Made by a program: the position numbers and the translations under genes. Under the pieces are notes generated by a model. The model was not told the origin of the DNA. It ran no database searches and saw only the letters and a program-made list of their open reading frames with translations. DNA of 64,000 nt. Source: Rhodospirillales bacterium. Its GTDB lineage: Bacteria; Pseudomonadota; Alphaproteobacteria; Rhodospirillales; Casp-alpha2. Shown here in pieces: positions 1-64,000 of the stretch (its first letter is position 1; each line of letters begins with the position of its first letter). The stretch covers positions 326,625 to 390,624 of the forward strand of contig JAEPQO010000001.1 of the NCBI GenBank assembly GCA_017640505.1, written 5' to 3'.

Positions 1-1
1 T

Positions 2-226
2 GCGAGCTTTTCTACCCTCAACGCCCTTAGCATCGTCGACATTTCCAACAATCTCGGCGACGCCAAAAGCCTGATCACACATCCGGCAACGACCACGCAC
101 CAGCGCCTGAGCGATGATGAAAAAGCGGCGCTTGGGATTTCAGACGGCCTGGTGCGCCTGTCGGTGGGTCTGGAAGATGCCGACGATCTGATCGAGGATC
201 TGGATCAGGCCCTCGCCTGCGCCTGA
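2..226 (+). CDS. metZ: O-succinylhomoserine sulfhydrylase, C-terminal end (partial)
   Basis: This is the last 74 codons of a PLP-dependent Cys/Met-metabolism enzyme; the start lies before the window. The tail reads through NALSIVDISNNLGDAKSLI and HPATTTHQRL, a signature of the trans-sulfuration fold family in its O-succinylhomoserine sulfhydrylase branch, and ends with the usual GLVRLSVGLED segment. The family makes homocysteine from O-succinylhomoserine and sulfide in methionine synthesis. The gene converges on pabC, leaving only three bases between the two stop codons, so no separate terminator fits there. The MetZ versus MetB/MetC assignment rests on the tail alone and is therefore likely rather than certain. 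Confidence 0.85.
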   Translation, partial: ASFSTLNALSIVDISNNLGDAKSLITHPATTTHQRLSDDEKAALGISDGLVRLSVGLEDADDLIEDLDQALACA

Positions 227-229
227 CCG

Positions 230-1042
230 TTATCCGGACCGGCGCGGCAGGTCTTTCAGCCGCGCCGCCACCGGCCCCGTCTCACCGTTGCCGACAGGCT
301 GACCGCCGATTTCAACGACCGGCCGGATACTGAGGCTTGATGTCAGGAAAACTTCATCGGCAGCGCAGAGGTCATCGGCGGAAATGGCCCGCTCGGTCAC
401 GGTTTCGGCTTCCAATACGCAGGCACGCATGATACCGGGCAGCGCACCATCGCTTACTGGCGGTGTCACGAGATCTTGGCCAAACCGGCAAAAGATATTG
501 GCCGCCGTCGCCTCGGCGACATTCCCTTGGGTGTTGAGCAGAACGGCATCGTCGGCCCCTGACGCCTGCGCTTCCTTCGCGGCAAGAATTGCATCCAGAT
601 AGTTGGTGCTTTTAACCGCGGACAACGGCGACTGTTCGTTCCGCCGTGTGCATGTCGACACGATTGCACGTACGGGACGCGCGTGGCCAACACCACCGGG
701 TGCCGCCGTGACCATCAGTGTCGGCGCCGGGTCTTCAGGCGGCAGAACGCCCCGCGGCGCCGGACCGCGCAGAAGCGTGACCCGCGCCGACCCCTCGGCA
801 ACGGCGCACGCCGCGCAGACCTCCCGGACGGCCTGCAACAGCAATGCCTCGTCGACCGGTAACGGGATGCCAAGAACGGCGGCGCCCGAGGTCAACCGGG
901 CGACGTGCCGCGCGAACCTGAGCGGGGTGCCGTCGACCACGGCCAGCGTTTCAAACAGGCCGTCGCCCAGTGTCACACCACGATCATCCGCATCGACCGC
1001 CTTCGCAGCGTCAACAATGCCGCCATTAAGCCAGATCTTCAT
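230..1042 (-). CDS. pabC: Aminodeoxychorismate lyase-like class IV aminotransferase
   Basis: A 270-residue fold-type IV PLP enzyme. It opens with MKIWLNGGIV and the RGVTLGDGLFET block (residues 21-32), and the PLP lysine is K144 in SAVKSTNYLD. NVAEATAANIF and the C-terminal EVFLTSS segment are also typical. The start codon overlaps the pabB stop by four bases, so the two are translationally coupled. With PabB upstream the likely reaction is 4-amino-4-deoxychorismate to p-aminobenzoate plus pyruvate, for folate synthesis. Class IV relatives include branched-chain and D-amino acid aminotransferases, and the neighbour decides the call. Confidence 0.88.
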   Translation of the reverse strand: MKIWLNGGIVDAAKAVDADDRGVTLGDGLFETLAVVDGTPLRFARHVARLTSGAAVLGIPLPVDEALLLQAVREVCAACAVAEGSARVTLLRGPAPRGVLPPEDPAPTLMVTAAPGGVGHARPVRAIVSTCTRRNEQSPLSAVKSTNYLDAILAAKEAQASGADDAVLLNTQGNVAEATAANIFCRFGQDLVTPPVSDGALPGIMRACVLEAETVTERAISADDLCAADEVFLTSSLSIRPVVEIGGQPVGNGETGPVAARLKDLPRRSG

Positions 1043-2406
1043 GACCGAAAGTCCCCCGTGACGCTGGCCAGCAACGGTGCGGCCTTGGTCCGCATTTCCT
1101 CGTATTCGCCCGCCGGCTGGCTGTCGGCGACGATCCCGCCACCGGCATGCGCGGCAACCTTGCCGTCCGACACCATCAGCGAACGGATGACGATGTTGGA
1201 ATCCATTGCACCATCCATCCCCGCCCAGAACACGCTGCCACAGTATGCCGCGCGCCGGGAGGCTTCCAGCTCGTGAATGATTTCCATCGCCCTGATCTTG
1301 GGCGCGCCGGTAACCGAACCGCCGGGGAAGGTGGCACGAAACAGGTCGACGGCATCGAAGCCCGGGCGCAGCTTCCCGACAATCTCGGACACCAGATGAT
1401 GCACGCGTGCGAACGTTTCCAGTTCACAAAGGGCCGTCACCCCGACACTGCCGATCAAGGCAACACGGGATATGTCGTTTCTTAGAAGATCGACGATCAT
1501 AAGATTCTCGGCCCGATCCTTAACGCTCTCTGTGAGTTCGAGCGCCAGGTCCACATCCTCTTCCGGCGCATCGCCGCGCGGCCGGGTTCCTTTGATCGGC
1601 CGCGTTGAAATCCGCCCCGACGTGTCGAGCTTGAGAAATCGTTCCGGCGAGGCGCACAGCAACTGGTGCCCTGGCCCACAACCGATATATCCAGCGAACG
1701 GCGCCGGCGTCGCCCAACGCAGGCGACGATAAAGCATGAACGGCGACAGGCCGACCGGCAGATCGGCTACGGCACGTGTCGTGATGTTGGCCTGAAAGAT
1801 GTCACCGGCATAGATGTAGTCGATGGCTTTCTGCACGGCGGCTTCGTATTGGGGACGGTCCATTTCCCATTGCCATGCCGCGACGGGTGCACGATCCAAC
1901 GGCGGCAATGCCGTGGTCGCTTCGATCCGTGTTGCCAGGGTTTCCAGCCGCCGCGCCGCAGACGCACGGCCGGGGATTATATCGGCAGCAACAACCCATG
2001 CCCGTCTCTCGAAGGTATCGAAGGCGACAACCGTATCGTAAAGGCCCACTGAAATCGCCGGAAATTCGGTTCCGCCGCGGTGACGCGGCAGACGCTCGAT
2101 GACACCGCCGAGATCGTATCCGAGGACGCCGCAAAGCCCCGTTTGAAACGGTGGCAACGCGGGATCTGTATCCAGCCGCGCCACATGTAACAACGCACGC
2201 AATCTGCCGAATGGATCGTCGCCGGGCAGATCGTCCGCACCCATGATGACAGTCTCGGCGGGATCCGCGGCGATATAGGAATAGCGTCCCCGTCCGCCGC
2301 CTTCGTCGGCACTGTCCAGGAAAACGGCGACAGGGTCGCCGGCAAACGGCTGGAACGCCGCAACGGGGTCTTTATAGGAAATTTCCTTGGCGACGGGTTT
2401 GGCCAT
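1039..2406 (-). CDS. pabB: Aminodeoxychorismate synthase component I
   Basis: A 455-residue chorismate-binding enzyme that aminates chorismate to 4-amino-4-deoxychorismate. The C-terminal two thirds carry the family landmarks: PIKGTRPRG at 270-278, NLMIVDLLRNDISRV at 301-315, and GGSVTGAPKIRAMEII at 362-377. Lysine 272 in PIKGT is the residue that separates PabB from anthranilate synthase TrpE, which has PIAGT, so the PabB call is firm. No glutaminase domain is fused, so PabA must come from elsewhere. The gene lies 32 bases after the 2-hydroxyacid dehydrogenase and overlaps pabC by four bases, suggesting one transcript. Confidence 0.93.
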   Translation of the reverse strand: MAKPVAKEISYKDPVAAFQPFAGDPVAVFLDSADEGGGRGRYSYIAADPAETVIMGADDLPGDDPFGRLRALLHVARLDTDPALPPFQTGLCGVLGYDLGGVIERLPRHRGGTEFPAISVGLYDTVVAFDTFERRAWVVAADIIPGRASAARRLETLATRIEATTALPPLDRAPVAAWQWEMDRPQYEAAVQKAIDYIYAGDIFQANITTRAVADLPVGLSPFMLYRRLRWATPAPFAGYIGCGPGHQLLCASPERFLKLDTSGRISTRPIKGTRPRGDAPEEDVDLALELTESVKDRAENLMIVDLLRNDISRVALIGSVGVTALCELETFARVHHLVSEIVGKLRPGFDAVDLFRATFPGGSVTGAPKIRAMEIIHELEASRRAAYCGSVFWAGMDGAMDSNIVIRSLMVSDGKVAAHAGGGIVADSQPAGEYEEMRTKAAPLLASVTGDFRS

Positions 2407-2438
2407 GGCTTATGCCGCCACCCGCGTGGCGGCCCCGA

Positions 2439-3425
2439 TCAGAAGCTGTCGCCGAGCACCCGGTCCGGCGGGGCATGGCCGTCGACAAAGGTTTTGATGT
2501 TGATCAGCACCTTTTCGCCCATGTCATTGCGGCCTTCGTGCGTCGCGGATCCCATGTGCGGCAAAAGGACGACGTTATCGAGTGCAAGCAGCTTTGGATT
2601 TACGGCGGGTTCATGTTCAAAGACATCGAGCCCCGCACCCGCGATCTCACCGTTCGACAGCATCCGCGTCAGTGCGTTTTCATCGATGATCTCGCCGCGC
2701 GCCGTGTTGATGATGACGGCGTTTTCCTGAAGCAGTTTAAGCCGGCGCGCCGACAGCAGATGATAGGTCGCCGGCGTGTGCGGGCAGTTCACGGAAACGA
2801 AATCCATACGCGCCAACATCTGGTCCAGGCTCTCCCAGTACGTCGCCTCGAGCTCGTTCTCCACGGCTTCGGGCACCTGTCGGCGGTTGTGATAATGAAC
2901 AGAAAGGCCGAAACCGCGCGCGCGGCGTGCAAGGGCCTGACCGATCCGGCCCATACCGATGATCCCGAGACGCTTGCCGTAAATACGGTGACCCAGCATC
3001 CATGTCGGCGACCAGCCAGGCCAGTCCCCAGATCGCAAGCTGCGCTCCCCTTCGGTCAGACGCCGCGGCACCGCGAGCAGCAGCGCCATCGTCATATCGG
3101 CGGTGTCTTCGGTCAGAACATCCGGTGTATTGGTAATGGTGATGCCGCGCTGGCGGGCGGATGCGAGGTCAATATGGTCAACCCCCGCGCCGTAGTTTGC
3201 AATCAGCCGCAGGTTCGGGGCCGCCTGGCTTAGTATCTTCGCGTCGATACGGTCCGTAACCGTCGGCACCAGGACATCGGCTGTCTTAACGGCCTCGGCC
3301 AGATCTGACGCCGACATCGGTGTATCATCGAGATTCAGCCGGACGTCAAAAAGTTCCATCATGCGGGTTTCGATCGCATCCAGAAGTTTTCGTGTGACAA
3401 CGACAATTGGCTTGTTTCGCGGCAT
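2439..3425 (-). CDS. D-2-hydroxyacid dehydrogenase (glyoxylate/hydroxypyruvate reductase type)
   Basis: A 328-residue NAD(P)-dependent D-isomer-specific 2-hydroxyacid dehydrogenase. The Rossmann motif GMGRIG is at 157-162. The catalytic triad is R243 (NTARGEIID), E272 (VFEHEP) and H290 (LLPHMGSAT), and the substrate loop NYGAGVDHID is at 77-86. The closest well-known relatives are glyoxylate and hydroxypyruvate reductases (D-glycerate dehydrogenase), but the substrate cannot be fixed from sequence. It heads a possible operon with pabB and pabC and is divergent from the SH3 protein gene, with about 100 bases of shared upstream DNA. Confidence 0.88.
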   Translation of the reverse strand: MPRNKPIVVVTRKLLDAIETRMMELFDVRLNLDDTPMSASDLAEAVKTADVLVPTVTDRIDAKILSQAAPNLRLIANYGAGVDHIDLASARQRGITITNTPDVLTEDTADMTMALLLAVPRRLTEGERSLRSGDWPGWSPTWMLGHRIYGKRLGIIGMGRIGQALARRARGFGLSVHYHNRRQVPEAVENELEATYWESLDQMLARMDFVSVNCPHTPATYHLLSARRLKLLQENAVIINTARGEIIDENALTRMLSNGEIAGAGLDVFEHEPAVNPKLLALDNVVLLPHMGSATHEGRNDMGEKVLINIKTFVDGHAPPDRVLGDSF

Positions 3426-3528
3426 TTCTGAGCCCTTTCAACGCGCTTTGTTAGCCGTGGCCATAGCAATCCGCCGCGGGGTTGTCCAGCAACTTGACCA
3501 AGCGCCCCGGTGTGGCGATAAACATCCG

Positions 3529-4053
3529 ATGAAACGCATTCTTTCCCGCTTCGGCCCTGCTGTGCCGACGATACTCGTTATTGCCGGAATTTTCATCACC
3601 GGCGTGCACGAATCGCGCGCGCAAACGCAGGGAACGGGCCTTCCGCTCCCCCGTTACGTCAGCCTGCGGGCCGCCGAAGTCAATCTTCGCACCGGCCCCG
3701 GGGTCCAGTATCCGGTGGAGTGGATCTTCCAGCGGGAATCCCTTCCCGTCGAGATCATCAAGGAATATCGGACCTGGCGGCTTGTACGCGACTGGGAAGG
3801 CACGCAGGGCTGGATGCATCAGAGCATGCTCTCCGGCAAACGTACGTTTCTGATTACCGGCAAGGAACGAACGATTCGAACCGAACCGGATGCCAAAAGC
3901 CGCGCCGCCGCAATCGCCGAGCCGAACGCCATCGGTGAGATCATGTCCTGTCCCGCCGCGACCGGTTGGTGCAAGGTACGCATCAAGGGGATCGACGGCT
4001 GGCTTCGGCGCGTCGAGTTCTGGGGCGTTTACCGCAACGAAACCTTCGAGTAA
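3529..4053 (+). CDS. Exported SH3-domain protein (SH3_4/DUF1058-like)
   Basis: A 174-residue protein starting at MKRILSRFGP. It has a basic n-region, a hydrophobic core (PAVPTILVIAGIFIT) and a plausible signal peptidase site after HESRA. Two bacterial SH3-type repeats follow. The first is clear (VNLRTGPGVQYPVEWIF, residues 51-67, ending in QGWMHQSML), and the second runs to residue 165 (IRTEPD to DGWLRRVEFWG). Such domains bind cell-wall or protein ligands in the periplasm, though the ligand here is unknown. An upstream in-frame extension exists but would bury the signal peptide, so the internal ATG was chosen. It lacks a strong ribosome binding site. Confidence 0.82.
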   Translation: MKRILSRFGPAVPTILVIAGIFITGVHESRAQTQGTGLPLPRYVSLRAAEVNLRTGPGVQYPVEWIFQRESLPVEIIKEYRTWRLVRDWEGTQGWMHQSMLSGKRTFLITGKERTIRTEPDAKSRAAAIAEPNAIGEIMSCPAATGWCKVRIKGIDGWLRRVEFWGVYRNETFE

Positions 4054-4059
4054 CGGCCT

Positions 4060-4647
4060 CTACGCAAGATCGCCGGCCAGCGCTGCACGGGTTTCTTCGG
4101 ATAATACCGCCAGATGCCCGTACTTCGGATGATTAATGCCAAGGACGACGCGGCCATCGGTCGCCTTGAGCTTGGCGGCCTGTTCATCGGTGAACGGGAA
4201 ATGGATGAACTGAACCGATGACGCCTTGCCATCCGCAGTCGTGCGGTCGACATCGTCCTCGGGCACACCCTTGATCGTCTCCCCTTCGAATTCCAGCGTG
4301 ATCGTCTCTTCGACACCGCCGAGGCCGGACAGGAACACCTTTCGGCGACCTTCGTCCTCGATCTCGAACATCAAGGTAGCGACCAGTTCACGACCGTTCG
4401 GGATCAAGGGATTGTACGCCGCAAGCTCGTCGGCGATCTGCTCTTCGCCACCCTTCTCGATGTAGAGCATTTCGTGAACCTGGTGCCACATGGTGTCGTA
4501 GTTCTCGAAATAGAACGTCGCGTCAGGGCCGCAGGCGACCCGCCGGTCACGTTTCATTGCGGTGACGGCAGTGCGGCGCTCTTTGCGCGTTTTAGCGTAC
4601 TCTTCGATCGGAACGATATCCGCGCGGGTAATTTCGGTCCTGAGCAT
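4060..4647 (-). CDS. DUF3501 family protein
   Basis: A 195-residue soluble protein of a conserved family without assigned function. It starts TRADIVPIEEYAKTRKERR, contains FYFENYDTMWHQVHEMLYIEKGG (about residues 45-67) and ends with INHPKYGHLAVLSE. The start at MLRTEIT was chosen because GGAG sits six bases upstream; an ATG four codons earlier is possible. It is the last gene of the rubrerythrin and CCG Fe-S oxidoreductase operon, 26 bases after the latter. Families that repeatedly sit with Fe-S oxidoreductases and rubrerythrins suggest a role in metal or oxidant handling, but that is inference only. No catalytic motif is visible. Confidence 0.85.
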   Translation of the reverse strand: MLRTEITRADIVPIEEYAKTRKERRTAVTAMKRDRRVACGPDATFYFENYDTMWHQVHEMLYIEKGGEEQIADELAAYNPLIPNGRELVATLMFEIEDEGRRKVFLSGLGGVEETITLEFEGETIKGVPEDDVDRTTADGKASSVQFIHFPFTDEQAAKLKATDGRVVLGINHPKYGHLAVLSEETRAALAGDLA

Positions 4648-4673
4648 TTTCTTCTCCATCACTTTTCTTAACT

Positions 4674-6005
4674 TCAGATGCCGTAGGCCCGGGCGAAGAC
4701 CTCGACCGGGTGCTGCATCTTCTCGATACCGTCGGTCGGCTTGTCCAACATCTCAATGCCCTGAACGATATGATCACGGGCCAGCGGGCATTCCGACAGC
4801 ACGTATTTCGCTCCGGCGTCGCCGGCCTTTCTGGCAACGGGCTTGCCGACCTTGAGGCCAACCTCGAAGTTCTCTTTCATGATGCCCCACGAACCGCCAT
4901 GGCCCGAACAGCGTTCGATGACATCAAGCTTGAGGTCGGGAATCAGGCGCAGCATCTCGGCTGCTTTCTGTCCCATGTTCTGGGCGCGAGAGTGGCACGA
5001 AATATGGACGGTCACGCCGCCGTCGAGCGCGCCCAGACCATCGGCCAAGCCCTCATTCTTGGCAATCGATACGATGTACTCCGTGATATCCGACGTCGCG
5101 GCACTGAGCTTCATCACATCGTCATCGTCCGGCACAATGAGCGGCCACTCGAACTTGAGCATCAGCGCGCAGGACGGCACCAGGGCGATGACGTCATAGC
5201 CTTTCTCGATCCACGGCTTCAGATCTTCGGACGTGGACTTGGCACTTTCCGCGACGGCGGCAATGTCACCTTGTTCCAGTTGCGGCATACCGCAGCACCG
5301 CGGATAAACGACTTCCGTCTCGACACCGTTTTTGGCGAGAATGGCGCGGGCCGCCTTGCCGATATCCGGATTATTGTAGTTTGCGAAACACGTCGCATAG
5401 AGGACGGCTTTGCGACCGTGCGCAGGCGCACTCGTGTTGATCGCCGGCACGTCGGTTTGTTCGGTGAAAGGCAACGGCGCGAACTCGGGCAGCTTCGCCT
5501 TGCGGTGTACCCCCAGGGTTGCCTCCATCGCTGGGCGGGTCAGCACGTTGCCGCATTTCGATGCCCAGTTGGCGAGGCCGGCGATCTTGCTGGCGATTTC
5601 GCCGTTCCGGTCGGTCTGGGTCAACTGCTTCGCGCCGAAGGGGACTTTGCCCTTCTTTTGTTCAATCGCGCGGTAGCGCAGCATCAGGTGCGGGAAATCC
5701 AGATTGAACTCGTGCGGTGGCACATATGGACATTTCGTCATGAAGCACATGTCACACAGCGTGCACGCGTCGACCACGGGCTTGAAGTCACTGCTTTCGA
5801 CGGAATCGAGTTCGCCCGTTTCGGAATCGTCGATCAGATCGAAAAGCTTCGGAAAGCTGTCACACAAATTGAAGCAGCGCCTGCAGCCGTGACAAATGTC
5901 AAAAACGCGGCGCAATTCTTCATCTAGCTTGGCTTCGTCGTAAAAGTCCGGGTCCTTCCAAGGGATCGGGTGGCGCACTGGCGCCTCGAGGCTTCCTTCG
6001 CTCAT
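4674..6005 (-). CDS. Heterodisulfide-reductase/GlpC-like Fe-S oxidoreductase with two CCG domains
   Basis: A 443-residue soluble Fe-S protein. Two cysteine-rich cluster motifs near the N-terminus, [15 protein letters not shown] and [17 protein letters not shown], match two [4Fe-4S] ferredoxin sites. Two CCG (DUF224) domains follow, marked by [14 protein letters not shown] and [11 protein letters not shown]. The latter has CSG where the canonical motif has CCG. This is the electron-transfer architecture of GlpC, HdrB and lactate-utilisation proteins, but no flavin dehydrogenase lies beside it, so GlpC itself is unlikely. A GAGG ribosome binding site sits eight bases before the ATG. It lies between rubrerythrin and DUF3501, which suggests it passes electrons to or from the rubrerythrin diiron site. 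Confidence 0.85.
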
Positions 6006-6051
6006 GACAGTGTCCTCAGAATTTCAACGCTACAAATAACATGCAGGATCA

Positions 6052-6077
6052 TGAAGGGGGGCAAATGCCCCCCTTCA
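6052..6077 (-). other. Perfect 12-bp inverted repeat between rubrerythrin and the Fe-S oxidoreductase gene
   Basis: TGAAGGGGGGCA is followed after two bases by its exact reverse complement. The RNA hairpin would be very stable, but no U-run follows on the minus strand (ATGATCC follows). It lies 26 bases after the rubrerythrin stop, within the 98-base intercistronic space. It is better read as an mRNA-stabilising or attenuating hairpin that lets rubrerythrin be made in excess of its downstream partners than as a full terminator. Confidence 0.6.
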
Positions 6078-6103
6078 CTCATCGTATCGATAGACCGATC
6101 CGA

Positions 6104-6520
6104 TTATTCCATCGTGTCGAGCGCTTTCTGGAAGCGGCCGGCGTGGGACTTTTCAGCCTTGGCCAGCGTTTCGAACCAGTCTGCAATCTCGTCGAAACCT
6201 TCGTCACGGGCGGTCTTCGCCATGCCCGGGTACATATCAGTGTATTCGTGCGTTTCGCCGGCAATAGCGGCTTTGAGGTTGGACCCGGTGTCACCAATCG
6301 GCTCGCCGGTCGCCGGGTCACCAACTTCTTCAAGGAACTCGAGGTGGCCGTGCGCGTGACCCGTTTCACCTTCGGCGGTGGAGCGGAATACGGCAGCGAC
6401 GTCGTTGTAACCCTCAATGTCGGCTTTTTGCGCGAAATACAGGTAACGGCGGTTGGCCTGGGATTCGCCGGCAAAGGCCTCTTTCAGGTTTTCTTCGGTT
6501 TTCGTTCCCTTGAGGGACAT
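6104..6520 (-). CDS. Rubrerythrin-family diiron protein
   Basis: A 138-residue ferritin-like protein. Its four-helix core carries carboxylate/histidine iron ligands: [20 protein letters not shown] (residues 8-27), [15 protein letters not shown], and [17 protein letters not shown] with [23 protein letters not shown]. Rubrerythrins reduce hydrogen peroxide. This copy ends after the diiron domain and lacks the C-terminal rubredoxin CxxC knuckle, so it needs an external electron donor, possibly the Fe-S protein next door. The start at MSLKGTK is supported by AGGAGG seven bases upstream. It is the first gene of a three-gene operon with an elaborate upstream region. Confidence 0.9.
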
Positions 6521-6546
6521 GTGATCCTCCTTCTGCATAGATCGTC

Positions 6547-6560
6547 GAGTGGCAATACTC
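6547..6560 (-). promoter_or_regulatory. Operator-like 14-bp repeat, copy proximal to rubrerythrin
   Basis: GAGTGGCAATACTC has inverted GAGT/ACTC ends around six bases and lies 27-40 bases before the rubrerythrin start. An identical copy sits exactly 22 bp further upstream, about two helical turns, so bound proteins would face the same side. The regulator is unknown. Confidence 0.6.
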
Positions 6561-6568
6561 GTAGGGTT

Positions 6569-6582
6569 GAGTGGCAATACTC
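6569..6582 (-). promoter_or_regulatory. Operator-like 14-bp repeat, distal copy
   Basis: This is an exact second copy of GAGTGGCAATACTC. On the minus strand it overlaps TTGAGT (6579-6584), which with GAGTAT at 6555-6560 (18-base spacer) could be a weak second promoter. In that case both repeats would overlap the polymerase site, as expected for repression. Confidence 0.55.
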
Positions 6583-6612
6583 AAATGGGCGCAGAGGCCC
6601 GTGCACGCGCCT

Positions 6613-6641
6613 AATATGGTTTGCGCCGCAACCAAGGTCAA
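6613..6641 (-). promoter_or_regulatory. Predicted sigma-70 promoter for the rubrerythrin operon
   Basis: On the minus strand TTGACC (6636-6641) and CATATT (6613-6618) are separated by exactly 17 bases. Transcription would begin near 6606, giving an untranslated leader of about 85 bases that contains both 14-bp repeats. The -35 box abuts the Irr-box-like palindrome upstream. Confidence 0.5.
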
Positions 6642-6645
6642 TACC

Positions 6646-6662
6646 CTAGAATTGTTCTAAAT
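6646..6662 (-). promoter_or_regulatory. Irr-box-like (iron control element) palindrome
   Basis: The minus strand reads TTTAGAACAATTCTAG, an inverted repeat TTTAGAA/TTCTAg with a three-base centre. This closely resembles the ICE motif bound by Irr in alphaproteobacteria. It lies seven bases after the irr stop codon and five bases upstream of the predicted rubrerythrin -35 box. Irr is encoded next door, so direct control of this operon by Irr is the natural reading. Binding is inferred, not shown. Confidence 0.6.
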
Positions 6663-6668
6663 TGTGGA

Positions 6669-7085
6669 TTAGTCTTCGCAGACGCGAATAACGACATCTA
6701 CCCTGGAAATCTTCGCGCCGCCCGGGGGTTTCGGCAGGCTCGAAACCACAACATCGTTCGACGCGATATCTTCGAGATGTCCGTCGTTCTCGAAATAGAA
6801 GTGATGGTGATCGGACGTGTTCGTATCGAAATACGACCGCCCGGCTTCCACTGCGATCTCACGAAGAAGGCCCGCCTGCGTGAACTGGTGGAGCGTGTTG
6901 TACACGGTCGCCAGCGAGACGGATACGCGCGCCGAGGTGGCTTCGTTGTGAAGCATCTCGGCGCTGATATGACGATCGTCGCCGCGGAACATCAGCTCCG
7001 CAAGCGCAATGCGCTGCCGGGTCGGACGAAGGCCCGCGTCCCGCAGCTTGTTTATGATCGGCGCATAGCGTTTTTGATCAGTCAT
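6669..7085 (-). CDS. irr: Iron response regulator Irr (Fur family)
   Basis: A 138-residue Fur-superfamily repressor. The winged helix includes GLRPTRQRIAL (19-29) and the recognition helix VSLATVYNTLHQFTQAGLL (56-74). The triple histidine HHHFYFEN (93-100) is the heme-responsive HxH signature of Irr rather than Fur. The N-terminal cysteine heme motif (GCPWHD) of Bradyrhizobium Irr is absent, and the only cysteine is near the C-terminus (RVCED), as in many Irr proteins outside that genus. Irr acts under iron limitation to hold down iron-using genes. It is 48 bases downstream of fabI and upstream of the rubrerythrin operon. Confidence 0.87.
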   Translation of the reverse strand: MTDQKRYAPIINKLRDAGLRPTRQRIALAELMFRGDDRHISAEMLHNEATSARVSVSLATVYNTLHQFTQAGLLREIAVEAGRSYFDTNTSDHHHFYFENDGHLEDIASNDVVVSSLPKPPGGAKISRVDVVIRVCED

Positions 7086-7090
7086 ACCCG

Positions 7091-7102
7091 TTACTTAAGT
7101 AA
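7091..7102. promoter_or_regulatory. 12-bp perfect palindrome in the irr leader
   Basis: TTACTTAAGTAA lies 6-17 bases before the irr start codon, immediately after and overlapping a -10-like GATAAT (7102-7107 on the minus strand). The position would suit an operator or a start-proximal RNA hairpin. No known consensus was recognised. Confidence 0.35.
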
Positions 7103-7127
7103 TTATCCGCAAATCCGCAACAATTGA

Positions 7128-7144
7128 ATGAGATTAATTCTCAT
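7128..7144 (-). promoter_or_regulatory. Iron-responsive-operator-like inverted repeat ahead of irr
   Basis: ATGAGA and TCTCAT flank five bases, giving TGA-N9-TCA within a longer perfect palindrome. TGA-N9-TCA is the published core of the RirA iron-responsive operator. It lies 43-59 bases before irr and overlaps the fabI stop codon, so part of the palindrome is coding. Its place just upstream of the -10-like GATAAT fits repression of irr by an iron-sensing regulator. Confidence 0.45.
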
Positions 7145-7973
7145 CTGGCGTCGGAAACGGTACGCCAACCACATTGTAACCGCTGTCCACGTACAGCACC
7201 TGCCCGGTGATGCTGAGCGCAAGGTCGGACAGCAGGAACAGGGCCGACCCGCCGAGGTCGTCGAGTTGCACGTTGCGCCGGAGCGGCGCGTGCTGTTCGT
7301 TCCACTTGAAGATATGCCGCGCACCGGCAATGGCACTGCCGGCAAGCGTACGCATCGGCCCGGCCGAGATGGCGTTGACACGGATATTGTCAGGTCCAAG
7401 GTCCGAGGCGAGATACCGCACACTGGCTTCAAGCGCAGCCTTGGCAACACCCATGACATTGTAGTTAGGAACCACCTTCTCCGCACCGTAGAACGACAGT
7501 GCGATCATGCTGCCACCTTCCTTCATATGCGGCGCCGCATGACGGGCGAGCGACGTGAAGGAGTAGCACGAGACTTCCATCGTCCGGCGGAAATTCTCGC
7601 GCGTCGTCGCGACATACTTGCCCTTGAGCTCCTGCTTGTCGGAATAGGCGATGGCGTGCACGACGAAGTCAATGGATCCCCATTCGTCGGCGCAAGCGTT
7701 TACCGCAGCTGCGATGGAACCTTCGTCCTCGACATCGCAAGGTACGATGACCTTGGAATTCAGGCTCTCCGCCAGGGGACGCACGCGGCGTTCGATGGCG
7801 TCGTTCTGATAGGTAAAGCCCATTTCCGCGCCATGAGCTGCCAGCGTGTTGGCAATGCCCCAGGCAATCGAATGGTCGTTGGCGACTCCCATGATAAGTC
7901 CGCGCTTGCCATCCATCAGGTTGGACTGAAGAGCGAGGCGGCTGGCGGCATCGGATGATTTCTGTTCGTTCAC
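7134..7973 (-). CDS. fabI: Enoyl-[acyl-carrier-protein] reductase (NADH), FabI
   Basis: A 279-residue short-chain dehydrogenase-fold enzyme that reduces trans-2-enoyl-ACP in fatty acid elongation. The nucleotide-binding loop is MGVANDHSIAWGIA (28-41). The catalytic pair is Y171 and K178 (NYNVMGVAK), with the extra FabI tyrosine in SFYGAEK. The GTG start at 7973 lies four bases past the fabB stop and has GAGG nine bases upstream. The first obvious ATG (7916) would begin inside the conserved LMDGKRG segment. It is the third gene of fabA-fabB-fabI and the likely triclosan target class. Confidence 0.92.
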   Translation of the reverse strand: MNEQKSSDAASRLALQSNLMDGKRGLIMGVANDHSIAWGIANTLAAHGAEMGFTYQNDAIERRVRPLAESLNSKVIVPCDVEDEGSIAAAVNACADEWGSIDFVVHAIAYSDKQELKGKYVATTRENFRRTMEVSCYSFTSLARHAAPHMKEGGSMIALSFYGAEKVVPNYNVMGVAKAALEASVRYLASDLGPDNIRVNAISAGPMRTLAGSAIAGARHIFKWNEQHAPLRRNVQLDDLGGSALFLLSDLALSITGQVLYVDSGYNVVGVPFPTPDEN

Positions 7974-7977
7974 GGGA

Positions 7978-9198
7978 TCAAGCCTCATACCGCTTGAACG
8001 CAAGGGTGGCGTTCGTGCCGCCAAAGCCAAAGCTGTTAGACAGCACGCAATTGAGGCCCGCATTGTCGATCCGTTCCCGAACGACATCAGCCTCACCCAC
8101 ATCCGGATCGAGGTTCTCGACATTGGCAGACGCCGAAACGAAATCGTTGTCGAGCATGATCAGCGAATAGATCGCCTCATGTGCGCCGGTCGCGCCCTGG
8201 GAATGCCCGGTGAGCGACTTAGTCGACGAGATTTTCGGCTTATGCGCACCGAACACTTCCTGGATCGCCTTGATCTCGATCATGTCGCCGACCGGCGTCG
8301 ACGTTCCATGTGCATTGATATAGTCGACCTTCGTGTTGCCGAGCGCAGCGGTTGCGAGCTCCATGCAGCGGCGCGCACCTTCGCCCGACGGCGCGACCAT
8401 ATCGACCCCGTCGGACGTCGCACCGTAGCCGACGATCTCGCCGTAAATCTTCGCTCCGCGCGCCTTCGCGTGCTCAAGCTCTTCCAGGACCACCACACCC
8501 GCACCGCCGGCAATGACGAAGCCGTCACGGTCGACATCGAACGGACGCGACGCCTTACCCGGGTTGTCGTTGTACTTGGACGACAACGCACCCATCGCAT
8601 CGAACAGCACGGTCAGCGTCCAGTGCAGTTCTTCGGCACCACCCGCGAACACGACGTCCTGCTTGCCCCATTGGATCAGTTCGGCGCCGTTGCCGATGCA
8701 ATGGGCGCTGGTCGAACATGCCGACGAAATCGAATAGCTGAGACCCCGCGTATGGAAAGCCGTCGACAGGTTCGCCGAGACGGTCGAGCACATGGCTTTC
8801 GGCACCGCATACGGCCCAATCCGTTTAGCGCCCTTTTCGCGTGCCGTATCCACCGCCAGCACCTGCGCCGACGTCGACGGGCCGCCGGATCCCATCACTA
8901 GACCCGTGCGTTCGCTGGTAACGTCTTTGTCTTCCAGACCGGAATCCTCGATCGCTTCCTGCATGGCGATATAGCCGTATGCCGCACCATCGCCCATGAA
9001 ACGGCGCAGCTTGCGGTCGATCTTCTCATCAAAATCGACATTCGGCGCACCGTGCACATGCGAGCGGAAGCCGCGTTCAGCATACTCCTCGCAAAACACG
9101 ATCCCCGACCGGCCGTCACGCAGGCTCTGCGTCACCTCGGTCACGTTTTCGCCGATGGGGGATACGATCCCCATGCCCGTTACGACCACACGTCTCAT
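7978..9198 (-). CDS. fabB: Beta-ketoacyl-ACP synthase I
   Basis: A 406-residue condensing enzyme with the thiolase-fold Cys-His-His triad: C161 in [13 protein letters not shown]297 in [11 protein letters not shown] and H332 in [12 protein letters not shown]. The combination [23 protein letters not shown] and [10 protein letters not shown] fits FabB, which elongates unsaturated acyl chains, rather than FabF. Pairing with fabA directly upstream supports this. The intergenic gap to fabA is 36 bases. Together they provide the oxygen-independent route to cis-unsaturated fatty acids, controlling membrane fluidity. Confidence 0.93.
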
Positions 9199-9234
9199 AA
9201 AATCCTCACTTCACTGTCCTCTACGTCCGCAATG

Positions 9235-9744
9235 TCAGTCGTCGGACGTGAACAATGTCACCTTAAGACCTGACGCCTCGTAGGCGACGTCGCCGTCGAC
9301 CTTCATGACGCCGTCCGCGATGCCCAGTGTAATACCACGGCTCATCACGCGCTTGATATCAATGTGATATTCGACCAACGATTTAGCCGGCGTTACCTGC
9401 TCGGTGAATTTCACCTCGCCAACGCCCAATGCGCGGCCGCGGCCCGGCGCGCCGGTCCAGCCAAGATAGAATCCGACCAGCTGCCACAGCGCATCCAACC
9501 CGAGACACCCCGGCATCACCGGATCGCCCTGAAAATGGCAGTCGAAAAACCAGAGATCTTTTTTAACGTCGAGTTGTGCCTGGACAACGCCTTTGTCGTA
9601 GGCCCCGCCGGTATCCGCGATATTCGTAATGCGGTCGAACATCAACATCGGCGGCAGCGGTAGTTGTGCATTCCCCGGGCCGAACAGTTCGCCCCGGCCA
9701 CAACTCAGCAATTCCTCATAAGAGTAGCTAGATTGCTTGGTCAA
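9235..9744 (-). CDS. fabA: 3-hydroxydecanoyl-ACP dehydratase/isomerase
   Basis: A 169-residue hot-dog-fold enzyme. The active site is H70 ([15 protein letters not shown]) and D84 (LGLDALWQ), equivalent to His70/Asp84 of E. coli FabA. It dehydrates 3-hydroxydecanoyl-ACP and isomerises the trans-2 double bond to cis-3. The start codon is TTG (9742-9744). It is preferred because the N-terminus [17 protein letters not shown] aligns fully with E. coli FabA and GAGGGG lies eight bases upstream, whereas the first ATG is 32 codons inside. First gene of fabA-fabB-fabI. Confidence 0.94.
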
Positions 9745-9894
9745 TAAATCAGCCCCTCACCATTAAACGTCGGCGACCGGATAAATGCGGCTTACCGGGT
9801 TATTCTTATAACGCATCAATAAGCGAAATCCGAGGGTGGTGCACGAAAAAAACCTGCTTGAATCCCCCGGTTCTAGCGGCCGGCAGATAATGAA

Positions 9895-9927
9895 ACGGGG
9901 CGGCGATCCAACGATCTGCCGCCCCGT
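9895..9927 (-). terminator. Hairpin terminator after pnp
   Basis: ACGGGGCGGC and GCCGCCCCGT form a perfect ten-pair stem around a 13-base loop, 18 bases after the pnp stop on the minus strand. It is followed by TTTCATTAT, a weak U-run. It closes the long core cluster ahead of fabA. The remaining 150 bases up to fabA form that gene's upstream region; a TATAAG-like box is visible near 9810, but no paired -35 box is. Confidence 0.65.
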
Positions 9928-9945
9928 CGTAAGCGCCGGACCCCG

Positions 9946-12093
9946 TTAGGCCCGTTTTTTACGTTCGCCGACCTGTTCGGTGATGTCTTCACCGGTTTCC
10001 TGATCGACAACACGCATCGAGAGCTTCACCTTGCCGCGATCGTCGATGCCGATCAGCTTGACCTTCACCTGATCGCCTTCGTTGACGACATCGGTCACTT
10101 TCTCGACACGGCCTTCGGCCATCTCGGAAATATGCACGAGACCGTCGCGCGGGCCGAGGAAGTTCACGAAAGCGCCGAAATCGACCACTTTCACGACCTT
10201 GCCGTCGTAGATCACGCCGACCTCGGGCTCCGCGACGATGTCACGGATCCACGCCGCGGCGCGATCACCGGCTTCGGCATCGACCGCAGCGATGCGGACG
10301 GAACCGTCATCCTCGACGTCGATCTTGGCGCCGGTGGTTTCGCAAATTTCGCGAATGACCTTGCCGCCCGGACCGATGATGTCGCGGATTTTCTCCGGAT
10401 TGATCTGCATGGACGTAATGCGCGGTGCGTTGCCGCTGACCTGCTCGCGCGCGTTCGAAAGCGCCTTGGCCATCTCTTCCAGGATGTGCAGACGACCGTC
10501 CTTCGCCTGGGCGAGGGCGATCTTCATGATTTCCTCGGTAATAGAGGTGATCTTGATGTCCATCTGCAGCGACGTCACACCGTTCTCCGTACCGGCGACT
10601 TTGAAGTCCATGTCGCCGAGGTGGTCTTCGTCACCAAGGATGTCGGAGAGCACCGCATAGCGCTCGCCTTCCTTGATCAGACCCATGGCGATACCGGCAA
10701 CCGGACGCGGCAGCGGCACACCGGCATCCATCAGCGACAGCGACGTGCCGCAGACCGTCGCCATCGACGACGAACCGTTGGATTCGGTGATGTCGGAGAC
10801 CACGCGGATCGTGTACGGGAAGTCTTCCTTTGACGGCATGATCGGGTGCATTGCGCGCCATGCCAGCTTGCCGTGACCAACTTCACGACGGCCCGTGAAA
10901 CCGAAACGACCGGCTTCGCCGACCGAGAACGGCGGGAAGTTGTAGTGAAGCATGAAGCTCTCACGGTAGTTATCGGCAAGACCGTCGATAATTTGTTCGT
11001 CCTGACCGGTGCCGAGGGTCGTCGTCACCATGGCCTGGGTTTCACCACGGGTGAAAAGCGCCGAACCATGTGCACGCGGCAGGATACCGACTTCGCTCGC
11101 GATCGGACGGACGGTCGCCGTGTCGCGGTCATCAATACGTTTGCCGGTATCGAGAATGTCGTTACGGACGATATCTTTCTCGAGCTTCTTCAGCGCATCG
11201 CCCATGGACGCCGCCAGCAGGTCCTGATCGAGGCTTTCGTCGGCGGTGAGCTTTTCTTCGGCCGCTTTCTTGACCTCGGCGATCTTCGCCTGACGCTCGG
11301 ACTTGACCTTGATGCCATAGGCTGCGCGCAGTCCGTCCGCCGCTTCGGCCTTGACGCGCTCGGCGATTTCGTCGAGACCGGCCGGCGGTTCCGGCAGCTC
11401 CATCGGCTCCTTGGCGCAGGCTTCGGCCAGTTCGATGATCGCATCGATCACCGGCTGGAAGCCCCTGTGACCGAACATAACGGCGTCGAGCATCTGCTCT
11501 TCCGTCAGTTCGCTGGCTTCGGATTCGACCATCAGCACGCCTTCCTGCGTGCCGGCGACCACGAGGTCGAGATCGCTCTCGGCCTGTTGCGCCAGGGTCG
11601 GATTGAGCACCATTTCACCGTCGATGCGGCCAACACGTGCGCCGCCGATAGGGCCCATGAACGGCAGGCCCGAAATCGTCAGGGCAGCGGACGTCCCGAT
11701 CATCGCAAGGATATCGGTTTCGTTCTCCAGGTCATGCGAAACGACGGTGCAGATCACCTGCGTCTCGTTCTTGAAGCCTTTGACGAACAGCGGACGGATC
11801 GGACGGTCGATCAGGCGCGAAATCAGGGTTTCACGCTCGCTCGGACGGCCTTCACGTTTGAAAAAACCGCCAGGAATTTTACCGGCGGCAAATGCTTTTT
11901 CGACGTAATGAACGGAGAGCGGGAAAAAATCGAGGCCCGGTTTGGGAGATTTTTCGCCGACGACAGTGCAGAGCACTTTGCTCTCGCCGAGCGTCGCCAT
12001 CACGGCACCGTCGGCCTGACGGGCGATCTTGCCGGTTTCCAGAACCAGCTTCTGGCCGGCCCACTCTATTTCTTTTCGGAATTCTTGAAACAT
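9946..12093 (-). CDS. pnp: Polynucleotide phosphorylase
   Basis: A 715-residue 3'-5' phosphorolytic exoribonuclease. Two RNase PH domains are joined by a helical linker. A KH domain ([20 protein letters not shown], near residue 565) and an S1 domain ([21 protein letters not shown], from about 630) follow. The start at [11 protein letters not shown] has GAGGAAGG upstream; a longer frame into the leader is not coding-like. It follows rpsO by 175 bases, the usual rpsO-pnp order, in which pnp commonly autoregulates through its leader. PNPase works in mRNA decay with RNase E and polyadenylation. Confidence 0.96.
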
Positions 12094-12233
12094 TTCTACC
12101 TTCCTCATCCTACATACAGCGCCGCACCATCCGGTACCGGCGCATCCCGCAGCCACCTCGGTCGCGGGCGAAGCGCAGAGCCACAAACATCTATCAGCGG
12201 ACTGAAAATGAAGCGGCTCGCGCCGTCAGCGGG

Positions 12234-12254
12234 GCATCTCCACCACGGAGATGC
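12234..12254 (-). other. Perfect 8-bp hairpin in the rpsO-pnp intergenic leader
   Basis: GCATCTCC and GGAGATGC flank five bases, 15-35 bases after the rpsO stop, with no U-run after it. In enterobacteria the equivalent interval carries the rpsO terminator and the RNase III processing stem used in pnp autoregulation. This hairpin is a candidate for the same role. The rest of the 175-base gap shows no other clear structure. Confidence 0.45.
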
Positions 12255-12268
12255 GCCCGGAAGCCGCA

Positions 12269-12538
12269 TTAGCGGCGCAGACCCAGTTTCTTTACCAGGC
12301 CCTCGTAACGGCTCTCGTCCTTCTTCTTGAGGTAATCGAGCAGCCGGCGGCGTTGGCCCACCATCATCAGCAAGCCACGGCGCGAGTGAAAATCCTTACC
12401 GTGAGTTTTCAGGTGCTCCGTAAGGTTGGAAATCCGCTCCGTCAGAACGGCAACCTGCACTTCGGGGGAACCCGTGTCACCGTCTTTGACGGCATATTCT
12501 TTGATAAGCTCTTGCTTACGATCGGCAGTAATCGACAT
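12269..12538 (-). CDS. rpsO: 30S ribosomal protein S15
   Basis: An 89-residue protein of exactly the family length. It carries [17 protein letters not shown] (20-36) and the signature from [16 protein letters not shown] through [15 protein letters not shown]15 is a primary binder of 16S rRNA helices 20-22 and organises the small-subunit platform. It sits 14 bases after truB and before pnp, the standard order of the cluster. Confidence 0.97.
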
Positions 12539-12552
12539 CGTGTACTCCTACG

Positions 12553-13488
12553 TTAGATGTTCATCACACGGAACGGTCGAATTTCGCCGCCCGATATACG
12601 CGCCAGTGCCAACAACGTGCCGTTCGCCGTCACCTGGACGACATCCCCTTGTGTAACGTTACGAAGGGGGGACCGTTGTGCGACAGGAAGGACGGGAACA
12701 CCCTGTCCTTGCTTAAGCCTGCGCGCTTCCTGCTCTGTCAGGGCTAGTGCCGGGATGTCGTCCAGCACAGTCTCAACGGGAAGCAGATATTGCTCTAGAA
12801 GCGCCGCCGCATGTTCGCCTTCATCAGCTTCGAAAGCGTCCAATTTTACAGCCTTTTCAATAGAAAAGGGGCCGACGGCGGTGCGTCTGAGGCGCCTTAT
12901 ATGGCCTTCACACCCCAAGTGCAAGGCCAGATCTCTTACCAGGGCCCGGACGTAAGTGCCCTTGCCGCAACGCATTTCGAAATCCGCGTGGTCCGCATCC
13001 GGGATGCCGATCAGCCTAAGTTCGGCAATGTCGACATCGCGCGGCGCGATCTCCACATCTTCGTCGCGGCGGGCACGCTTGTAAGCCCGTTCGCCGTCCA
13101 CCTTGATCGCCGAATAAACGGGAGGAATCTGCGAGATTTTGCCGGTAAACAGGGGAAGCGCCGCCTCAATCTCCTCGCGCGACGGTCTTTTGCCCGAACG
13201 CGCGGTTATCTCGCCTTCGGCATCATCCGTATCGGTGCTTTCGCCCCAACGCGCCCGGAATTCATAGGTTTTATAGCCATCCATGGCGTAGGACTGGGTT
13301 TTTGTCGCCTCACCGAACGCGATCGGCAGAACGCCGCTTGCCAGCGGGTCGAGCGTGCCCCCATGCCCGACCTTGGCGGCCCCGGTCAGCCACCGGATGC
13401 GGCCAACGCACCCGTTCGACGAAGGTCCTTCCGGCTTGTCGAGGATCAGCCAGCCATGAATCGGCGTGCCCTTGCGCTTTCGCGCCAT
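12553..13488 (-). CDS. truB: tRNA pseudouridine-55 synthase
   Basis: A 311-residue pseudouridine synthase that modifies U55 in the T-loop of tRNAs. The catalytic aspartate is D47 in GHGGTLDPLASGVLP (41-55). KISQIPPVYSAIKVDGERAY and the MRCGKGTYVRALVRDL block are standard TruB, and the C-terminal 70 residues look like a PUA-type RNA-binding extension. Its ATG shares a base with the rbfA stop (TAATG), indicating translational coupling. Confidence 0.95.
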   Translation of the reverse strand: MARKRKGTPIHGWLILDKPEGPSSNGCVGRIRWLTGAAKVGHGGTLDPLASGVLPIAFGEATKTQSYAMDGYKTYEFRARWGESTDTDDAEGEITARSGKRPSREEIEAALPLFTGKISQIPPVYSAIKVDGERAYKRARRDEDVEIAPRDVDIAELRLIGIPDADHADFEMRCGKGTYVRALVRDLALHLGCEGHIRRLRRTAVGPFSIEKAVKLDAFEADEGEHAAALLEQYLLPVETVLDDIPALALTEQEARRLKQGQGVPVLPVAQRSPLRNVTQGDVVQVTANGTLLALARISGGEIRPFRVMNI

Positions 13489-13898
13489 TACGCGTCGTTC
13501 TCCGGCTCGTCGGCACGGGTGAGGTCGCGGCGCACACGCGGGTCATTCAACACGTTCTCGATGCGCTGCGCTTCGTCGAAGCTCAAATCCGCCTCAAAGG
13601 CGATCCGCGGCGTATAGCGGAGCTGCACATGCTGGCTGACCCAGCTGCGCAGGAAGCCGGACGCCTTGTTCAGCGCCTTAACGATTGGCGCCGCATCACC
13701 ACCACCGAGCGGCACAACGAAAGCCGTGGCGTTTTTGAGATCCGGCGAAATGCGGACTTCGGTGACCGTAATCGCGACACCCTTGACGGCAGGATCGCGG
13801 ATTTCACCACGTTCCAGCGCCAAGGCCAGGACATGGCGCACTTCCTCGCCGACGCGCAATTGGCGCTGCGACGGAGTACGGGCAGGCTGACGGCTCAT
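13488..13898 (-). CDS. rbfA: 30S ribosome-binding factor A
   Basis: A 136-residue KH-fold protein needed for 16S rRNA 5'-end maturation and cold adaptation. The family pattern is clear: QLRVGEEVRHVLALALERG (15-33), VTITEVRISPDLKNATAFV-like strands and RYTPRIAFEADLSFDEAQRI (98-117). It lies 29 bases after infB and is coupled to truB. Confidence 0.94.
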   Translation of the reverse strand: MSRQPARTPSQRQLRVGEEVRHVLALALERGEIRDPAVKGVAITVTEVRISPDLKNATAFVVPLGGGDAAPIVKALNKASGFLRSWVSQHVQLRYTPRIAFEADLSFDEAQRIENVLNDPRVRRDLTRADEPENDA

Positions 13899-13927
13899 CA
13901 GTTAAGCTCCTTCGGAGAGGACCGCGA

Positions 13928-16519
13928 TCAGAGCTCGCGGCTGACCTCCTTCATTTCGAAGCACTCGATCTTGTCGCCGACCTGAATGTCATTGTAGTTG
14001 GCGAAAGCCATACCACACTCGTAGCCTTCCTTGACTTCGCGGACATCGTCCTTGAAGCGTTTGAGCTGGCTAAGCTCGCCCTCGTGGATCACCACATCGT
14101 CGCGCAACAGGCGCACTTTGGCGCCGCGTTTCACCATTCCTTCGGTGATCATGCAGCCGGCGATCTTGCCGACCTTCGAGATCGAGAACACTTCGCGGAT
14201 TTCGGCATAACCGAGCAGTTCTTCCGACACGTCCGGCGACAGCATGCCGGAGAGCATCTTCTTCACGTCGTCGGTCAGGTCGTAAATGATGGAGTAATAG
14301 CGGATATCGACACCATCGCGCTTCGCCGCCTCGCGTGCCTGCGGATTGGCACGGACGTTGAAGCCAAAGACCAAGGCGTTCGATGCGCGGGCCAGCGTGA
14401 CATCCGATTCATTGATGCCGCCAACGCCTGAGTGCAGCACCTGCACCTCGACCTCATCCGTCGCCATCTTGGTGAGCGCACCGACAATCGCTTCCAGCGA
14501 GCCGTGCACGTCCGCCTTGATAATGACGGGCAGCATTTCCGCCTCGCCTTCCTTGATCTTCTCGAACATCTGTTCGAGCGTGCCGCGCGCAGCGATCGAA
14601 GCGCGTGCGTCTCGGTCGCGGCGCTGACGGAATTCGGACACTTCACGGGCCTTCGCCTCGTCGCCGACAACAACGACCTCGTCGCCGGCCAGCGGCGTAC
14701 CGTTGAGGCCGAGCACCTCCGCCGGCTCCGACGGGCCGGCTTTGTCCATCTTGTTGCCGTGCGCGTCGGTCAGTGCGCGTACGCGTCCCCATTCGGCGCC
14801 GGCCACGAAGATGTCGCCGACGTTGAGCGTGCCACGCTGCACCAGGACGGTCGCAACCGAGCCGCGGCCCTGCTCCATCTTGGATTCGACGACAACGCCT
14901 TCCGCCGGACGGTCCGGGTTGGCCTTGAGATCGAGCAATTCGGCCTGCAGCTGGATGGCTTCCAAAAGCTTGTCCAGGTTCTGGCGCTTGAGCGCCGACA
15001 CCGGCACGCAGAGAACGTCACCGCCCATATCCTCGACCTGAATGTCGTGGCTGAGAAGGTCGGTCTTGACCCGGTCCGGATTAGCGTCCGGTTTATCGAT
15101 CTTGTTCACCGCGACAATGATCGGCACTTCGGCGGCCTTGGCGTGATGGATGGCCTCGATCGTCTGCGGCATGATACCGTCGTCGGCAGCGACGCAAAGC
15201 ACGACGATATCCGTCACCTTGGCACCGCGCGCCCGCATTTCCGTGAACGCAGCATGGCCCGGCGTGTCGATGAAAGTGATCACGTTACCGTCTTCGGTTT
15301 TGACCTGATAGGCACCGATGTGCTGCGTGATCCCACCCGCTTCGTGGTTGGCGACATCGCTCTCACGAAGCGCATCCAGCAACGACGTCTTGCCGTGGTC
15401 GACATGCCCCATGACGGTGACGACCGGCGCGCGCGATACGCTTGCCACTTCGTCATCGGTCGAATCGATCACCAGGTGATCCTCGACGTCGGACTCGCTG
15501 ACCCGCTTGATACGATGGCCGAATTCCTGCACCACCAGTTCCGCCGTATCCGCATCGATGCTCTGCGTGATCGTCGCCATGACCCCCATTTCCATGAGTT
15601 TCTTCACGACAACGCCGCCGCGCTCCGCCATGCGGTTGGCTAGCTCCTGCACGGTGATGGTTTCCGGAATGACGACATCACGGATGACCTTGCCGCCTTC
15701 GGACCGACGTTCGCGCTGTTTTTCGCGGTCCCGGTCACGCTGGCGCTTGACCGACGCCAGCGAGCGGCGATGTTCTTCGAGTTCCTCGAAGGATTCCGCT
15801 TCGGCGATGGTCAACTTGCCATGACGGCGGCGCTCTTCCCGGCTCTTGCCGGGCGAAGGACGCTTGGTTTCCTGCTTGGCGGGCTTACCCTTGCGCGCCG
15901 ATTTTTCCTCATCCTCGTCTTCGGCACCGCCGCTTTCGTCTTTCGGTTCACGGGCGGTTTCCTTGGCCCGCGTTTTACGTTCTTCCTCGAGACGCTTGGC
16001 CTCGCTCTCCTGGGCTTCACGGACGGCGCGTTCCTCGTCCGTTTCGGCGGGCTCTTCGACAGCCGGCGCCTCTTCTTCCTGCACGCGACCCAGATCGGAA
16101 ATCTGCGGTTTGCCGCGACCGGCAGGTTTGCTGGTTTCATCGGCGCCATGGCGTGCCGATTCAAGCGCACGCATACGCGCCTCGCGCTCGCTGTCCGTCA
16201 GCTTGGAAACGCTCGTAAGATCCGCTTCAACCGGCGTTTCCACCGGCACCGGCGTTTCGGCGACCTCGGCGACCTCCTCGGTCCTCGCTTCCGTCAGCTT
16301 AGCGCCGCGCAGGCCAGCCTTGACCTCCGACATATCGCCCGACGTGTCGGTCACGAATGTCCGCTTACGCTTCTTCTCCACGGTCACCATCTTCGAGCGC
16401 CCGTGCGAGAAATTCTGCTTCACCTGGCCGGTTTCGACGGTCTTGTTCAGTTCAAGCCGGCCCGGCTTAGAAAGGCCAAGCGGCTTTTTGCCATTTTCCG
16501 TCTCTTTCGCGTCACTCAT
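13928..16519 (-). CDS. infB: Translation initiation factor IF-2
   Basis: An 863-residue initiation GTPase that places fMet-tRNA on the 30S subunit. The first ~290 residues are a charged, low-complexity, Glu/Arg/Lys-rich region beginning with an alphaproteobacterial IF2-associated segment ([20 protein letters not shown]). An IF2N domain ([17 protein letters not shown]) and the GTPase domain follow ([27 protein letters not shown]). The two beta-barrels and the C-terminal tRNA-binding domain end the protein. It overlaps the upstream ylxR gene by four bases. Confidence 0.96.
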
Positions 16520-17133
16520 TTGCTTACGTCCATTTCCCCCGGTCGGAGACCGGTCAATCTCTCACATTCTCTTTTCAGCGATTCGGCAAGTCCGCCGCGC
16601 TGGATCGTCAAAAACGACACAACGCCTTTCCCTGCCGCTTCGCCCATTTCGCTGCTCTTCAGGCCGCTTACAATCGGCGTTTTCCGCGCCGCATATATCA
16701 CATCGTGGCGGGCACCACCTGCATCGGCCGCGATCACGACCAAACCGGCCGCATTTCGCTCGAGCACTTCCAGCACCCGGTCGTACCCGAACACCAAAAG
16801 GTCGGATCGGCGTGCCAGCCCGATGATGTCCCGGCACCGCTGCACCAGCAGCGCCTCGACACGGTCCGCCAAATCGTCCGGCACCGAGACCTGCGCCTTG
16901 GCAGCACGCGCGAACAGCTTCTTCGCAACCGCCGTCTTGAGCGCCCCGGCATCGGCACTCAGCCAAATGCCACGACCCGGCAAACGTTCCCCGAGATCGG
17001 GTACTATAACATTGTCTGGGCCGACAACGAACCGGATCAACCCGTGCTTGGGTGCCGTTTCGCCGGAAACGATACACCTGCGTTCGGGTTCGCGGGTCTT
17101 CCGGGTCGTCATTTCTGCCAGCGCCGTCATCAA
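16516..17133 (-). CDS. ylxR: YlxR (DUF448) RNA-binding protein fused to an L7Ae-like domain
   Basis: A 205-residue two-domain protein. The N-terminal half is YlxR/DUF448: [22 protein letters not shown] (15-36) and [13 protein letters not shown] with the conserved GRG. The second half resembles the L7Ae/YlxQ ribosomal fold ([21 protein letters not shown], then [17 protein letters not shown]). In firmicutes these are separate genes (ylxR, ylxQ) in the same nusA-infB operon. The role is nucleoid or RNA association, with RNase P proposed as a partner in other bacteria. The start could be the ATG at residue 8. Eighteen bases separate it from nusA. Confidence 0.87.
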
Positions 17134-17151
17134 TACCTGTCTCTCGGTCCC

Positions 17152-18741
17152 TTATTCGGCCGGTTCCGTCTCGGCCGCTTCGTCCGCTGCCGCGTCGTCC
17201 GCTGCCGGTTCCTCGTCCTCGAACCAGTGCGCACGAGCCGCCATGATCAGCTCGTTTGCCTGATCCATGTTCATGGACCCTGCGGGCGCAATCTCCAGCA
17301 GCTCGTCACCAGCCAGATCGGCCAGATCGTCACGCGTTTTCACGTCGTTCTCGCCGAGCGCGACCATCAAGGCTGCCGTCATGCCCTCAAGAGACGCGAC
17401 GTCATCTTCAACGCCGAGTTCCTTACGTTTGGCATCCATTTCTTCTTCGCGGGTTGCCAGATGATTACGAGCACGAGCCTGAAGTTCGCTCGCAACATCC
17501 TCGTCGAACCCTTCGATATCGGTCAGATCTTCGACCGGCACAAAGGCAACTTCTTCGACGGAGCTGAAGCCTTCCGTTACCAGCAGGTGCGCAATCACGT
17601 CGTCGACATCGAGCGCATCCACGAACATCTTCGAGCGGTCCTGGAACTCTTTCTGGCGGCGTTCAGATTCCTCGGCTTCGGTCAGGATATCGATGTCCCA
17701 GCCGGAAAGCTGCGAAGCGAGGCGCACGTTCTGGCCGCGACGGCCGATTGCCAGCGACAGCTGCTCATCGGGCACCACGACTTCGATCTTGTTGTTGTCT
17801 TCATCGAGAACGACCTTGGCCACCTCGGCAGGTGCGAGGGCGTTGACGATGAACGAGGCCGCATCCGGCGACCACTGAATGATGTCGATTTTCTCGCCCT
17901 GAAGCTCCCCGACGACGGCCTGCACGCGCGAACCGCGCATACCGATACACGGGCCGACCGGATCGATCGAGCTGTCGTGCGACACCACCGCGATCTTGGC
18001 GCGCGACCCCGGGTCACGGGCGACCGACTTGATTTCGATCACGCCGTCATAAATTTCCGGAACTTCCTGCGCAAACAGCTTGGCCATGAAATCGGGATGC
18101 GTGCGCGACAGGAAAATCTGCGGGCCGCGCGGCTCCTGGCGGACATCGGCGATATAAGCGCGGATACGGTCGCCGTTGTTGAAGTGCTCGCGCGGAATCG
18201 ACTCGTCGCGGCGCAGAATCGCCTCAGCACGGCCGAGATCGATGATGGCGTTGCCGTATTCCATCCGCTTGACCAGACCGTTGACGATCTCGCCGATACG
18301 GTCCTTGTATTCCTCGAACTGGCGCTCGCGTTCGGCTTCACGAACCTTCTGCACGATCACCTGTTTCGCCGTTTGCGCGGCGATACGGCCGAAATCGATC
18401 GGCGGCAGAATATCGACGATGAACTCGCCGGCCTGCGCATCGGGCTTCCGGCGCAGCGCATCGGCAAGAAACATCTGCGTTACTTCGTTTTCACGCTCGG
18501 CGCCGTCTTCCAGCACCTCGATATAGCGCGCCAGCATGATCTCGCCCGATTTGCGGTCGATGTGGGCACGAATGTCGTGCTCATGGCCGTATTTGGAACG
18601 GCCGGCCTTCTGGATTGCCATTTCCATGGCCTCCAGAACCTCTTCCCGTTCGATGCCTTTGTCCCGTGCCACCGTGTCGGCAACTACGAGCAATTCCGGC
18701 CGGGCGTGTACGTCGCCGGCTTCCATAAGCGTTTCACTCAT
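17152..18741 (-). CDS. nusA: Transcription termination/antitermination factor NusA
   Basis: A 529-residue RNA polymerase-associated factor. The order is an N-terminal RNAP-binding domain (residues 1-125), S1 (about 130-200), two KH domains ([21 protein letters not shown] and [22 protein letters not shown]), and two C-terminal acidic repeats ([16 protein letters not shown] and [19 protein letters not shown]). It ends in an Asp/Glu/Ala-rich tail. The start overlaps the end of rimP by eight bases. It controls pausing, intrinsic termination and rRNA antitermination. Confidence 0.96.
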
Positions 18742-19237
18742 GAGCTTTTTCTTCCTCTAGCTTGGCAAGCATCTCGTCCGTGATAATAAGCTTGGCTTTC
18801 GCGATGGCAGCATGTTCCAGTCTGACCTGTTCGCCATCCATATCGATCAAAATATCCGTTCCGTCCGTCCCATCGACGCGGCCCCGGAATTTCCGTCGGC
18901 CGTCGACTAGGGATTTCAATTCAATCTTTGCCTCGAAGCCCGTAAAGCGCTCGAAATCGCGTAGCCGCACCAAAGGCCGGTCGAGACCGGGCGAGCTGAC
19001 TTCGAGCGAATAAGTGCCCTCGATCGGATCCTCGACATCGAGCACCGCCGACACGGCACGCGAGATATCGGCACAATGATCGACGGTCATTTCGCTCCCG
19101 TCGGCGGGTTCAGCCATGATCTGCAAGGTCGCGTTGCGACCGCCACTGATGGAAACGCGCACGACATCAAAGCCCATCGCCTCGATGGTCGGCGTCAAAA
19201 TTTCTTCCACACGCTCGGCAAGCAAATCCGCGCTCAC
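18734..19237 (-). CDS. rimP: Ribosome maturation factor RimP
   Basis: A 167-residue protein for 30S maturation. It carries LTPTIEAMGFDVVRVSISGG, the DHCADISRAVSAVLDVEDPI helix, and YSLEVSSPGLDRPLVRLRDFERF. A longer frame from an ATG at 19285 exists, but that ATG follows directly on a terminator U-run with no ribosome binding site. The GTG at 19237 has AGAGG correctly placed and matches the usual RimP N-terminus, so it is preferred. It begins the rimP-nusA-ylxR-infB group. Confidence 0.9.
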   Translation of the reverse strand: MSADLLAERVEEILTPTIEAMGFDVVRVSISGGRNATLQIMAEPADGSEMTVDHCADISRAVSAVLDVEDPIEGTYSLEVSSPGLDRPLVRLRDFERFTGFEAKIELKSLVDGRRKFRGRVDGTDGTDILIDMDGEQVRLEHAAIAKAKLIITDEMLAKLEEEKAHE

Positions 19238-19286
19238 GTTGATCCTCTCGGTTGCCTCGTCGACGGGAAACCCGCCTGAAGGCATT

Positions 19287-19311
19287 AAAAAAGGCGGGCC
19301 GCTGGCCCACC
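19287..19311 (-). terminator. Rho-independent terminator between trmB and rimP
   Basis: On the minus strand GGTGGGCC, a three-base loop and GGCCCGCC (one G-U pair) are followed by six Ts. It lies 130-155 bases after trmB and 50 bases before the chosen rimP start. It probably ends the metK-trmB transcript and gives rimP-nusA-infB its own leader. The other ~130 bases toward trmB (19312-19441) show nothing recognisable. Confidence 0.8.
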
Positions 19312-19441
19312 CATCAATCTCTGATCATCGTCAGATTAACGAGCGCCCCCTTAAGGGCAGGGCTGATATATCCAGATTGAGGCCAAAAAGCAAGGGGATT
19401 GTCGGAAAATCAACCGATTACGCCGGGGTTTACAACGTCGA

Positions 19442-20161
19442 CTACAGCTCACGAGAACGCCGCCGGAACGACAGATACGCCGGTTTATCGCCCTTGCGAA
19501 CGGCCTTGGCTTCATAGCGCGTCGGCACCCAGCCGGCCGGCGGCACGCGCCAGTCGGCGGGCTTTCGCGCCGTCCATGACCAGTCCGGGTGCCGTTTCGC
19601 CTCCGCCAGCGCCCACGCCACATAGTCCATATGGTCGGACGCGAACATCAGAACGGCATCGTCACGGGCAACCCGTGCCAGCGCATCTAGCGTCTCGTAT
19701 TGAAAGATACGGCGCCGGTTATGACGCGCCTTGGGCCAGGGGTCCGGAAACAGAATGTAGATCACGGAGACCGAGGCTTCGGGCAGGCGGTCGATCAAAA
19801 GCCGGACATCGTCATCGAACAGCCTGACATTTCGAAGATCAAGCTGCTCCACGTCCGCCAGCAACGCGGCAACCCCGTTTATAAACGGCTCGCATCCAAT
19901 GTAATCGATGTCCGGATGGGCCGCCGCCTCACCACTCAGGTGCTCGCCGGCCCCGAAACCGATTTCCAGTCGCAGTTCACGCTGTGGTGGACCGAAACCC
20001 GGCGAAAACACTACAGGTGCATCCGCTTCGGGATCGGCGATCATCAACTGCGGTAAAAGATCGTCGACAAGGCGTTGTCGGCCGGGCCGGAGCTTATGCG
20101 TCCGGCGCCGGCCGTACCACATGGGTTTTCCCAAGGGATCCTTGGGCATATCCCGTGACAT
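19442..20161 (-). CDS. trmB: tRNA (guanine-N7-)-methyltransferase
   Basis: A 239-residue SAM-dependent methylase for G46 of tRNA. The SAM loop is LEIGFGAGEHLSGEA and the family motif is FPDPWPKARHNRRR. The GWVPTRYEAKAVRKG tail is the TrmB T-x-[YF]-E motif. A much longer frame running back through metK is ignored because the start MSRDMPKD has AGAGG eight bases upstream. It lies 29 bases after metK, which supplies its cofactor SAM. Confidence 0.94.
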   Translation of the reverse strand: MSRDMPKDPLGKPMWYGRRRTHKLRPGRQRLVDDLLPQLMIADPEADAPVVFSPGFGPPQRELRLEIGFGAGEHLSGEAAAHPDIDYIGCEPFINGVAALLADVEQLDLRNVRLFDDDVRLLIDRLPEASVSVIYILFPDPWPKARHNRRRIFQYETLDALARVARDDAVLMFASDHMDYVAWALAEAKRHPDWSWTARKPADWRVPPAGWVPTRYEAKAVRKGDKPAYLSFRRRSREL

Positions 20162-20190
20162 GTGCGTAGCCTCTGACGCGTTCGGCTTTC

Positions 20191-21357
20191 TTAGAAAGCC
20201 GCCTTGAGTGCCTCGGCGATGTCGGTGCGCTCCCATGAAAAGCCGCCGTCGGCGTCCGGTGCCCGGCCAAAGTGACCGTATGCTGCGGTTCGCGCATAGA
20301 TCGGCCGGCTCAGCTCCAGGTGCTCCCGGATACCGCGCGGCGACAAGTCCACGAGTTCGCGCAGTTTCAGCGCAATCGCGTCCTCGTCCACCTTGCCGGT
20401 GCCGTAGGTCTCGATATAGACCGAAAGCGGCTTGGATATGCCGATGGCGTAAGCGAGCTGGATCGTGCACTTGTCGGCAAGACCGGCAGCCACGACGTTC
20501 TTCGCGAGATATCGACCGGCATAGGCTGCCGAGCGGTCGACCTTGGTCGGGTCCTTGCCCGAGAACGCACCGCCGCCGTGCGGCGCGGCCCCGCCGTACG
20601 TATCGACGATGATTTTGCGGCCCGTCAGGCCCGCATCGCCGTCCGGGCCACCGATCACGAAGCGCCCGGTCGGGTTCACGTAAAACTCGTCCTCGGGGCA
20701 CATCCAGCCGTCGGGCAGCACATCCAGAACAATGGGGCGAACCAGTTCGCGCACATCATCCTGAGTCAGATCCTCGTCGTGCTGGGTCGAAACGACGACA
20801 GACGTCGCGCGGACCGGCTGGCCGTTTTCGTACTGCAACGTAACCTGACTCTTCGAGTCGGGACCGAAGCCGGAAAATTCGCCGGCGTGACGCTTGACGG
20901 CCATTTCCTTGAGGATCCGGTGCGAAAAGTCGATCGGCGCCGGCATCAAGTTGTCGGTCTCGTTGCAGGCATAACCGAACATGATGCCCTGGTCGCCGGC
21001 ACCTTCGTCCTTGTTACCGGCCGCATCGACGCCTTGCGCGATATCCACCGACTGCGGATGGACATGAACCTGAACTTCGGATTTTTCCCAGTGGAAGTTG
21101 TCCTGGTCGTAACCGATATCCTTGACCGCAAGGCGCGCCAGCTCCTCGAGCCTGGCGGGTGCTATCTGTTCGGCACAGCGGGTTTCCCCGGCGAGGACAA
21201 TCAGGTTCGTTGTCACCAGCGTTTCGACGGCAACACGGGCGTTTGCATCCAGTGCGAGGTGCGCATCAACGATCTCGTCGGAAATGCGGTCACAGATTTT
21301 GTCCGGATGCCCTTCGGAAACGGATTCACTAGTAAAGAGATAGTTGGATCTGCTCAA
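20191..21357 (-). CDS. metK: S-adenosylmethionine synthetase
   Basis: A 388-residue enzyme making SAM from methionine and ATP. It carries [35 protein letters not shown] and the P-loop-like [19 protein letters not shown]. The start is TTG at 21357, preceded by GGGAGGG six bases away. The protein then begins [15 protein letters not shown], as family members do. A TTG seven codons earlier has no ribosome binding site. The gene follows an XRE-type regulator by 229 bases, with a possible hairpin just 5' of the start (see the separate entry). Confidence 0.95.
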
Positions 21358-21359
21358 GT

Positions 21360-21402
21360 CGGTCCCTCCCGAGCTCAAAAGACATGTCTAAACCATGGAC
21401 CG
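21360..21402 (-). promoter_or_regulatory. Possible start-sequestering hairpin in the metK leader
   Basis: On the minus strand CGGTCC (21397-21402) can pair with GGACCG (21360-21365), which lies between the metK ribosome binding site and the TTG start. The 31-base loop holds AGACATGTCT, itself a perfect palindrome. Closing the stem would hinder initiation. No known SAM riboswitch class was recognised in it. The rest of the 229-base leader holds only the hairpin listed at 21541. Confidence 0.3.
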
Positions 21403-21540
21403 GGGGCTGCGGAACGGATCGCGCTTATAGCCCACTTAGCTCAGTAATTTTATGTGGCGGCAAGCGGTCCAAATCCATCCACAGCGCCACTTAGGACGCG
21501 CAGGTCTTTTGGCAACTTCGGGAGGTCACGTCAAGAGAAT

Positions 21541-21567
21541 CCGCATAAAACTGAAACGTTTATGCGG
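21541..21567 (-). terminator. Hairpin after the XRE regulator gene
   Basis: CCGCATAAA and TTTATGCGG form a perfect nine-pair stem around nine bases, starting 20 bases past the regulator's stop on the minus strand. It is followed by ATTCTCTT, a poor U-run. It may terminate weakly or insulate metK from the upstream cluster. Confidence 0.45.
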
Positions 21568-21586
21568 GGGCAACTGGGACCGGCAA

Positions 21587-22084
21587 TTACTCCTCGACCG
21601 GCAGGTTTGCCATCGAGAGCAAAAGATCGAATACCCTTTTTCTGATCTTGTCGTCCTGGATGCGGTAATAGGCACGCACCAGCTCCAGGGTTTCCTGGCG
21701 CGACAACGGGTCATCGTCCAGCTTCGCCTGATCGCGATCCGGCGATCCTGCCTGTGACACGGCGCGGGCACCACTGCCGAGCACGTCCGTCGGCATATCC
21801 TGAAAGAAGAAGGAAACCGGCACGTCGAGAATACTGCTGAACTGGTAGATTCGACTGCAGCCGATCCTGTTGGCCCCTCGCTCGTATTTCTGAATTTGCT
21901 GGAACGTCAAACCAACGGCCTCGCCAAGCTTTTCCTGCGACATGCCCAGCATAGTGCGGCGCAAGCGCACACGGCTGCCGACGTGGACATCAACCGGATG
22001 CGGCGTGCCCGGCGGAAAATCGCGCTGCCTGCGGCCGCGCCCGATGCCGGCGGGGATCATAGTGGCTTGCGGTGGTGTAACCAA
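21587..22084 (-). CDS. XRE-family helix-turn-helix regulator
   Basis: A Cro/C1-type regulator, 165 residues from the chosen start. The DNA-binding domain is near the N-terminus: VDVHVGSRVRLRRTMLGMSQ then EKLGEAVGLTFQQIQKYERGANRIG. It is followed by DVPVSFFFQDM and a C-terminal helix ETLELVRAYYRIQDDKIRKR. Homologues sit between lnt and metK across alphaproteobacteria. The start is uncertain. TTG at 22084 has GGGAG eight bases upstream, the frame is open to ATG 22141, and another ATG is at 22060. Its targets are unknown; metK is the obvious candidate by position. Confidence 0.85.
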   Translation of the reverse strand: MVTPPQATMIPAGIGRGRRQRDFPPGTPHPVDVHVGSRVRLRRTMLGMSQEKLGEAVGLTFQQIQKYERGANRIGCSRIYQFSSILDVPVSFFFQDMPTDVLGSGARAVSQAGSPDRDQAKLDDDPLSRQETLELVRAYYRIQDDKIRKRVFDLLLSMANLPVEE

Positions 22085-22163
22085 AGTGGTGCTCCCGAAA
22101 TACATTGCGACGAATACCAGGTCCGACCGGTCGTTACGCATAACGGGAGGCGAGAAATTCTTC

Positions 22164-23732
22164 TTAAGCGACCCCGGCTACTCGTAAACGGCGACCGAAT
22201 ACACCGACAAGTATACCGAGTAGCGCCAGGAGCAAACTTGTGGATTGTCCGTAGTCCGCAAAGACGGTTGCAGCTAACGGTAAAGGCAAAGGTGCGTCGA
22301 TAATCCCCTGTTCATCGAGGCCAATGCTGTTACGTACCCGGCCATACGGGTCGATAACGGCACTGATGCCCGTGTTTGCCACGCGCACGACCGGCAATCC
22401 TTCCTCTATGGCACGAAGCTTGGCCTGAACCAGATGCTGCCGCGGCCCCGTAGACGGACCGAACCAGCCGTCATTGGTCAAATTCAGGATCCAGGACGGC
22501 CTGTCGTTTGGGTCGACAACGTTCCCCGCGAAAATTACTTCGTAGCAGATGATCGCTCCGAACGACGGCAATCCCGCAAAATGCTGCGTCCTGGGCCCTG
22601 GCCCCGCGCTGAAATCTCCCCTTCCCTCGGTCAGTTTGTTCACCGGCAAGATACTGCGAAACGGCACGTATTCACCGAATGGAACGAGATGGTACTTGTC
22701 GAAAATGTCAGCAACCTTACCGTCCTGATCAATCACGAAGAGACTGTTGAAGGCACGGCCTTGCTGATCCCGGCGCGGGGCACCGAAAATCAGCGCGCCG
22801 CCGGGAGGAACCACGGCCGCCAGCGAAGATGGAATCGGAGAGTCCGGCTCGAGGACAAAAGGCACGTTGGTCTCAGCCCATATAACATGCGTCGGCGGCC
22901 CCAGAGGACCGGGCGTGCGTTTGCTCATCGCCATCTGCCGGATAACGTGCTGGCGGCGCAGATCGGACTGCCACTTCAGCTTCTGGGGAATCGCTGGCTG
23001 CACAAGCCGAAGCACGATGTCTTCGTGCGTCACGAGGCTAGCCACATCGACCCGCCACATGCCGCCGGCCCACAAAAGCGGCAGCATCACGCATATCGCC
23101 AGAACCTGGAGCGCGGGCTTTTTCAACGCGGCGCGGGGCCGCCCGATCAACAACGCTGGCGCCGCAAACACGGCCGCCGTGAGCAAACTGAGCCCGAGCG
23201 CGCCGATCCACGCCACAGACTGCATCATCTCAGGCAGGTTGCCCCAGACGGACGCGAGAGGATTCCACGGAAATCCGGTCAGCATCCAGCTGCGCAACCA
23301 CTCGCACAGGGTCCAGGTGCCGGCGAACGCGGCAATGTGGACCAGATGAAGTTTATCGTAGCGCCGTGCAATGGCGTGCAACACGCAGGCACCCAGTGCC
23401 GTGTAAAGCCCCATTCCGGCAGCCATACCGAGAACCGCGACCGGCATCAGCGCAGCGTAGCGTTCGGCATCAACGAGAAAAGCGTGGCCGATCCAGTAAA
23501 AACCGCCACCGAACCAGCCGAGGCCGAAGAACCAGCCTTCCAGTGCCGCACTGCGCAGCGATGGCGCCGACCAGTTCAGATATAAAAGGCCTGACAGCGA
23601 AATCCACAGGACCGGAAAGACATAAAAAGGCGGCAATGCCGCGACCGCCAGTGCGCCCAGCACAACCGCCAGCATCTTTCTGTACCAGTGATTCGTCGGA
23701 AAAACGCCTACGGCCCCTGCTTCCCGGTTCAT
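22164..23732 (-). CDS. lnt: Apolipoprotein N-acyltransferase
   Basis: A 522-residue inner-membrane enzyme that N-acylates the lipoprotein cysteine. The N-terminal ~225 residues hold the membrane segments. The periplasmic nitrilase-like domain has the Glu-Lys-Cys triad E287 (IWAETNVPF), K346 (FDKYHLVPFGEY) and C396 (IICYEVIFAG). A final membrane helix ends the protein (STSLLLALLGILVGVF). It overlaps corC by four bases (ATGA). Confidence 0.94.
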   Translation of the reverse strand: MNREAGAVGVFPTNHWYRKMLAVVLGALAVAALPPFYVFPVLWISLSGLLYLNWSAPSLRSAALEGWFFGLGWFGGGFYWIGHAFLVDAERYAALMPVAVLGMAAGMGLYTALGACVLHAIARRYDKLHLVHIAAFAGTWTLCEWLRSWMLTGFPWNPLASVWGNLPEMMQSVAWIGALGLSLLTAAVFAAPALLIGRPRAALKKPALQVLAICVMLPLLWAGGMWRVDVASLVTHEDIVLRLVQPAIPQKLKWQSDLRRQHVIRQMAMSKRTPGPLGPPTHVIWAETNVPFVLEPDSPIPSSLAAVVPPGGALIFGAPRRDQQGRAFNSLFVIDQDGKVADIFDKYHLVPFGEYVPFRSILPVNKLTEGRGDFSAGPGPRTQHFAGLPSFGAIICYEVIFAGNVVDPNDRPSWILNLTNDGWFGPSTGPRQHLVQAKLRAIEEGLPVVRVANTGISAVIDPYGRVRNSIGLDEQGIIDAPLPLPLAATVFADYGQSTSLLLALLGILVGVFGRRLRVAGVA

Positions 23733-24688
23733 GCAACACCGGCAGGATTTGCCGGCTCGCCTGCAGGTTTGCCCCGGCGGATACGCACACGATGAATACG
23801 TCTCGGATCGGCATCGAGAATCTCGAATTCCGTCCCGTCGGGAAGGCTGACGATCTCTCCGCGAATTGGGACCCGGCCGGCGATGGAGAACACAAGCCCG
23901 CCCAGGGTGTCTATGTCCTCGTGTTCTTCTTCACCGAAGTGGTATCCGAACCGTTCCTCGAACGTTTTCAACTCGATCCGGGCATCTGCAACCCAGGAAC
24001 CATCACGGCGATGTTCCATTTTCGGTTCATCGTCATTGTCATGTTCGTCGTCGATCTCGCCGACGATTTCCTCGACCAGGTCCTCAATCGTTACGAGCCC
24101 GTCCACGCCACCGAACTCGTCGACAACGAGCGCCATGTGCGAGCGTTTGACCCGCATTTCCAGCAGCAGTTCGAGAACACGCATCGACGGCGCGACAAAT
24201 AACAACCGGCGCTGGACTTTTTCGAGCTTGAAGGCCGCATCGTTGCCACGGAAGCCGAGCACGTCCTTGATATGCACCATACCCTGCGCATCATCGAGGG
24301 TTTCGGTATAGATCGGCAAACGTGAGTGGCCCTCACGTGTGGCGACGTCGATCACCTCCTGCAGGGACGCGTTGATCGGGATGGCGACGATGTCTGCGCG
24401 CGGCACCATGACGTCATAGATCGTCAGATTTCTGAGTTCGAGTATGTTCGCAACCAGCAGGCGCTCGTCCGGATCGAGTGGCAACTCCGACTCTTCGCGC
24501 TCATCGATCAGTTCGTCCAGGGTATCCCGTGCCGATCCGTTCGATCCGGACATCCGCTTGATATTGCGCACCCAGATACGGATACGATCGGAAAAATTCT
24601 GGCTCTTGGCTCCGTTTTCATTGCTGTCCCCGTTGGGACTCGGAGGTTCGTCAAATCCGTTGGAGTCTTTCATTTCCGTTTCCGTCAT
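23729..24688 (-). CDS. corC: CorC/HlyC-type CBS-pair protein
   Basis: A 319-residue soluble protein. After a charged start, two CBS domains run from about residue 85 to 215 (MVPRADIVAIPINASLQEVI and MALVVDEFGGVDGLVTIEDL), followed by the CorC/HlyC transporter-associated domain to the C-terminus. No DUF21 membrane domain is present, so it matches E. coli CorC/YbeX, linked to magnesium/cobalt efflux and to ribosome maturation. Its ATG directly follows the ybeY stop (TGAATG). Confidence 0.9.
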   Translation of the reverse strand: MTETEMKDSNGFDEPPSPNGDSNENGAKSQNFSDRIRIWVRNIKRMSGSNGSARDTLDELIDEREESELPLDPDERLLVANILELRNLTIYDVMVPRADIVAIPINASLQEVIDVATREGHSRLPIYTETLDDAQGMVHIKDVLGFRGNDAAFKLEKVQRRLLFVAPSMRVLELLLEMRVKRSHMALVVDEFGGVDGLVTIEDLVEEIVGEIDDEHDNDDEPKMEHRRDGSWVADARIELKTFEERFGYHFGEEEHEDIDTLGGLVFSIAGRVPIRGEIVSLPDGTEFEILDADPRRIHRVRIRRGKPAGEPANPAGVA

Positions 24689-25219
24689 TCACGCAACGCC
24701 CGGCCGCTTGTCGGCATAAGGATTTTCAATCCCGAACCCGGCAAGTATCTCGACCTCAAGTGCTTCCATTTCCTCGGCATCATGGTCGATTTCGTGATCG
24801 TATCCGGCCAGATGAAGCATACCATGTACCAGAAGATGACAAAAATGATCGGCAAATGACAATCCTTCGCCGTCCGATTCCCGCCGGACCGTCTCCAGCG
24901 CCAGCGAAATATCGCCGAGCGGCAGAGCAAGAGCCGACGGAAACGCGCCGTCCAGTGCCTCGGTAGCAGGAAATGACAACACGTTCGTCGGTGCGTCCTT
25001 GCCGCGGTATTCCGCATTCAGCGCCTGTTGGCGTGCGTCGTCCGTCAGCAGCACCGAAACTTCATAAGCCCGCGCCGGATAATCGAGGTACGTTATCGAT
25101 TGGACCAGTATGCGCGCGCACAAGCCCTCGACATCGTCGAGCATGCCGTTCCAGCCATCGGCGGCAATATCGACATCAACGGCCAGCAACACGCCGTCCA
25201 CAGGGCTGTCACTCTTCAT
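24689..25219 (-). CDS. ybeY: Endoribonuclease YbeY (rRNA maturation factor)
   Basis: A 176-residue metallo-RNase acting in 16S rRNA 3'-end processing and ribosome quality control. The zinc motif HGMLHLAGYDH is at about residues 128-138, preceded by NAEYRGKDAPTNVLSFP. The ATG at 25219 lies inside the end of phoH (11-base overlap). Longer upstream frames run in phoH and are not conserved. Confidence 0.93.
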   Translation of the reverse strand: MKSDSPVDGVLLAVDVDIAADGWNGMLDDVEGLCARILVQSITYLDYPARAYEVSVLLTDDARQQALNAEYRGKDAPTNVLSFPATEALDGAFPSALALPLGDISLALETVRRESDGEGLSFADHFCHLLVHGMLHLAGYDHEIDHDAEEMEALEVEILAGFGIENPYADKRPGVA

Positions 25220-26252
25220 CGTCGCCGGATGCGTTCTCATCATTCCTGTACTCGGCGCCGGCGCCGCGTTTGTTCTCGAGGTTCTTGTATGCATTCACAA
25301 TTCGGCCAACCAGCGGATGGCGGACAACGTCCGTTTCACGGAAGCGCAGAAACCGGATACCGTCGACCCCAGAAAGCGCCTCACGGGCGTCGCGCAGACC
25401 CGACCGCGTCCCGCGCGGCAAATCCACCTGGCTCAGGTCGCCTGTAATCACCATCCGTGAATTTTCACCCAGCCGCGTCAGAAACATCTTCATTTGCACC
25501 GCCGTGGTATTCTGCGCTTCGTCGAGGATAACAAACGCGTGGGCCAGTGTCCGGCCGCGCATAAACGCCAGCGGTGCGACTTCGATTTCCCCGCTCTCAA
25601 GCCGTTTCTGCACCTGTTGCCCCGGCATCATATCGTGCAGTGCGTCGTATAGCGGGCGCAGGTAAGGGTCCACTTTCTCGCGCATATCGCCCGGCAGAAA
25701 ACCCAATTGCTCGCCGGCCTCGACCGCCGGGCGCGACAAAATGATACGCTCGACATCCCCGCGGACAAGGCGCTCGACCGCCTTGGCGACCGCAAGGTAG
25801 GTTTTGCCGGTGCCCGCCGGGCCTTCGGCGAAAACAAGCTCCGACTCATCGATGGCGCGCAGATAATCGGCCTGGGTCGGCGTCCGCGCGGTAACGACAC
25901 GATTGCGGATACTGACCCCCGCGTCTGTGCTCGGCATCGACCGCTCCGGTTCGGCTGAAAAACGCAGCATAGCATCGACCTCGGGCTGGTCGACGTCCTG
26001 ACCTCGCTCAAGGCGCTCATACAGCGCGTCGAGCACGCTGATCGCGCGGGCGACCGCTTCAGCGTCGCCGGCAATGGTCACCTCGTTGCCGCGGGCGTGG
26101 ATAACCACGTCCAGCGCACTTTCGATTTGCGCCAGATGGCTGTGATGGGAACCAAACAGCGCAATCGCCAATGCGTTTTTCGGAAAAGATTTCTTACGCG
26201 TTACGGCGCCGGATTCCCCGGGCCGCGCCGCCGTCCGGCTGCCTCTGCTCAA
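25209..26252 (-). CDS. phoH: PhoH-like ATPase
   Basis: A 347-residue ATPase with a KH-like N-terminal region and a RecA-like core. The Walker A motif is GPAGTGKT at 144-151, the Walker B motif is VILDEAQN, and [11 protein letters not shown] is the sensor segment. The start is TTG (26252), overlapping the miaB stop as TTGA, with GGAGG seven bases upstream. The longer frame into miaB is not supported. It is placed between miaB and ybeY as in most alphaproteobacteria. An RNA-related role is inferred from that partnership. Confidence 0.92.
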
Positions 26253-27607
26253 GCGACGGCCTCCTGCTTGCCGGGAACCACAGCGGAAAGGCTGTTCGGT
26301 TTTGCTCTGTCGATCATCACGGTAACGATGTCTCCCATCCGAGTGGCGGGCAACGTTGCATGTACCGCCTGCATATACGGGCTGCGTCCGACCAGTTGCC
26401 CTTCGCGCGAGCCCGGCCGGTCGAACAGCACCTGCATTTCGCGGCCGACACACGTTTCGTTAAACGCCATCTGCTGGCGATTAAGTTCTTCCTGCAATTC
26501 CTGAAGCCGCACCGACTTGACGTCCTCCGGCACCTGGTCGTCCATGTCGGCGGCCGGCGTTCCGGGGCGCGGACTGTATTTGAACGAGTAGGCCTGAACG
26601 AAGCCCACTTCACGCACGAGCGACATGGTTTCCTCGAAATCACGATCCGTCTCGCCCGGAAAACCGACAATGAAGTCAGACGACAGTGCTAGGTCCGGCT
26701 GTGCGTCGCGAAGTCGGGCGACGATGTCTTTGTAATCGCCCGCTGTGTGACGACGGTTCATAGCTTTCAGCACCTTGTCGGATCCGGATTGAACCGGCAG
26801 ATGGAGAAACGGCATCAGCGCCGGTACGTCGCGATGCGCGGCAATCAGGTCGTCATCGACCTCCGCCGGGTAAGATGTAGTGTATCTAATCCGGTCCAAA
26901 CCGTCGATTTCCGCAAGCTCCCGGATGAGGCGGCCCAGCGTCCATTCCGAGCCGTCCTCATGCGCGCCGTGATAGGCGTTCACATTCTGGCCCAGCAAGG
27001 TCACCTCCCTCGCCCCCTTGCCGGCCAGCAGCCGGGCTTCGCGCAACACAGGATCGACCGGACGGGAAAACTCGGCGCCGCGCGTGTACGGCACAACACA
27101 GAATGTGCAGAACTTATCGCAGCCTTCCTGCACGGTCAGAAACGCACTGGCCCCATCAAGTCTGCCGGCTTCCGGCAGCTGGTCGAACTTGTCGTCGGCC
27201 GGAAACTCGGTATCCACCACAGCCTGGCCACGGCTATCAAGTTCGCGCAACATCAGCGGCAGGCGGTGGTACGTCTGCGGTCCGAACACAAGGTCGACGA
27301 ACGGCGCACGCTTCAGAATTTCCTCGCCCTCGGCCTGCGCCACGCACCCGCCGACGGCGATCCGCATCGGTCGTGACGTCCCTGCCCGTGCCGCCTTTTC
27401 TTGGCGCAAACGGCCAAGCTCGGAATAGACCTTCTCGGCGGCCTTCTCGCGAATGTGGCAGGTATTGAGGATGACCAGATCGGCACCTTCCATGCCGTCG
27501 GCAGCGCCATAGCCCATCGGCGCCAGCACATCTTCCATGCGCGACGCGTCATAGACGTTCATTTGACACCCATACGATTTAATATGAACGGACTTTTTCA
27601 ATGCCAT
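26249..27607 (-). CDS. miaB: tRNA-2-methylthio-N6-dimethylallyladenosine synthase
   Basis: A 452-residue radical-SAM methylthiotransferase acting on A37 of tRNAs. The N-terminal UPF0004 domain holds [13 protein letters not shown] and [13 protein letters not shown]. The radical-SAM cysteines are [15 protein letters not shown], and a TRAM RNA-binding domain closes the protein ([10 protein letters not shown]). The start at [13 protein letters not shown] fits the family; the ribosome binding site is weak. It lies 123 bases downstream of fur. Confidence 0.95.
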
Positions 27608-27730
27608 TCTAGCTACCCGGACAGGCCTCCCGGCGTGCGCCCGGGCATGCCGAAGCTCCTTGGTTTCAGGGCGCGGAAAATGGTCTTCCGGATGGCGGCT
27701 GTCAAGCGACACGCTCCACGACCGGTGCTA

Positions 27731-28159
27731 TCATTTGGCTTTGTCCGTATCCTTCAACGGCACACCGTAAAGTTCCAGGCGGTGGCCAACCAGCTTGAGG
27801 CCGTGTTCACGCGCCACCCGCTCCTGCAGACGCTCGATCTCTTCGTTCTGGAACTCGATGACACGCCCCGATTTGACGTTGATCAAGTGATCGTGGTGTT
27901 CCTCCGAGACCTCTTCGTAACGCGCCCGGCCATCGCCGAAATCATGCCGCTCAACGATTCCTTCGTCCTCGAACAACCGCATCGTACGGTAAACGGTCGC
28001 GATAGATATCTTGGAATCTTGCTCAGATGCCCGGCGGTAGACTTCCTCCACATCCGGGTGGTCTTCGGCCTCCGAGAGCACGCGTGCGATCACGCGCCGC
28101 TGTTCGGTCATCTTCATGCCTTTGTCGACGCACAGTTTTTCCAGACGAGATTCGTCCAT
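27731..28159 (-). CDS. fur: Fur-family metal regulator (Fur/Mur)
   Basis: A 142-residue ferric/manganese uptake regulator. The winged helix holds GMKMTEQRRVIARVL (14-28) and the recognition helix ISIATVYRTMRLFEDEGIV (51-69). The metal site is EEHHDHLINVKSGRVIEF (87-104). There is one cysteine (C10), so the structural CxxC zinc sites of E. coli Fur are missing. In alphaproteobacteria this protein type often responds to manganese (Mur), so the metal is open. The start at MDESRLEKL has AAGGG six bases upstream. It is the second Fur-superfamily regulator of the window after Irr. Confidence 0.87.
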   Translation of the reverse strand: MDESRLEKLCVDKGMKMTEQRRVIARVLSEAEDHPDVEEVYRRASEQDSKISIATVYRTMRLFEDEGIVERHDFGDGRARYEEVSEEHHDHLINVKSGRVIEFQNEEIERLQERVAREHGLKLVGHRLELYGVPLKDTDKAK

Positions 28160-28246
28160 AGCCGTCCCTTGCCGTTCAATGTATTGATCGTAGCGTCCCC
28201 AACACACGATGTGAAGGGGCGTTCGCCTTCAATGCGACGGTTTTGA

Positions 28247-28666
28247 TCACTTCCCTTTGCGTCGCGTGCCCGGCTTGCGGCCGAGACCAATTTTCTTGGC
28301 GAGCGAGCTTCGCTTCTTGGCGTAGTTGGGTGCCACCATCGGATAGTCGACCGGCAGCCCCCAGCGCTCCCGGTATTCTTCCGGCGTCATGTTATAGGAT
28401 GTCTTCAGATGCCGTTTCAGCATCTTCAGCTTTTTGCCGTCTTCCAGGCAGACAATGTAATCCGGCGTTATGGATTTCTTGACCGGCACTGCCGGCTGCG
28501 GACGTTCCGCGGGCGGGGTCTCGCTGCCCAGGTTCTGCAACGTGCTGTAAACGTCCTTAATGATATTCGGCAAATCATTTGCGGCGACGGTATTGTTTGA
28601 AGCGTGCGCCGATACAATTTCAGAAGTAAGTTCGAGAAGATCCGTTTGCGTCGGTTGGTCGGTCAT
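28247..28666 (-). CDS. MucR/Ros-family zinc-finger regulator
   Basis: A 139-residue prokaryotic zinc-finger protein of the MucR/Ros type. The N-terminal half holds the oligomerisation region (LLELTSEIVSAHASNNTVAANDLPNII), and the finger is YIVCLEDGKKLKMLKRHLKTSYNMTPEEYRERWGLP (70-105). The ligands C73, D76 and H86 are present. The usual last histidine of the TH(Y) segment is serine (S90). MucR proteins are H-NS-like silencers binding AT-rich DNA and usually repress their own gene, and the leader here is AT-rich. It lies 87 bases ahead of fur. Confidence 0.88.
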   Translation of the reverse strand: MTDQPTQTDLLELTSEIVSAHASNNTVAANDLPNIIKDVYSTLQNLGSETPPAERPQPAVPVKKSITPDYIVCLEDGKKLKMLKRHLKTSYNMTPEEYRERWGLPVDYPMVAPNYAKKRSSLAKKIGLGRKPGTRRKGK

Positions 28667-28727
28667 ATGGAAAAGGTACTCCGGCAGAAATTCTGCATTT
28701 TTTGTAGATAATTAAGTCAACGCTGGT

Positions 28728-28756
28728 TTTATAAGTATTTTGTGGTACGGGTTCAA
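28728..28756 (-). promoter_or_regulatory. Sigma-70-type promoter of the mucR-like gene
   Basis: On the minus strand TTGAAC (28751-28756) and TATAAA (28728-28733) are exactly 17 bases apart, giving a leader of about 55 bases. The surrounding 98-base interval is AT-rich with several TA steps, suitable for MucR autoregulation. It also serves as the upstream region of the divergent TusA-like gene. Confidence 0.7.
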
Positions 28757-28764
28757 GTTATCTA

Positions 28765-29046
28765 ATGGTCGAAAAAAGTAACCATAACGAAATTATTTCA
28801 CCAGATCATAGCATCGATATTACGAGCCTGATCTGTCCGATGACGTTCGTGCGCACAAAACTGAAACTCGAAAAGATCGCGCCGGGCGAAGTTCTGGAAG
28901 TCCGCCTGAAGGGCGAAGAGCCGCTGCACAATGTACCACGCTCGGCGACACAGCATGGCCATACCGTCTTGTCCATCGCGCCGGAAAGCCCCGACGAACC
29001 GGAAACCGGCATTCACCGCCTGTTGATCCGCAAGGAAACAGGCTGA
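28765..29046 (+). CDS. TusA-family sulfur-carrier-like protein
   Basis: A 93-residue SirA/TusA-fold protein. The active-site cysteine is C24 in LICPMTFVRTKLKLEKIAPGE, and the second strand is GEVLEVRLKGEEPLHNVPRSA. The canonical CPxP reads CPMT, keeping Cys-Pro but losing the second proline, so sulfur relay is plausible but not certain. It is divergent from the MucR-like gene and convergent on tsaB, with one base between stops. Confidence 0.8.
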   Translation: MVEKSNHNEIISPDHSIDITSLICPMTFVRTKLKLEKIAPGEVLEVRLKGEEPLHNVPRSATQHGHTVLSIAPESPDEPETGIHRLLIRKETG

Positions 29047-29047
29047 A

Positions 29048-29725
29048 TCAGGCTTTCGGCAGAGATACGTCCGGGGGCCGCAAATAGAGGGGTGCCGCCG
29101 GCATACGTTCCGGATCCTCAAGCGCGCCCATGGCCAGCCGGGCGACGATCGCGGGGTCGGGAAGTTCGATCTCCGCGATGCGGTCGACATGAAATCCGGA
29201 TTCCAGTGCGTCTGCCACGACACCCGAGGAATCGCCAACCACCGCGACCCTGGACACCGAACCGAGATGCCCCGCGACCTGTTGCGGGAGCAGTGCCGCT
29301 GGCGCACCAAGCGCCACACCGCCACTGTCGAAGATTGCAACGAACACTTCTTCACGCTTGCTGTCGACGGCCACCACGAATGCATCGATTTCACTGCGGG
29401 CGCTGCGATCGCGGGCTTCTGCCAACAACGCGTCAAACGTCCCGACGCCGAGACACGGCTTGCCAATCGCGAGCGCCAGGGCGCGCGCCGTGGCGAGCCC
29501 GATCCTGAGTCCCGTGAAGGCACCCGGTCCACGCGTGACCGCAACCGCGTCGATATCCGGAAATGAGATGCCCGCCTCCGCCACCACCTGGTCGATCATC
29601 GGCATCAGCGCTTCCGACTGGCCGCGCGCCATTCGCGCCTGTTGGCATGCAAGCGTCTCCGCGTCGCGGACCACGGCGACGGCGCAACCGCTCGTCGCGG
29701 TGTCTATGCCCAATAGAACGGTCAT
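29048..29725 (-). CDS. tsaB: tRNA threonylcarbamoyladenosine biosynthesis protein TsaB
   Basis: A 225-residue ASKHA-fold protein, partner of TsaD and TsaE in making t6A37 of ANN-decoding tRNAs. LLGIDTATSGCAVAVV opens the protein, and VAVTRGPGAFTGLRIGLATA (62-81) is the family signature. In many alphaproteobacteria rimI follows tsaB, but here no rimI is found in the window. The gene lies 13 bases after the membrane transporter-like gene. Confidence 0.92.
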   Translation of the reverse strand: MTVLLGIDTATSGCAVAVVRDAETLACQQARMARGQSEALMPMIDQVVAEAGISFPDIDAVAVTRGPGAFTGLRIGLATARALALAIGKPCLGVGTFDALLAEARDRSARSEIDAFVVAVDSKREEVFVAIFDSGGVALGAPAALLPQQVAGHLGSVSRVAVVGDSSGVVADALESGFHVDRIAEIELPDPAIVARLAMGALEDPERMPAAPLYLRPPDVSLPKA

Positions 29726-29738
29726 TGCACTTCTCGCT

Positions 29739-31103
29739 TCACGAATACAGCAGATGGCGGATTATCACCACATAGGCAGCGACGACGCACGCAGACAAAA
29801 GAATCAACGGCGGGCCCCAGCGCCATGCGATCACGTGGCTCGGCAACCCGACAACGCGTGCCATGAAAAGCGTGGTCGCCGAGAACGGCGATACCATCGT
29901 CGACGTTCCCCAAACACCGAGAAGCGCAACGGCAAGGACTTCGGGTGCGATGCCGATGACTTCCGGGGGCAGGACCTCGCCGACCAGAATTGCAATCACC
30001 ACCGGATGCAGCCCGGCCATGCCAAGCAGCGACGTGCCGAACACAACCCCAACCACCACCACGTCCGGGTGGATGCCATATTCATACAATGCCGCGCCGA
30101 TCTTCTCCGGCGGCAGAACCCTGGAAACACCGACGCCAAGAACAGAGGCCGCAACAAAAGCGACAGCCTCGTTCCGGAGTTCCGGCAGGTTGCTGAAGAT
30201 ACGGCGGATCAACGGGCGTGCACCTGTATGCCAACGGCGTCCCTTTTTCGCCTGAACCGCGGCCCAGGCAATCGCAAACGGCGGGCCGATAACTCCGAGA
30301 GCGACGGGGATCGAAAGCCCCACCAGTTCATGCGCCCCCATGACGAGAAAGATCAACTGAACAAGGATCAGGGCCGCTCTGCCGATGGTCCCTGCCGTCA
30401 GCGGCGGTCCCGGCCTGACACTGTCGGGCGCCGGTTTCTCGCGCAGGAAGAGTCGGTCGTATGTCCACCCGACAATGAGGAGACACATCGAGAGAGCGAA
30501 ACCGAGCGGTGCGATCTCGATCCAGCTCAGCCCCGGAATGGCGGACAGGATCACGGCAATGCTGACATAGAACGGTCCCCAGGTGGATGCCGTCGTGAAG
30601 CCGTGCATCAGACAAAGGGAAAGCCGTTTTTGCAGCCGCGCATTCTTCTGGTCGGCAACCATCGCCGACAACAGGCTCATCGCCGCGAGGTTAAGGACGG
30701 AACCCAGGATGTGCCCGCTCAACCAGAGAATCGGAAACCGCCGGCCCGCCGGCTGCGCGACGACGGCGTCGCGCAATGTCCGGAGCGACGGACTGACGAC
30801 AGCCGGTTCGCGCAACCACATGACGGCGAAGAACATGACGAGGAAAATCTGAGACCGCTCGAGACCGTTCATGAGTCCGCCGACGAGATCGCCACCGGCC
30901 CAGGCCGATAGGGTGCCAATAAAGAACAGGAGAGCGCCGACGTTCCGCTGCAACGCCGGCGCGCGGGAAATCTCAAGCGCCAGAAATGTCACGGTCAGCG
31001 CAATGCCGATTTCGCGCCCTAGCGGAAACGGCCAGATTCTCGACGTTATCGCAACAACGACCAGGACCAGATAAACACTTGCTGAAATCGTATTGCGCGT
31101 CAA
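29739..31103 (-). CDS. Multi-pass membrane protein resembling ion transporters (unidentified)
   Basis: A 454-residue, strongly hydrophobic protein with about twelve predicted membrane segments. Two Ser/Thr-Pro re-entrant-like segments stand out: FTTASTWGPFYVSIAVIL and GTSTMVSPFSATTLFMARV. They recall the paired hairpins of the ion transporter (ArsB/CitT/NhaD-like) superfamily, but no specific family is recognised and the substrate is unknown. The start is TTG (31103) without a strong ribosome binding site; no better start is available. It lies between the nitroreductase gene and tsaB, 13 bases before the latter. Confidence 0.7.
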   Translation of the reverse strand: MTRNTISASVYLVLVVVAITSRIWPFPLGREIGIALTVTFLALEISRAPALQRNVGALLFFIGTLSAWAGGDLVGGLMNGLERSQIFLVMFFAVMWLREPAVVSPSLRTLRDAVVAQPAGRRFPILWLSGHILGSVLNLAAMSLLSAMVADQKNARLQKRLSLCLMHGFTTASTWGPFYVSIAVILSAIPGLSWIEIAPLGFALSMCLLIVGWTYDRLFLREKPAPDSVRPGPPLTAGTIGRAALILVQLIFLVMGAHELVGLSIPVALGVIGPPFAIAWAAVQAKKGRRWHTGARPLIRRIFSNLPELRNEAVAFVAASVLGVGVSRVLPPEKIGAALYEYGIHPDVVVVGVVFGTSLLGMAGLHPVVIAILVGEVLPPEVIGIAPEVLAVALLGVWGTSTMVSPFSATTLFMARVVGLPSHVIAWRWGPPLILLSACVVAAYVVIIRHLLYS

Positions 31104-31164
31104 AGGCTTGTCCGCCGGTTAAGAGGCACTCATCGCCGGACAACGGGGCGATGCGCTCTTTCTA

Positions 31165-31773
31165 TTATTCGACGCGGCAAGCTTCTGCAAACGCGAGGCG
31201 GGGGCTCCGCGGGAACAGATCTTTCCCCGTGCCATAGCCGACACTGCACAGAAAGTTCGATTTCACCGTCGTACCCGAAAAGAATGCGGCGTCCACCATA
31301 TCCTTGTCGAAGCCCGACATCGGCCCGCAATCCAGACCCAGCGCGCGCGCCGCCAGCATGAAATAGGCGCCCTGCAGCGTACCGTTGCGGAATGCCGTTT
31401 CCTCGATCAGCGCGTCGTTGCCCGCAAACCAGGCGCGGGCGTCCGTATGCGGGAACAACTGCGGCAACTTTTCGTAGAATTCCATGTCATGGCCGATGAC
31501 GGCCGTTGCCGGTGCCGCCATGGTTTTGTCGACATTGCCTTTCATCAGACAGGGACGCAGCTTTTCCTTCGCCGCATCGGAAGTCACGAAAACGATTCGG
31601 GCGGGACTGCAATTGGCACTGGTCGGGCCCATCCGCGCAATGTTCCAGATTTCCTCGAGAAGGCTATCGGGAACGGGCTTATCCGACCAATCGTTGTATG
31701 TGCGCGCCTTCAGGAAGATGGTATCCAGGGCGGCGGGATCCAATGGTGTTGGTGTATGTGGTCTGTCGGTCAT
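31165..31773 (-). CDS. rutE: RutE-like malonic semialdehyde reductase / nitroreductase
   Basis: A 202-residue FMN-dependent nitroreductase-fold protein of the HadB/RutE subfamily: [35 protein letters not shown], and [22 protein letters not shown]. RutE reduces malonic semialdehyde at the end of pyrimidine degradation, but no other rut gene is nearby, so a general detoxifying role is as likely. AGGAGG lies six bases before the ATG at 31773. Confidence 0.83.
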
Positions 31774-31945
31774 GCAGTACCTCCTAGGTTGCAAGAGCGC
31801 TGCAATGGCGTGCGATGCGTCACAGCCTTGACGCTGGGGCTGCTACATACTTGATGATCATGAGACGAAACCGCAACAATTCTTGCTAAGATTGCGTAAA
31901 GTCATCATGGTCCAGTCTGGTCTGTCGCTCAAAGGGGGAGCGTGG

Positions 31946-32995
31946 ATGATTAGTCATCGAATCTTGCCGCTGCTCGCGGTTATCTTATCGATTGTATATG
32001 GCGCAGGCTTCGGGCCGATTGCGCCGTCGCAGGTATCGGCGGACGAGCCGACGACGAAGGCGGTGGTCATCATGTATCACCGGTTCGGCGAAACGGACTT
32101 TCCTTCGACAAATGTCACGATGGAGCAGTTCCGGGCGCATGTCGCGGAACTGCGAACAGGTGGATACAACGTCGCATCCCTGCCGAAGATCATTGCCGCG
32201 CTGCATAACGGTGAAGCACTGCCGCCGAAAACAGTGGGGCTGAGCGTCGACGACGCCTACGAGTCCGTCTATACGCGGGCGTGGCCCATCCTCAAGGAAG
32301 CCGGGTTCCCGCTGACCGTCTTCGTCGCAACCGATCCGGTCGAGCGAGGCCTCTCGCGCTACATGAGCTGGGACCAGCTCAAGGAGATTGCGGAACAGGG
32401 CGTTACCATCGGCAGCCAGACCAAATCGCACCCGCACATGGCGGATCTCAGTGCCGAAGCGATCAAGTCGGAGCTTCGGATATCCAATGCCCTGTTCGAA
32501 GAGAAGCTCGGCCACGCACCGGACCTGTTCGCTTATCCTTACGGGGAAACCAGCAATGAAGTGATGGCGCTCGTCAAAAGCGAGGGTTTCGTGGCGGCGT
32601 TCGGCCAGCATTCCGGCGCCTTCGGCTCGGGCAGCGACATGTATTATCTGCCCCGCTTTGCGATGAACGAATCGTTCGGATCGATCGATCGTTTCAAGCT
32701 CGCCGCCAACGCATTACCCATGCGCGCCGCCGACATCACGCCGGATGACCCGACGGTCACCACTCCCAATCCACCGCTCGTCGGCTTTACGTTGACGTGG
32801 CCGGCCACGGGCCTGGATCGTCTGAACTGTTACTCGTCACATGTGGAGAAGGTCGACCTGCAGCGGCTCGGCAAGCGGATCGAAGTGCGGATGGACACGG
32901 CCATGCCGCACGGCCGCACCCGCCTCAACTGCACCATGCCCGCAGGTGACGGGCGCTGGTACTGGTTCGGCAGACAATTCTACGTGCCTAAATAA
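31946..32995 (+). CDS. Exported polysaccharide deacetylase (NodB-fold) with altered metal motif
   Basis: A 349-residue protein starting MISHRILPLLAVI with a signal peptide to about residue 32. The NodB domain has VDDAYES (101-107), the catalytic-base/metal Asp pair. Motif 2 is GSQTKSHPHM (156-165) where HxxxH is canonical, so the first zinc histidine is Gln158 while H162 remains. FAYPYGETSNEV matches motif 3. An ~80-residue C-terminal extension with two cysteines follows. GGGGAG precedes the ATG. Family members deacetylate GlcNAc polymers or peptidoglycan; activity here is uncertain because of the missing ligand. Confidence 0.82.
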   Translation: MISHRILPLLAVILSIVYGAGFGPIAPSQVSADEPTTKAVVIMYHRFGETDFPSTNVTMEQFRAHVAELRTGGYNVASLPKIIAALHNGEALPPKTVGLSVDDAYESVYTRAWPILKEAGFPLTVFVATDPVERGLSRYMSWDQLKEIAEQGVTIGSQTKSHPHMADLSAEAIKSELRISNALFEEKLGHAPDLFAYPYGETSNEVMALVKSEGFVAAFGQHSGAFGSGSDMYYLPRFAMNESFGSIDRFKLAANALPMRAADITPDDPTVTTPNPPLVGFTLTWPATGLDRLNCYSSHVEKVDLQRLGKRIEVRMDTAMPHGRTRLNCTMPAGDGRWYWFGRQFYVPK

Positions 32996-33024
32996 GGCCC
33001 GCACCGGAAAAATCAGAGGAAAGA

Positions 33025-34035
33025 TCAGGCCGACTGATCGCCGTCCTGGGAATCCGCAACAAGGCGTGCGTCGTCCAGTTCACGAAGGTTGTTGACGTCA
33101 ATGATCGTGCGGACGGTCTCGACGTATTCGTGTCCCCGCTGCGAATACTTGGTCAGCGTGCCGGCGAGCCGCGCACCATCGAGTGCATCGCCGGCGGACC
33201 GCAATTTTCCGCGCTCACGGCGCAACGCCCTGTAAGCGCCATGCGTGTTGAGGTTGCGCATGTACGCAGCGACCGACTGTTGCAGGTTGTCGAATGCCTT
33301 GACCTTGTGGTCCATGCCTTCCGGCCGCTGTTCGGGGACCAAACCGTCACCGTCCGCGGTCGTCCATTGGCCGTAAATCGCGTTGCCGACCTGGGCAAAC
33401 CGGGACGTTCCCCAGCCGCTTTCCTCGGCCGCCTGGGCCATGGCGAGCGACGGCGGAATGATATCGACGCGGGCCATCAGCGTGTTCAGGTTATCATCCT
33501 TGACCTTGTAGCGTTCCGCCAGCACCGCGAGCCAAAGACGATCACGCGCCGCCAGTTTACGGCCCATGGCCACCTGGGCCTTGAGGCCGATCAGCCGATG
33601 GCGGTCGGCAAGGATGCGCTCGTTTTCCTGCAGGATCAGCGGCAGCATGGTCTGGAAGAAGACGGTCTTCTTCAATGACACCTCGGGAACCGCATGCAGG
33701 TCGCGCGGCATCTCAGCGAGGAAGACACGCGGCACCGGCATACCGTGTTCGCGAACACGGTCCAGATGATAGCCCATGGATTCGAAACGTTTCGCGACGG
33801 CCTGCGCTTCGCGGAGCGAGGCGACCGTTACACCGGCGGCAAGTTCCAGATCTTCGGGCGCGACGCGTTTCACGCCCTGGTTCAAATGTGCGGATTCCGC
33901 ATGTGCCTGATCGAATGATACCCGCGGGTTTGCCGTCACGCCCGACTGCGGGCTCACCAGACTGGCAAAGGCGGTCGCGATCACGGCACAGCCGATCACA
34001 CTGAGAATCAAGCGGTCGAATCTACGAGTCGTCAT
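33025..34035 (-). CDS. Membrane-anchored/exported glucosaminidase (Bax-like)
   Basis: A 336-residue protein starting MTTRRFDRLILSV, with one N-terminal membrane or signal segment (LILSVIGCAVIATAFASLV). The C-terminal half is an N-acetylglucosaminidase (GH73-like) domain: PSLAMAQAAEESGWGTSRFAQVGNAIYGQW, with E in AEESGWG as the likely catalytic acid, then AYMRNLNTHGAYRALRRER. Bax-type proteins cut peptidoglycan glycan strands. GGAAG lies six bases before the chosen ATG, and an ATG six codons earlier is possible. Confidence 0.85.
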   Translation of the reverse strand: MTTRRFDRLILSVIGCAVIATAFASLVSPQSGVTANPRVSFDQAHAESAHLNQGVKRVAPEDLELAAGVTVASLREAQAVAKRFESMGYHLDRVREHGMPVPRVFLAEMPRDLHAVPEVSLKKTVFFQTMLPLILQENERILADRHRLIGLKAQVAMGRKLAARDRLWLAVLAERYKVKDDNLNTLMARVDIIPPSLAMAQAAEESGWGTSRFAQVGNAIYGQWTTADGDGLVPEQRPEGMDHKVKAFDNLQQSVAAYMRNLNTHGAYRALRRERGKLRSAGDALDGARLAGTLTKYSQRGHEYVETVRTIIDVNNLRELDDARLVADSQDGDQSA

Positions 34036-34268
34036 TGTTGCTTCCGGCGGCATGAATACGGCATGCACGCCGTCCCTCAATCTCGTTTCGTTCGCCCTGG
34101 GATTTTTTCGGCTCTGTTTTTATATCCCCGACGGCATATTTACCTGTCGGAGCACTGGCCGGCTTTTTAGTGGCGACATGGTTAACACAGTTAGGTTCAC
34201 CGTGCTACCGATTTTAGGCGCCAATTTGCTAAAATTTTGTGGCCGCGTTTCGCGGGAATTCAGGGCGA
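34036..34268. other. Intergenic region between nfuA and the glucosaminidase gene
   Basis: These 233 bases hold no credible gene. The middle (34170-34245) is AT-rich, and CCGCG-TTT-CGCGG (34243-34255), 13 bases past the nfuA stop, is a small hairpin that could weakly terminate nfuA. A TATAAA box on the minus strand near 34118 could serve the glucosaminidase gene, but no matching -35 box is seen. Confidence 0.4.
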
Positions 34269-34820
34269 TTATTCGACCGCCCTAACCTCCTGAACTTCCG
34301 GCACATAATAGCGCAGCATGTTCTCGATGCCGTGCTTGAGGGTCGCCGTCGAACTTGGGCATCCGGCACATGCGCCCTGCATGTGGAGCGACACGATGCC
34401 CCCTTCGAAGCCCTTGAAAACGATATCGCCGCCGTCCTGAGCCACCGCCGGGCGCACGCGGGTATCTATTAACTCTTTGATTTGCTTGACGATTGGATCG
34501 TCATCGCCATCGGCCGAATCGGCAGCTGCCGATTCTTCCTCAATCATCGGGCGCCCCGACTGGTAATGCTCCATGATGCCGCCGAGGATCTGCGGGCGCA
34601 GCACGTCCCAGTCCTTGTCATCGGATTTTGTAACGGTAACGAAATCGGAGCCGAGGAACACGCCGGCCACACCTTCGATCGCGAACAGCCGCGTCGCCAT
34701 CGGTGAACGTTTGGCCTCGGCTGCCTCGGCGAAGTTGGCCGTGCCGTTCGACATGACGGCCTTGCCCGGCAGGAACTTCAGCGTCGCCGGATTCGGTGTG
34801 CTTTCGGTCTGGATAAACAT
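34269..34820 (-). CDS. nfuA: NfuA-type Fe-S cluster carrier
   Basis: A 183-residue protein with the Nfu N-terminal domain (MFIQTESTPNPATLKFLPGK) and a C-terminal NifU-like domain carrying CxxC in MQGACAGCPSSTATL, which holds a bridging [4Fe-4S] cluster in the dimer. The start has GGAGAGAGA immediately upstream; a frame extending 14 codons further is less likely. It lies 100 bases downstream of trpS, a common alphaproteobacterial order. It delivers clusters to target enzymes such as MiaB and Nth, both in this window. Confidence 0.92.
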   Translation of the reverse strand: MFIQTESTPNPATLKFLPGKAVMSNGTANFAEAAEAKRSPMATRLFAIEGVAGVFLGSDFVTVTKSDDKDWDVLRPQILGGIMEHYQSGRPMIEEESAAADSADGDDDPIVKQIKELIDTRVRPAVAQDGGDIVFKGFEGGIVSLHMQGACAGCPSSTATLKHGIENMLRYYVPEVQEVRAVE

Positions 34821-34920
34821 GTCTCTCTCCAATGCCGCCTTGTATGCGGACGCAGAATTCACCGGTTACTATAGCCCATTAGGTGGGGCCGGGGACAGCC
34901 GCTTGCAACCGCTATCCCGA

Positions 34921-35937
34921 TCAGCCGCGTTTCCGCTTCGGACGCAGGAACCCGATCACATCGTGCACTTCGCGCAGCACGGGCTCGGCGAGCGCTCGCG
35001 CTCGTTCGGCACCGTCGGCCATAACGTCATCGATGGTCGTCTTGTCAGCGAGCAAGCGCCGGTATTCGTCCTGGATCGGCGCGAGGTTGGCGACCGCCAC
35101 GTCCGAGAGCCGCTCCTTGAGTGCCGAGAATTGCTGGCCGGCAAACTCTTCGACCGCCGCATCCGCCGTGGTGCCGGCAAGCGCCGCATAAATGCCGATC
35201 AGGTTGCGTGCCTCGGGTCGCGCATCGAGGCCCTGGACGCTGTCCGGCAGCAGATCCGGATCGGTCTTCGCCTTGCGGATCTTACGCGCGATGGTGTCGG
35301 CATCATCGGTCATGTTGATCCGTGACAGATCGGAGGGATCGGATTTCGACATCTTGCTGGTGCCGTCCTTGAGCGACATCACCCGCGTGGCGGTCCCCAG
35401 GATCAATGGCTCGGGCAGTGGGAAGGTCTCGGTCTTGAAATCGTTATTGAACTTGGCGGCAATGTCGCGCGCCAGCTCGAGGTGCTGTTTCTGGTCCTCA
35501 CCGACCGGGACGTGCGTTCCCTTGTACAAAAGGATGTCCGCCGCCATCAGGTTCGGATAGGCAAACAGGCCGACCGACGCATTTTCGCGGTCTTTGCCCG
35601 CCTTTTCCTTGAATTGCGTCATGCGGCCGAGCCAGCCCATCCGCGCGACGCAATTGAAGATCCAGGCCAGTTCGGCGTGACCGGGGACCTGCGACTGATT
35701 GAAGATGATGTGCTTCTTGGGATCGATACCGGCCGCGATCATTGCCGCCGCAACCTCGCGCGTCGACGAACGCAGCTTGTCCGGTTCCTGCCAGACCGTG
35801 ATCGCGTGCAGGTCCACAACGCAGAACAGGCACTCGTAATCGTCCTGCAACGTCACCCAGTTGCGGATCGCCCCCAGGTAGTTCCCGAGATGCAGATTGC
35901 CGGTCGGCTGGACGCCGGAAAAGATACGTTCGGTCAT
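34921..35937 (-). CDS. trpS: Tryptophanyl-tRNA synthetase
   Basis: A 338-residue class I synthetase. The HIGH-equivalent is [12 protein letters not shown] (12-23) and the KMSKS loop is [33 protein letters not shown] fits the C-terminal anticodon region. The protein is full-length for bacterial TrpRS. It is followed by nfuA and preceded by murJ with a 68-base gap. Confidence 0.96.
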
Positions 35938-36005
35938 GTTCGATACGGTTCCGTTGGGTTTTCCGAGAGCGGGTTATCGCCCGCACGCCCTAAGCGGTCA
36001 AGCGG

Positions 36006-37553
36006 TCAGCGCGCGCGGCGCAACGTCGCCTTGATTTCGGCAACGGAATAGACACCGAACAGGCGCGCCGCTATCAGGTAAAGCGCAAGCCCGCCGGTCA
36101 CGAGAACGCCCAGCGCCACCACCTGATGGGTGAGCGGGCCGGCGAGCCACGGCACGGCCCAGGCGGCGGCAAACCAGAGCGCGCCGGCCATGACGATGCT
36201 GGCGCCCGCGATCCCCAACAGGCGCGACAGCAGGCGGGCGTCCGCCCGGTAATGACCGCGCCGGGCGAGGACAACAATCAACAGCAGAATGTTGAGCCAG
36301 GCCGACACACTGGAGGCCAGCGCAATGCCGACATGTCCGAACGGTTGCATCAGGATTAAATTCAGCACGACATTCACGATCATCGCGAGCGCGGCGATGC
36401 GGACCGGCGTCTTCGTGTCCTCGCGCGCAAAATATCCCGGCGTGAAGACACGGATGCCGACATACGCCGGCAGTCCGATCGCATAGGCCATCAGGGCCGC
36501 CGCCGTCGCGGCGCTGGCTGCCGCATCAAACGCGCCGCGTTCGAACAGAACCTGAATGATCGGCTCAGGAATGACGATCAGCGCCAACGCAGCGGGAACG
36601 GTCAGCAATAACGCAATCTCGATACCGCGGTTCTGCGAGGTGTTCGCCTCGTCTTCCTTCCCCGCTTCGAGCTGGCGGGAAATCATCGGCAGCAGAGCCG
36701 TGCCGACGGCAATACCGACGACGCCCAGCGGCAGCTGCGTCACCCGGTCGGCGTAATACAGATATGAGACCGCACCGTCTGACACCGTCGTCGCCAGGAT
36801 CGTGCCGATCAGCAGATTGATCTGATAGAGGCTGGCGCCGAACACGACGGGTAAAATTCGCCTGCCCAGGACACGCACTTTCTCGGTCAGACGCGGCATG
36901 CCAAGGCGAAGGACCATGCCCTCGCGCCGGCAGTGCCACGCAAGCCAGATAAACTGAACAATACCGGCCGCGAACACACCCCAGACCAGCGCGCGCCCGG
37001 ATTCTTCGTCGGACCCGCCGAAACCCAAAAGGGCCGCAATCAGGGTGATATTCAACAACACCGGGGCGGCGGCGGCGGCCGTGAATTTACCGTAGGCGTT
37101 CAGGACACCCGACTGCAGCGCGACGAGGGAAATAAACAACAAATAGGGGAATGCAATCCGTGAGAACTCGGTCGCCATCTCCATCTTGCCGGGCACCTGG
37201 TCAAACCCCGGCGCGAGGTATGGCATCAGCCACGGCATCGCGACTTCGACGACCGCGACGAACACGAACAGCACCGCCGCCAGGACGCTGAAGGCCTGCT
37301 CGGCAAAGCGCTTCGCCACGTCGGCGCCATCCCCTTCAAGACTCCGCGAAAACATCGGCACAAATGCCGCGGCGAAGGCGCCTTCGGCAAACAGGCGCCG
37401 GAACAGGTTCGGAAAACGGAACGCGACGACGAAAGCGTCAGCGACCGCCCCAGCGCCCAGGAAGTTGGCGATCAGGATGTCGCGCGCGAAACCGAACACG
37501 CGGCTCAGCATCGTCATCGACCCGATAGCGGAAATGGCGCGAACCAGGTTCAT
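36006..37553 (-). CDS. murJ: Lipid II flippase MurJ
   Basis: A 515-residue polytopic membrane protein of the MOP superfamily. It begins MNLVRAISAIGSMTMLSRVF with GFARDILIANFLGAGAVADAF and FPNLFRRLFAEGAFAAAFVP, all hallmark MurJ/MviN segments, followed by about 14 membrane helices. It moves the lipid-linked peptidoglycan precursor across the inner membrane. The longer frame upstream overlaps glnD and is not used. It is 58 bases after glnD. Confidence 0.94.
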   Translation of the reverse strand: MNLVRAISAIGSMTMLSRVFGFARDILIANFLGAGAVADAFVVAFRFPNLFRRLFAEGAFAAAFVPMFSRSLEGDGADVAKRFAEQAFSVLAAVLFVFVAVVEVAMPWLMPYLAPGFDQVPGKMEMATEFSRIAFPYLLFISLVALQSGVLNAYGKFTAAAAAPVLLNITLIAALLGFGGSDEESGRALVWGVFAAGIVQFIWLAWHCRREGMVLRLGMPRLTEKVRVLGRRILPVVFGASLYQINLLIGTILATTVSDGAVSYLYYADRVTQLPLGVVGIAVGTALLPMISRQLEAGKEDEANTSQNRGIEIALLLTVPAALALIVIPEPIIQVLFERGAFDAAASAATAAALMAYAIGLPAYVGIRVFTPGYFAREDTKTPVRIAALAMIVNVVLNLILMQPFGHVGIALASSVSAWLNILLLIVVLARRGHYRADARLLSRLLGIAGASIVMAGALWFAAAWAVPWLAGPLTHQVVALGVLVTGGLALYLIAARLFGVYSVAEIKATLRRAR

Positions 37554-37611
37554 GGCCGGAAACTGAAACCTGAATACGGCAGGGGTGTGGCGCCGGCGCC
37601 CTTCCCGGCGC

Positions 37612-40401
37612 TCACTCGGCAGCCTCCGGCTCGCTGCTCCCTGTGCCGCCCGAAATCGCGTCCAGCAACTTGGCCCGGACATCTTCGATCTTGTTCGGCT
37701 GCTCCATCTTCAGACCGAAGATGTCTTTTACATAGAACACGTCGACGACACGCTCGCCGTAGGTCGAGATATGCGCCGACGCGATCTGCAACCCGGCATG
37801 CGTAAGCACGTTCGTAATATCGTGCAGGAACCCCAGCCGGTCGCGGCCATTGACCTCGATCACCGTGTGCGTGCGGCTGGCCTTGTTGTCGATCAGGACG
37901 CGCGGCGGCACCTTGAAAACACTGGTTCGCGACGGCATCGCATTGGCGCGTGCCTCCTTGAGCTCATACGCCGGCGAGGCGAGACCGGACAGCGCACGCT
38001 CGATCCGTTTCCGTATCCGGTCTTTGCGGGCCTCGCCCGAGATGGCTTCCGACTGGCCGTCCTGAACCCAGAACGTGTCCAGCGCCATGCCGTTGTTGAG
38101 CGTAACGATCTTGGCGTCGACGATGTTGATGCTGCCGAGTGACAGCGCGCCGGCGACCTTGGCGAAAAGACCGGGGTGATCGACGGTAAAGACGACGACT
38201 TCCGTTGCGTCGTGTTCCTCGTCCGCGGTGAGCTCGATCCTGAGGTTCTCGTTGTTGACCGCGGCAGCTCGGATCAGTTCGGCATGACGCAACAGCGCGC
38301 CCGTATCGAAGCTCAGCCAATAGGTATCCCGCGCCAGGTCGAGATGCGCGTCAATCCGCTCCGGCGTCCATTCGGCCGACGATTCTGCAAGCGCCGTCGC
38401 CAGCTTTTGCTTCGCCGTCTCGGCGCGCTTGGACACGCGTCCCTGCGGGCTTTCCCCCGACATCAGTTCACGTGCATGCCAATAAAGTTCGCGCAGCAAG
38501 CCCGCTTTCCATGCATTCCAGACATTCGGTCCGACGGCACGGATGTCGGCGACAGTGAGGATGAGCAACAGGCGCAGACGTTCCGGCGACTGCACGATCT
38601 CGACGAAATCCGAGACCGTCTTCGGGTCGTCGATATCGCGTTTGAAGGCAGTGTGGCTCATCAGCAGGTGGTATCGCACCAGCCAGGAGACCGTCTCCGT
38701 TTCCCACTCGCTAAAGCCCATGCGGGGCCCAAGCTTGAGCGCGATGTCGGCGCCCAATTCAGAGTGGTCCCCGCCACGGCCCTTGGCGATGTCGTGCAGC
38801 AGCACCGCGAGGTAAAGCGCGCGCCGGGATTGCACTTCGCTGATCACCGAACACGCGACCGGGTGATCGTCGATCAGGCGCCCCGTCTCGATCCCGTGCA
38901 GAACACCGATGGCACGGATCGTGTGCTCGTCGACCGTATAGACGTGATACATGTCGTACTGCATCTGTGCGACAACACGCCCGAAGTCAGGCACGAACTT
39001 GCCGAACACGCCGGCCTCGTTCATGCGCATCAGTGTCTTGTCCGGATCCGGGCCGGTCAGGATGTTGACGAAAATCTCATTGGCATCCGGATCGTTCTGC
39101 ACTTTCCGGGTGAGCCGTTTCAGGTTCTTGGTGACGAGCCGCAGCGTACTCGGGTGCACATCGAAACCGTGCTTCTGCGCCTGATAGAACAGGTCGAGAA
39201 GCTTCTTGGGGTCTTTTGCGAAGACATCGTCCTCTGCAGCAAGCAACCGGTCGCCATCGACGGTGAAACCATCGATCTTGGGACCGCCCTTGCCGAACCT
39301 GGGCAGCCTGAAGCGCTGGCGCTTCTTCTTGTGCTGTTCCTCCAGCGCCGCACAGATGATGCGGGTCAGATCGCCGACGTCCTTGGCGATCAGGAAGTAA
39401 TGCTTCATGAACCGCTCAACGCCGCTCAGTCCCGCATGGTCCGTATAGCCCATGCGCTCGCCGATGTCGGTCTGCACGTTAAAGGTGAGCCGTTCCTCGG
39501 GCCGATCTGCGAGGTAATGCAGATGGCACCGCACGGTCCACAGGAATTCCTGGGCTTTTTCAAACCGTCGGGCGTCGTCGGCCGTCAGAATCCCCTCTTG
39601 TTTCAGATCCGAAATCGTTTCGATATTGTACAGATATTTCGCGATCCACATCAGAGTCTGCAGATCCCTGAGCCCGCCCTTGCCGTCCTTGATATTCGGT
39701 TCGAGGACGTAACGGGTATCGCCCATGCGGGCGTGGCGGTCATCACGTTCCGCCAGCTTGGCTTCGACAAACGACATGCCGGTATCACTGACGACATCGT
39801 CGCGGAACAGCTTCTTGAATTTCTGGTACTGCGCCTCGTTCCCGGTCAGCAGTCGCGATTCCAGCAGGCTGGTGCGGATCGTGATGTCCTCCTTGGAAAG
39901 CCGCACGGCTTCCTCGGCGGAGCGTGTCGCATGGCCGACCTTCAGGCCCAGGTCCCAGAGCGTATAAAGCACGTATTCGACCACCTGCTCAGTCTGCGGG
40001 GTCAGCTTGTACGGCAAAAGGAACATCAGATCGATATCGGAATGAGGTGCCAGCTCAGCGCGCCCGTAGCCGCCCGTTGCCAGGACCGACATGGTATCCG
40101 ACGAAATTCCCGCACCCTGGGGATAGACGTACTCGGTCGCCACCTCGAACACGACGCGTACCAGTTGATCCACAAGGTATGCACCCGCATGGACTGTTTC
40201 GCTCCCGGAATGCTCCCCGGTTTCAAAGCGTCTGCGCACTTCGTTACGGCCCTGTTCAAGCGCGTCGCGATAGATTGCGAACACCTCCCCCCGGGAGTCC
40301 GGCGTATAGCCCGACCAGCTCAGCAGTTCTTCCAAACGGGTCAGAATCGCCTTGCGGTCGATGATCGTGCGCGGCTTCGTGATTTTGCTGATGGCGTTCA
40401 T
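37612..40401 (-). CDS. glnD: Bifunctional PII uridylyltransferase/uridylyl-removing enzyme
   Basis: A 929-residue nitrogen sensor. The domains are a nucleotidyltransferase (GGYGRAELAPHSDIDLMFLL, near residue 110), a GlnD linker, an HD hydrolase (LLHDIAKGRGGDHSELG, near 530) and two C-terminal ACT domains (FTVDHPGLFAKVAGALSLG and VNGRDRLGFLHDITNVLTHA) that sense glutamine. It uridylylates PII at low glutamine and de-uridylylates it at high glutamine. The ATG at 40401 was chosen over a TTG two codons earlier. It lies between mutS and murJ. Confidence 0.96.
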   Translation of the reverse strand: MNAISKITKPRTIIDRKAILTRLEELLSWSGYTPDSRGEVFAIYRDALEQGRNEVRRRFETGEHSGSETVHAGAYLVDQLVRVVFEVATEYVYPQGAGISSDTMSVLATGGYGRAELAPHSDIDLMFLLPYKLTPQTEQVVEYVLYTLWDLGLKVGHATRSAEEAVRLSKEDITIRTSLLESRLLTGNEAQYQKFKKLFRDDVVSDTGMSFVEAKLAERDDRHARMGDTRYVLEPNIKDGKGGLRDLQTLMWIAKYLYNIETISDLKQEGILTADDARRFEKAQEFLWTVRCHLHYLADRPEERLTFNVQTDIGERMGYTDHAGLSGVERFMKHYFLIAKDVGDLTRIICAALEEQHKKKRQRFRLPRFGKGGPKIDGFTVDGDRLLAAEDDVFAKDPKKLLDLFYQAQKHGFDVHPSTLRLVTKNLKRLTRKVQNDPDANEIFVNILTGPDPDKTLMRMNEAGVFGKFVPDFGRVVAQMQYDMYHVYTVDEHTIRAIGVLHGIETGRLIDDHPVACSVISEVQSRRALYLAVLLHDIAKGRGGDHSELGADIALKLGPRMGFSEWETETVSWLVRYHLLMSHTAFKRDIDDPKTVSDFVEIVQSPERLRLLLILTVADIRAVGPNVWNAWKAGLLRELYWHARELMSGESPQGRVSKRAETAKQKLATALAESSAEWTPERIDAHLDLARDTYWLSFDTGALLRHAELIRAAAVNNENLRIELTADEEHDATEVVVFTVDHPGLFAKVAGALSLGSINIVDAKIVTLNNGMALDTFWVQDGQSEAISGEARKDRIRKRIERALSGLASPAYELKEARANAMPSRTSVFKVPPRVLIDNKASRTHTVIEVNGRDRLGFLHDITNVLTHAGLQIASAHISTYGERVVDVFYVKDIFGLKMEQPNKIEDVRAKLLDAISGGTGSSEPEAAE

Positions 40402-40455
40402 GAGCAAACCACCAAAACCAGGTCTTCCGAGGGCGTGAACATTAAACTCATCAAC

Positions 40456-43188
40456 TTAATCATGATCATCTAGAGATAATGATTTGAGCCTATAAAGCTC
40501 TTCAAGTGCCTGTAGCGGGGTCAAGGAATCTGGATTGATCTTATTCACAGCATCTTGAAGGCGGCTATCTCGCTTAGGTGCAGCAGACTGCGCTTGTATA
40601 GCAGAAAATAGCGGGAGGTCGTCTCCAAGCGCCCCCGGACCCTTTGTTTTCTCGCTTTCCAGCCGTTCCAGGATCATTTCCGCCCGCTCCACAAGGCTCG
40701 GTGGCAACCCCGCCAACTGCCCCACATGGATACCGTAAGACCGATCTGCAACCCCGGCCGCCACTTCGTGCAGGAACACCACGTCGCCTTTCCACTCCTT
40801 GACGCGCATAGTGTAACATTTGAGGTTCGAAAGCCGCGACGCCAATTCGGTCAACTCGTGATAATGGGTCGCGAAAAGCCCCCGGCAACGATTCACCTCG
40901 TGCAGATGCTCGACCACCGCCCATGCAATCGAGAGGCCGTCGAATGTCGCCGTGCCACGGCCGATTTCATCCAGGATGACGAGTGCACGCGGCCCCGCCT
41001 GGTGCAGGATCGCTGCCGTTTCGACCATCTCGACCATGAACGTGGAACGGCCGCGCGCGAGGTCGTCGGCGGCGCCGACACGCGAGAACAACCGGTCGAC
41101 GATGCCGATGTGCGCCGATTTCGCCGGCACATACAGCCCGGCCTGTGCCAGCACCGCGATCAATGCGTTCTGACGCAAGAACGTGCTCTTACCGGCCATG
41201 TTGGGACCTGTCAGCAGCCAAAGCTTGGCACCGGCGGCCCGGTCGTCGCCGGGCTCCAACGTGCAGTCATTGGCCACAAAGGCGACATCGCCCGCTTTGG
41301 CGAGCGCCAGCTCTACCACCGGATGACGGCCACCGACGATCGTGAATGCTTCGCTGTCATCCACGACAGGGCGCACGAAACCGTCGCCAAGCGCGAGTTC
41401 CGCCGTGGCGGACGCCACGTCGAGCGCCGCCAGGGCCGACGCCGTCTTATCGATCGCGTCACCGCTTTCGTGGGTCCGGTCCACGAGGCCGGCAAAGATC
41501 TCGAGTTCCAACGCCAGCGACCGTTCGCCCGCGCGCGCGATCTCGGCCTCGAGCTCGTTGAGCTCAACCGTTGTATAACGCACGGCGTTGGCCATGGTCT
41601 GGCGGTGAATGAACGGGCTGTCGGTCCCGCCTGGGATCTGATCTGCCTGCTTCGCCGTCACTTCGATGAAGTAACCGAGCACGTTGTTATGCCGGATCTT
41701 TAACGCGGCGACGCCGGTTTCGTCGGCGTAACGTTTTTGCAGCGCCGCGATCAGACGGCGGCTTTCATCACGCATTTCGACCAGTTCGTCGAGACGCGCA
41801 TGATAGCCCTTGCGCACGAAACCGCCATCGGCGGTGCCCATCGGCGGCTCATCCACCAGCGCGCGGCCAAGTTCCTCGACAAGATCGTCGTGACCGCCCA
41901 GCGCTTCGACCAGGCCGGGCAGGTCAGCCGCTGTCTGCAACGTGCTCACACCCTGTAGATCGCGCCGTATATCAGCTGCCGCGCGCAGACCTGCGCGAAT
42001 TGCCGCCACATCGCGCGGCCCGCCGCGGCCGATCGTAAGGCGGCTCAGCGCCCGCGCGATTTCCGGCACAGCCTTCAACTTTTCGCGCAGCCCGTCGCGG
42101 GTGCGACTATCGGCATGGAACACCTCGGCAAGATCAAGGCGTGCCGCGATCTCACCAGGCGTTGTCAGCGGCGCCGCGATCCTGGCCGCCAAAAGGCGCG
42201 CGCCGCCGCCGGTCACCGTGCGATCGACCGCATGCAGCAGGCTGCCCGCCCGTTCGCCCGTCATAGTCTGGGTCAGTTCCAAATTACGGCGCGTCGCCGC
42301 ATCGATCTCCATAACCGCGCCCTGCTCGATGCGTGCCGGCGGACGCAGGCGAGGCAGCTTACCTTTCTGCGTCAGTTCCACGTAATCGACGATGGCGCCC
42401 GCAGCGGCAACCTCGGCCCGGCCGAACGCGCCGAACGCATCCAGCGTCTTCACGCCGAACAGTGCGAGCAAGCGGCGCTTGCCGTTTTCACTGTCGAACC
42501 GCGCGGCGGGCAGGGGTGTCAGGCGGTCGGCAACATCGAACCAGGTCTGTTCCGGCAGCGCGTCGCCCAGAAGATTGTCGGCGACGATCACCTCGCCGGG
42601 ATCGAGGCGTGCCAGGATCGCTGCGATATCCCCCGCCGACGCGGTCTGCGTCCGGAAATCCCCGGTCGAAATGTCGAGCCACGCCAACGCGAAGTCGGCT
42701 TGCGCCCGCGCCACGCACGCCAGATAGTTATGACGGCGCGACTCCAACAGGACATCCTCGGTGATCGTGCCGGGGGTGACCACACGGACCACATCGCGTT
42801 TAACAACGGCCTTGGACCCGCGCTTCTTGGCTTCCGCCGGGTCTTCTGTCTGCTCGCAGATCGCCACCCGGAAGCCCTTCCGGATCAGACGGTTCAGATA
42901 CGTCTCGTGGCTGTGCACCGGCACACCGCACATCGGGATATCCTCGCCCAGGTGTTTGCCACGCTTCGTCAGCGCAATATCCAACGCGCCGGCGGCGGCC
43001 ACGGCATCATCAAAAAAGAGCTCGTAGAAATCCCCCATCCGGTAAAACAACATATCGCCCGGATGTTCGCGCTTGATCTGCAGGTACTGCGCCATCATCG
43101 GCGTCACCGCGCCGCCGCCCGAAGATGTTTCCGACACCTTGGGGTCCGGCTCGGCGGTTTCGATATCGGCGTGGCTGTCGTCGTTCAT
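40456..43188 (-). CDS. mutS: DNA mismatch repair protein MutS
   Basis: A 910-residue mismatch-recognition ATPase. The mismatch-binding F-x-E is in [15 protein letters not shown], the Walker A motif is [20 protein letters not shown] and the Walker B motif is [16 protein letters not shown]-terminal helix-turn-helix-type dimerisation tail ends in [17 protein letters not shown]. The first ATG option with family support is [10 protein letters not shown] (43188); one at 43227 is possible. The last ~50 codons use more AT-rich codons (CTA, ATA, TTA) than the rest. It lies 54 bases upstream of glnD. Confidence 0.95.
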
Positions 43189-43362
43189 CGGTTTCTCGGC
43201 GGTGTCGAATCGCTCGGACCATAACATACGTGAGGCCCCTGACACACGCGCCGTTGCACTTTTTGTAAGGGGTGGCAAAATGGGGGTTCGGGCCTGAACC
43301 AACGCTTACGGCGTGCCCGGCAATGAACAATAAACAAGACGCTAATTCCTGGGAGATACATC
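43189..43362. other. Divergent upstream region of mutS and maeB
   Basis: 174 bases between two divergent genes. On the plus strand TTGCAC (near 43253) with a 17-base spacer leads only to a poor -10 box (AAAATG). No strong promoter, palindrome or small gene was recognised. Confidence 0.35.
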
Positions 43363-45623
<2,261 letters not shown>

Positions 45624-45627
<4 letters not shown>

Positions 45628-46184
45628 TCCTCGGCAGGCGTCGTTTCCGCGACTTCGGCATCCTTCGCACGCTGCATCGCCTCGCGGATCAGCTCGAGCG
45701 CTTCCTCGGCCTCGCCCCAGCGCTTGACCTTGACCCACTTGTTGGGTTCAAGATCCTTGTAGTGCTCGAAGAAGTGCTGGATCTGGCTGATCTGCACTGG
45801 GCGGATGTCACGGTATGAGCTGATATCGCCGTAGAACGGGTGCAGGTCGTCGACCGGCACGCACAAAAGCTTCTCGTCGATACCGCTTTCGTCTTCCATG
45901 ATCAGCGCACCGATCGGACGACACTTGATGACGCAACCCGGGATCACCGGCATCTGGCCAAGTACCGCCGCGTCGATGGGATCACCATCGTCGGACAGTG
46001 TGTGCGGAATGAAACCGTAGTTGATGGGGTAGTACATCGCAGTGTGCAGGAAGCGGTCGACGAAGATCGCACCGGATTTCTTGTCGACTTCGTATTTGAC
46101 CGGATTGCCGCCAAGCGGGATTTCGATCAGAACGTTGACTTCATAGGGCGGGTTATCGCCGACGGGCACCAGATCCATATTCAT
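45624..46184 (-). CDS. ppa: Inorganic pyrophosphatase (family I)
   Basis: A 186-residue soluble pyrophosphatase. It carries VLIEIPLGGNPVKYEVDKKSG, YPINYGFIPHTLSDDGDPIDA (the DxDPxD metal site) and HFFEHYKDLEPNKWVKVKRWG. The start ATG at 46184 follows GAGGAA; a second ATG two codons on is possible. It converges on maeB with stop codons overlapping (TTAG shared), so the two transcripts are antisense at their ends. Confidence 0.96.
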
Positions 46185-46314
46185 AATGGGTTCCTCGATA
46201 AATCTGTAAACAAGCCCTCCCAAGCGGGCGCACCATATACATTCCCGGGCGGCGGCTCCACATCTTTTATGAGAGCTGCTAGTCTGTCTGCTTCAAACGA
46301 GAGGTTTCACCACT

Positions 46315-47601
46315 TTGCGGCTTAGGTTTGTTCATGCGCTGGCGGATCGCCTGCCATTTTATTACGGCTGGATCATCCTTGCCGCCGTGTGTGCGGCGTC
46401 TTTTTCAAGACAGGGGCCGGCTGTCGCCACGCTCTCGATTTTCATCGAGCCGATGACATCCGAGTTCGGCTGGTCGCGGACGGAGATTTCCGGCGCGGTG
46501 TCGCTGGGCGGCGTGCTGGGCGCCGTCGCGGCGCCGCTAATCGGACCGTTTCTGGATCGAAACGGTGCCCGAACGATTCTTTGCTTCGCCGTGCTGACGA
46601 CCGGAATCCCGCTGCTGTGCCTGTCGGCGGTCAACGCATTGCCGGTGTTCTACGCCTTTTACTGTGTGGCGCGGATGAACTTCACCGGACCTTATGATAT
46701 CGGCATATACGGTTCCATCGTGAACTGGTTTCACCGGAAACGCTCGTTCGCGACGTCGATCACCACGCTTGCGCTGATGTCGGGGCTTGTTGCCATGCCG
46801 TTGATTGCCCATGTCGCCATGCAGGCCGGTGGCTGGCGGAGTGCCTGGATCGCCGTCGGCACAACCGTTCTCGTCGTCGGGTTCATACCGGCGTGGCTGT
46901 TCCTGGTGCGCCGCCCGGAAGATCTCGGTCTCGAAATCGATGGAGATTCGATCACGAAACAAAATCCTTCTGCCGGCGAAACATCGCCGGACACGAAGAC
47001 AACGGCAGCCGAGCCTGTTTTCACCCGTGCTGAAGCCATCCGGACACCCGCATTCTGGCTGCTCAGCGCGTTCAGTCTTCTGGTCTGGCCGATCCAGGCC
47101 GGTGTCAGCCTGCACCAGGCGCCGCTACTGCTCGAACGCGGACTGGATGCGACGGTCGCCGCGACCGCCGTCAGCACCTTTTCATTCACGTCCGCGATCG
47201 TCGGATTCGCGTACGGGTTTTGGCCGAAACGAATCCCGCTCCGGTTTGCCATGGTCCTGATCGGTGTGTCGCTGGGCGCGGCCGCCCTGGCCATGAACGC
47301 GGTCGAAACCGCACCGATGGCGTATGGCGCGGCCGTGCTGTTCGGCTTTGGGATCGGCGGCCTGTTAACGACGGTGCCAATCGCCTGGGCGGATTTCTTC
47401 GGTAGGCGGAGTTACGGTGCCATTCGCGGTGTCGCACTGACCATACAGGTGGCGAGCCAGGCGGCGGGGCCGCTGATCGCGGGCGCGTTGCGCGACGTCA
47501 CCGGCACATATGACGCCGCGCTGCTTACGTTCGCCGTGTTCGGCTTCGCTGCCGCCTTCATCGCACTCCTTGCCAAGCCACCACGGGCAACCGGCCCATG
47601 A
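46315..47601 (+). CDS. MFS transporter
   Basis: A 428-residue major facilitator protein with twelve predicted helices and a central cytoplasmic loop of about 45 residues (RRPEDLGLEIDGDS to TKTTAAEP). The loop 2-3 motif reads GPFLDRNGARTIL, matching the MFS A-motif. The substrate is unknown; the overall pattern (YGWIILAAVCAASFSRQGP at the start) resembles monocarboxylate-type or oxalate/formate-like MFS members. The start codon is TTG with GAGAGG nine bases upstream. It is divergent from ppa. Confidence 0.82.
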   Translation: MRLRFVHALADRLPFYYGWIILAAVCAASFSRQGPAVATLSIFIEPMTSEFGWSRTEISGAVSLGGVLGAVAAPLIGPFLDRNGARTILCFAVLTTGIPLLCLSAVNALPVFYAFYCVARMNFTGPYDIGIYGSIVNWFHRKRSFATSITTLALMSGLVAMPLIAHVAMQAGGWRSAWIAVGTTVLVVGFIPAWLFLVRRPEDLGLEIDGDSITKQNPSAGETSPDTKTTAAEPVFTRAEAIRTPAFWLLSAFSLLVWPIQAGVSLHQAPLLLERGLDATVAATAVSTFSFTSAIVGFAYGFWPKRIPLRFAMVLIGVSLGAAALAMNAVETAPMAYGAAVLFGFGIGGLLTTVPIAWADFFGRRSYGAIRGVALTIQVASQAAGPLIAGALRDVTGTYDAALLTFAVFGFAAAFIALLAKPPRATGP

Positions 47602-47659
47602 TCCTTTCGCTCTACAATCCCAGCGGAACGTGCTACCCGGAAACGGGGGTGCTTCGTTC

Positions 47660-48682
47660 ATGACAAAGTCCACCGGCGAGATCAAAAGCGTGCTGGTTCA
47701 CGTCGGCCTGGACCGGCTTGGCGACGGCCTGTTGAAGCTGCCGTTCATGCGCGGCCTCAAGACCGCGTTCCCAGACGTCCATGTCACGTGGTTCGCAGGC
47801 AAAGAGACGACGGTCTATGCCCGAAGCCTCAAGCCGCTGGCGCAAGGGCTGGTCGACGAGGTCATCGAGTACGGCGGGATCGGCGACAGCCCGAAAGAGC
47901 TGTTCGGTCCGCGCCCGCTGAAAGACCGGCATTTCGACCTTGTCATCGACACGCAACGGAATTTCTGGATCGCGCTCGGCGTCAGGCGAATCCGGCACCG
48001 GCAGTTCGTTTCGCCGGCGGCCAGGTTCTTGCTGTCGACCTCAAAGCCGAAACGCGGCTACAAATTTCCGAAGGCCATGCAACGGCAATTGCTCGACCTG
48101 CTCGAGATCGCTTCCAATAGAACGTTCGAAACACCGGCGGTGCTCGCCCTCGATATTCCTTCCAAATATAGGGACGCCGCACAAAGACTGCTGCCTGTCG
48201 GCACTCGTTACGCTGCCTTTGCACCCGGCTCCGGCGGCAGGCCGAAGTGCTGGCCGCTCGACCGGTTTATCGACGTCGCAAAAGCCGCTGGCGACGCGGG
48301 AGTCACGCCGGTGTTTCTGATCGGCCCACAGGAAGAAGAGTGGATCAATACCATCCGCAACAAATTGCCGAGCGCGCTGCTGCCATTGCAAGCGGAAGAG
48401 GGCAGGGCGTTCAACTACGATCCGATGCTGTCGATCGCACTCGGCGAACGGCTTGCAGCCGCACTTTCAAATGATTCCGGTATTGCGCACATGCTCGCCG
48501 TTGCGGGCACGCCGCTCGTCGTCATGTACGGGCCGACGGTCTACGAGAAGTTCCCACCAATGAGCAACGACGTCACCGTGATCCGCGCCGAGACCTTCGG
48601 GTCCAGGGAGATGAGCGCGATCCCCGTCGACGCCGTCAGGGACGCGCTTCTTGCGCAACTGGCAAAGGCACCCGCTTCATAA
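47660..48682 (+). CDS. Glycosyltransferase family 9 (heptosyltransferase-like)
   Basis: A 340-residue GT-B enzyme of the ADP-heptose:LPS heptosyltransferase family. It has VLVHVGLDRLGDGLLKLPFM with the DxLGD donor-side motif, AAFAPGSGGRPKCWPLDRFI, and ALSNDSGIAHMLAVAGTPLVVMYGPT at the acceptor/nucleotide site. A role in LPS core assembly on the cytoplasmic face is likely, but acceptor and sugar are not determined. The 3' end overlaps the convergent AmpG-like gene by 47 bases. Confidence 0.85.
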   Translation: MTKSTGEIKSVLVHVGLDRLGDGLLKLPFMRGLKTAFPDVHVTWFAGKETTVYARSLKPLAQGLVDEVIEYGGIGDSPKELFGPRPLKDRHFDLVIDTQRNFWIALGVRRIRHRQFVSPAARFLLSTSKPKRGYKFPKAMQRQLLDLLEIASNRTFETPAVLALDIPSKYRDAAQRLLPVGTRYAAFAPGSGGRPKCWPLDRFIDVAKAAGDAGVTPVFLIGPQEEEWINTIRNKLPSALLPLQAEEGRAFNYDPMLSIALGERLAAALSNDSGIAHMLAVAGTPLVVMYGPTVYEKFPPMSNDVTVIRAETFGSREMSAIPVDAVRDALLAQLAKAPAS

Positions 48683-49946
48683 GCCAGAGCAGCAGCAGCA
48701 GACCCGGGATCGCCGCCAGTCCGGTCAGCAGGAAATACGACACCCAGTCGATCTGATCGGCGAGCCAACCGCCGCCGGATGCAAACACCGTACGCGTGAA
48801 AGCCATCAATGATGAAAGCAGGGCGAACTGCGTCGCCGTGTAGGCGACGTTGCAAAGCCCGGACAGGTAGGCAACGAAGGCGATGGTCCCGATCCCGCCC
48901 GTCAGGTTCTCGATGCCGATTGTGACAAATAGCATCGGCAGTTCGGGTCCGATCCATGCCTGCAGCGCAAATACGCCGTTCGATGCCGCCTGCAGGATAC
49001 CGCCGAACATCAGGGCCTTCAGCGTCCCGTAGCGGGCCACGAACGTGCCGCCGATGATCCCGCCGATGATCGTCGCCGCGAGGCCGAAGCCCTTGGTCAC
49101 GAGCCCGATCTCGGTCTTTGAGAAACCGATGGCGAGATAGAACGGGTTGGCCATGACGCCAAGCAGCGCATCGCCGTATTTGTAAAGTGCGATAAACAAC
49201 AGGATCACGATCCAGTGCGGCCGTGACATGAACTCGGCAAAAGGCATCCAGACCGCACGCCGCAGGGTCGCGGCAACCTTCTCGATCTTGGACGGGCCCG
49301 CAGTCTGCCGGGGCTCGTCCGGGTGCGCAGGCTCTGTCCCCAGTAAAGTTGCAATGATGCCGATGGCGACCATGCCCGACATCACGGCATACGCTGAGAA
49401 CCAGCCGGCCTGATCGGCAATGACCAGCGCACCGGCGCCCGAAACAAACGTCGCGATGCGGTAGCCGACGACGTAATTGGATGCACCGGCACCCATCTTC
49501 TCCTCATCGAGAATTTCAATCCGGTAGGCATCGACGACGATGTCCTGCGTCGCCGACGCGAAGGCCAGCACCACGGCCCAGAGCGCAGTCCATGCAAGAT
49601 CATCCGCCGGATCCGTTGTACCGAGCATGAGGATCGCCGCCATGATGCTCAGTTGAGACAACAGCAGCCAGCTTCGCCGCTGACCGAGCAGGGGTGTCAG
49701 GACCGGCAACGGACAGCGGTCGACCAAGGGCGCCCATACGAATTTGAGGGCATAGGCACTCGATGCAATCGAGAACCAGCCGATCACCGTCAGCGACACG
49801 CCCTCGTCGTGCAGCCACGCAGAGAGCGTCCCATAGACGAGCAGCAGGGGCAGGCCACAGGAGAATCCGAGCAGCAGGATCAGGAAAACGCGGAATTCGA
49901 GATAGACGGCAGCCGCTTCTAGCCAGCCCCGGACACGCGACGGCAT
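48636..49946 (-). CDS. AmpG-like muropeptide/MFS permease
   Basis: A 436-residue twelve-helix MFS protein. The first helix segment LEFRVFLILLLGFSCGLPLLLVYGTLSAWL, then SSAYALKFVWAPLVDRCPLP and AFASATQDIVVDAYRIEIL, match AmpG, the importer of anhydro-muropeptides for cell-wall recycling. ENLTGGIGTIAFVAYLSGLC is also AmpG-like. The start ATG (49946) lies seven bases past the upstream GT9 gene, so they are probably co-transcribed. The C-terminal 16 codons overlap the opposing GT9 gene. Confidence 0.83.
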   Translation of the reverse strand: MPSRVRGWLEAAAVYLEFRVFLILLLGFSCGLPLLLVYGTLSAWLHDEGVSLTVIGWFSIASSAYALKFVWAPLVDRCPLPVLTPLLGQRRSWLLLSQLSIMAAILMLGTTDPADDLAWTALWAVVLAFASATQDIVVDAYRIEILDEEKMGAGASNYVVGYRIATFVSGAGALVIADQAGWFSAYAVMSGMVAIGIIATLLGTEPAHPDEPRQTAGPSKIEKVAATLRRAVWMPFAEFMSRPHWIVILLFIALYKYGDALLGVMANPFYLAIGFSKTEIGLVTKGFGLAATIIGGIIGGTFVARYGTLKALMFGGILQAASNGVFALQAWIGPELPMLFVTIGIENLTGGIGTIAFVAYLSGLCNVAYTATQFALLSSLMAFTRTVFASGGGWLADQIDWVSYFLLTGLAAIPGLLLLLWLMKRVPLPVAQEARP

Positions 49947-49953
49947 CGCCTGA

Positions 49954-51195
49954 TCAGCCCGCTGCGGCGGGTTGATCGTGGACCGGTGCGGCATCCGCGA
50001 TCAGGTCCTGACAAACACGCCAGACATCATCGGCCGGGATCGCCGCGACGCACGGAAACACCTCGAACTTGCTGTTGCGCCGATGGCAGCGCCAAAAGCA
50101 GTGGTAACACTCCATGGTCTGGTAGATGAACCTCGCATTGGGCGGGCAGACATGATCCGGATAGGGGACAAAACTGGTGAAATGTCCGCCACCGACGATG
50201 ACCAGGGTCGGCGCACCCAAGGCGATCGATAGATGCGCAGGCCCGGTGTCGTTGCTGATCACCAGGCCAGCGCCTTTCATCAGATCCATAAGGCCCATCA
50301 GCGATGTACGGCCGGTCAGATCGGTCACGCCCGGGCGCTTCGCGATATCGTCGAGAAGTGCCGCATCCCACCGCTCGCCGCGGGTTCCGACAAAAAAGAC
50401 GTTCCACCCCATTTCCAGAAGCTGCTCCGCCACTTTCACGTAGGATGCAAATGGCCAGCGGCGGCCCGGCTCGTTGCTGCCCGGGTTAAGCACCGCATAG
50501 TTTCCGTCGGGCGCGAATTCAGACTTCCGGTCCGGCCAGTCGATCTTCGGGGGCGCCGGCTTTATTGCCTTGCCCGCGATCGCCGAGACGAAACGATAAT
50601 GGCGCAAGATTTCGTGCGTTGGGTAAGGACCGGTATCGATGATCTCGTCGACCTGGCTCAGATAGAACGTAAACTCCGAACGCGTCGGCTCGTTCACATA
50701 AGGCATGCTGACGACGGCACGCTTAGCCGCCGACGCCCAGACCAGGCTGTCGGCCATCATCGCGCGGCGCAGATACGAATCGCAGACCGTCGTTTCCGCC
50801 GACAAGCGGCGGACCATCAGATTGACCCGGAACCGGTACATGAGCTTCCGCGCATAGGCATGCTCATCGATGGTGATGACGCGATACCCCTCGAATATTC
50901 TGCCGGCGATCGCTCCCCAGCTGTCACACCCAAGCACCGTGATGTCCGCGGCGGCGACACCGAAAATTTCCGCGTAATGGTCCAAGCTTTGGCGAAACAG
51001 CATCATGTCGCCGATCCCGTCCATGCGAACGACCAACAGGCCGCGACGCGGCTTCAACACCGGAATATGGCGCGCGATCAGGTCGAAGGGCCGAAACATC
51101 CACCAGCGCCGGCGCATACCGGCAGGGAACATCCGCCAAAAGGCGGTCACCTGGATTTTCGGACGTTCGGCTATCGGCGTGGCGGAGTCGTGCAT
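49954..51195 (-). CDS. Glycosyltransferase family 9 (second heptosyltransferase-like enzyme)
   Basis: A 413-residue GT9 enzyme, longer than the one at 47.7 kb through an N-terminal extension of about 55 residues. It carries LLVVRMDGIGDMMLFRQSL (DGIGD), NYAVLNPGSNEPGRRWPFASY and GLVISNDTGPAHLSIALGAPT. A cysteine/histidine-rich stretch (MECYHCFWRCHRRNSKF) near the C-terminus is unusual and could bind metal or the acceptor. The start at MHDSATPIAE lacks a strong ribosome binding site. It lies 31 bases after typA and just before the AmpG-like gene. Confidence 0.82.
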   Translation of the reverse strand: MHDSATPIAERPKIQVTAFWRMFPAGMRRRWWMFRPFDLIARHIPVLKPRRGLLVVRMDGIGDMMLFRQSLDHYAEIFGVAAADITVLGCDSWGAIAGRIFEGYRVITIDEHAYARKLMYRFRVNLMVRRLSAETTVCDSYLRRAMMADSLVWASAAKRAVVSMPYVNEPTRSEFTFYLSQVDEIIDTGPYPTHEILRHYRFVSAIAGKAIKPAPPKIDWPDRKSEFAPDGNYAVLNPGSNEPGRRWPFASYVKVAEQLLEMGWNVFFVGTRGERWDAALLDDIAKRPGVTDLTGRTSLMGLMDLMKGAGLVISNDTGPAHLSIALGAPTLVIVGGGHFTSFVPYPDHVCPPNARFIYQTMECYHCFWRCHRRNSKFEVFPCVAAIPADDVWRVCQDLIADAAPVHDQPAAAG

Positions 51196-51226
51196 GGCGC
51201 CAGCGTATCCCCGGTCCTTGTCCGGC

Positions 51227-53050
51227 TCAACCCGCGTCCTTCTTGCGTTCCGCCTTCTTGCGCTCATGCGGGTCTAGGAGACGCTTTCTGAGGCGCAGCG
51301 ATGCAGGCGTTACTTCAAGCAACTCGTCGTCGGCGACATAGGCAATGGCATCTTCCAGACTCATGCGTCTGGGCGGGGTCAGGCGAATCGCCTCGTCCGA
51401 CCCGGCGGCACGGAAGTTGGTCAGTTGCTTCGATTTGAGCGGATTGACCTCGAGGTCGTTCTCGCGGCTGTGCTCGCCGATGATCATGCCTTCGTAGACA
51501 GGTACACCGCCGCCGATAAACAACTCGCCACGGCCTTCAAGGCCGCCCAATGCATACGCGACCGACTTCCCCGTCGCGTTCGAGATCAGAACCCCGTTGC
51601 GTCGGCCCGGCACTGGACCCTGATAGGGCGCGTAGCCATGGAACATGCGGTTCATGACCCCAGTGCCGCGGGTTTCCGTCAAGAACTCGCCGTGGTACCC
51701 GATCAGACCCCGTGACGGCACGATGAACGAAAGGCGCACCTTGCCACCACCCGCCTGTTTCATTTCCGTCATGCGTCCTTTGCGGACACTGAGGGCCTCG
51801 ACGACGATACCGGAAAATTCTTCGTCAACGTCGACGATTACGTCCTCCAACGGTTCGGTACGCTCACCGGTCTCCGGGTCTTCGCGGAACAGCACCCGCG
51901 GCCTGGAGATCGAGAGCTCGTAGCCTTCGCGCCGCATCTGTTCGATCAGAACGCCCAGCTGAAGTTCGCCGCGTCCGGCCACATCGAACGCATCCTTGCT
52001 TTCGGTTTCCGTAATGCGGATCGCGACATTGCCTTCGGCTTCGCGTAGCAGGCGTTCGCGGATCATGCGCGACGTCACCTTGTCGCCGTCCTGCCCGGCA
52101 TAGGGCGACGTGTTGACCGAAAACGTCATCGCCAGGGTCGGCGGATCAACGGGTTGCGCGCTGAGCGGTTCATCAACCTCGGTCACGCAAAGCGTATCGG
52201 CAACGGTTGCCTTCGCGAGACCGGAGATCGCAACGATATCGCCGGCCGCACCATAATCGATGGCCTCGCGCTTCACGTCCCGGAACGCGAGGATCTTTTG
52301 AACCCGTCCCTGCTCGACGACGCTGCCGTCGGCGCGAAGCGCCTTGATCGCCTGGTTCGGCTTGACGGCACCGGAAAAAATCCGACCCGTCAGCAGTCGG
52401 CCGAGGTATGGGTCGGCTTCGATTGTCGTTACCAGCATACGGAACGGACCGTCCGGATCGGCAACGGGCGGCGCGACGTGGCGAACGATGCAGTCGAAAA
52501 GCGGTTCCAGGTCGCCACCCCCGGCATCGGGTTCCAATGCGGCCCAGCCGTCCCGGCCCGATGCAAACAGGGTCGGGAAATCGAGCTGCTCGTCGTTTGC
52601 GTCAAGCGCCGTGAACAAATCGAAGACTTCGTCCTGCACTTCGAACGGCCGCGCATCCGGCTTGTCGACCTTATTGACGACGACAATCGGTTTCAGTCCA
52701 AGCCCAAGCGCCTTGGACGTCACAAACTTCGTCTGCGGCATCGGACCTTCGGCCGCATCCACCAGCAGGACGACGCCGTCGACCATGGAAAGGATCCGCT
52801 CGACCTCGCCGCCGAAATCGGCGTGACCCGGCGTGTCGACGATATTGACGCGCGTGCCGTGCCATTCCACGGAGGTACATTTGGCGAGAATGGTAATCCC
52901 GCGTTCGCGTTCCAGTTCGCCCGAGTCCATGACCCGTTCGGCGACTTTCTGGTTGTCGCGAAAGGCGCCCGACTGGCGCATCATGTTGTCGACCAGGGTG
53001 GTCTTGCCATGGTCGACGTGCGCGATGATCGCGATGTTTCTAAGGTCCAT
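51227..53050 (-). CDS. typA: Ribosome-binding GTPase TypA/BipA
   Basis: A 607-residue translational GTPase. It carries [36 protein letters not shown] and [10 protein letters not shown] in the G domain. The EF-G-like domains and the BipA C-terminal domain follow ([40 protein letters not shown]). It assists 50S assembly and stress adaptation. It is 30 bases after the PfkB kinase gene. Confidence 0.95.
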
Positions 53051-53080
53051 CGGCGTTATCCGGTTAGGGGTGAAAAAAAT

Positions 53081-54073
53081 TCAGCCGTCGAGATCTTGCA
53101 GCAGATGCTGCACGCCGGCGCTTGGCCGCGCGCCGATCTGCTGGATGATCACTGCGGCAAGCAATCCGCCCAGCGCCGCGGATGTTTTCAGGTCGCGGCC
53201 CTGCGTATGCGCCGCCAGGAAACCGGCCGCGTAGGCATCGCCGGCGCCGGTGGTATCGATCACCTGCTCCACATGTGCCGCCGGCACGGTGACGGTGTCG
53301 TCCGCCGTTACGATGACCGAACCCTTTTCAGACCGGGTCAGCGCCGCGATGTCGACGACGCCGCGAATCTTCTCCGCAGCCGTGTCGAAATCGTCGACCT
53401 GATACAGGGACAGAATTTCGTCCTCATTGGCGAACAGAATATCGACGTGTTCCTCGATAAACGGCACGAAACCGTCCCGATGCCGGTCGACGCAAAACGG
53501 GTCGGAAAGTGACAGCGCCACCTTGCGGCCGGCGCTATGGGCAATTTCCGATGCCTGAAAGAATGCCTCGCGCGCCGGATCAGGGTCCCACAGGTAACCT
53601 TCCAGGTAGGTCACCTGTGCAGCTTCTACCTGCGCCGGATCGAGATCCGCGGGTGAAAAATCGACGCACGCACCGAGATAGGTCTGCATGGTGCGTTGGC
53701 CGTCCGGCGAAATCAGCACGAGGCAGGTTGCAGTCGGTGCGCCGTCTGCCGCCATCGGGGTTTCGAACGCAACACCGGACGCGCGAATGTCATGGGCAAA
53801 AACGGTGCCGAGCTGATCGTCCTTGAGCTTGCCGGCGAACGCCGCACGGCTGCCCAGCGCGGCAACGCCTGCCAGCGTATTGGCGGCGGATCCGCCGGAG
53901 CTTTCGATCGCCTGTCCGGTCTTATCGTAAAGCGCGCGCTGTTCCTCGGCGCTGACGAGGCCCATCGCCCCCTTGGTCAGTCCGTTTTCGGCGAGAAAAT
54001 CGTCCTCCGTTTGCACCAGAATGTCGACAATCGCATTGCCGATTCCGAGAACGTCGTATTTCAGTTCGGACAT
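53081..54073 (-). CDS. PfkB-family carbohydrate/adenosine kinase
   Basis: A 330-residue ribokinase-fold kinase. The PfkB signatures are [17 protein letters not shown] (58-74) and [16 protein letters not shown], whose aspartate is the catalytic base. The length and [16 protein letters not shown] start fit the adenosine kinase-like branch common in alphaproteobacteria (salvage of adenosine to AMP), but substrate choice cannot be read reliably. It lies at the head of a possible operon with typA, the GT9 gene and the AmpG-like gene. Confidence 0.85.
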
Positions 54074-54232
54074 GAATGAGCCTGTGGATATAGAGTGGGG
54101 GCAAGGCGTTCGGCGCCGGGTCGCGGCGGAGTATAGTCATTGCGGCCCGTCGGGCAAGCGCGATCCCGCGGGCGGCCGTACCGACCGGGCCACACTCGCC
54201 ATATTATTCATAAATCAAATTAACATTTATCT

Positions 54233-54259
54233 ATTATCATTCTGAATATAAATGATAAT
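54233..54259. promoter_or_regulatory. Fur-box-like inverted repeat in an AT-rich segment
   Basis: ATTATCATT and AATGATAAT are perfect nine-base arms around nine bases. The half-sites match the GATAAT/ATCATT hexamers of Fur boxes. It lies about 110 bases before the EI24 gene in a ~100-base AT-rich stretch, between the divergently oriented kinase and EI24 genes. A Fur/Mur gene is in this window. Confidence 0.4.
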
Positions 54260-54272
54260 TGTTGTTTCTTAA

Positions 54273-54289
54273 GATTCTGCTTTAGAATC
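54273..54289. promoter_or_regulatory. GATTCT-N5-AGAATC inverted repeat
   Basis: A perfect six-base inverted repeat lies five bases upstream of the predicted -35 box of the EI24 gene, a common position for an activator or repressor. No consensus was recognised. Confidence 0.35.
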
Positions 54290-54294
54290 GATAC

Positions 54295-54323
54295 TTGACC
54301 CGCGCCCCAGCGCGCCCTTAAAT
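54295..54323 (+). promoter_or_regulatory. Predicted promoter of the EI24-bactofilin-lipoprotein group
   Basis: TTGACC (54295-54300) and TTAAAT (54318-54323) are separated by 17 bases. A transcript would start near 54330 with a leader of about 38 bases before the chosen EI24 start. Confidence 0.5.
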
Positions 54324-54367
54324 CATCCAATACGTTGCGCAATTTCAGTAATTTAGGTTATTTCAAT

Positions 54368-55045
54368 ATGATAGGCGCATTTATTAAAGGAATCGATCAG
54401 CTTAGTGATAAAGCTACAAGAAAATACTTGTGGTTTTCTGTTTTCTCGGCGCTGATCACCTTCGTTGTTCTGTGGACCGTGATCGGCTTCGTACTGCGGG
54501 AAACGTCGATATCGGAAATCGGGTGGCTGGAAGGCGCGATCGATGTGCTCGGCGGCCTCGCCACACTCGCGCTGACATGGTTTTTGTTCCCGGCAACGGT
54601 CTCCGGTGTCATCGGCCTGTTTCTCGACCAGATCGCTGGATGCGTCGAAAAACGCCACTATCCGGGGCTTCCCGATGCCGTTGGTCAATCCATGGGCGAA
54701 ACCGTCGTCACCTCTGCGAAGTTCCTGGGAATCCTGATCGTTCTCAACATCCTGATGCTGCCGTTCCTGTTCCTGGGGCCACTTTTCCCTTTTGTTTTCT
54801 ACGCGGTGAACGGCTATCTTCTGGGCCGGGAATACTTTGAACTGGTGGCATCGAGACGGCTGCCGCCGGCAGAGGTGTCGAAGCTCCGCAAGGCCCACCA
54901 GGGCAGCGTTCTGATGGTCGGGATTGCAATTGCGTTCGCGCTGACGATCCCGCTGGTCAACCTGCTGATGCCCGTTGTGGCCACGGCCGCGATGGTGCAC
55001 CTTTACGAGAAGTGGCAACCGACCGGCGGCGCCGTTACCGCCTGA
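54368..55045 (+). CDS. EI24/CysZ-like membrane protein
   Basis: A 225-residue membrane protein with four to five hydrophobic segments (for example FSVFSALITFVVLWTVIGFVL and LGILIVLNILMLPFLFLGPLF). The conserved YAVNGYLLGREYFELVASRR segment is diagnostic of the EI24 domain family, which includes the sulfate permease CysZ. No sulfate-assimilation gene is nearby, so the substrate is open. The internal ATG (MIGAFIKGIDQLSD) fits the family start better than an upstream TTG, although its ribosome binding site is weak. It is 61 bases upstream of the bactofilin gene. Confidence 0.82.
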   Translation: MIGAFIKGIDQLSDKATRKYLWFSVFSALITFVVLWTVIGFVLRETSISEIGWLEGAIDVLGGLATLALTWFLFPATVSGVIGLFLDQIAGCVEKRHYPGLPDAVGQSMGETVVTSAKFLGILIVLNILMLPFLFLGPLFPFVFYAVNGYLLGREYFELVASRRLPPAEVSKLRKAHQGSVLMVGIAIAFALTIPLVNLLMPVVATAAMVHLYEKWQPTGGAVTA

Positions 55046-55106
55046 AGGCACGGTGGCATCTACATTATCGGGCGGCCATGCCCGGCACAGTTGGGGGTAG
55101 AGGTTC

Positions 55107-55697
55107 ATGTTCGGAAAAAAGAAAGACGACGAGGATCCGGCAAAGGCACCGGATAAGCCCGACGCCCTTCCGGCGCAAATGGAGGCTGGGGATGACGACG
55201 CCGGCGATGCACCGCCGCTGAAGCCGTTTTCGCGCAAAGGCTCGCACGCGCCGGCCAAACCGCCGGCATCCAGCGCGCACATGCCCGACCTGCAGCGTCG
55301 CGGCCCCGACCTGCCGAGCGCACCTGCGCGCAGGATCGACCGTCCACGGGCCGGCGACATGGAGAGCCGGCGCCTCATTGTCGGCCGCGACATCCAGTTG
55401 AACGGCGAAATCACCGCCTGCGACAAACTGATTGTCGAAGGCCACGTCGAAGTAACATTGCCCGGTGCTCGCGTTCTGGAGATTTCACCAAGCGGCTATT
55501 TCAAGGGCGCCGCGGAAGTGGACGAAGCCGATATCAGCGGCCGTTTCGAAGGCGATCTGATCGCGCGCGAACGCCTGATCGTGCGGTCCGGCGGCCGCAT
55601 CCATGGCAAGGTCCGTTACGGCCGAATCGTCATCGAATCCGGCGGCGAGATCGCGGGTGACATGCAGACGCTGAGCGAAAAGGAAGGCGATGAATGA
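55107..55697 (+). CDS. Bactofilin (polymer-forming cytoskeletal protein)
   Basis: A 196-residue protein with a disordered, proline/charge-rich N-terminus (residues 1-85) and a right-handed beta-helix bactofilin domain (about 86-190). The domain begins ESRRLIVGRDIQLNGEITAC and shows repeating GxIxGxV-like turns (ISGRFEGDLIARERLIVRSG, IHGKVRYGRIVIESGGEIAG). Bactofilins polymerise without nucleotide and localise cell-wall enzymes or appendages. The last eight bases overlap the lipoprotein gene, so the two are coupled. Confidence 0.92.
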   Translation: MFGKKKDDEDPAKAPDKPDALPAQMEAGDDDAGDAPPLKPFSRKGSHAPAKPPASSAHMPDLQRRGPDLPSAPARRIDRPRAGDMESRRLIVGRDIQLNGEITACDKLIVEGHVEVTLPGARVLEISPSGYFKGAAEVDEADISGRFEGDLIARERLIVRSGGRIHGKVRYGRIVIESGGEIAGDMQTLSEKEGDE

Positions 55698-56157
55698 CGC
55701 CGGCGCCGCGTTGCGGCGTATCTCCACGTTCCTACTGGTCGCCCTGCTGACGGCGTGTGCCGGCGGCACCCCGCCACCGGAATCCTCTTCCACGGCACCG
55801 CCTGCACCGGTCAGCGCACCTGAAACGGCTGCCGTGCCCCCCCGTGCACCGGCCCCTGCCAAACCGCCGGAACCGACATTGGATGTCCCGGCCGCCGAAG
55901 ACGTCATCGGCTGGGATTCGGCTACACTGCACCGCACGTTTGGTCCGGCCAGTCTTGTTCGGCGCGACCTCGGCGCGGAAATCTGGCAGTACCGGACTGA
56001 CGATTGCGTCCTGTTCCTGTTTCTATACCCGACACCGAAGACCAGTTCAGAAAGCGGCCCGCTGCGCGTCGATCATCTGGAGGTTCGCGAGAACGGCGTC
56101 GGAGTGGAGCCCTGCCTGACGTCGGTGGTGCGAAATTACGTCATGCGCGCGAGCTGA
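55690..56157 (+). CDS. Lipoprotein of unknown function
   Basis: A 155-residue protein with a lipoprotein signal: RRISTFLLVALLTAC with the lipobox LTAC and Cys-22 as the lipidation site. A Pro/Ala-rich linker (residues 27-65) and a compact C-terminal domain follow: DSATLHRTFGPASLVRRDLG, WQYRTDDCVLFLFLYP and VEPCLTSVV. This resembles small outer-membrane SmpA/OmlA-type (BamE-like) folds in layout, but the match is not firm. The domain cysteines (CVLF and EPCLT) could form a disulfide. It overlaps the bactofilin gene by eight bases. Confidence 0.72.
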   Translation: MNDAGAALRRISTFLLVALLTACAGGTPPPESSSTAPPAPVSAPETAAVPPRAPAPAKPPEPTLDVPAAEDVIGWDSATLHRTFGPASLVRRDLGAEIWQYRTDDCVLFLFLYPTPKTSSESGPLRVDHLEVRENGVGVEPCLTSVVRNYVMRAS

Positions 56158-56161
56158 ACGC

Positions 56162-56818
56162 TCAATCCAGCGTTGTCTTGCCCTTGAACGCGCAGACGTC
56201 GATCACCTTACAGTTCGGACAATCCGGCTTTCGCGCTTTGCATACATAACGTCCCAGCAGAATCAGCCAGTGATGCGCATGCAGCGCGAATTCCGCCGGC
56301 GTCACCTTCAGCAATTTCTTCTCGACCGCGAGGGGTGTCTTGCCGGGCGCGAGACCCGTCCGGTTCGAGACCCGGAAGATATGCGTATCCACCGCGATGG
56401 TGGGTTCACCGAAGGCGATGTTGCGCACCACGTTCGCGGTCTTGCGGCCGACGCCGGGAAGGGCTTCAAGCGCCGCCTGATCATTCGGCACGACGCTGCC
56501 GTGTTGTTCGATCAGGATGCGGCTGAGCGCAATAACGTTTTTTGCCTTGGTGTTATAAAGGCCGATGGTCTTGATGTAGTCCTTGAGACCATCGAGGCCG
56601 AGCTTCACCATGGCTTCGGGCGTTTTCACCTTCTTGAAAAGCGGTGTTGTCGCCTTGTTAACGCCGACGTCGGTGGCCTGCGCGGAAAGCGCCACGGCGA
56701 CCAGCAGCGTGTAAGGGTTGACGTAGTGAAGCTCGCCCTTGGGCTCCGGGTCCGCATCGCGGAGCCGCGAATAAAACGTAACGACATCGGCCTTTTTCAT
56801 GGGTTTCTTATCCCGCAA
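56162..56818 (-). CDS. nth: Endonuclease III
   Basis: A 218-residue base-excision glycosylase/AP-lyase for oxidised pyrimidines. The helix-hairpin-helix is LEALPGVGRKTANVV with the catalytic lysine, and the catalytic aspartate is in AVDTHIFRVSNR. The [4Fe-4S] site is C-x6-C-x2-C-x5-C in CKARKPDCPNCKVIDVC. A second ATG six codons in is also possible. The stop lies four bases past the stop of the convergent lipoprotein gene. Confidence 0.95.
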   Translation of the reverse strand: MRDKKPMKKADVVTFYSRLRDADPEPKGELHYVNPYTLLVAVALSAQATDVGVNKATTPLFKKVKTPEAMVKLGLDGLKDYIKTIGLYNTKAKNVIALSRILIEQHGSVVPNDQAALEALPGVGRKTANVVRNIAFGEPTIAVDTHIFRVSNRTGLAPGKTPLAVEKKLLKVTPAEFALHAHHWLILLGRYVCKARKPDCPNCKVIDVCAFKGKTTLD

Positions 56819-56877
56819 ATCCGCCGCTTAGAAAACCCGGTTGTTGCTTTCCGGGCGGTAAGCCTAAAATAAAGGGC

Positions 56878-57399
56878 ATGGATACACCCAAGCACCACCC
56901 CGGAACCGAGGCCGACCCGGAAACCATTCGGTTTTCGCGCGTGCTGCGCCCGCACCGGAGTTCAACCGACCGCGCCATCAAGATCGTCACGTATTTCGTG
57001 CTGTTTCTGTTCATCCCCACCGGCACGGCGTTCCTGATCGCAGGCGCTTGGCCGGTCTTCGGCCTGATGGGCCTTGAGGTCGCCGGCCTGATCTTTGCGC
57101 TGCGCTACAATCACAAGGTCGGCTCGGCGTTCGAGGCGATCACGATTACCGAGCACGAATTCCGGTTCTCGCGGGTCGATCATTGGGGCAAACGCAGACA
57201 CTGGACGTTCCAGCCGCAGTGGCTGCAGTTCCGTGTCGACGGACCGTCGAAGCAACTCATCGCCGGGACGCACGGCAAACGCATTGTCATCGGCAAGTTT
57301 CTGAACATGGACGAGAAGCTGGCGCTCTGCGCGCTGCTGCAGAGCGAGATCAATCGTCTGGGCGACATTCGTTATGAAAACGCGGGCGCTGTCTGCTGA
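56878..57399 (+). CDS. DUF2244 membrane protein
   Basis: A 173-residue protein with two closely spaced membrane helices (YFVLFLFIPTGTAFLIAG and WPVFGLMGLEVAGLIFAL, residues 39-78) and a cytoplasmic C-terminal domain with a tryptophan-rich strand (RRHWTFQPQWLQFRV). This is the DUF2244 family, widespread in alphaproteobacteria and without known function. It is divergent from nth and convergent with dapB. Confidence 0.83.
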   Translation: MDTPKHHPGTEADPETIRFSRVLRPHRSSTDRAIKIVTYFVLFLFIPTGTAFLIAGAWPVFGLMGLEVAGLIFALRYNHKVGSAFEAITITEHEFRFSRVDHWGKRRHWTFQPQWLQFRVDGPSKQLIAGTHGKRIVIGKFLNMDEKLALCALLQSEINRLGDIRYENAGAVC

Positions 57400-57414
57400 C
57401 CGCAGCCCGCCCGT

Positions 57415-58215
57415 CTATTTGAGCCCGAGCACATCCTGCATCGAATAAAGCCCGGGCGCCTTGCCCTCGGTCCAGAGCGCGGCGCGGATCGCACCCTTGG
57501 CAAACAGGCCCCGGTCGGCTGCTTTGTGCGTGATTTCGATCCGTTCGTCATCGGACGCGAAGATCACCGAATGATCGCCGACGACCATGCCGCCGCGCAG
57601 CGTCGCGAACCCGATGTTGCCGACCGTGCGCTCACCAGTGTGGCCGTCGCGCACCCGGTCGGACACCTGGTCAAGATCGACACCGCGGCCTTCGGCCGCC
57701 GCCTTGCCGAGCGCCAGCGCGGTTCCCGATGGCGCATCGACCTTGTGACGGTGGTGCATCTCGAGAATTTCGATATCGAACTCGGGGCCAAGCATGGCAG
57801 CGGTCTGCCTGGCGAGACCCAGCAGCACGTTGACACCGACGGAATAGTTGGCGGCCTGCACGATCGGAACGGCCTTGGCCGCATCTTCGATCTTCGCCTG
57901 ATCGTCGGCGGACAGACCGGTCGTGCCCGGGATCAATGCCGTGCCCGTCTCTGCTGCCAGCGCGGCATGCCGCACGGTTGCCGCCGGCGCGGTGAAGTCG
58001 ACGACGGCATCGGACGCCTCAAACAACACCTTGGCATCATCGATGATCTTGAGGCCGGAAGGCGGGAAACCTGCGAGCTGCGCCGGATCCTCGCCGATCG
58101 CATCTGAGTGCGGGGCCTCGGTGCCACCGGAAAGCTCGGCGCCGGGCGTCTCGTACACCGCCTTGACCAGCATGCGGCCCATGCGGCCAGCACATCCGAC
58201 AATTCCGATTTTCAT
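57415..58215 (-). CDS. dapB: 4-hydroxy-tetrahydrodipicolinate reductase
   Basis: A 266-residue enzyme of lysine/diaminopimelate synthesis. The NAD(P) motif is IGIVGCAGRMGRMLV (3-17), and the substrate/catalytic motif is EMHHRHKVDAPSGTAL. The ATG at 58215 has AGGAG eight bases upstream. In relatives it follows dnaJ directly; here a ~900-base island on the other strand separates them, so dapB must have its own promoter. Confidence 0.95.
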   Translation of the reverse strand: MKIGIVGCAGRMGRMLVKAVYETPGAELSGGTEAPHSDAIGEDPAQLAGFPPSGLKIIDDAKVLFEASDAVVDFTAPAATVRHAALAAETGTALIPGTTGLSADDQAKIEDAAKAVPIVQAANYSVGVNVLLGLARQTAAMLGPEFDIEILEMHHRHKVDAPSGTALALGKAAAEGRGVDLDQVSDRVRDGHTGERTVGNIGFATLRGGMVVGDHSVIFASDDERIEITHKAADRGLFAKGAIRAALWTEGKAPGLYSMQDVLGLK

Positions 58216-58290
58216 GGCACGTCTCCTCAAACCAACTGTTGAGGCGCATCATACGCATTGGGTTTCGCCTGTCACGCCCAACTCCATATT

Positions 58291-58317
58291 GTCATTCCCG
58301 CGAAAGCGGGAACCCAG
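58291..58317 (+). repeat. REP-like hairpin repeat, left copy
   Basis: GTCATTCCCGCGAAAGCGGG then AACCCAG. The stem TTCCCGC/GCGGGAA closes on a GAAA loop. This motif type is a familiar dispersed intergenic repeat in proteobacteria. The related copy at 59182 is inverted relative to it, so the two bracket the AT-rich PadR island. Confidence 0.75.
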
Positions 58318-58390
58318 AGCAATAGTTGACATCCTGCCTCCAATATATTATTTATTCATTAATCGTGAAGAAATAATATATGGCTACAAG

Positions 58391-58717
58391 ATGCGACGTG
58401 ATAAACTCAACGACTTTGAGCAAATGGTGCTCCTCTGCCTTATCAGGCTTCATCCCCACGCGTACGGCGTATCAATTCATGGCGAGTTATTGGAACGCGT
58501 CGGGCGAGACGTTGCATTAGCTCAAATCTATTCGACGCTCGACAGGCTCGAAGCGAAGGGGTTCGTAAAATCTCGGCTGGGAGAGGCTACGCCCGAACGG
58601 GGTGGTCGCCGTAAAAAGTATTTTCAGATCACGGCTGAAGGCGGAGTGGCACTTAGTGAAGCGCGGGAGGCGATGAATAAACTGTGGAAAGGAGTGCCTA
58701 CCCCGGCAACAGCTTGA
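58391..58717 (+). CDS. PadR-family transcriptional regulator
   Basis: A 108-residue winged-helix protein beginning MRRDKLNDFEQMVLLCLIRL. PHAYGVSIHGELLERVGRDV and IYSTLDRLEAKGFVKSRLGE are the PadR helix-turn-helix and wing (PERGGRRKKYFQITAEGG). Base composition is clearly more AT-rich than the flanks. The stop overlaps the next ATG (TGATG). PadR proteins paired this way usually repress an adjacent membrane gene. The preceding 70 bases are AT-rich and carry the likely promoter, though no clear boxes could be set. Confidence 0.87.
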   Translation: MRRDKLNDFEQMVLLCLIRLHPHAYGVSIHGELLERVGRDVALAQIYSTLDRLEAKGFVKSRLGEATPERGGRRKKYFQITAEGGVALSEAREAMNKLWKGVPTPATA

Positions 58718-59178
58718 TGGAAAACACAATAAAAAGAATACGTAGGCAAATTCGGGAAGGTTTCCTGTATGGAGCGGATCACCGAAAAACAGCCAAGTTC
58801 ACTACCAAGGTTAGACTCCGGATGAGCTACATGGAGCGCTTTTCCGAGCTCATATTCAAACTGAGAGAGATAATGATGTCTCTCACACTCATCAAATACC
58901 ACTATATCGATGGCCCGCCGATCAAAGTATCAAAAGCATTAATCTATTGGATTCTCCCAAAAGAAACTGGTCCTATTGTTTGGGGCGATCTCAGCGAGAT
59001 TTTTACCGAGAACCTTCGGAAAGGAACCGATGAGAAAAGTATGAAGCGATGGCTTTGGGGGCAAACACTAAGAACCATTTGGCCATGCTTGAAGTGGCGC
59101 ATTCGCCTCTCGGCCAACGCATTCTTGAAGCTCGCAGGCCTATCACAAGCGGTCGAATGGATCGTGTCAAAGTTCTAA
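58717..59178 (+). CDS. Small protein resembling an orphan permease-prefix (PPD2-like) domain
   Basis: A 153-residue protein translationally coupled to the PadR gene. The segment from PIKVSKALIYWILPKETGPI through VWGDLSEIFTENL to KRWLWGQTLRTIWPCLKW (residues 68-128) resembles the permease prefix domain 2 found ahead of MacB/FtsX-type permeases that pair with PadR regulators. The pattern is Leu-Pro-x-E, GDL-x-E, then RWxWxQxLR. No ABC permease or ATPase follows. The 67 residues before it are basic and unlike anything recognised. Low GC and the flanking repeats suggest acquisition. The family assignment is by eye only. Confidence 0.6.
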   Translation: MENTIKRIRRQIREGFLYGADHRKTAKFTTKVRLRMSYMERFSELIFKLREIMMSLTLIKYHYIDGPPIKVSKALIYWILPKETGPIVWGDLSEIFTENLRKGTDEKSMKRWLWGQTLRTIWPCLKWRIRLSANAFLKLAGLSQAVEWIVSKF

Positions 59179-59181
59179 AGG

Positions 59182-59208
59182 CTGGGCCCCCGCATTCGCG
59201 GGGGTGAC
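59182..59208 (-). repeat. REP-like hairpin repeat, right copy (inverted)
   Basis: CTGGGCCCCCGCATTCGCGG then GGGTGAC. The stem CCCCCGC/GCGGGGG closes on ATTC. The reverse complement aligns over its full 27 bases with the copy at 58291. It lies between the orphan-prefix gene and dnaJ and could also act as a bidirectional transcription barrier. Confidence 0.75.
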
Positions 59209-59237
59209 GATTCAAGGTGCGTCGGGTGCCCCGACGC

Positions 59238-60380
<1,143 letters not shown>

Positions 60381-60412
60381 TGTAACCGATACCCCCGAAG
60401 CGATCCGCCGGC

Positions 60413-60438
60413 GGGCGGTCCGCTATCGCGAACCGCCC
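60413..60438 (-). other. dnaK-dnaJ intercistronic hairpin
   Basis: GGGCGGT and ACCGCCC form a seven-pair stem around 12 bases within the 74-base gap, without a U-run. It probably tunes dnaJ relative to dnaK by RNA stability or partial attenuation. Confidence 0.45.
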
Positions 60439-60454
60439 AGTACGGAGAGCAGGC

Positions 60455-62389
<1,935 letters not shown>

Positions 62390-62467
62390 GATACATGACC
62401 TCACTTTCTACGGCTGTCGTTTCCGGCCTTTGCAAGCGCCCGAAACGACCCCTCGGGTTTAGATCCT

Positions 62468-62526
62468 GTCGCCGAATTCGGCGACTTAGTGGATTTGAGT
62501 GGGATATAAGCCCGGAAATCCGGGCC
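62468..62526 (-). other. Two hairpins in the grpE-dnaK interval
   Basis: GTCGCCGAATTCGGCGAC (62468-62485) is a perfect 18-base palindrome. GCCCGG-AAAT-CCGGGC (62510-62525) is a second stem, followed on the minus strand by TTATAT. They sit in the 177-base gap upstream of dnaK, where a grpE terminator, a heat-shock promoter or an RNA thermometer-like leader could lie. No RpoH consensus could be set with confidence. Confidence 0.5.
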
Positions 62527-62566
62527 TGCAACGCTTTCCCAACATAATTTTTAGGGCTTTTTTGTC

Positions 62567-63331
62567 CTATAATTCCTCGTCGAGGTTGGTCCCGGACGGC
62601 TTCTTGTCGTCCTCGTAGGCCGTTCCACCGCCCTGGCCCGATTTCTCGGCTGCTGCCTCATCCAGCGTCTGCTGCGACGGCGACGGCGCGGGACCCTGCT
62701 TTTCGCCACCCTTGGTGACGCCGACCTTGGCCGGGCGCAAAGGCTGATCACCCAGCATGTAGCCGGCTTCCATAACCTGTCCCACGGTGCCCGCGGGTTT
62801 CGAGGCATCTTCGTATTCGAACATGGCTTCGTGCATCTGCGGGTCGAATTTTTCGCCCAGCGGATCGACTTTTTTGATGCCGTTACGGGAAAAGGCATTC
62901 TGCATCTCGCGCGCCGTCATCTGCACGCCTTCGAGCAGCGCCTTGATCGAGTCATGATGCAGGGCCTGTTCCGTTTCCACCGCGTCCAGCGCACGGCTCA
63001 GGTTATCCGCGACCACGATCATTTCGCGGGCGAAACCGGCGATCGCACGCTTCGACGCGTTCTCTACGTCGCGTGACGCACGGCGGCGCACGTTCTCGGC
63101 CTCGGCCAGCGCACGCAGCAGCTTGTCCTTGGTGTCTGCAAGTTCGGCTTCAAGCGTGGAGGCAACACCTTCCGGATCTTCCTCGTCGTCGGACGCATCA
63201 GTGCGGCCTTCCATTTCGGCGCCCTCGTCCGTCGGCTGGGAATCCTCGGATACGTCTTCGGCGCTTTCCGCCTGGGCGTCTTCGGGCTTTTCCTCGTCTG
63301 CCGGCATCTCGGCTTTTTCCTGGCTTTGCAT
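62567..63331 (-). CDS. grpE: Nucleotide exchange factor GrpE
   Basis: A 254-residue DnaK cofactor, longer than E. coli GrpE (197). It has a highly acidic, disordered N-terminus (residues 1-65) and a Ser/Pro/Gln-rich C-terminal tail (about 200-254). The core coiled coil and beta domain carry KLLRALAEAENVRRRASRDV, GVQMTAREMQNAFSRNGIKKV and the DPLGEKFDPQMHEAMFEYED signature. The gene is 16 bases after hrcA. Confidence 0.94.
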   Translation of the reverse strand: MQSQEKAEMPADEEKPEDAQAESAEDVSEDSQPTDEGAEMEGRTDASDDEEDPEGVASTLEAELADTKDKLLRALAEAENVRRRASRDVENASKRAIAGFAREMIVVADNLSRALDAVETEQALHHDSIKALLEGVQMTAREMQNAFSRNGIKKVDPLGEKFDPQMHEAMFEYEDASKPAGTVGQVMEAGYMLGDQPLRPAKVGVTKGGEKQGPAPSPSQQTLDEAAAEKSGQGGGTAYEDDKKPSGTNLDEEL

Positions 63332-63347
63332 GGTCTTCCTAACGTTC

Positions 63348-64000
63348 TTAACGGAACCGTTCGCCGATCATCCGGGCCGTGTAATCGACCATCGGAATAA
63401 TCCGCGCGTAATTCATTCGTGTCGGGCCGATCACACCGATCGCACCGACAATATGATTGGCGTCGTTGCGGTAGGGCCCGACGATCATCGAGCAACCGGC
63501 AACATTGAACAACTTGTTGTCCGCACCGATGAAGATTTGGACTCCATCGGCGGCGTTCGCAAGGCTCAACAGCTTGAGCATCTCGTTTTTCGTTTCCAGC
63601 GCGTCGAACAGCGAGCGGATACGTTCAAGATCGGTCAGCGCCGTGACGTCCTCCAGAAGCTTCGACTGACCGCGCACGATCAGCGTGCCCGACGCGTCCG
63701 TTGCCTCGCCATTGCCGGACCACGTTGCAAGACCGCTTTCGACGACCTTCTGCGTCAATTCATCAAGCTGCGCCTGATGGCTTTCGAGCTCGGCCACGAT
63801 CTCGTCCAACGCTTCCTGCAGCGTGCGGCCGACGAGGCGCGCGCTCAGATAATTGGTGGCCTGCACAAGCGCCGACGGCGGCAGCGTCATCGGCACGTTG
63901 ATCAGTCGGTTTTCGACGACGCCGCTTTCGGTCACCAGTACGACAAGGCCACGACCGGGGCTGAGACTGACGAATTCGATGTGCTTGAGCGGGCTGTCGG
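63348..64000 (-). CDS. hrcA: Heat-inducible transcription repressor HrcA (N-terminus beyond window)
   Basis: The reading frame is open to the window edge: SPLKHIEFVSLSPGRGLVVL (from 63993 down), then VENRLINVPMTLPPSALVQA, and at the end MIVGPYRNDANHIVGAIGVIGPTRMNYARIIPMVDYTARMI, the HrcA C-terminal signature. About 217 of roughly 350 residues are present; the DNA-binding N-terminus is missing. HrcA represses heat-shock genes through CIRCE elements (TTAGCACTC-N9-GAGTGCTAA). None is seen ahead of grpE or dnaK here. Confidence 0.93.
   Translation of the reverse strand, partial: DSPLKHIEFVSLSPGRGLVVLVTESGVVENRLINVPMTLPPSALVQATNYLSARLVGRTLQEALDEIVAELESHQAQLDELTQKVVESGLATWSGNGEATDASGTLIVRGQSKLLEDVTALTDLERIRSLFDALETKNEMLKLLSLANAADGVQIFIGADNKLFNVAGCSMIVGPYRNDANHIVGAIGVIGPTRMNYARIIPMVDYTARMIGERFR

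Follow-up and report, generated by a model that had tools for sequence, protein, structure and literature searches.

Genes for PadR regulators are found paired with genes of the permease prefix domain 2 family (NF038404), in which the gene after PadR encodes either a MacB/FtsX-type permease or a small transmembrane (TM) protein. In HAAS-PadR dyads, membrane or intracellular signals are proposed to be relayed to PadR by a helical partner (PMC11237479). CGTC-type REP sequences form head-to-head dimers known as REPINs (PMC3733652, PMC3116915), with loops mostly of 20-100 bp in the published families, and no dedicated transposase for this REP type emerged from a published survey (PMC3733652). Insertion sequences of the ISPpu9 type place foreign DNA within REP sites (PMC8450116).

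In a 3.95-Mb genome (G000), which to judge by gene order probably belongs, like its class, to the Alphaproteobacteria, we have characterised a two-gene unit between dnaJ and dapB that resembles each of these systems in part. It shares with the NF038404 pairs the gene order, the overlapping or abutting genes and the PadR subfamily with a GEATxERGG signature, and its second protein, ORF2, keeps the GDL, E, F and W-Q positions of their domain. Unlike those proteins, ORF2 is 153 aa long, has no predicted TM segment, carries the domain at its C-terminus and scores below the NCBIfam cut-off. As in the HAAS-PadR dyads (PMC11237479), a helical partner gene lies beside a stand-alone PadR, and the predicted model of ORF2 has three consecutive helices of which the third is long. 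However, the GxP motif that accompanies a kink in the third helix of HAAS is absent from residues 106-152, Pfam HAAS/DUF1700 is not matched and no membrane sensor is fused. Because the GxP motif and the Pfam HAAS match are missing, we do not file ORF2 as a HAAS protein, and only suggest that it works like one. The repeats that flank the unit are like published REPINs in the sequence type of their arms, in facing each other and in being intergenic, but they enclose an 866-bp loop with two genes, as against the usual 0-44 nt for REPINs in this genome. As with ISPpu9-type elements, foreign DNA lies within a REP site; unlike them, the insert carries no transposase. Our main reading, to which we give a probability of roughly 60%, is that a horizontally acquired, self-repressing PadR sensor pair was captured in a REPIN at dnaJ-dapB.

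The features of the locus are listed below, numbered within the window (the whole 64,000-nt stretch of DNA analysed, G000:C4:326625-390624).

57415..58215, minus strand: dapB (flank), with an orthologue in 40 of 41 genomes searched
58291..58316, plus strand: left REP arm (CGTC-type REP, TT half), GTCATTCCCGCGAAAGCGGGAACCCA, from pattern scans
58317..59182, no strand: AT-rich insert of 866 bp, read as a REPIN loop; GC 47.6%, junction without insert in seven sister species
58326..58354, plus strand: possible promoter, TTGACA at 58326-58331 and a weak -10 TATTTA at 58349-58354 that overlaps the palindrome, read by eye from the sequence
58343..58381, plus strand: AT-rich inverted repeat, candidate PadR operator, 16-nt arms with a 7-nt gap, 9 nt before the PadR start codon
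58391..58717, plus strand: PadR-family winged-helix regulator, 108 aa (PF03551, E 3.7e-11, 43.3 bits against a cut-off of 27)
58717..59178, plus strand: ORF2, 153-aa helical protein with N-terminal helices and a C-terminal permease-prefix-2-like three-helix domain (residues about 67-152), no predicted TM segment
59183..59208, minus strand: right REP arm (CC half), GTCACCCCCGCGAATGCGGGGGCCCA, from pattern scans
59238..60380, minus strand: dnaJ (flank), 83-96% identity in seven sister species

Both genes of the insert lie on the plus strand with dapB and dnaJ on either side on the minus strand, and the last base of the ORF1 (PadR) stop codon begins ORF2, a one-base overlap (TGATG). The original prediction had described such an AT-rich, overlapping pair as interrupting a minus-strand neighbourhood, and the composition is indeed foreign-looking. 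The GC content of the insert compares with 60.5% for the window and is the lowest among 1263 windows of equal size, while GC3 is 0.53 in the PadR gene and ORF2 alike; the 50 longest ORFs all reach 0.60 or more. Judged by this composition, the unit is best read as horizontally acquired.

A scan allowing up to three mismatches found exactly two REPs in the window, where 0.02 would be expected, and they face each other at the ends of the unit as had been predicted; the right arm begins 4 nt past the ORF2 stop codon. In the genome as a whole, pattern searches with up to two mismatches gave 66 REPs, and 29 facing pairs were observed. Since the loops measure 0-44 nt in 26 of these 29 pairs, the island, whose two facing arms belong to the same REP family, is best read as sitting in the loop of one REPIN, albeit one that is far from short. 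The three long-loop exceptions are 109 nt, with another palindrome inside, 320 nt, with a GIY-YIG gene, and 866 nt, the PadR island. The first of them (G000:C4:921636-921796) is a repeat nested in a repeat, its loop being occupied by an imperfect palindrome (TTTGAACCACAGAGGCAC...).

In order to follow the history of the site, the dnaJ-dapB junctions of same-genus relatives were compared, as the original prediction had proposed. The gap measures 97-285 bp and holds neither gene in all seven sister species, so that the possibility raised with the prediction, of the same genes standing here in all relatives with normal composition, is dismissed. On the side of dapB, the repeats stop 77-78 nt short of the gene in G000, G001, G002 and G003, and a REPIN or hairpin ends at the island's position in three of the seven relatives: G002 carries a REPIN of 72 nt whose broad family is that of the island arms, and G001 and G003 carry other or decayed hairpins. 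No REPIN was seen at the G006 and G007 junctions. Given the empty sister junctions and the shared REPIN edge, the insert appears to be an addition in the G000 lineage at an old REPIN site. We infer that the REPIN came first and the insert second, and go no further than this because the arm subfamily varies between species; as the sister hairpins belong to different subfamilies, the site may simply attract REPs. At three junctions (L037, L039, L041), the hairpin pairs that stand at one and the same position differ in REP subfamily from species to species, which looks like re-use of the site or replacement of the arms. Neither a target duplication nor a donor copy of the unit was found, and insertion into an existing loop is therefore not separated from the arrival of a ready-made, REP-bracketed unit.

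A rival reading would make the unit itself mobile, with the REP arms as terminal repeats, PadR and ORF2 as cargo and a REP-specific enzyme acting in trans, for which a single-domain GIY-YIG nuclease is the candidate. Facing REP arms with a loop of about 319-345 nt exactly enclose the gene for a 95-aa GIY-YIG nuclease in G000 (C6:253285-253656), G003, G006 and G001 (L197, L187, L196, and L169 and L194, respectively), with at least two copies in G001 among the matches listed, as all REP figures for G001 and G004 are to be read. The PadR island shares the arm geometry of these elements. Because the G000 and G006 copies have the element in common and unrelated flanks, the arrangement suggests a mobile element, with the nuclease as a possible mobiliser of CGTC-type REPs. 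GIY-YIG nucleases of the Ssn family are linked to Neisseria repeats, although we do not use this as evidence. Against mobility of the PadR unit itself stand its single copy, with ORF2 absent from 60 relatives and no further copies of the cargo at unrelated sites, and the sister species in which a REPIN or hairpin stops where the island does; these favour a REPIN already in place, with the unit inserted into it or exchanged within it. Transfer of the unit by its repeats gains no support either: no second REP-flanked copy was found, and three related units in other genomes of the class are without such REPs. We therefore prefer a resident REPIN into which the unit was inserted or in which recombination took place, and consider a mobile unit possible but unlikely. 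A broader proposal, that the CGTC-type REPINs of the genus are short forms of a GIY-YIG-driven mobile family with the PadR/ORF2 island as its cargo-bearing member, appears still more doubtful to us; if true, these repeats would be able to carry unrelated genes in their loops.

Other wide REP pairs were considered as second cargo cases. The pair on C32 of G001 is a hairpin tangle with no convincing gene, and that of G003, which brackets a long ppdK-like gene, is not clear. In G007 (C38:4889-6485, L203), REPs facing each other 1545 nt apart surround a 424-aa ORF that neighbours a dapA-like gene; not being a clear case either, it may be a further cargo-bearing pair or chance.

Chance could also have placed the PadR unit between its repeats: the foreign genes would have come in by ordinary recombination, with two independent REPs lying on either side by accident. 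REPs are indeed common in the genome, and the ppdK-like gene and the 424-aa ORF show that other facing REPs stand wide apart in relatives. However, two unpaired REPs facing each other within 900 bp would be expected only 0.005 times, or at most 0.24 times counting every REP as free, so the two arms are best taken as one REPIN. They also comprise one TT half and one CC half, as within single REPINs, no partner arm was seen adjoining either end of the island, and the right arm all but abuts ORF2. The objection that REPs are too common here for the bracketing to carry weight thus holds for their number and not for their arrangement, since nearly all of them form close head-to-head pairs, and we regard chance neighbourhood as improbable. 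We prefer to see the repeats as the arms of a single REPIN with genes in its loop, not as independent boundary repeats.

The first gene was correctly predicted to encode a PadR regulator, its winged-helix domain scoring well over the curated PF03551 cut-off. The palindrome upstream outscores all of 200 shuffled sequences and occurs once in the genome when up to three mismatches are allowed. Similar long AT-rich palindromes lie upstream of PadR in related units of G436 and G117 (L162, L163), and CTACATTGTAG-like sites precede PadR in gammaproteobacterial relatives. The position of the palindrome fits autorepression by PadR. As no second operator was found in the genome, the regulator probably controls no more than its own operon, or else weaker sites. 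The promoter is tentative, because a sigma-70 consensus scan did not recover the TTGACA reading.

ORF2 had been likened to a permease prefix domain, and this identity stands in part. Its score against NF038404 is 17.5 bits (19.2 bits in the genome search), under the curated cut-off of 35, but an independent profile, made from 16 homologues and excluding ORF2, scores it at 39.6 bits over residues 70-127, where the best of 2000 shuffles reaches 8.1. From these profile scores, we consider ORF2 to be related to permease prefix domain 2. The domain does not precede an FtsX/MacB-type permease; it is C-terminal, and the protein stops at 59178. In the AlphaFold model, the domain forms helices at 67-79, 85-101 and 106-152 with a block pLDDT of 86-96, two N-terminal helices are of lower confidence, and pTM is only 0.50. 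Hydropathy analysis predicts no TM segment (maximum 0.93), and ORF2 is read as a probably soluble or membrane-peripheral protein.

Profile and fold searches for solved structures resembling ORF2 gave nothing significant, and no Pfam family was found at E up to 1, nor any PHROG or PADLOC family. A phage or defence origin was rejected on the latter result and on a phage collection that gave no match to the related G117 protein, the only query used there. Single-sequence searches found no direct homologue in the 60 relatives, genome_contigs, plasmids or 385 class genomes, the best match in the last of these (E 0.004) being a frame with a stop; relatives of ORF2 were reached only through profile searches and by way of PadR neighbours. 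ORF2 is single-copy in its own genome. The second NF038404 match there (C6:364064) falls in a 222-aa frame that is unrelated and has no PadR beside it, and it was discarded.

To look for the pair elsewhere, as had been proposed, we surveyed the genes next to the 80 nearest PadR loci in genome_contigs, picked regardless of their neighbours. The PadR subfamily was seeded from two pairs in which the domain had been recognised beforehand, and neighbours were scored by a profile that includes ORF2; on this basis, the next gene encodes a permease-prefix-2 domain at 73 of these 80 loci. Forty of the 73 partners are small (<320 aa) and come from Gammaproteobacteria, some Acidobacteria and Marinicauda, mostly with 3-4 hydrophobic segments; 30 are of about 860 aa or more, and three are cut by contig ends. 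The original prediction had contrasted the lone domain here with the usual prefix of a MacB-type permease, but a stand-alone domain is not peculiar to this locus. Forms with a C-terminal domain and either no TM segment or one marginal segment follow PadR in three other class genomes, G419 (163 aa), G436 (181 aa) and G117 (195 aa), where no REPs of the island's family were found, and by its predicted features ORF2 belongs to this subtype without membrane segments. The profile matches six of the 385 class genomes, G000 among them, and the stand-alone form is therefore a recurrent but rare variant. That ORF2 is instead the leftover of a decayed PadR-MacB operon stripped of its membrane part is highly improbable: permease-sized proteins (about 860-1000 aa) with the same prefix do follow PadR in Acidobacteria, Gemmatimonadota and Bacteroidota, but ORF2 and the three other small forms each have a C-terminal domain, an N-terminal helical part of their own and an intact stop, and such forms recur in several class genomes.

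Capture of a PadR sensor pair would have proceeded as follows. A REPIN with two facing CGTC-type arms and a short loop would have resided in the dnaJ-dapB gap of an ancestor to several species, and a horizontally acquired two-gene unit would have ended up inside its loop in the G000 lineage. PadR may bind the AT-rich palindrome that covers its promoter, and so repress the operon, while ORF2 may contact PadR or pass a signal to it and thereby alter repression. By analogy, ORF2, a recurrent partner of PadR that resembles the HAAS half of the proposed sensor pairs, could be a protein that tunes PadR. Because no permease lies downstream and the genome holds no second operator, we suggest that the two genes work mainly as a self-contained switch that regulates itself. 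A REPIN with a gene cassette in its loop and empty sites in sister species is a clean case, which opens up the possibility that REPINs act as sites where genes are captured. The PadR/prefix-domain pairs, which are poorly studied, also gain a membrane-less variant small enough for full testing.

In G419, the related PadR unit adjoins a gene for a TIR-like protein (PADLOC candidate PDC-S35, L160:2475-2969), a neighbourhood that we take to be a coincidence and not a functional link.
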